Positions 1 through 23,140 of a stretch of 23,140 nucleotides of DNA are shown in pieces (within the stretch, counting starts at the first letter, position 1; the number at the start of each line of letters is the position of its first letter). The DNA is from a virus: IMG/VR virus record IMGVR_UViG_3300044796_000349, positions 1 to 23,140 of that record; one strand, given 5' to 3'. Below the pieces are notes generated by a model. The model was given only the letters and a program-made list of their open reading frames with translations. It had not been told where the DNA came from and ran no database searches. Both the position numbers and the translations under genes were made by a program.

Positions 1-40
1 TGATGGCCATGCGAAACGCTGGGATCCGGCCGAACTGACT

Positions 41-1726
41 ATGTGGGACCTAAGCTGCAAAGACTGGGAGGACCGCATCCGGTCCGGCCGCAGCTTGGTA
101 CCCACGCTGCCACTGTTTGAACGCGAGGCCGCCGAGGCGGTGGGGTTCTTCGACGCCCTTCGGCTGCCAGACGTCCCAGGAACACCGCTGCTCCGTGAGG
201 CCGCCGGCGATTGGTTCCGCGACATTGTCGCCGCACTGTTCGGATCCCGCGATCCGGAGACCAACACCCGGCATATCCGCGAGGTCTTCAACCTGGTGCC
301 CAAGGGCAACAGCAAGACGACCTATGGTGCGGAACTGATGATGACCGCCATGCTGATGAACACCCGGCCAAGGGCGGAATATCTCTTCATCGGCCCGACC
401 CAGGCGATTGCGGACCTTGCCTACAGCCAAGCCGTCGGCACGGTCGAGCTCGATCGGGAGCTGGGCAAGCGCTTCCAGGTCCGGGAGCACCTCAAGGAGA
501 TCGTCGATCGCGTCACACACGCGAAACTGAAGATCAAGACCTTCGACCTCGACATTCTGACAGGGCCACGCCCCGTCGGTGTCCTGCTCGATGAATTGCA
601 TCTGCTGGGCAAGCACGCCGCCGCAGGAAAAGTGTTGCGGCAGCTTCGCGGAGGCCTCGAAAAGAGCACCGAGGGATTCCTGGTGATGATCACCACTCAG
701 TCCGACCAGCCGCCGGCGGGCGTGTTCAGGGAAGAGCTGAACATGGCCCGGGCGGTCCGCGATGGTCGCTTCGCCGGGCGAGTGCTGCCGGTGCTCTACG
801 AGTTCCCGGAAGATATCAGCCGCCCCGTGCGGGCGAACGAGATCCCGGCCTGGTACGATCCGGACACGTGGAAGATGGTCATGCCGAATCTCGGCCGCTC
901 GCTGCGGCTCGATAGCCTGCGGCAGGACTGGGAAGCGGAAAAGGTGAAGGGCGATCACGCCATCCAGGTGTGGGCGTCGCAGCACCTCAACATCGAGATC
1001 GGTCTCGGCCTCAAGGTCGATCGCTGGCGCGGCGCCGACCATTGGCCCAGTGCCGCAAAGCAGGGCCTGACGCTCGAGGGCCTGATCGAACGCAGCGAGG
1101 TCATCTGCATCGGCATTGACGGCGGCGGTCTCGACGATCTTCTCGGCCTCGCCGTGCTCGGCCGCGAGACCGACACCAGGCGCTGGCTTCTCTGGAGCCG
1201 AGCCTGGGCCCACCGGATCGTCCTGGAGCGGCGGAAGAGCGAGCAATCCGTATTCGCCGACCTCGCGGAAGCCGGTGACCTGGTGATTGTCGACGACATG
1301 GAGGTCGCCTTCGCTGAACTGGCGGAAATCGCCGAGCGGATCGACGCCGAGGGCCTCCTCGCCTCCGTCGGCCTCGACCCGATGGGCGTCGGCGCCATCG
1401 TCGACGCGCTCGCCGATCGTGGCATTGAGGGCGATGATCGCGTTCGTGGCGTCCAGCAGGGTTGGACGCTCAATGGTGCGATCAAAACCGCCGAGATCAA
1501 GCTGGCAAACGGCACTCTGCAGCACTGCGGCCAGAAGCTGATGGACTATGCGTTGCAGAACGCCAAGATCGAGCCAAAAGGCAATGCCATCACTATCACG
1601 AAACAGACGTCAGGCGCCGGGAAGATCGATCCGCTCATGGCCATGTTCGACGCCGTCGTCCTGATGAGCCGCAATCCGGAGGCGCTGCGCAGCGTCTATG
1701 CCAGCCACGGGTTGCTGGTGATCTGA
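41..1726 (+). CDS. terL: Phage terminase large subunit (ATPase/nuclease)
   Basis: This is the motor protein that cuts concatemeric phage DNA and pumps it through the portal into the procapsid. The 561-residue protein has the HK97/lambdoid-type TerL layout. A Walker A-like loop VPKGNSKTT lies at residues 86-94, a Walker B VLLDELH at 181-187 (acidic pair D184/E185) and a TTQSD coupling motif at 218-222. The RNase H-like nuclease domain starts near residue 350, with likely metal-binding acids D360 (IGIDGGG), D446 (VGLDPMG) and D530 (KIDPLMAMFDA). The MWDLSC opening at ATG 41 resembles homologues, but no Shine-Dalgarno precedes it and the frame stays open to the window edge, so the true start may lie upstream. 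The portal gene starts inside its stop codon (TGATG), implying translational coupling. No small-subunit terminase is visible. Confidence 0.95.
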   Translation: MWDLSCKDWEDRIRSGRSLVPTLPLFEREAAEAVGFFDALRLPDVPGTPLLREAAGDWFRDIVAALFGSRDPETNTRHIREVFNLVPKGNSKTTYGAELMMTAMLMNTRPRAEYLFIGPTQAIADLAYSQAVGTVELDRELGKRFQVREHLKEIVDRVTHAKLKIKTFDLDILTGPRPVGVLLDELHLLGKHAAAGKVLRQLRGGLEKSTEGFLVMITTQSDQPPAGVFREELNMARAVRDGRFAGRVLPVLYEFPEDISRPVRANEIPAWYDPDTWKMVMPNLGRSLRLDSLRQDWEAEKVKGDHAIQVWASQHLNIEIGLGLKVDRWRGADHWPSAAKQGLTLEGLIERSEVICIGIDGGGLDDLLGLAVLGRETDTRRWLLWSRAWAHRIVLERRKSEQSVFADLAEAGDLVIVDDMEVAFAELAEIAERIDAEGLLASVGLDPMGVGAIVDALADRGIEGDDRVRGVQQGWTLNGAIKTAEIKLANGTLQHCGQKLMDYALQNAKIEPKGNAITITKQTSGAGKIDPLMAMFDAVVLMSRNPEALRSVYASHGLLVI

Positions 1727-3060
1727 TGTCGGTCTGGTCGCGTATCCGCGGCGCGTTCGGAGCGCAGAAAGATGTCGCACCGGTCGGCGCCGAGCTGTGG
1801 GACGCGTTCGAGGGCTGGGGGCTGTCGCTCGCCGGCGTCAACGTGAACAGCTACTCGGCCCTCACCCATGTCGCGGTGATGGCCTGCACGGCGATTCTGT
1901 CGGAGGACGTCGCGAAGCTGCCGGTGACGGTCTATCGGAAGACGAAGGGCGGCGGCCGTGAGCCGTTCCCTGGCCATCCGCTCTCGAAATTGCTGCTGCG
2001 GCCCAACGCCTGGCAGACCCGGTTCGAATTCATCGAGATGATGCAGGCCGCGCTGGTGCTGCGCGGCAACGCCTACGCCGTCATGTTGCGCGACGAGCGC
2101 GGTGCCGTCCAGCAGATGGTGCCGGTCCATCCCGACCAGGTCACCATCTACGAAGCGCCCGACGGCCAGTGGTTCTATTTCATCACTCGCCGCGGCTTGC
2201 ACGAAATGGCGGTGCTGCGGGACGAGCCGCTGATGATCCATTCCGACAACGTCTTCCACCTCCGGTGGATGGCGTCCTGGAACAGCCTGCTCGGCCTGTC
2301 GCGAATCCAGCTCATGCGGGAGGCCATCGGCCTGTCGATGAGTCAGGAGCAGATGAGTTCCCGGGTTGCCGGCAGTGGCGCCCGGCCGTCCGGCATCCTG
2401 ACCACGGAGAACAAGCTCGGCAAGGAGGCGCGAGAGAACCTGGCGCTGGCCTGGCAGCAGGCGCAGGGCGGCATGCGCAACGCGGGCAAGACGGCGGTAC
2501 TCGAGCAGGGCCTGAAGTGGCAGGCGATGGGCATGACGCTGGTCGATGCCGAGTTCATGGCATCGCGCCAGTTCTCGCTCGAGGATATCTGCCGCGGCTT
2601 TCGGGTGCCGAAATACAAGCTGGGCATCGGCGCCGACGGACCTGGATCGTCGCTCGTTCAGCAGGACCAGGACTATCTCAACAACGTCCTCTCGTCCTAC
2701 TGCGAGCGCTGGGTCGCCAAGCTCGAGCGGGAGTTCGGCATCGATGGCGCCGAGTTCTTCGTCGATTTCGACTACAGCCACTTCCTGAAGGCCGACATCA
2801 CCAGCCGCCTGAACGCCCTGCGCACCGGCGTGTTGTCGATGATCTACACGCCGAACGAAGCCCGCGAGGCCGAGAATCTCGGCCCCATCGATGGCGGCGA
2901 CACGCTCTATCAGCCAACCAACGTCACGCCGATCGGCTGGGTCGCGCCAGTCTCCGGTTTGAAGCCGACCGGGCCAGGCAGCGACGTGACCGGCGCACCC
3001 GCCACCGGCGGTGACGGCGATCCGGCCGGACCACCTGGCTCCGACGCCCCTTCCGTCTGA
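1726..3060 (+). CDS. HK97-family phage portal protein
   Basis: The portal forms the dodecameric ring at one capsid vertex that conducts DNA and docks the terminase and later the neck. The chosen start is the ATG sharing a base with the terL stop (TGATG). The frame is open further upstream, but that part overlaps terL and does not look like portal. The 444-residue product shows the family hallmarks: the LLLRPNAWQTRFEF segment (89-102) followed by LVLRGNAYAVMLRDERG (110-126), the crown/wing body, and the IC-x-G-x-RVPKYKLG segment in the C-terminal half that fits the portal stem and tunnel region. The last 40 or so residues are rich in Pro, Gly, Thr and Asp and probably disordered. Length is normal for the HK97 family (about 420-450). 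Confidence 0.95.
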   Translation: MSVWSRIRGAFGAQKDVAPVGAELWDAFEGWGLSLAGVNVNSYSALTHVAVMACTAILSEDVAKLPVTVYRKTKGGGREPFPGHPLSKLLLRPNAWQTRFEFIEMMQAALVLRGNAYAVMLRDERGAVQQMVPVHPDQVTIYEAPDGQWFYFITRRGLHEMAVLRDEPLMIHSDNVFHLRWMASWNSLLGLSRIQLMREAIGLSMSQEQMSSRVAGSGARPSGILTTENKLGKEARENLALAWQQAQGGMRNAGKTAVLEQGLKWQAMGMTLVDAEFMASRQFSLEDICRGFRVPKYKLGIGADGPGSSLVQQDQDYLNNVLSSYCERWVAKLEREFGIDGAEFFVDFDYSHFLKADITSRLNALRTGVLSMIYTPNEAREAENLGPIDGGDTLYQPTNVTPIGWVAPVSGLKPTGPGSDVTGAPATGGDGDPAGPPGSDAPSV

Positions 3061-3074
3061 CAAGGAACCAACCG

Positions 3075-3428
3075 ATGAGCGATATCACCGCTGCAGCCGC
3101 AGCGACGCCGCCGGCTGCCGATCCCGCCACCACTCCGCAGACCGCCGCAGGGACCGACCAGGGTGCCGCGGCCGTGACCGACAGTGGGACTGCGGTCACG
3201 GCCGCGGCAAATCCCGCTCTGGCCGCGACCGTCGTCGATCTCGCGGCGCCGGACGCCAACGCGGAACCCGATCCGCCCTCCGAACGGGAACTGGCGCATG
3301 CGGCGCTGAAGGCACGCCTGCACGGCATCCGCACGCAGGCCCTCTCCGGCAAGCGACAGAACGACCTCAACCAGGTCGCCGACGCCGTGGCCGGCTTGGC
3401 CCAGGTGCTGATCGACGAGATGGGCTGA
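3075..3428 (+). CDS. Uncharacterised small protein between portal and protease
   Basis: I do not recognise this 117-residue protein. Its first 65 residues are low complexity (Ala, Thr, Pro, Asp) and look disordered. The last 50 residues (about 68-117), from PSERELAHAALKARLHG to QVLIDEMG, read as two amphipathic helices with a basic patch (KARLHGIRTQALSGKRQ). The start at 3075 is supported by an AAGGA ribosome-binding site eight bases upstream. It lies 14 bases after the portal gene and 7 before the protease, a position used in other phages for small head-assembly or scaffold-like factors. A role in head assembly is therefore an inference from position only. Confidence 0.75.
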   Translation: MSDITAAAAATPPAADPATTPQTAAGTDQGAAAVTDSGTAVTAAANPALAATVVDLAAPDANAEPDPPSERELAHAALKARLHGIRTQALSGKRQNDLNQVADAVAGLAQVLIDEMG

Positions 3429-3435
3429 TCGGGCC

Positions 3436-4749
3436 ATGCAGCTCGTCAGCCTCGACACATTCCGGGCGGAAGGTCGGCGTCTCGATCCCACGCGCACGGG
3501 CGTCCTCGGCTTCCGGCCGAGCAAGGACGCCGGCGGCGTCTTCCGCGTCAGCACGGTCGAGCCGAAGGCCATGGACGCGGGCACCCGCACCATCCGGTTC
3601 TGCTTCTCGGACGGCAGCGTCGACCGGATGGGCGACACGATCGATCCGAACGGCTGGCGGATCAACGACTTCATGGCCAACCCGGTCGCGCTCTGGGCCC
3701 ATGACAGCTCGGCGCCTCCGATCGGCCGCGCCAGCAACGTGCTGGTCGAAGACGATCGGCTGATGGGCGACATCACCTTCGCTGACCTCGAGACCTACGC
3801 TTTCGCCGACACGATCTACCGGCTGTTGCTCGGCAAGTTCGTCAACGCGGTCTCGGTCGGATTCCTGCCGGTCGAATACAAGTGGGCCGACGACGAGGAT
3901 GGCAGGCCCTGGGGCATCGACTTCAAGGTCCAGGATCTGCTCGAGATCAGCGTCTGCCCGGTGCCGGCCAACCCGAACGCGCTCAACGAGGCCCGGTCGA
4001 AGGGCATCGACACGCGACCGCTCGTCGAATGGGCGGAGAAGGCCCTCGAGGGCGGCGGCAAGATCATCATCCCCCGCGGCGAGCTCGAGGCACTCCGCAA
4101 GGCCGCGGCCGAGCCGAAGCGCCACCGGCATGGCCACGCGCCGGCGCCGAAGCCATTCGAGCCGGGCTGGCTCAAGGATCTCGCCGCCTCGTTGAAGCCC
4201 CTGCTGCGCGACGGCGACGGCCTGTCCGAAACCGACCCCGCATCGGGCGGCGTCCTTGTCGCAACCTGCGGCCGCACCGCGGAAGAGGAATGCGGCCTCA
4301 TCAATCCACAGGAGTGTGCGGTCCACATGGCCCAGGAAACCGAAGACAAGCGGGTCGCCCGCCTCGTTGCCCGCGGCGTTCGCGCCGAAATGAAGCGCCT
4401 CGGCCTCGTTCGGTCCGCCGCGAAGCCGCGTCGGCGCGATGCTGCCGACGGCGATCCCGACGAGATGAAGCCGGAGCACGAGGAGTGTATCCGCCGCGCC
4501 CTCGACCACCTCGATCAGGCCGATGCCTGCTTCAAGGCCGCCGACGAGCACTACGACGCCGGCGACGACGCGCACCAGGAGGCCCTGGACCACCACCAGG
4601 CCGCGATGGACGAGCTGGAGACGGTGCGCGACGCGCTCGGCGAGGATCCCCCCGACGACACGGCTGCGCCGAGCGACGGCGTCGGCGACGACGGGGAGGC
4701 GCGGCGCCTGCGCCGCCTGCGCCGCCTGGCGGCACAGCATGCCGACTGA
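3436..4749 (+). CDS. HK97-family prohead protease with long C-terminal extension
   Basis: The protease cleaves the capsid protein's N-terminal delta domain, and itself, during procapsid maturation. Residues 40-190 match the HK97 gp4-type serine protease fold: RFCFSDGSVDRMGDTIDPNGW, ALWAHDSS with candidate catalytic His89, NAVSVGFLP with candidate Ser140, and LLEISVCPVPANPNA with Glu170 as probable third residue. Many relatives end near residue 200-220, while this protein continues to 437. The extension holds a His-rich stretch (230-234), a Cys/His cluster (C278, C286, C294, H297), an acidic helical or coiled-coil segment (about 345-402) and a very basic end (RRLRRLRRL, 423-431). A fused scaffold is the simplest explanation. 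Translation probably depends on coupling to the gene before it, since no strong ribosome-binding site is seen. Confidence 0.9.
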   Translation: MQLVSLDTFRAEGRRLDPTRTGVLGFRPSKDAGGVFRVSTVEPKAMDAGTRTIRFCFSDGSVDRMGDTIDPNGWRINDFMANPVALWAHDSSAPPIGRASNVLVEDDRLMGDITFADLETYAFADTIYRLLLGKFVNAVSVGFLPVEYKWADDEDGRPWGIDFKVQDLLEISVCPVPANPNALNEARSKGIDTRPLVEWAEKALEGGGKIIIPRGELEALRKAAAEPKRHRHGHAPAPKPFEPGWLKDLAASLKPLLRDGDGLSETDPASGGVLVATCGRTAEEECGLINPQECAVHMAQETEDKRVARLVARGVRAEMKRLGLVRSAAKPRRRDAADGDPDEMKPEHEECIRRALDHLDQADACFKAADEHYDAGDDAHQEALDHHQAAMDELETVRDALGEDPPDDTAAPSDGVGDDGEARRLRRLRRLAAQHAD

Positions 4750-4845
4750 ATAACGGCCCAATCCCGGGCTGGCCTACCCGACCCTTAGGCAAGGTCGCTG
4801 CAGCGCCGTGATGGCGCCGCTTTCCCACAGATGGAGCCGTCTTTC
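4750..4845 (+). other. Gap upstream of the capsid gene with a weak hairpin
   Basis: This 96-base non-coding gap precedes the major capsid gene. An imperfect GC hairpin lies at 4800-4820 (stem GCGCC/GGCGC, loop GTGAT, extended by two pairs beyond one mismatch), followed by TTTCCC. It lacks a real T-tract, so it is a poor intrinsic terminator, but it could be a processing or attenuation element ahead of the most highly expressed gene. A GGAG ribosome-binding site at 4833-4836 sits nine bases before the preferred capsid start. No convincing promoter is visible. Confidence 0.4.
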
Positions 4846-6099
4846 ATGTCCACGCTTGCTGAACTGAAGGCCGCGCGCGGCGTGGCGATCGACGCCCTCG
4901 CGACCCTTACCAAGGATGCCAAGGCCTTCGCCAGGAAGGAGGCGGAGATCAAGGAGCTCGACGGCGAGATCGAGCGCACCCTCGCCGCCCAAGCCGCAGC
5001 CGCGCGCCTGGCGCGCCCGACCGGCACCGACGGTGGTCCGCAGGGCGATCAGGACCCGAACAAGTTCAAGAACATCGGCGAATTCCTCCGCTCGGTGGTG
5101 CGGTTCCAGACCGGCCGTGGCATGGACAAGCGCCTCGAGGCGGTAAGCCGCGCCCCGACGGGCATGGGCGAGACCGATCCGTCGGGCGGCGGCTTCCCGA
5201 TCCCGCCGGACTTCTCGACCGACATCCTGACCAAGGTCTACGACATGGGCGAGCTGCTGAAGCGCGTCCGCCGGGTGCAGATCAGTCCGACCAGTAATTC
5301 CATCAAGCTGCCCGGCATCGACGAAACCAGCCGCGTCACCGGCAGCCGCTGGGGCGGCGTGCAGGCCTACTGGGTGGCGGAAGGCGATGCCGTCACCGCC
5401 GCGAAGCCGAAGTTCCGCGTCATCGAGCTCGACCTCAAGAAGCTGATGGCCGTCTGGTATATCACCGACGAGTTGCTGAACGACGCACCCGCGCTTGCCA
5501 GCATCGCCAACCAGGCGTTCTCCGAGGAACTGACGTTCATGCTCGAGGACGCGATCTGGGAGGGTACCGGTTCCGGCCAGCCCCAGGGCATCCTCAACGC
5601 GGCCTGCGCGATCAGCGTGGCCAAGGAAACCGGCCAGGCGGCGGCGACACTGCTCTACCAGAACCTGCTGAAGATGTGGTCGCGCATGTGGGCGCGCTCG
5701 CGCTTCGAGGCCGTCTGGTTCATCCAGCAGGACGTCGAACCGCAGCTCTACGCCCTCAACTCGGTGATCGGAACGGCCGGTGTCCCCGTCTACATGCCGC
5801 CCGGCGGCATCTCCTCGGCGCCCTACGCCACGCTGTTCGGCCGCCCGGTGATCCCGATCGAATACGCCTCCACGCTCGGCACCGTGGGCGACATCGTGCT
5901 GGCCGACATGAGCCAGTACGTCGTCGCCGACAAGAACACCATGGAGCAGGCGACCAGCATCCACGTGCAGTTCCTGACCGACCAGACGGCGTTCCGGCTC
6001 ACCTACCGCGCCGACGGCCAGCCGATCTGGAACAGCGCACTGACGCCGTTCAAGGGCACCAATACGCGCTCGCCCTTCGTCACGCTGGCAGCCCGCTAA
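4846..6099 (+). CDS. HK97-fold major capsid protein
   Basis: This is the shell-forming subunit. I chose ATG 4846 over the in-frame ATG 4831 because a GGAG ribosome-binding site lies nine bases before it and MSTLAELKAARG resembles usual capsid N-termini. The 417-residue protein starts with a helical, charged delta-like domain (1-55) that normally acts as internal scaffold and is removed by the prohead protease. A Gly/Pro-rich linker (58-72) follows, where the cleavage site probably lies, and then the HK97 fold. Family hallmarks include GGGFPIPPDFSTDI (114-127), the GTGSGQPQGIL loop (240-250), LFGRPVIPIEY (330-340), and a C-terminal LTPFKGTNTRSPFVTLAA. It has its own flanking non-coding gaps, unlike most genes here, which suits separate tuning of its expression. 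Confidence 0.96.
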   Translation: MSTLAELKAARGVAIDALATLTKDAKAFARKEAEIKELDGEIERTLAAQAAAARLARPTGTDGGPQGDQDPNKFKNIGEFLRSVVRFQTGRGMDKRLEAVSRAPTGMGETDPSGGGFPIPPDFSTDILTKVYDMGELLKRVRRVQISPTSNSIKLPGIDETSRVTGSRWGGVQAYWVAEGDAVTAAKPKFRVIELDLKKLMAVWYITDELLNDAPALASIANQAFSEELTFMLEDAIWEGTGSGQPQGILNAACAISVAKETGQAAATLLYQNLLKMWSRMWARSRFEAVWFIQQDVEPQLYALNSVIGTAGVPVYMPPGGISSAPYATLFGRPVIPIEYASTLGTVGDIVLADMSQYVVADKNTMEQATSIHVQFLTDQTAFRLTYRADGQPIWNSALTPFKGTNTRSPFVTLAAR

Positions 6100-6103
6100 G
6101 CGA

Positions 6104-6159
6104 CGGCGCCGCGCGCGCCGGCCGCCTTTCCATTCCACCATAGGCCCGGGTTCGCCCGG
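6104..6159 (+). promoter_or_regulatory. Two GC-rich hairpins just after the capsid gene
   Basis: Two stem-loops follow the capsid stop codon. The first has arms 6104-6109 (CGGCGC) and 6115-6120 (GCGCCG) with a five-base loop. The second has arms 6146-6150 (CCGGG) and 6155-6159 (CCCGG) closing a TTCG tetraloop. Neither is followed by a T-tract, so classical intrinsic termination is doubtful. They may protect the capsid message's 3' end or partly lower transcription into the downstream genes. This is based on base pairing read by eye; no folding energy was computed. Confidence 0.4.
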
Positions 6160-6176
6160 CCAACGGAGAACACCCC

Positions 6177-6668
6177 ATGCCCCGCAACTGGCGCTTCTGG
6201 ATGAACCTGCAGCCGGTCTCGCTGCTGAAGCCGGCGGCCGATTCCGCCGGCCGGACCTCGACCTATCTCTCGCTTGCCAACTCCCACAAGGCGACGATCG
6301 TTTTCTACATCACCCAGGGCAACGCCGCGACAATCCTGCTCTCGCCTCTGCAGGCGAAGGACAGTTCGGGCACCGGCAGCAAGGCCATCACCGCCGCGCC
6401 GATCGCCGTCAACCTCGACTGCGACACGACGCCGTCCGACGCGCTGACGCTGGTGGCCGCCGCGGCGACCTACACGACGGACGCCGGCGTCAAGACGAAG
6501 CTGGTCATGTTCGAGATCGATCCGGCCGAATGCATGGACATCAACAACGGCTTCAACCACATCGGCGTCTCCACCGGCGCCAGCAACGCGGCCAACGTCA
6601 CCTCGGCCATCCTGGTGAACGGCCCGCTGCGGTTCCAGCAGGCCGCGCCGCCCACCACCAACGCCTGA
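6177..6668 (+). CDS. Unrecognised protein, possible head decoration
   Basis: This 163-residue protein has no family I recognise. It is mostly short polar and hydrophobic beta-like stretches (KATIVFYITQGNAATILLS, KTKLVMFEIDPAE) with no signal peptide or membrane segment, and it ends in a Pro/Thr tail. The C-terminal half contains a DINNGFNHIGVSTGASNAANV segment before a final strand (SAILVNGPLRF). The start follows a good GGAGAA ribosome-binding site with suitable spacing. Its place directly after the major capsid gene is where decoration or head-fibre genes are often found, so a capsid-surface role is plausible but inferred from position. Confidence 0.8.
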   Translation: MPRNWRFWMNLQPVSLLKPAADSAGRTSTYLSLANSHKATIVFYITQGNAATILLSPLQAKDSSGTGSKAITAAPIAVNLDCDTTPSDALTLVAAAATYTTDAGVKTKLVMFEIDPAECMDINNGFNHIGVSTGASNAANVTSAILVNGPLRFQQAAPPTTNA

Positions 6669-6777
6669 CCCAGCGGCGCCACCGGCGCTGCTTGACCGAC
6701 CTGCGGGGCCGGCCTCGGCCGGCCTCCGCGACCCCGCCTGACCGCCGCCCAGCGGCACTGCATGAAAGGCTGCATCA
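6669..6777 (+). other. Gap with a GGCCGG hairpin
   Basis: This 109-base gap is the longest in the window. It contains a strong inverted repeat at 6707-6724 (GGCCGG, six-base loop, CCGGCC), flanked by further pairing (6705-6706 with 6725-6726). A second imperfect stem lies right after the preceding stop (CAGC...GCTG, 6671-6690). No T-tract follows either stem. A short in-frame-closed ATG at 6763 is not convincing as a gene. I see no clear promoter. Confidence 0.35.
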
Positions 6778-7533
6778 ATGGCCACTTCTGTTCGGTCCCG
6801 CCGCAACTCCATGGGCGACGTCACGATGTTCTACGATGCGAACACGCACGAGACCATCACCTACAATAACCCCTGCGAGCTGCACGAGGACTTCGTCGGC
6901 CCAGGGCATACCACCATTCCGACCGCCGGCTCGCCGTCGGCTGGCTATCCGTGGGTGCAGAAAATTGTCGGTTCCGGGCCGCCGACCGTCGGACCGGTAT
7001 CGAACTATGCAGGCGGCCTGGTGCGTGCGGCGCTGACCTCGACGTCGGAGAAGGAGGACGCGGCGCTCTATGCCAACGACGCGTTGAACTGGGACGTCAC
7101 CAAGGGCCTGATCTTCGAGGCTAGGGTGGCAATGCATGTCGTGCCCAGCGCGGCGGCGGTCGAGATGGTATTCGGCCTGCAGTCCGCCTGGATCGATGGG
7201 CCGGACAATGCGAGCTACTACGTGCAGTTCCAGGCGCTGGCGTCCGGCCTGATCAACATGCGCACGAAGGATGGCGTGAACACGATCTCGAAGGCGACAT
7301 CTGTCACTCTTGTGGCGGACGCCTTCCACATCTTCCGCATCGACTGCAGCGACGTGACGGACATCAAGTTCTTCATCGACGGCGTGCAGCAGAGCGCCAA
7401 CAACGCCCTATCGTTCGCCGCCACCGGCGCAAGCGCCATCCTGCAGCCCTACTGCTCGGTCTACAAGGCGAGCGGCACCGGCGTCGGCTCGCTCGACATC
7501 GACGCGCTGGCGATGGCGATGAACCGCTCCTGA
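6778..7533 (+). CDS. Unrecognised concanavalin/LamG-like beta-sandwich protein
   Basis: This 251-residue protein has the sequence rhythm of a jelly-roll lectin-like domain. An early FYDANTHETITYNNPCELHEDF region is followed by alternating strands such as GLIFEARVAMHVVPSAAAVEMVFGLQ, DNASYYVQFQA and LVADAFHIFRIDCSDVTDIKFFIDGVQ. The phrase pattern F-x-I-D...D-x-K-F-F-I-D-G is characteristic of LamG/ConA-like folds. No signal peptide is seen. Lying between the capsid and connector genes, it is a candidate carbohydrate-binding decoration of the head, but a tail role cannot be excluded. The start at 6778 has only a modest AAAGG ribosome-binding site; ATG 6811 is a possible alternative. Confidence 0.8.
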   Translation: MATSVRSRRNSMGDVTMFYDANTHETITYNNPCELHEDFVGPGHTTIPTAGSPSAGYPWVQKIVGSGPPTVGPVSNYAGGLVRAALTSTSEKEDAALYANDALNWDVTKGLIFEARVAMHVVPSAAAVEMVFGLQSAWIDGPDNASYYVQFQALASGLINMRTKDGVNTISKATSVTLVADAFHIFRIDCSDVTDIKFFIDGVQQSANNALSFAATGASAILQPYCSVYKASGTGVGSLDIDALAMAMNRS

Positions 7534-7562
7534 GCGCCGTAGTCTGACAGGAGGCCGGTCCC

Positions 7563-7928
7563 ATGGCGCTCACCCTCGATCTCGAGTCGCTCCCCGCCAC
7601 CATCGCCAACGGCACGTCGCTGTCGCCGGCGATTGCGATCGGCGCGAAGGGCTTCTGCGGCATCGTCATGCCGGCCGCCTGGACGGCCGCGCCGATCACG
7701 TTTCAAGTGAGCTCCGACGGCACGACCTGGAACGAGCTCTTCGACATGGCCGGAAACCCGGTGATGGTGGCATCCGCCAGCGCGGCCGCCGGGCAAACCG
7801 CCATGGTTGATCGCGACCTCCTGCGCGGCGCGGTGTTGTTCAAGCTGCGCAGCGGAACGGTTGGCTCGCCGGTCAACCAGGCCGCCGATCGCGTGCTCGG
7901 TATCCTGGTGCGGTCCGAGCTGTGGTAA
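7563..7928 (+). CDS. Unrecognised small beta-rich phage structural protein
   Basis: This 121-residue protein has an excellent AGGAGG ribosome-binding site before ATG 7563. The sequence suggests a small beta-sandwich: an alternating N-terminal strand region, then ITFQVSSDGTTWNELFDMAGNPV (45-67), and a final LLRGAVLFKLRSGTVGSPVNQAADRVLGILV segment. Similar 'F-x-V-S-x-D-G-x-T-W' proteins are common in alphaproteobacterial prophage head regions, but I know of no assigned function. It is the third of a run of three orphan genes between the capsid and the connector. A capsid accessory or decoration role is an inference. Confidence 0.8.
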   Translation: MALTLDLESLPATIANGTSLSPAIAIGAKGFCGIVMPAAWTAAPITFQVSSDGTTWNELFDMAGNPVMVASASAAAGQTAMVDRDLLRGAVLFKLRSGTVGSPVNQAADRVLGILVRSELW

Positions 7929-8050
7929 TGCGCACGGGCACTTATGTGACGCGCGACCTGCCCGCGCCAGTCACGCGTCGGCCGCCGCCGGCCACGACCG
8001 CCGCCAAGCCTGGCACCGGCAAGGAACCCAAGCCGCCGGCGAAGGGGTAG
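7928..8050 (+). CDS. Putative 40-aa basic, proline-rich microprotein
   Basis: A 40-residue frame starts at an ATG that overlaps the previous stop (TAATG) and ends three bases before the connector gene. The product begins MRTGTYVTRDLPAPVTRRP and continues Pro/Ala/Lys-rich to its end (KEPKPPAKG). It has many Arg/Lys residues and no hydrophobic segment. It exactly fills the only space between two certain genes and is translationally coupled, which favours a real gene. Such GC-rich Pro/Ala frames also arise easily by chance, and its region holds the AAGGGG ribosome-binding site of the next gene. No family is recognised. Confidence 0.5.
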   Translation: MRTGTYVTRDLPAPVTRRPPPATTAAKPGTGKEPKPPAKG

Positions 8051-8053
8051 GCG

Positions 8054-8683
8054 ATGAGCGGCGCCGTCTTCCTCTACCGCGATCGCGGCACGCTGCGGGC
8101 GACGTCGCTCGACGTCACCGTGCCACCGGCCGAGGAGCCGGTCGGCCTTCCGGTGGTCAAGCAGCACCTGCGCCTCGACACCGACGTCGACGACACCCTG
8201 CTGACCACCTATGCGACGGTCGCCCGCATGATGGTGGAGTCCTACCTCAACCGGGTGCTGGTCACTCAAACGCTGACCTGGACCGTGCAGGAGGTCGACC
8301 CTCGCCGCACCGAGGCACTGCTCTGGATGCCGACCACGCTCGAGCTGCCCCGCGGCAAGGTTCAGTCGGTGACCTCGGTCACGACGCGCGACGCCACGGG
8401 CGCTGATACGGTCCTCGACCCGTCCAACTACACGGTCGACCTCAACCTCGCTCCGGCCCGGCTGCGGGTCACCTACGGGTCGGTCGTCGGCGAGGTCATG
8501 CATGTGCAGATCGTCTATGTCGCCGGCTATGGCGCCGCGGCCGACGTGCCGCCGCCGATCCAACAGGCGATCCTGATTATGACGACCTTCATGTATGAGA
8601 ACCGCGGCGACACCGATGGCGAATTGCCCCGCGCTGTCGAGTGGCTATGCGATCCCTACCGCATCCACTCATTCGGCGGCTGA
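8054..8683 (+). CDS. Head-tail connector, phiE125 gp8 / HK97 gp6-like
   Basis: This 209-residue protein forms the adaptor ring below the portal that keeps DNA in and receives the head-closure protein. The recognisable core is EEPVGLPVVKQHLRLD, then DTDVDDTLLTTYATVARMMVESYLNRVL (51-78 region), the alpha-helical signature of phiE125 gp8-type connectors. A beta-strand segment with ALLWMPTTLELPRGKVQSVTSV follows, as do DPSNYTVD and LRVTYGSV. The C-terminal helices (PPPIQQAILIMTTFMYENRGD) are also typical. An AAGGGG ribosome-binding site is well placed. It begins the three-gene neck block. Confidence 0.88.
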   Translation: MSGAVFLYRDRGTLRATSLDVTVPPAEEPVGLPVVKQHLRLDTDVDDTLLTTYATVARMMVESYLNRVLVTQTLTWTVQEVDPRRTEALLWMPTTLELPRGKVQSVTSVTTRDATGADTVLDPSNYTVDLNLAPARLRVTYGSVVGEVMHVQIVYVAGYGAAADVPPPIQQAILIMTTFMYENRGDTDGELPRAVEWLCDPYRIHSFGG

Positions 8684-8686
8684 CCA

Positions 8687-9055
8687 GTGAATCACGGCGA
8701 GTACGGCCTCAGCGAACTGCGCTGGCGCGTGAGCCTTGCCAAGCGCAACCAGGCGCCGGCGCAGTCCGGTAACGGCGTGGACGAGACCTTCAGCGTCGTG
8801 GCACAGGCCTGGGCGGCGGTCGAACCGGTGGGCGGCCTGACCTTCTGGAATTCGACGCAGACCGACTCGCCCGTGACCCATCACGTCGTGCTGCGCTGGG
8901 TCGACTACATCGACAACACCTTCGCCGTGCTGCGGACGACCACGACGCCTGGCGGGAAATTCCGGAACGAAGTGTTCCGGGTGCGCCGTGTCGGCGAGTG
9001 GGGCGGACGCAAGCGATTCACCATCCTGGACGTAGAATTCGAGGCGGTGGCCTGA
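8687..9055 (+). CDS. Head-tail adaptor / head closure protein (SPP1 gp16-like)
   Basis: This 122-residue protein matches the phage head-tail joining family (small beta-barrel, SPP1 gp16/HK97-type). Features are LRWRVSLAKRNQAPA near the N-terminus, a DETFSVVAQAWAAVEPVGG strand pair typical of the family, then THHVVLRWVDYIDN and the closing FRVRRVGEWGGRKRFTILDVEFEAV. The start is GTG 8687, three bases after the connector stop. The next gene begins within its stop codon (TGATG). It should plug the connector ring and join it to the tail. Confidence 0.85.
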   Translation: MNHGEYGLSELRWRVSLAKRNQAPAQSGNGVDETFSVVAQAWAAVEPVGGLTFWNSTQTDSPVTHHVVLRWVDYIDNTFAVLRTTTTPGGKFRNEVFRVRRVGEWGGRKRFTILDVEFEAVA

Positions 9056-9594
9056 TGTTCAAGCTCAAGGTGACCGTGTCGAGCGGAGCCTTCGTGGTCG
9101 AGAAGAAGCTGCTGCGGAAGGTACTGCGCCAGGAAGGCAACAAGGTTGCCGCCACGGCACGGATGCTGCTGCGGAGCAAGGCCGGCGGCGGACGGGTCTA
9201 CGGCCGGCACCAGGCCAGCGCACCGGGCGAGCCGCCGGCCCTTCTGTCAGGCAAACTGGCCCGGTCGATCGTGGTCCGCATGTTCAAGAGTGGCGAGGGC
9301 GTGGCGATCCGCTCCCGCGAATTCTACGCGCTGTTCCTCGAAAAAGGCGCAAAGGGCGGCGGCAACGTGCGCGGCGGGGCGAAGTTCACGTTAAAGAGCC
9401 GGCTGAAAAAGCGCCTCAAGGGCGAGGGCGTCCTCCGGCAGACGGCTTCCTCCAAGCGGCTATCGACGCGCGTGCTCGAGCCCCGGCCGTTCCTCGACGT
9501 GGCGCTCGATAGGAACCAGGCGCAGATCGGGCCGCGCCTGCGCGATGCGTTCGTCCAAGGGATCGCGTTCCGAAAGGGGGCCAAGCCGCGATGA
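9055..9594 (+). CDS. HK97 gp10-like neck / tail completion protein
   Basis: This 179-residue protein contains the pattern of HK97 gp10-type neck proteins. It has a basic helical N-terminus, an SAPGEPPALLSGKLARSI segment, an SREFYALFLEKGAKGG motif where most relatives have 'YA-x-x-x-E-x-G-T', and a late LEPRPFLDVALDRN segment. The start is the ATG overlapping the preceding stop, since upstream in-frame codons run inside the adaptor gene. It is unusually basic, particularly between 120 and 150 (KSRLKKRLKGEG), longer than the common version by a few dozen residues. The family caps the tail end that docks to the head. Confidence 0.82.
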   Translation: MFKLKVTVSSGAFVVEKKLLRKVLRQEGNKVAATARMLLRSKAGGGRVYGRHQASAPGEPPALLSGKLARSIVVRMFKSGEGVAIRSREFYALFLEKGAKGGGNVRGGAKFTLKSRLKKRLKGEGVLRQTASSKRLSTRVLEPRPFLDVALDRNQAQIGPRLRDAFVQGIAFRKGAKPR

Positions 9595-10133
9595 GAATCG
9601 ATGCCGTGGTCGCGCAGCTTCGGCTCTATGCCCCGGTCTTCGGGGGGCGGGTCGCAGGAGCGGCGGAGTTCGCCGGCGGTGTGTCGGACCAAACCTGGAT
9701 GGCCTCTCCCGCGGCGTATGTGCTGCCGCTGGACGAGGAGGCCGGCGAGAACGACAGCAACGACGGCCTGTATCAAATCGTCGCCGAACGGGTGGGCGTG
9801 GTGCTGGCGCTGGACAACAGCGCCGACCGCCGAGGGCAGAGCACGGCGACGCAACTCGGCGGCCTGCGGGCGGCGGTCTTCGCGGCGCTGCTGAACTGGC
9901 GGCCGGACCCGAATTCGCAGGTCAGGGGCTACGCCTATGGCGGCGGCCGGCTGCTCGACATGGACCGGGGCCGGCTGTTCTACCAGTGGGAATTCGTGAT
10001 CGCGACGACGATCACCGACGATGACGGGTGGCAGCCGCCGAGCGTGCCCCTGACCGAAATCGATCTGGTCATCACCGACGAAACGACGAAGGTCCAACGC
10101 GCCGACGTGCGCGTCGAGTTGCCCGAGGAATGA
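9591..10133 (+). CDS. Tail terminator-like protein (Mu gp37-like position)
   Basis: This 180-residue protein overlaps the previous gene by four bases (ATGA). It begins MRIDAVVAQLRLYAPVF, as do tail-terminator-like proteins that start with a helix for 'x-x-x-L-x-x-x-x-P', and contains the typical LNWRPDPNSQVRGYAYGGGRLLDMDRGRLFYQWEFVIA region. Terminators stop tube and sheath growth and form the tail's upper ring. The place just before the DUF2635 and sheath genes equals that of gp37 in phage Mu. It marks the switch from the HK97-like head module to the Mu-like tail module. Confidence 0.75.
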   Translation: MRIDAVVAQLRLYAPVFGGRVAGAAEFAGGVSDQTWMASPAAYVLPLDEEAGENDSNDGLYQIVAERVGVVLALDNSADRRGQSTATQLGGLRAAVFAALLNWRPDPNSQVRGYAYGGGRLLDMDRGRLFYQWEFVIATTITDDDGWQPPSVPLTEIDLVITDETTKVQRADVRVELPEE

Positions 10134-10144
10134 GCGAGGTCAGC

Positions 10145-10378
10145 ATGTATATCAAGCCGCGCGAAGGCTTCGTGATCCCCGACCGCGACCGGCGGGATTA
10201 CCTGCCGGCCGAGGGGCGGGAGGTTCCGAGCACGGATTATTGGAACCGCCGCTTGCGGGATGGCGACGTCGTGATCGCCGCGCCACCGGAGCCCCCTGCC
10301 CCGCCGCCGGCGCCACCGGAGCCCCCTGCCCCGCCGCCGGCGCCGGCGGCGGACCCCGAGCCGCACGCCGCGTCCTGA
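10145..10378 (+). CDS. DUF2635 family small tail-region protein (Mu gp38 position)
   Basis: The product begins MYIKPREGFVIPDRDRRDY and continues LPAEGREVPSTDYWNRRLRDGDV, which is the DUF2635 pattern (a conserved 'LP-x-x-G-x-x-V-P-x-x-x-Y-W-x-R-R-L-x-D-G-D-V'). Its role in Mu-like phages is unknown, but it consistently precedes the sheath gene. I prefer ATG 10145, which has GAGG five bases before it. ATG 10130 overlapping the previous stop (ATGA) is possible and adds five residues. The last 37 residues are Pro/Ala-rich and include a perfect 10-residue tandem repeat. Confidence 0.82.
   Translation: MYIKPREGFVIPDRDRRDYLPAEGREVPSTDYWNRRLRDGDVVIAAPPEPPAPPPAPPEPPAPPPAPAADPEPHAAS
10281..10340 (+). 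repeat. Perfect 30-bp tandem duplication (two copies)
   Basis: Bases 10281-10310 and 10311-10340 are identical. Each copy begins CGCCACCGGA and ends CCGCCGCCGG. The unit is a multiple of three and encodes two copies of a ten-residue Pro/Ala/Glu block (PPEPPAPPPA-like) in the tail of the DUF2635 protein. It probably arose by replication slippage and may vary in copy number between relatives. Confidence 0.9.
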
Positions 10379-10394
10379 CCCCGGAGCGCAAATC

Positions 10395-11873
10395 ATGACG
10401 ATCTCGTTCAAGTATTTCCCGGCGACGACGATCCGCATCCCCGGCATCTTCGCCGAGTTGGATGCGACGCGAGCAAACACCGGCCAGCCGGTACAACGCG
10501 GCCTGATCATCGGCCAGATCAACACCGGCTCGGTGATGCCGACGGGGTCGCCGATCATCTGCGAAGGGGTCGAGGTCACCGCCGCCAACGCGGGCAACGG
10601 CTCGATGCTGGCCCTGATGGTGCAGCAATGGCGGCAGGTCGATCCGTTCGGCGAGCTGTGGCTTCTGCCGCTGGCGGACGACGGGTCTTCGGTGAAGGCG
10701 ACCGGCACGGTCCAGATCACCGGGGCGCCGACGGCGGCAGGGACGTACTGCCTCTATATCGCCGGTCAGCTGGTGCAAACCGGCGTCACGTCGACCATGA
10801 CCACGGCCAATGTCGCGACGGCCCTGGCGGCGGCCGTGACCGCGAACCCCGGCCTGCCGGTCACGGCTGCCGCAGTGTCCAGCACGGTGACCTTCACGGC
10901 CAAGAATGGCGGAGCGGCCGGCAACGATATTCAGCTAACCGAGAACTTCCTCGGCGCCGCCGGCGGCCAGTTCATGCCGACGAGCATGACCACCACCGTC
11001 ACGGCGATGGCGAGCGGCGCGACGAACCCGAGCCTCACGACGCCGCTGCTCAACCTCGCCAACATGACCTTCGATTTCATCGCCCTGCCGTACAACGACG
11101 CCACGTCCTGCACGTCGATCAACAACCTGCTGAGCGACGCAACCGGGCGGTGGTGCTGGTCGCAAATGCTGTTCGGACAGGCCTTCAACGCCTATCGCGG
11201 CACGCTCGGCAGCCTGACCACCTTTGCCGCGACGCAGAACGGCGACCACCTGGCGACGATGGGGTTCAATGCCTCCATGTCGCCATACTGGCTGTGGGCG
11301 ACCGCCTACGCGGCGGCGGTGGCGGTGTCGGCCAGGGCGAACCCGGTGCAGCCGATCACACAAATCGCCCTGCCGGGCATATGGGCGCCGCTGGTGCAAA
11401 ACCGCTTCGTGCCGTCAGACCGCGACACGCTGCTGCATGAGGGCATCAGCACCTATGTCGCCGGCAACGACGGGACGGTCTACATCGAGCGGGCCTGCAC
11501 CAACTACCAGTTCAACGCCACCGGGGCGCCTGACAATTCATGGCTCGACGTCGAGACCGGGTACACGGCCATGGCCTCGATCCGTGACTACCAGACGTTC
11601 CTTGCGGCGAATTTCTCCCGCAAGGTGCTGGTCAGCGACGCGACACGCGTCGCTGACTCCACCACGGTCACCACGGCCGCGGCCATCGCCGCCGCGGTGC
11701 GGTCGCGCTACCGGTGGCAAGAAAAATTCGGCTGGGTACAGAACAGCGACACGGTCTGCCCCACGATCACCGCCGAGGACGACGGGAACGGGCAGGTCCG
11801 GGTGCTGCTGCCGGCGGACTACGGCAACCAGCTCCGCCAGATAGCCATCCTTGTCGACTTCGTGAAATCCTGA
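10395..11873 (+). CDS. Contractile tail sheath protein (Mu gpL-like)
   Basis: This 492-residue protein forms the contractile sheath around the tail tube, which shortens on adsorption and drives the tube into the cell envelope. Its length is close to Mu gpL. Recognisable parts are the N-terminal FPATTIRIPGIFAELDATRANTG, the LMVQQWRQVDPFGELWLLPL segment, a Thr/Ala-rich inserted outer domain (about 100-215), and a C-terminal core with TLLHEGISTY, DGTVYIERACTNYQ, WLDVETGYTAMASIRDYQTFLAANF and a final DYGNQLRQIAILVDF. A GGAG ribosome-binding site lies eight bases before ATG 10395. Its presence shows the virion is a myovirus. Confidence 0.94.
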   Translation: MTISFKYFPATTIRIPGIFAELDATRANTGQPVQRGLIIGQINTGSVMPTGSPIICEGVEVTAANAGNGSMLALMVQQWRQVDPFGELWLLPLADDGSSVKATGTVQITGAPTAAGTYCLYIAGQLVQTGVTSTMTTANVATALAAAVTANPGLPVTAAAVSSTVTFTAKNGGAAGNDIQLTENFLGAAGGQFMPTSMTTTVTAMASGATNPSLTTPLLNLANMTFDFIALPYNDATSCTSINNLLSDATGRWCWSQMLFGQAFNAYRGTLGSLTTFAATQNGDHLATMGFNASMSPYWLWATAYAAAVAVSARANPVQPITQIALPGIWAPLVQNRFVPSDRDTLLHEGISTYVAGNDGTVYIERACTNYQFNATGAPDNSWLDVETGYTAMASIRDYQTFLAANFSRKVLVSDATRVADSTTVTTAAAIAAAVRSRYRWQEKFGWVQNSDTVCPTITAEDDGNGQVRVLLPADYGNQLRQIAILVDFVKS

Positions 11874-11889
11874 CGGGGGAGCCTGACCC

Positions 11890-12270
11890 ATGGCAACCAA
11901 CCGCCGCCTTGCCGGGATCGCGCAAATTGCGATCGATGGCACCAACTACGATCTCGTCGGCGAGGTCATCTGGTCGCCGTCCGACCGCAAGCGGGAAACG
12001 CTGGTCGGCGTCGACAAGGTCCACGGCTACTCGGAACAGGTTGTCGCGGGCTTCATCGCCTGCAAGCTGCGCGACAACGGCGCGACCGCCGCCTATTCGT
12101 TCCAGCAGATGACCGACGTCACCGTGCAGCTGACCTTGGCGAATGGCAAGGTCGTCGGTGGCAACGGCATGTGGAACACTGACGCGGTCGAGGTCGAGAA
12201 CGCCGAAGGCACCTTCGCCGTGCGCTTCGAAGGCGACTCGGTCAGCGAAGACCTGGCGACCTCGTCATGA
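11890..12270 (+). CDS. Tail tube protein (Mu gpM-like)
   Basis: This 126-residue protein forms the inner tube of the contractile tail. It follows the sheath gene as in Mu, and its length is right for the family. Key segments are the N-terminal GIAQIAIDGTNYDLVGEVIWSPSDRKRETLVGVDKVHGYSEQ, which matches the tube-protein opening, a central KLRDNGATAAYSFQQM, and VTVQLTLANGKVVGGNGMWNTDAVEVENAEGTFAVRFEG, whose 'L-x-N-G-x-x' turn is typical. The next gene overlaps its stop (ATGA). Confidence 0.9.
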   Translation: MATNRRLAGIAQIAIDGTNYDLVGEVIWSPSDRKRETLVGVDKVHGYSEQVVAGFIACKLRDNGATAAYSFQQMTDVTVQLTLANGKVVGGNGMWNTDAVEVENAEGTFAVRFEGDSVSEDLATSS

Positions 12271-12566
12271 GCGACCGCGCCACCGCGCCGGCGGAGCTTC
12301 CGCCGACGAAGACCATGGAACTCGACCCGCCGATCACCTTCGGCAATAAGACCTATGACCGGCTCGATCTGCATGAGCCGTCGGCCGCGGCCTGCGACAA
12401 GGCGACGTCGGAGCGGTCGCCGATCCGGGTGATGATCATCCTCGTCTCGCTGGTGTCGACGTGGCCGTCGGGCGCGGTGGAAAAGCTGCCGATCTCGAAG
12501 CTGATGGAGGCCGGCGAGTACTGCATGGCTTTTTTCAAGGATGGCCCGACAACTGGCGAGAGTTAA
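12267..12566 (+). CDS. Tail assembly chaperone, short form (Mu gp41-like)
   Basis: The unshifted 99-residue product of the tail assembly chaperone locus, which helps the tape measure and tube assemble but is absent from mature virions. It contains the compact DPPITFGNKTYDRLDLHEPSAA pattern common to Mu gp41-like chaperones and a KLPISKLMEAGEYCMAFF end region. A T-TTT-TTC slippery heptamer sits near its 3' end, and a second frame follows, so part of translation is expected to yield the longer fusion. ATG overlaps the tube-gene stop (ATGA). Confidence 0.85.
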   Translation: MSDRATAPAELPPTKTMELDPPITFGNKTYDRLDLHEPSAAACDKATSERSPIRVMIILVSLVSTWPSGAVEKLPISKLMEAGEYCMAFFKDGPTTGES

Positions 12567-12697
12567 GGGCCGATCTGGCGAAGTTCTTCGGTTGGTCGCC
12601 ATCTGAGGTCGGGGCCTTGACTGGCACGGAGTTGGTCTGGTGGGCCGGAGAAATGAACAGGATCGCGACGGCACTGCGGAGTGAGCGGGATGAGTAA
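12267..12697 (+). CDS. Tail assembly chaperone, -1 frameshift fusion product
   Basis: Predicted longer form made by ribosomes slipping back one base at 12530-12536. It shares 90 residues (12267-12536), then continues in the other frame with CAA at 12536 and ends at TAA 12695-12697, for 143 residues. The added 53 residues begin QGWPDNWRELRADLAKFFGW and include SPSEVGALTGTELVWWAGEMNRIA, which looks like the Trp-rich 'gpT/gpE-prime' part of tail chaperones. This frame has no good independent start close to the conserved part, which supports frameshifting. Its end overlaps the tape-measure start. Use a join across the slip site in annotation. Confidence 0.75.
12530..12571 (+). promoter_or_regulatory. 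Programmed -1 ribosomal frameshift signal
   Basis: The zero frame reads GCT TTT TTC, so bases 12530-12536 form the canonical slippery heptamer T TTT TTC. Six bases downstream, GGCCC (12543-12547) can pair with GGGCC (12567-12571), giving a stem that spans the zero-frame stop TAA (12564-12566). Spacing and structure fit a stimulatory hairpin, although the loop is long (19 bases). Frameshifting at this place between the tube and tape-measure genes is established for tailed phages, including Mu-type ones. Confidence 0.75.
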
Positions 12698-14495
12698 CGG
12701 CTTTTCCGTCACGATTACCGCTGTCGACCGCGCGACGAAGTCGATCGACAACGTCAACAAGCGGCTCGCCGCGATGATGGCGCCGGTGACCAGGCTGCAG
12801 AAGGCCTTCGGCAAGTTCGGCGACCTGACCGGGATCAACGCTCTCGGCCGCGGGCTGGCGAGCCTCGCATCCTTCGCCGCGCGTGCCGGGCGCAGCCTGT
12901 TGTCGATCGTGGCGCCCCTCGGTGCGATCACCTCGGCGATCAGCATCGCCGGCATGGCGCGAATGGCCGAGACGTGGTCATCGTTCGCGCAACGGCTGGG
13001 CTTCGATGCAACCCGGATCGGGATCGCCGCCGGGCAATTGCACGCCCTGCAAGGGGCGGCGCGGCTGGCGGGCGCCTCGGGCGAGGCCTTGACCTCGGGA
13101 ATGCGGAACCTCAACGACACCTTGACCGAAGCCGCCGGCGGGCGGAACGCGGAAGCCGTGGTGATGTTCCGGACCCTCGGGGTCGAGTTTACCACCATGA
13201 ACGGCACCGCCCGGCGCGCTGTGGACGTGCTGCCCGACGTCGCCAACGCGATCGCCAGGATCAGGAACCCGGCGCTGCAAGCCCGTGCCGCGACCTCGCT
13301 GTTCGGTGGGGCGGCCGAGGACTTGCTGCCGTTCCTGCGGAAGGGCGCGGCGGGGCTGAAAGAGTACACCGAACTCGCCCGCCGGTATGGCGTGATCACC
13401 GAGGATGGCACCCGGATCGCCGGCGCGATGCGGGAGGCACAAACCCGGCTCTCCCTGTCCTGGGAAGGCCTGGGCAACGTGGTGTCGCAGCGGGTGGCGC
13501 CCGTGCTGACGGACCTGTTCACCTTCATGGCCGAGTGGCTGCTTCGCAACCGCGACCGGATCGTCGCCATCGTTGACGCGGTGGCCAAGGCGTTTTCGAA
13601 CTGGGCCAAGAACGGCGGCATGGACCGGCTGCTCGCGCTGGTCGATCGGATCGCAACCAAGGTCGCTAACATGACGATGCCGACCTGGCTGCAGAAGATG
13701 CTCGGCGTCTCCGACGATCAGGGGAGCGGCGCCGGCGGTGGTTCGGTCGGTGCGGGCGATAACCCCTATGCGGATTGGCCGAGCATCGTGCCGAACTCGG
13801 TCAACGGGTTTTCGTCGGTGCCAAACGATTTCGGGCTGCCGCAATACCAGGCGCCGCCCGAGGCGACGAACCTGAGCAAGAACGGCAAGGCGAAGGCGAT
13901 CTTCGACCAGCTGGTCGGGCTGGGCTGGACGCAGGCAGCGGCAGCCGGGGCGGTGGCGAATTTCGACCGGGAATCGGGCTTCGATGAAATGCAGGTCGGG
14001 GACAACGGGAGGGCCTACGGGCTCGGCCAGTGGCACCCCGACCGGCAGGCGAATTTTCAGCGGGTGATCGGGCGGCCGATCCAAGGGTCGAGCCTCGCCG
14101 ATCAGGTTCGGTTTTTCGATTGGGAGGCGCGCGGCGGCGACAAGCAATTCGCGGCGATCAACGCGCCTTCGATCACGTCGCCTTCGGTGGCCGGACGCCA
14201 GATCAGCGCCGCCGGCGAGCGCCCGGCCGACCGGATCGGCGAGGCCATGATCCGCGAGGGCATGGCGCGCGAGTGGTACACCAGCCTGACGCGCGGCGGT
14301 GACCCGTCGGCCGGCGGCATCTTTGTGCCGGGGGCGTGGCCAGCGCCGGGGGCGCAGAACGCCGGCACCGTCAAGGTCGAGATCGTGAACAAGAACGCGC
14401 CGCCCGGCACGACGATGCGGACGACGACGACGGGGCCGGTGCAGGCATCGGCCAGGGTTGAAACGGCTATGCCGTCGGCTGGTAGCGAGCCGTGA
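12690..14495 (+). CDS. Tape measure protein with C-terminal tail-lysozyme domain
   Basis: This protein sets tail length and is ejected ahead of DNA. ATG 12690 (601 residues) is chosen over GTG 12681 because GGAG lies eight bases upstream. The N-terminal half is helical (FSVTITAVDRATKSIDNVNKRL at the start, a small hydrophobic patch around 70-95, and TLTEAAGGRNAEAVVMFRTLGVEF, a common tape-measure phrase). Residues about 394-534 form a phage tail lysozyme-type domain: AKAIFDQLVGLGWTQAAAAGAVANFDRESGF with candidate catalytic Glu428, then GDNGRAYGLGQWHPDRQANF. This domain should nick peptidoglycan during injection. At about 600 residues it is short for a tape measure, which suggests a fairly short tail. 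Confidence 0.9.
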   Translation: MSNGFSVTITAVDRATKSIDNVNKRLAAMMAPVTRLQKAFGKFGDLTGINALGRGLASLASFAARAGRSLLSIVAPLGAITSAISIAGMARMAETWSSFAQRLGFDATRIGIAAGQLHALQGAARLAGASGEALTSGMRNLNDTLTEAAGGRNAEAVVMFRTLGVEFTTMNGTARRAVDVLPDVANAIARIRNPALQARAATSLFGGAAEDLLPFLRKGAAGLKEYTELARRYGVITEDGTRIAGAMREAQTRLSLSWEGLGNVVSQRVAPVLTDLFTFMAEWLLRNRDRIVAIVDAVAKAFSNWAKNGGMDRLLALVDRIATKVANMTMPTWLQKMLGVSDDQGSGAGGGSVGAGDNPYADWPSIVPNSVNGFSSVPNDFGLPQYQAPPEATNLSKNGKAKAIFDQLVGLGWTQAAAAGAVANFDRESGFDEMQVGDNGRAYGLGQWHPDRQANFQRVIGRPIQGSSLADQVRFFDWEARGGDKQFAAINAPSITSPSVAGRQISAAGERPADRIGEAMIREGMAREWYTSLTRGGDPSAGGIFVPGAWPAPGAQNAGTVKVEIVNKNAPPGTTMRTTTTGPVQASARVETAMPSAGSEP

Positions 14496-15814
14496 GCGGC
14501 ACCAACAGCATCGTCGAAAGCCTGATCCCCTGTTCGTTCCGGGGAATCCCCTTCGGGCTGAACGCCATCACGACGAAGACGGCGCGGGCGACCGCGGTGC
14601 ATCGCTACCCGTTCAAGGATAAGCCGTGGGTCGAAGACCTCGGCGCCGGCCTGACGGTCTTCTCGGTGTCGGGATTCTTCGCTGACAAGTCGGGCGGCCT
14701 GCTCGCCATGGTGGCCCGCGACGCCCTGGCGCTGGCGGTGAAGACGGCCGGGCCGGGCATCTTCACGCACCCGACGCTGGGGGTTTTTCAGTGCTCGGTG
14801 CTGTCCTTTTCCTCGGTGGAGAGCAAGGACGCCATCGGGGCGTTCCCGTTCGAAATGGAGCTCTGCGAAAGCACCTCGGGGCCGGACTATCCGACGCAGA
14901 CCGGCAGCACGTCGGGCAGCCTGAGCCTGTCATCGCTGAACGTGCTTTCCGCCGCCGGGTCGGACTTCGCCTCGACGGCCCTGACCTATACGGGGCTCGG
15001 GGCGGCCGTGCTGGAAACCGCACCCGGTGTGCTGGCAGCATGGTCGGCGGTGCCGGCCAGCCTGACCAGCACGGCGCAGTCGATCATGGGGTCGGTGGTG
15101 GGGCTGGGGGACAGTTTCGGGCGATATGCCGACGGCAACACCTTGACGGCCGCCCCGGATGGCTCAACGCCGTCCAGCCTCGTGTCGGCCGCCTTGGCGA
15201 ACCAGTCCGCCATGCAGACGACTATCAGCACGTCGCTGGCGAGCGCGGCGAGCGGGGTTCCGGCCAATGTGTCGGCCGCGGCCGTGGCGATCAGTGGCGC
15301 CGTGCTGGCGAGCGCGAACGACCCCGGCGACCAAATCGACCTGCTGATGCCGATGGCACAGTACTTCGTCACGGCGACGACGGTCGGCGGTAACCTCGGT
15401 GCCGGGATCGCCGCGATCGAGGCCGCCGCCGCCGCACTGGCGCGGGTGTGCGCGCTGGCGCAGCTGGGGATCGCGGTCAGCAACTACGCCATGACGTCGT
15501 ACGATGAGGCGGTCGCCTTGCAGCAGGAAGTCGTCGCCCTATACGACGCCGAATTGCAGGCCGCTTCCGATGACCAGCGAGACGCGACCTTCACCGCCCT
15601 GTATGACCTGCGGGCGGCGGTGAACGACTACTTCACCGCCCTGGCGGCGACGTTGCCGGCGACCGAGCAGATCACCTTGCAGGGCAGCTTGCCGGCGCTG
15701 GTGATCGCGCAACGGCTCTACAATGACGCGACCCGCACGCCCGAACTGATCGCCCGCGCCAACCCGCCGCACCCGGCTTTCATGCCAACCACCTTCACCG
15801 CCCTGTCGTCATGA
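14492..15814 (+). CDS. DNA circularisation / baseplate protein (Mu gpN-like)
   Basis: The 440-residue product starts at GTG 14492 inside the previous stop (GTGA). Its first 130 residues carry the gpN 'DNA circularisation N-terminal' pattern: SLIPCSFRGIPFGLNAITTKTARATAVHRYPFKDKPWVEDLG, with SVSGFFADKSGG and HPTLGVFQCSV nearby. The remaining 300 residues are Ala/Ser-rich helices. In Mu gpN is a tail/baseplate protein; the circularisation name is historical. It occupies the expected place between tape measure and gpP. Confidence 0.88.
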   Translation: MSGTNSIVESLIPCSFRGIPFGLNAITTKTARATAVHRYPFKDKPWVEDLGAGLTVFSVSGFFADKSGGLLAMVARDALALAVKTAGPGIFTHPTLGVFQCSVLSFSSVESKDAIGAFPFEMELCESTSGPDYPTQTGSTSGSLSLSSLNVLSAAGSDFASTALTYTGLGAAVLETAPGVLAAWSAVPASLTSTAQSIMGSVVGLGDSFGRYADGNTLTAAPDGSTPSSLVSAALANQSAMQTTISTSLASAASGVPANVSAAAVAISGAVLASANDPGDQIDLLMPMAQYFVTATTVGGNLGAGIAAIEAAAAALARVCALAQLGIAVSNYAMTSYDEAVALQQEVVALYDAELQAASDDQRDATFTALYDLRAAVNDYFTALAATLPATEQITLQGSLPALVIAQRLYNDATRTPELIARANPPHPAFMPTTFTALSS

Positions 15815-16962
15815 GCGGGACGGTCCCGGCCGGCGCGGCGGCGCCTGGGAATGACGAGGTGACGATCCAGACTGCCGGGCAGACGATTGGGGGCTGGGAA
15901 TCGATCCGGATCACGCGAGGCGTTGCCCTGATGCCGCCGGACTTCGAACTGCAGATGACCGAGAAAAGCGGCAGCACCACGGTCATCGCGCAGCCGGGCG
16001 ATCCGATTGTTGTCATGATCGGCGGCACGCCGATTCTGACCGGTTATGTCGACCGCATCGCCCCGTCGATTGGAGCCGAGGGGCATGAGGTCTATTTGAC
16101 CGGCCGGGGGATGTGCGAGGATCTTGTTGATTGTGCCGCGATCTGGCCGAGCAACCAGATCGTGCAGACTTCGGCTCTCGACATTGCAACGAAGCTCGGC
16201 AAGCCCTACGGCATCAAAGTTGCGAGCACCGCTGGACCAGGCGCGACGGTCAACCAGCTGAATATCAACCTCGGCGAATCGTCGTGGGACATTATCGAGC
16301 GGGTGACGCGGTATTCCGGCCTGCTGGCCTACGAAATGCCCGACGGCAGCCTGCGGCTGGCAACGGTGGGGCAGACGGTGCATTCCTCGGGCGCGACGCA
16401 GGGGGTCAACGTCGAAGCGGCATCGGCGGTCTTCTCGGTCGACCAGCGTTTCAGCGAGTACCGGGCGACGGTTTTCAGCTTCGACCGCTTCTCGGACCTT
16501 GGCACCGGCGGCAACACCATCGCCGTCGTCAAGGACACCACGCTGCGGCCGGGCTTCGGCGGCGCACCCCGGTTCCGGCCGCGGTATGTGGTGAGCGAGC
16601 AGATTCAGAACGGAGTCAATCTGGCCGAGGTTCGGGCGAAGTGGGAACTTGCCCGGCGCTACGGCCAGTCGAATGCGCTGCACGTCGAGGTCGATAGCTG
16701 GCGGGACGCGTCAGCGCAGCTTTGGTCGCCGAACTGGCTCATGCCGTTGAACGTGCCGGCCTGCCGAGTGACCGGCCAGACCTGGCTCATCGGCGCGGTG
16801 TCGTTCACCAAGAACCTGCAACGCGGCACAATCGCGGCGCTGTCGCTGATGCCGCCTCAAGCCTTCCAGCCTGAGCCGGTGTTCTTCAACTCGCTGGCCT
16901 GGGATGTGGCGCGCGACCTCCAAACGCAGAACAACGCCAAGGGCGGGTCGGGCGCGCCGTGA
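15811..16962 (+). CDS. Baseplate hub protein (Mu gpP / gp44-like)
   Basis: This 383-residue protein is the hub that connects the tube to the spike, related to T4 gp27 and P2 gpD. Signals are DEVTIQTAGQTIGGWESIRITRGV, GGTPILTGYVDRIAPSIGAEGHEVYLTGRGMCEDLVDC, and NINLGESSWDIIERVTRYSGLLAYEMPDGSLRLATVG, which are in the order expected for gpP-type hubs. The C-terminal WELARRYGQSNALHVEVDSWRD and GQTWLIGAVSFTKN also match. ATGA overlap upstream and GTGA downstream show strong coupling. Confidence 0.9.
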   Translation: MSGTVPAGAAAPGNDEVTIQTAGQTIGGWESIRITRGVALMPPDFELQMTEKSGSTTVIAQPGDPIVVMIGGTPILTGYVDRIAPSIGAEGHEVYLTGRGMCEDLVDCAAIWPSNQIVQTSALDIATKLGKPYGIKVASTAGPGATVNQLNINLGESSWDIIERVTRYSGLLAYEMPDGSLRLATVGQTVHSSGATQGVNVEAASAVFSVDQRFSEYRATVFSFDRFSDLGTGGNTIAVVKDTTLRPGFGGAPRFRPRYVVSEQIQNGVNLAEVRAKWELARRYGQSNALHVEVDSWRDASAQLWSPNWLMPLNVPACRVTGQTWLIGAVSFTKNLQRGTIAALSLMPPQAFQPEPVFFNSLAWDVARDLQTQNNAKGGSGAP

Positions 16963-17504
16963 GCCTGGCATCGATCGAGCGGCTGTACCGGCGGGTGCGG
17001 ATGGCCCTTGCACCGGGGCGGGTCACGGCAACGAACGACGCCGGGACGGTGCAGAAATTGCAGATCACGCTCGGCGACGGGCAGGTCGTCGATGCCGTGC
17101 CGGCGGTGTACATCTACGGGCTGGCGATGCGGCCGCATCCTGGCGCCGACGTGGTGTTCCTGGCGAACGGCGGGGACCGTGGCGACGGCTGCATTGTGGC
17201 GGTCAACGACCAACGGTATCGGCTGACCGGGCTGGCGGAGGGCGAGGTCTGCCTGCACGACGATATCGGGCACAAGGTCTACCTATCGCGCAGCGGCATT
17301 GTGATCGACGGCGGCGGCCAGCCTATCGTGATCCAGAACACGCCGACGACGACGCTGGCGGGCGACCTGCATGTGAGCGGCGAGGTGATCGCGAAGTACG
17401 GGACCACCGGGTCGGTGTCGATGACAGGGCACAAGCACAAGCAGGGCGACGATAGCAACGGCGACAGTGAGGACGACACCGACGCGCCGACCGGGGGAAC
17501 CTGA
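16959..17504 (+). CDS. Baseplate spike protein (Mu gp45 / gpV-like)
   Basis: The trimeric membrane-piercing spike. The 181-residue protein starts at GTG 16959 within the hub gene's stop. An N-terminal OB-like part (20-90) contains GTVQKLQITLGDGQVVDAVPAVYIYGLAMRP and LANGGDRGDGCIVAVNDQRYR. It is followed by a beta-helical C-terminus (GHKVYLSRSGIVIDGGG, TTLAGDLHVSGEVIAKYG) and an HxH pair at His158/His160 (TGHKHKQ). In Mu gp45 and P2 gpV such a pair binds an iron ion at the spike tip. A strongly acidic tail (GDDSNGDSEDDTDAP) follows the tip motif. Length is near Mu gp45. Confidence 0.9.
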   Translation: MSLASIERLYRRVRMALAPGRVTATNDAGTVQKLQITLGDGQVVDAVPAVYIYGLAMRPHPGADVVFLANGGDRGDGCIVAVNDQRYRLTGLAEGEVCLHDDIGHKVYLSRSGIVIDGGGQPIVIQNTPTTTLAGDLHVSGEVIAKYGTTGSVSMTGHKHKQGDDSNGDSEDDTDAPTGGT

Positions 17505-17507
17505 GCC

Positions 17508-17957
17508 ATGGACATTGCCCTTGTCATGGACCCCACGCAGCTGCGCGGTGATTGGCAGATGGCCGGTTCCGACCTGCTGTCCGGGGCCGATCTCGAGACG
17601 GCCGTTCTGGTGTCGCTGTTCACCGACGCATGGGCCGGTGCCGATTTCACGCCGCCGGATGGCTCGGCGGACCTGCGGGGCTGGTGGGCCGACACCTACA
17701 CGGGCGACCCCATCGGTTCGCGGCTGTGGACGCTGGAACGGGCGACGAAGACGCAAGCGACGCTGAACCTTGCGATCCAGTATGCCAACGAAGCGCTCGC
17801 GTGGCTGGTGACGGATGGCCTTGCCGCGTCGGTGGCAGTGTTCGCCGAGTGGCAGGGCGACGAAGGGGCCTTCCTCGCCATGTCGATCACGATCACCGAG
17901 CCAAGCGGGCAGGTGACGGTATTCCAGTATGGCTCGGTCTGGTCGGAGATCAATTAG
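17508..17957 (+). CDS. Baseplate protein Mu gp46-like
   Basis: This 149-residue protein carries the gp46 pattern: SDLLSGADLETAVLVSLFTDAWA, a Trp-rich GWWADTYTGDPIGSRLWTLERATK (the strongest family hallmark) and NLAIQYANEALAWLVTDGLAASV. The C-terminal beta part ends GQVTVFQYGSVWSEIN. In Mu gp46 forms part of the baseplate wedge/hub periphery, equivalent to P2 gpW. A GGGGGAA ribosome-binding site is upstream. The next gene begins directly after its stop codon. Confidence 0.88.
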   Translation: MDIALVMDPTQLRGDWQMAGSDLLSGADLETAVLVSLFTDAWAGADFTPPDGSADLRGWWADTYTGDPIGSRLWTLERATKTQATLNLAIQYANEALAWLVTDGLAASVAVFAEWQGDEGAFLAMSITITEPSGQVTVFQYGSVWSEIN

Positions 17958-19100
17958 ATGCCGTTCTCCCGTCCATCGTTGACTGCGCTGCAAACGCAGG
18001 CAATTCAGGACATTGTATCGCAGCTGACCGGCGGGGCATCGCTGCTGCGGCGGGCCATCCTGCGGGCGGTGTCGTGGGCGCAAGCTGGGCTGTCGTCGCT
18101 GCACTACGGGTTTCTCGACTGGATCGCGCAACAGGCAGTGCCCTTCACCGCGACCGACGAATTTCTCTATGCCTGGGGCGCGCTCAAGAACGTGTACCCA
18201 AAGCCGGCCGTGCCGGCGGTCGGCAGCGCGACGTTCACGGGGGTCAACCTGACCTTGCTTCCGGCCGGCACGCCGGTCGTGCGAGCCGATGGGTTCACCT
18301 ATTCGGTGCTGACGTCCGAACCGGTGTCCGGTGGCACCGTGACGGTCGGCATCGTGGCGGCCGTCGGTGGTGTGCTCGGCGATGCCGATAGCGGAACCGC
18401 CGTCACGCTCGGCGTGGCGATCGCCGGCATCAATTCGAGCGGCAGCACAGGCACAGTCAGCGGCGGTGCGGACCCTGAGATGGACGCAGCTTTTAGGGCC
18501 CGGATGCTTCTGGCCTACCAGGCCCCGCCGCAGGGTGGGGCGCTAGCCGACTACGTCGAGTGGGCGCTTGCCACGCCGGGGGTCACGCGGGCATGGATCA
18601 CGCCGCTCGGCGACGGGCCGGGGTCGGTGGTGGTCTACCCGATGTTCGATATCTCCGAGGCCGCATACAACGGCTTCCCGCAGGGGACGAACGGCGGCGC
18701 CAGCCTGGAAACCCGGATCGCCCCGGCGACCGGCGACCAGCTTGCAGTCGCAAATGCCATCTACCCGGTGCGGCCGGTGACGTCGCTCGTTTATGTCGCG
18801 GCGCCGGTGGCATACCCGGTGAACGTGACGATCAACGGCCTCGGGTCGATCAGCACCGCCACGCAGGCCGCGATCTCGGCCGCCCTGGCGAGCGCGTTCA
18901 ACCTCTACGCCGCTGTCGGGGGCACAGCGTGGCCCAACCCGGTGCCGACCATGGTCAACGGCACCATGACGCCGAGCCAGCTCGACGCGGCAATCCAGTC
19001 GGTGCCAGGGCTGAAACCGTACACGCTGGTGGCACCGAACGGCCTCATCACTGCCCCGACGGGCGAACTGCCGGTGCTCGGCACCGTCACCTATACCTGA
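17958..19100 (+). CDS. Baseplate J-like protein (Mu gp47-like)
   Basis: This 380-residue protein is a baseplate wedge component homologous to P2 gpJ and T4 gp6. It contains the family's opening helix (RPSLTALQTQAIQDIVSQL) and a GFLDWIAQQAVPFTATDEFLYAWGALKNVYPKPA segment. A beta domain with GTPVVRADGFTYSVL and a central 'G-x-D-P-E-M-D-A-A-F-R-A-R-M-L' follow. Then come DYVEWALATPGVTRAWITPLGDGPGSVVVYPMFD and a C-terminal VANAIYPVRPVTSLVYVAAPVAYPVNVTI typical of baseplate J proteins. A GGAG lies nine bases before ATG 17958. Confidence 0.92.
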   Translation: MPFSRPSLTALQTQAIQDIVSQLTGGASLLRRAILRAVSWAQAGLSSLHYGFLDWIAQQAVPFTATDEFLYAWGALKNVYPKPAVPAVGSATFTGVNLTLLPAGTPVVRADGFTYSVLTSEPVSGGTVTVGIVAAVGGVLGDADSGTAVTLGVAIAGINSSGSTGTVSGGADPEMDAAFRARMLLAYQAPPQGGALADYVEWALATPGVTRAWITPLGDGPGSVVVYPMFDISEAAYNGFPQGTNGGASLETRIAPATGDQLAVANAIYPVRPVTSLVYVAAPVAYPVNVTINGLGSISTATQAAISAALASAFNLYAAVGGTAWPNPVPTMVNGTMTPSQLDAAIQSVPGLKPYTLVAPNGLITAPTGELPVLGTVTYT

Positions 19101-19109
19101 GCCGCGGCG

Positions 19110-19706
19110 ATGCCGGTTCCTCAATTCCTGGCGGCTGACTACGCCGAGAAGTTCAAGGCGCTGCTGCCGAGCGGGCGGGTCTGGCCGAAGGACGATTCCT
19201 CGGTGCTGTCGAGCGTCTCCGCCGCGCTGATGCCGGCTTATGAGCGGAACAACGACGCGGCGGCCTTCCTGCTGTTTGACGCCTTTCCGGGCCAGTCGGT
19301 GCAGCTGCTTCCCGAGTGGGAATCGACGCTCGGGCTGCCCGACCCATGCACGGGGCCGCTTGCGACGATCCAGCAACAGGACGCGGCGGTCCTGGCGAAG
19401 TTCGTCGGCACGGGTGGTCAGTCGCCAGACTACTTCATCGCGGTCGCCGCTGCGCTGGGGTGGACGATCACGATCACCGAGTTCTTGCCCTTCGAGGCCG
19501 ACGTCGGACACGCGGAAGATCCGCTGTGGGACGAAAGCGGCGCCTACACCTGGCAGGTCAATGCGCCGCTGGTCACGACCTATTGGTTCGAGGCCGACGT
19601 GTCGAGCGCGGACTCGCCGCTGGCAAGCTGGGGCAACCTGCCGCTGCAATGCACGCTGCAACGGATCGCGCCGGCACATACCTACCTGCTGTTCGCCTAT
19701 TCCTGA
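19110..19706 (+). CDS. Tail protein Mu gp48-like (DUF2313/YmfQ)
   Basis: This 198-residue protein follows gp47 exactly as in Mu and P2 (gpI). It shows AEKFKALLPSGRVWPKD at the N-terminus and LLPEWESTLGLPDPCTG (71-87), the best marker of the family, then a domain ending FEADVGHAEDPLWDESGAYTWQV and LQCTLQRIAPAHTYLLF. In Mu/P2 systems it forms part of the baseplate edge to which tail fibres attach. The start has only a weak ribosome-binding site (GCGGCG). Confidence 0.88.
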   Translation: MPVPQFLAADYAEKFKALLPSGRVWPKDDSSVLSSVSAALMPAYERNNDAAAFLLFDAFPGQSVQLLPEWESTLGLPDPCTGPLATIQQQDAAVLAKFVGTGGQSPDYFIAVAAALGWTITITEFLPFEADVGHAEDPLWDESGAYTWQVNAPLVTTYWFEADVSSADSPLASWGNLPLQCTLQRIAPAHTYLLFAYS

Positions 19707-19717
19707 GAGGTCGCCAG

Positions 19718-20779
19718 ATGGTTTTTCGTTGCGATGAAACCAACAACGCGGCGAGCCTGCCGGCGCCGCCATCGGCTGGCACGGAGGGCTATTTCCAGCC
19801 GCCGAACCCCGGTTCCGGCACCACGCCCGTCATCGTGCGGGCGTGGTGGCTCAACATGGTGCAGGAGGAATTGCGGGCGATCGCCGTGGCCGGCGGGCAG
19901 GTGCCGAGCAAGACGAACAACGCGCAGGTGCTGGCCGCCCTCAATGCCCTGTATGCCCCGCTGTCGGGCGCACGGGTGAAGCTGAATTCGCCGCTTTCGC
20001 TCTATGTCAACCAGTCGACCGGCAACGATACCAACGCCGGCACAAGCCTCTCGCCGTTCAAGACGCTGCAGCACGCCGCCAACGTGGTGATGCAAAGCCT
20101 CGATTTGAACGGCCAAACTGTCGTCATCAACTTTGCCCACGGCACCGACACCGGAGGCGTGACCTTCCGCGATATGCCGCTTGGCTGCGGTAGCGGCGGC
20201 GGAGTGCAGTTCGTCGGCGACACGTCTTCTCCGGGCAGCTGCATCGTGAGCGTGACCGGTGGCAACTGCTTTGTCGCCGGAGCCGGCACCACCATCAGCA
20301 TCAGCGGGTTCCATCTGGCGGCGACCGCCGGCGGCTCGGGGATCACCGGCTGCGGGCTGGTGGGAAACCAGGCGTCCTCGATCTCGTTCGATCACTGCGA
20401 ATTCGACGCCTGCGCCACCGCGCACATGTATGCGACCTCGGGCGCGATTATCCAGTCGAACGGCGCCCCCTATGCGATCACGGGCGATTCCGCACCGACG
20501 CCCGAACACATCCTCGTCAGCGGCGGCGGCGGCGTATCGGTGGCCGGCAGCACGGTCACCATCGGGTCGGCGCGAGCCTTCACGGACTTTGTTGCGTCGG
20601 CGCTGAATTCCTGGGTGATCGCGAACGGCATGACCTTCTCGGGTGCCGGCGTGGCCGGGACCACGGGCGCGCGGTACTCGGTGGTCAAGAACGGTGTCGT
20701 CGACACGAACGGCGGCGGGGCAACGTACTTCCCGGGCAACTCGGGCGGAAGCACGGCGTCGGGCGGCCAGTACCTCTGA
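19718..20779 (+). CDS. Tail fibre/spike protein with predicted beta-helix
   Basis: ATG 19718 has a GAGAGG ribosome-binding site seven bases upstream and gives 353 residues; the open frame before it overlaps the gp48-like gene and is not coding. The N-terminal 85 residues (MVFRCDETNNAASLPAPP, then FQPPNPGSGTTPVIVRAWWLNMVQEELRAI) resemble baseplate-attachment domains of fibres. From about 90 a repetitive beta-strand region with NQSTGNDTNAGTSLSPFKTLQHAANVV is characteristic of right-handed beta-helix tail spikes. No polysaccharide-lyase active-site motif can be assigned by eye. The Gly-rich end (NSGGSTASGGQYL) may be a receptor or trimer tip. Confidence 0.85.
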   Translation: MVFRCDETNNAASLPAPPSAGTEGYFQPPNPGSGTTPVIVRAWWLNMVQEELRAIAVAGGQVPSKTNNAQVLAALNALYAPLSGARVKLNSPLSLYVNQSTGNDTNAGTSLSPFKTLQHAANVVMQSLDLNGQTVVINFAHGTDTGGVTFRDMPLGCGSGGGVQFVGDTSSPGSCIVSVTGGNCFVAGAGTTISISGFHLAATAGGSGITGCGLVGNQASSISFDHCEFDACATAHMYATSGAIIQSNGAPYAITGDSAPTPEHILVSGGGGVSVAGSTVTIGSARAFTDFVASALNSWVIANGMTFSGAGVAGTTGARYSVVKNGVVDTNGGGATYFPGNSGGSTASGGQYL

Positions 20780-20782
20780 CCC

Positions 20783-21268
20783 ATGGCCTACATCCCCGAA
20801 ATCTGGACCGGCACGGCGGTTCTGCTGCCGCTCGGGCCGAGCGTGCAGCCGGCGCGGACGGTGCCCTGGCCGCAGTGGGCGACGCCCGCCGGCGGCAGCC
20901 CGACGATGCTGCAAGTGCGCTGGCCGCAGAAGGCGGTCGACGCCGTGCTCGACTACGGCCTCGACCTGACCGGCGAGCTCGCCGCGCTGGGCGACACCAT
21001 CAAGACAGCGACCGTGAGCGCGGACCAACCGTCGCTGACGATTGGCAACCCCACGGTCGGGGCGACCACGGTCGCGGCGTCGGTCAGCGGTGGAACGGCC
21101 TTCATCGATTGCGTGGTGACATGGACCATCGCGACGGCCGGAGGCCGCACCTATGTCGCGGTCGTTCACCTGCTGGTCGTGCCGGATGACGAGTCCGACC
21201 TCTACCTGACCGACGGGGCGGGCAACATCCTCGAAGGGCCGGGCGGCGCGGTTCTTCTGGCGGAGTAG
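20783..21268 (+). CDS. Phage fibre-tail adaptor-like protein
   Basis: This 161-residue protein has a pattern seen in small proteins annotated as fibre-tail adaptors: VDAVLDYGLDLTGELAALGDTIKTATVSA (a 'D-W/L-x-x-x-L-x-x-x-G-D-T-I' phrase), then NPTVGATTVAASVSGGTAF and a strand pair CVVTWTIATAGGRTYVAVVHLLV. No signal peptide is present. It lies between the fibre and a small tail protein and starts three bases after the fibre stop. The final 25 residues (DDESDLYLTDGAGNILEGPGG) look like a short beta-hairpin. Assignment by family phrase, moderate certainty. Confidence 0.7.
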   Translation: MAYIPEIWTGTAVLLPLGPSVQPARTVPWPQWATPAGGSPTMLQVRWPQKAVDAVLDYGLDLTGELAALGDTIKTATVSADQPSLTIGNPTVGATTVAASVSGGTAFIDCVVTWTIATAGGRTYVAVVHLLVVPDDESDLYLTDGAGNILEGPGGAVLLAE

Positions 21269-21275
21269 CGATCAC

Positions 21276-21569
21276 ATGGGCAAGGCAATTTCCTCGCTGC
21301 CGGTGGCGGCGCCGCAGCGGGCCTCGGCGGTCGTGCTGGCCGACAACGGGGGGAGCCAGGCCACCGTCGCCCAAGTGCTCGGTCAGATCGAGTTGACCGA
21401 CCTGCCGCAGGGTATCGCGTCGCCGGGGCAGGCCTTGATCTGGAATGGCGACGCGTGGGCACCGGCAACCGTGCTGACGGCTGTCGTTGCCGCGCTGCCG
21501 ACCTCGGCGAGCGGCCTGCCGAGCGGGGCCATGTGGAACAACGGCGGCGTTCTCTGCGTCGCACCGTAG
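21276..21569 (+). CDS. Small phage tail/fibre-associated protein
   Basis: The 97-residue product starts ISSLPVAAPQRASAVVLADNGGSQATVAQVLGQ, like the N-termini of many phage tail proteins ('I-S-x-L-P...V-x-x-G-G-x-x-x-x-A-T-V-x-Q'). It ends LPTSASGLPSGAMWNNGGVLCV, a common fibre-tip motif. In other phages these two modules often flank a longer fibre, so this could be a shortened fibre or an accessory piece. A GGAG overlapping the previous stop region is about ten bases upstream. Exact function unknown. Confidence 0.75.
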   Translation: MGKAISSLPVAAPQRASAVVLADNGGSQATVAQVLGQIELTDLPQGIASPGQALIWNGDAWAPATVLTAVVAALPTSASGLPSGAMWNNGGVLCVAP

Positions 21570-21586
21570 CAGCGGAGTAAAGGCAC

Positions 21587-22075
21587 ATGCAGAACGTGAT
21601 CCGGGGCCTCGCGCTCCTGCTGGTGCTTGCCCTGGCGCCGGTGGCCGGCCGCGCACAAGCGAGCTTCACGAACCCCGACGGGTCGCGCTCGCCCGCTTCG
21701 GTGGCAGAGATCAAAACTGGCGCCGGCACGTCGGACGCGGTTTCGACGTCCAACCCGATGCCCACGGCGTCGGCCGGGACGGTGGCCGTGGCCTATAGCG
21801 GCCCGACCTCGGCCAGCGTGGGGACCAGCTCGGGGACGTTGATCACGGCCGCGGCCTACACGCGGGCGGTGCAAATCTGCACGCTGCCGACCTCGACAAG
21901 CAACGTGTGGCTACGCCTGGACGGTGGCACGGCGGCGCCAAATGTCGGCGTGCCGGTGTGGGGCGGAGGGGGCTGCACAAGCATCGGCACCCCTGCCCTG
22001 CCGATGCCGACCGGCAATATCACCGCGATCACCGACGGCGGCAGTTCGCAAACTGTGACCCTGGCCGGTGGCTGA
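21587..22075 (+). CDS. Exported protein of the fibre module (Sec signal peptide)
   Basis: This 162-residue protein has a classical Sec signal peptide: n-region MQNVIRG, a Leu/Ala/Val core (residues 8-19), and an AQA-like cleavage site after about residue 25. The mature part is small and beta-rich: TNPDGSRSPASVAEIKTG, an AVAYSGPTSASVGTSSG segment, then a strand pair ending SNVWLRLDGGTAAPN and a Gly-rich CTSIGTPALPMPTGNITAITDGG. Two cysteines (RAVQICTL and GGGCTSIG) could form a disulphide in the periplasm. It starts 17 bases after the preceding tail gene, with GGAG/AAGG upstream. No family recognised. Its position suggests a fibre accessory or envelope-modifying protein. Confidence 0.82.
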   Translation: MQNVIRGLALLLVLALAPVAGRAQASFTNPDGSRSPASVAEIKTGAGTSDAVSTSNPMPTASAGTVAVAYSGPTSASVGTSSGTLITAAAYTRAVQICTLPTSTSNVWLRLDGGTAAPNVGVPVWGGGGCTSIGTPALPMPTGNITAITDGGSSQTVTLAGG

Positions 22076-22079
22076 ACCC

Positions 22080-23140
22080 ATGCGGCGGTTCCTCGCCCTC
22101 GCCCTGCTGCTCCTGACCGGCGCCCATGCCTGGGCGCAGTCGGAGGGGCCGGTCAACGCCAACATCGTAGCCAAGGGCGGGTCGGCCGTCCGGACCCTGG
22201 CGACGCATTTTGCCGACAACCTCAATGCCGCCGACTTCGGGGCGGTGTCGAACGGCGTCAGCATCACCGCCGCCGCGACGATCACCTCGGGGCAGACCGC
22301 CCTCTATGTTCCGGGTGGCAGCTTCACCTCGGCCGACGTGGGCAAATATATCGCCGTGCCGGGGTCGGGGGCGGCCGGCGGGACGCAGTCGACCACGATT
22401 GCGAGCGTCACCGACGGCCAGCATATCGGGCTGACCTCGACCGCCTCGAGCACGCTCAACGGCTCGAGCAGCGTGCAAATCCGCTATGGCTCGTCGGACC
22501 TGACCGCGGTCAACGCAGCCCTGACGGCTGGCACCGGGTTGCTGCCGGCGGGCGCGACCTGGGTTAGCACCACGCCAAGCGGGAACTTCCGGTTCTGGAC
22601 CGAACGCAACGGGGTGCTCGCCGACAACGTGGCGCAGCACGCCCGCAACTATGGCAACTGGAACACCGGCAGCACCGGCGCCCCGGATTGGTCGAGCACG
22701 CAACAGAACGGCATCAACGGGGCCTTCAACCCGGATTTCAGCAAGTCGATTCTCCCCTGGGAATGGCGGATCGGCTCGTCGGTCCTGACCAGCCAGCCGA
22801 GCGGCGCCGGCGCCTATGTCCGCCAGCCGCAGCTTTCGCCGGTATACGGGTATTTCTTCAGCCAGGGCGGCTATAACGTCCAGACCTCGGGCAACGGAAC
22901 CCGGTCGGGCTTCTCTGCCTATGAAACGAAATTCGACCAGTACGGCCAAGGCGATCTGACCGCCTATGTCTGCAACGGGTTCATCGCGTCGCAGCGGAGC
23001 GGCGCGACCTCGTTCCTTGCCTCGCCGGCTGGCGAGTGCGTGGGCGGCCAGATTATTTTCAGCGCCAACGGACAGTACGGCGAATTCATCGGCGACGGCA
23101 ACCTGACCGACGCCGGGAACGACGTCGCCGCCATCGGCGA
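22080..23140 (+). CDS. Tailspike-like protein with signal peptide, 3' end beyond window
   Basis: An open frame from ATG 22080 runs to the window end (353 codons without a stop). It opens with MRRFLALALLLLTGAHAWAQ, a textbook Sec signal peptide with cleavage after AWA (residue 19). The mature region reads ADNLNAADFGAVSNGVS then ITSGQTALYVPGGSFTSADVGKYIAV, phrases typical of the N-terminal head of tailspikes and pectate-lyase-like proteins, so this should be an adhesin or depolymerase. Later residues are Ser/Gly/Thr-rich, with Trp- and Tyr-rich parts (NYGNWNTGSTGAPDWSS, SPVYGYFFSQGGYNV) and two cysteines (CNGF, GECVGG). The start lies four bases after the preceding stop, with a weak ribosome-binding site. 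The C-terminus and any catalytic residues are outside the window. Confidence 0.8.
   Translation, partial: MRRFLALALLLLTGAHAWAQSEGPVNANIVAKGGSAVRTLATHFADNLNAADFGAVSNGVSITAAATITSGQTALYVPGGSFTSADVGKYIAVPGSGAAGGTQSTTIASVTDGQHIGLTSTASSTLNGSSSVQIRYGSSDLTAVNAALTAGTGLLPAGATWVSTTPSGNFRFWTERNGVLADNVAQHARNYGNWNTGSTGAPDWSSTQQNGINGAFNPDFSKSILPWEWRIGSSVLTSQPSGAGAYVRQPQLSPVYGYFFSQGGYNVQTSGNGTRSGFSAYETKFDQYGQGDLTAYVCNGFIASQRSGATSFLASPAGECVGGQIIFSANGQYGEFIGDGNLTDAGNDVAAIG

Follow-up and report, generated by a model that had tools for sequence, protein, structure and literature searches.

Tail-like proteins with predicted Sec signals at the end of a contractile tail module, and their recurrence in other phages

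The contractile tail module of the phage analysed here ends in two genes whose products are of tail type and are both predicted to be exported by the Sec route. Signal-bearing, cysteine-paired tail-like proteins of this kind recur across phages of contractile, siphovirus-like and podovirus-like type. The usual view is that the folding and assembly of phage tail proteins take place in the cytoplasm, and the recurrence means either that proteins derived from tails are exported and used in free form late in infection or that tails can be completed outside the cytoplasm. Bcep781 and Bcep1, which are in culture, would allow either meaning to be tested, and either affects the annotation and production of depolymerases and receptor-binding proteins (periplasmic expression with disulfides). 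We give a probability of about one half to the reading that the two genes form a cassette of the late tail operon whose tail-derived products are exported by Sec, are stabilised by disulfides and act on glycans of the host surface as the cell lyses or afterwards.

Results

The stretch of DNA analysed (the window, 23,140 nucleotides) is a whole IMG/VR record from a contractile-tailed phage and encodes terminase, sheath and tape measure. The small product of the pair is here called SPsm and the tailspike-like product SPspk (Table 1). The cassette is placed at the end of the contractile tail module because the baseplate wedge genes J and W lie upstream of it; baseplate, fibre and adaptor genes all precede SPspk. 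The weak match of the 97-residue protein to the MPTI.LP module that starts the spikes of sister prophages is no more than suggestive, and a reading of this gene as a split-off anchor was set aside as weakly supported (7.8 bits). Elsewhere in the window, residues ~400-545 of the tape measure (12681-14495) match PHROG families that differ from those of its N-terminal part, and this region is possibly a lytic domain.

Table 1. Features of the tail module and of the two signal-bearing products in the window.
Feature	Position	Strand	Basis
Baseplate wedge genes, J-like (17958-19100) and W-like (19110-19706)	17958..19706	+	phrog_6, phrog_203
Separate tail fibre without signal peptide	19718..20779	+	
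gp77-like fibre-tail adaptor	20783..21268	+	PF23148, E 1.8e-13
97-aa protein	21276..21569	+	MPTI.LP N-terminal module, weak HMM match, 7.8 bits, i-Evalue 0.0036
SPsm, 162-aa small protein with predicted export; C-terminal ~90-aa beta domain, phage-typical fold	21587..22075	+	homologues; fold of L069 homologue
SPsm predicted signal peptide, residues 1-25, cleavage AQA-S (alternative GRA-Q)	21587..21661	+	rule-based scan
Cys98 codon (CTLP), first Cys of conserved pair	21878..21880	+	alignments A3, A4
Cys130 codon (GGGC), second Cys of conserved pair	21974..21976	+	alignments A3, A4
SPspk, tailspike-like, predicted export, open at contig end	22080..23138	+	phrog_32881; Acetobacteraceae relatives
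SPspk predicted signal peptide, residues 1-19, cleavage AWA-Q	22080..22136	+	rule-based scan

Both products open with a Sec-type signal peptide, as an earlier note on this DNA had described. SPsm begins with MQNVIRGLALLLVLALAPVAGRAQA, cleaved before SFTN, and SPspk with MRRFLALALLLLTGAHAWA, cleaved before QSEG; the n-region charge, hydrophobic core and AxA site expected for Sec and SPase I are found in both. Signals were scored with our own rule-based heuristic (n-region charge, h-region, AxA site), which is not SignalP. On this scale SPsm reaches 13.4 and SPspk 13.3, and among the other tail genes of the window only that of the 97-residue protein scored, weakly (8.2). The background rate among 581 phage genes is 1.9% at scores of at least 11 and 0.5% at scores of at least 13, none of 1184 internal fragments scored at least 11, and composition-preserving shuffles of the two N-termini reached the observed scores in 1.5e-4 and 3e-4 of trials. 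Because the +1 position holds no Cys in either SPsm or SPspk, and a lipobox is thus absent, we read type I signals and judged a lipoprotein of the superinfection-exclusion type less likely. The Tat route was judged less likely than Sec because the h-regions are very hydrophobic, although SPspk starts with MRR.

The phrases AADFGAV and SADVGKYIAV, noted earlier as of tailspike type, are present in SPspk as described. A pectate-lyase-type start, RTLA..FAD..NAADFGA, follows soon after its signal peptide, with no N-terminal virion-anchor module before the start of the putative beta-helix. Residues 38-148 match phrog_32881 (pectin lyase activity) at E 6.8e-7, and it is this one PHROG match that points to a catalytic nature. 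AlphaFold modelled SPspk poorly (pLDDT 35), and a scan of GTDB contigs with SPspk gave no match. SPsm has two cysteines in its mature part; SPspk has two so far, its gene being truncated.

The distribution of the signal among SPsm homologues follows that of a conserved Cys pair. Six of the nine homologues have both the signal and the pair CTL(P/F)..GGGC (the window, G243, L065, L066/G681, L070 and L205, with the variant GGC in place of GGGC in L065), while the remaining three (L069, L203 and L206) have neither. The Fisher p-value for this co-occurrence is 0.012, and it falls to 0.005 if a gene adjacent to the L065 cassette (4989-5420) is counted, which by eye apparently encodes this beta domain with neither a signal nor cysteines; these values, like those for cysteine parity below, are optimistic since the phage and host homologues are partly related and not phylogenetically independent. 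Two of the signal-less members start approximately at the mature start of the others, as seen when L069 (VTDTTGTLRVRDGSG) is set beside mature L205 (QTTTTTMSVRDGTG). Because the signal-less members start about where the mature part does, it looks as if a phage-type domain has either gained the signal at its front or lost it. A structure model was made of the L069 homologue, not of SPsm from the window, and its C-terminal domain is confident. Against BFVD this domain matched 22 phage proteins at E of at most 0.001, many of them uncharacterised Caudovirales proteins, and it gave no significant match in the PDB. SPsm was not found in the sampled Alphaproteobacteria (385) or in the order of Gluconobacter (397), and when the proteins of the window were compared by tblastn with 50,697 phage records, nothing was returned.

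The arrangement of the two genes is also repeated elsewhere. At five of the six signal-bearing SPsm loci a signal-bearing partner lies 3-4 nt downstream, of pectate-lyase-like, SGNH/arabinofuranosidase-like (GDSL and ArabFuran domains) or tail-fibre type. The SPsm relative in the Acetobacteraceae genome G243 is 57% identical and bears a signal too; 3 nt beyond it starts a second signal-bearing gene (SP2), the mature part of whose product carries arabinofuranosidase-type and GDSL/SGNH domains. We suggest that this relative lies in a siphovirus- or GTA-like prophage, where neighbouring genes read as NlpC/P60-like and tail-tip-like and where a sheath homologue was not found. IMG/VR relatives with the same arrangement are L065 and L205, both contractile, the latter with homologues of window J, W and gp77, and the podovirus-like L066/G681 (67 kb, with a DNA ejection protein match). 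G681 has four consecutive signal genes, a run that crosses the contig junction, since a near-repeat of ~139 bases is common to the two ends of the contig and the second signal gene continues across them. In G682 (L069) a signal-less SPsm homologue precedes four signal genes, two of which read signal, then QPAPGAPLVKSRNLGD..ARTNLGLGTIATQ, the classical tail-fibre repeat. L070 has SPsm with a signal, a next gene without one and a signal-bearing spike upstream; in L203, a related contractile phage, the same place is taken by an SPsm homologue and a large protein, both signal-less. A signal-less fibre is retained in the window, L205, L203, Bcep781 and Bcep1. Two more signal-bearing small proteins are encoded in L077 (G682; 373-1098 and 7884-8324, minus strand), one of them near head genes. 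L079 (G684; 258-1511, plus strand) is an ORF of 417 aa in which a strong signal precedes NLIDNGNFNIYQRGT, a phrase like those of phage fibre and decoration proteins, on a contig that also carries a signal-bearing spike and SPsm.

How often such signals precede fibre repeats was estimated by an unselected IMG/VR scan for ARTNLGLG. Among the matches listed, 4 of the 73 ORFs with an intact 5' end bear a signal that lies at the start or close to it (L103, L113, L130 and L149); L100 is also signal-bearing given a later start, and the share is about 5-7% among the matches listed. L149 has two consecutive signal genes. The ORFs in L103 (4524-7028) and L113 (8901-11318), on contigs of ~50% GC, have near-identical starts, METTNVMKK(I/N)LSLVISAALIVSGYA with QTRNVL after the cleavage site, and then tail-fibre repeats; they are apparently a separate lineage of signal-bearing fibres. 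A signal is absent from the SGNH protein of Caulobacter phage Kuura.

Cysteine counts differ between signal-bearing and signal-less proteins. Proteins whose disulfides form outside the cytoplasm are known for cysteines in even numbers. Of the signal-bearing proteins that are complete and whose mature part holds one or more Cys, 14 have an even count and 1 an odd count, against 13 even and 21 odd among signal-less tail-fibre ORFs (p=2.9e-4) and 33 even and 69 odd among signal-less genes of the same phages (p=8e-6). Later cases were also even, namely Bcep781 gp49 (14), Bcep1 gp51 (4) and L240 (12). The even counts are what disulfide folding outside the cytoplasm would lead one to expect.

Cultured Burkholderia phages encode comparable proteins. 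Bcep781 gp49, on which GenBank notes 'possible tail fiber; possible signal peptide domain', matches the signal-bearing spike of L070 with 31% identity over 80%. Bcep781 gp49 and Bcep1 gp51 have a common mature start, QFAPGQ(V/I)LTAAQLN, and are 77% identical over the first 30 mature residues and 46% identical in their signals, both of which are still signals. L239 and the near-identical L240/L241 are near-full-length homologues with signal-like starts, which score 9.8 and 8.4 and rank below the strongest class, and L242-L244 are short, distant matches on 39% GC contigs, with a convincing signal in none. Bcep781 and Bcep1 also have separate signal-less possible tail fibres that adjoin baseplate genes (gp31, gp33); therefore the signal-bearing Bcep protein is, on sequence grounds, a tail-like protein additional to these, and the window shows the same situation.

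Exported-type relatives of both partner types are found in Acetobacteraceae chromosomes, outside recognisable prophages. Those of pectate-lyase type (L040 and L042-L044) lie partly near genes that read as glycan-related, and their signals are clear in L040 and L044 and plausible by eye in L042 and L043. Those of SGNH/arabinofuranosidase type (L228, L230 and L233, in Acetobacter-like genomes) adjoin genes that read as acyltransferase-like and SGNH-like. This latter locus (L228 1759-9280, L230 6055-13665, L233 1266-8865) is conserved in Acetobacteraceae chromosomes and encodes SGNH-like and acyltransferase-like proteins, a very large signal-bearing protein and an exported-type homologue of the phage SP2. 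The last tail gene of a contractile prophage (L041) has a modest signal (8.5) directly before tail-fibre sequence and a tail-fibre tip. Such comparisons suggest that virion spikes and exported host enzymes may exchange parts.

Discussion

The explanation that we favour takes SPsm as a small phage-type beta domain and SPspk as a putative tailspike-like, glycan-active protein, the predicted signal peptide of which occupies the place of the virion-anchor module of sister phages. Both proteins would, with good support from the sequence, be exported, cleaved and disulfide-folded in the periplasm; they may then gather there apart from the assembling virions, with the fibre encoded at 19718 as the probable virion fibre. 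In the periplasm, and then in the surroundings once the outer membrane opens at lysis, they may bind, cut or de-esterify host surface polysaccharide, with the outcome that progeny would not be trapped by, or re-adsorbed to, host glycan. Action in the envelope was one of the options in the earlier note, and exported proteins that act on the envelope or exopolysaccharide fit best; uptake into virions after export is less probable, and signals that go unused are disfavoured. Against the favoured explanation stand the signal-less pair at the same place in L203, by which these may be virion parts, the gene without a signal downstream of SPsm in L070, and the seven cysteines of G243 SP2; it also leaves unexplained how the outer membrane would be crossed before lysis.

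A possible though doubtful alternative is that the proteins are virion parts, such that SPsm and fibres would be exported, disulfide-folded in the periplasm and docked on the gp77-like adaptor when lysis mixes the compartments. The genes lie directly after that adaptor and a gene of anchor-like type, a position that in sister prophages is held by anchored spikes, signal-less counterparts occupy the same place in L203, and L041, L069 and L070 retain tail-fibre repeats and tip domains; however, SPspk is without an anchor module, a separate signal-less fibre is present, and literature searches turned up no precedent. We know of no case in which tail parts are exported and then docked on virions. 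No paper on signal-bearing phage tail proteins was found among the open-access papers searched; the Bcep781 genome paper, outside that scope, may discuss them. As a general proposition, that some tailed phages have fibres and a small partner Sec-exported, disulfide-bonded in the periplasm and joined to virions only at lysis strikes us as rather doubtful. It is unlikely that the proteins serve superinfection exclusion or host modification by masking or modifying, ahead of lysis, the polysaccharide that the infected cell or lysogen offers as receptor. Receptor-type domains do occur as free proteins with predicted export, SGNH esterase partners could strip acetyl groups, and the host homologues adjoin apparent glycan-modification genes, but the late tail-operon position favours expression near lysis, and such proteins also occur in the Bcep781 group, which we take to be virulent. 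If so, lysogenic conversion, as proposed earlier, would not be their general role.

We regard as the least likely reading that the hydrophobic N-termini are unused for export and reflect chance, wrongly called starts or remnants left by recombination with exported enzymes of the host. Similar exported proteins in host chromosomes could have donated the N-terminus, and signal-less homologues exist. Whether conserved starts lie downstream of the hydrophobic segment, a concern raised at the outset, was checked in the homologues: L069, L203 and L206 do start approximately at the mature part, but those same three are without the cysteines. Signals are retained in divergent homologues (Bcep781 gp49, Bcep1 gp51, L070, L239 and L240), up to four signal genes are consecutive, and both the co-variation with the Cys pair and the cysteine parity speak against unused signals. 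The earlier claim that export signals on these tail-type proteins are not due to chance has thus held up, as the signals recur on homologues and track the Cys pair and the Cys parity differs.

Comparison with known systems

The spikes of sister Acetobacteraceae prophages (L045, L046 and L048) lie at the same place as SPspk, after a gp77-like adaptor, and some have sequence in common with it; unlike SPspk, they begin with the MPTI.LP module and are without a signal. Late phage proteins that use host Sec before lysis, as proposed for SPsm and SPspk, are known in the exported endolysins (Lys44 of fOg44 and the SAR endolysins), but these are peptidoglycan lysis enzymes and not of tail type (PMC6116005). 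The MAT fibres of Bdellovibrio are phage-tail-fibre-like adhesins with a signal peptide; in contrast to the window genes they are bacterial and serve predation, and their reported role is binding, not glycan cleavage (PMC10769870). WceF of Pantoea stewartii, an exported right-handed beta-helix of tailspike fold that acts on exopolysaccharide, would resemble SPspk as read here from its sequence, in which an export signal is found, but it is encoded by a bacterial gene in an EPS locus, has a Tat signal and is not phage-encoded (PMC7949094). The Naesvirus proteins Bcep781 gp49, Bcep43 gp48 and Bcep1 gp51 differ from the window in that they are encoded by a single gene with no SPsm partner seen, and sequence homology between these fibres and SPspk is not detectable. 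Like the window products, however, they have a signal peptide after which tail-fibre sequence begins immediately, and Bcep781 and Bcep1, the two in which cysteines were counted, also have an even Cys number and a separate signal-less fibre gene in the genome.
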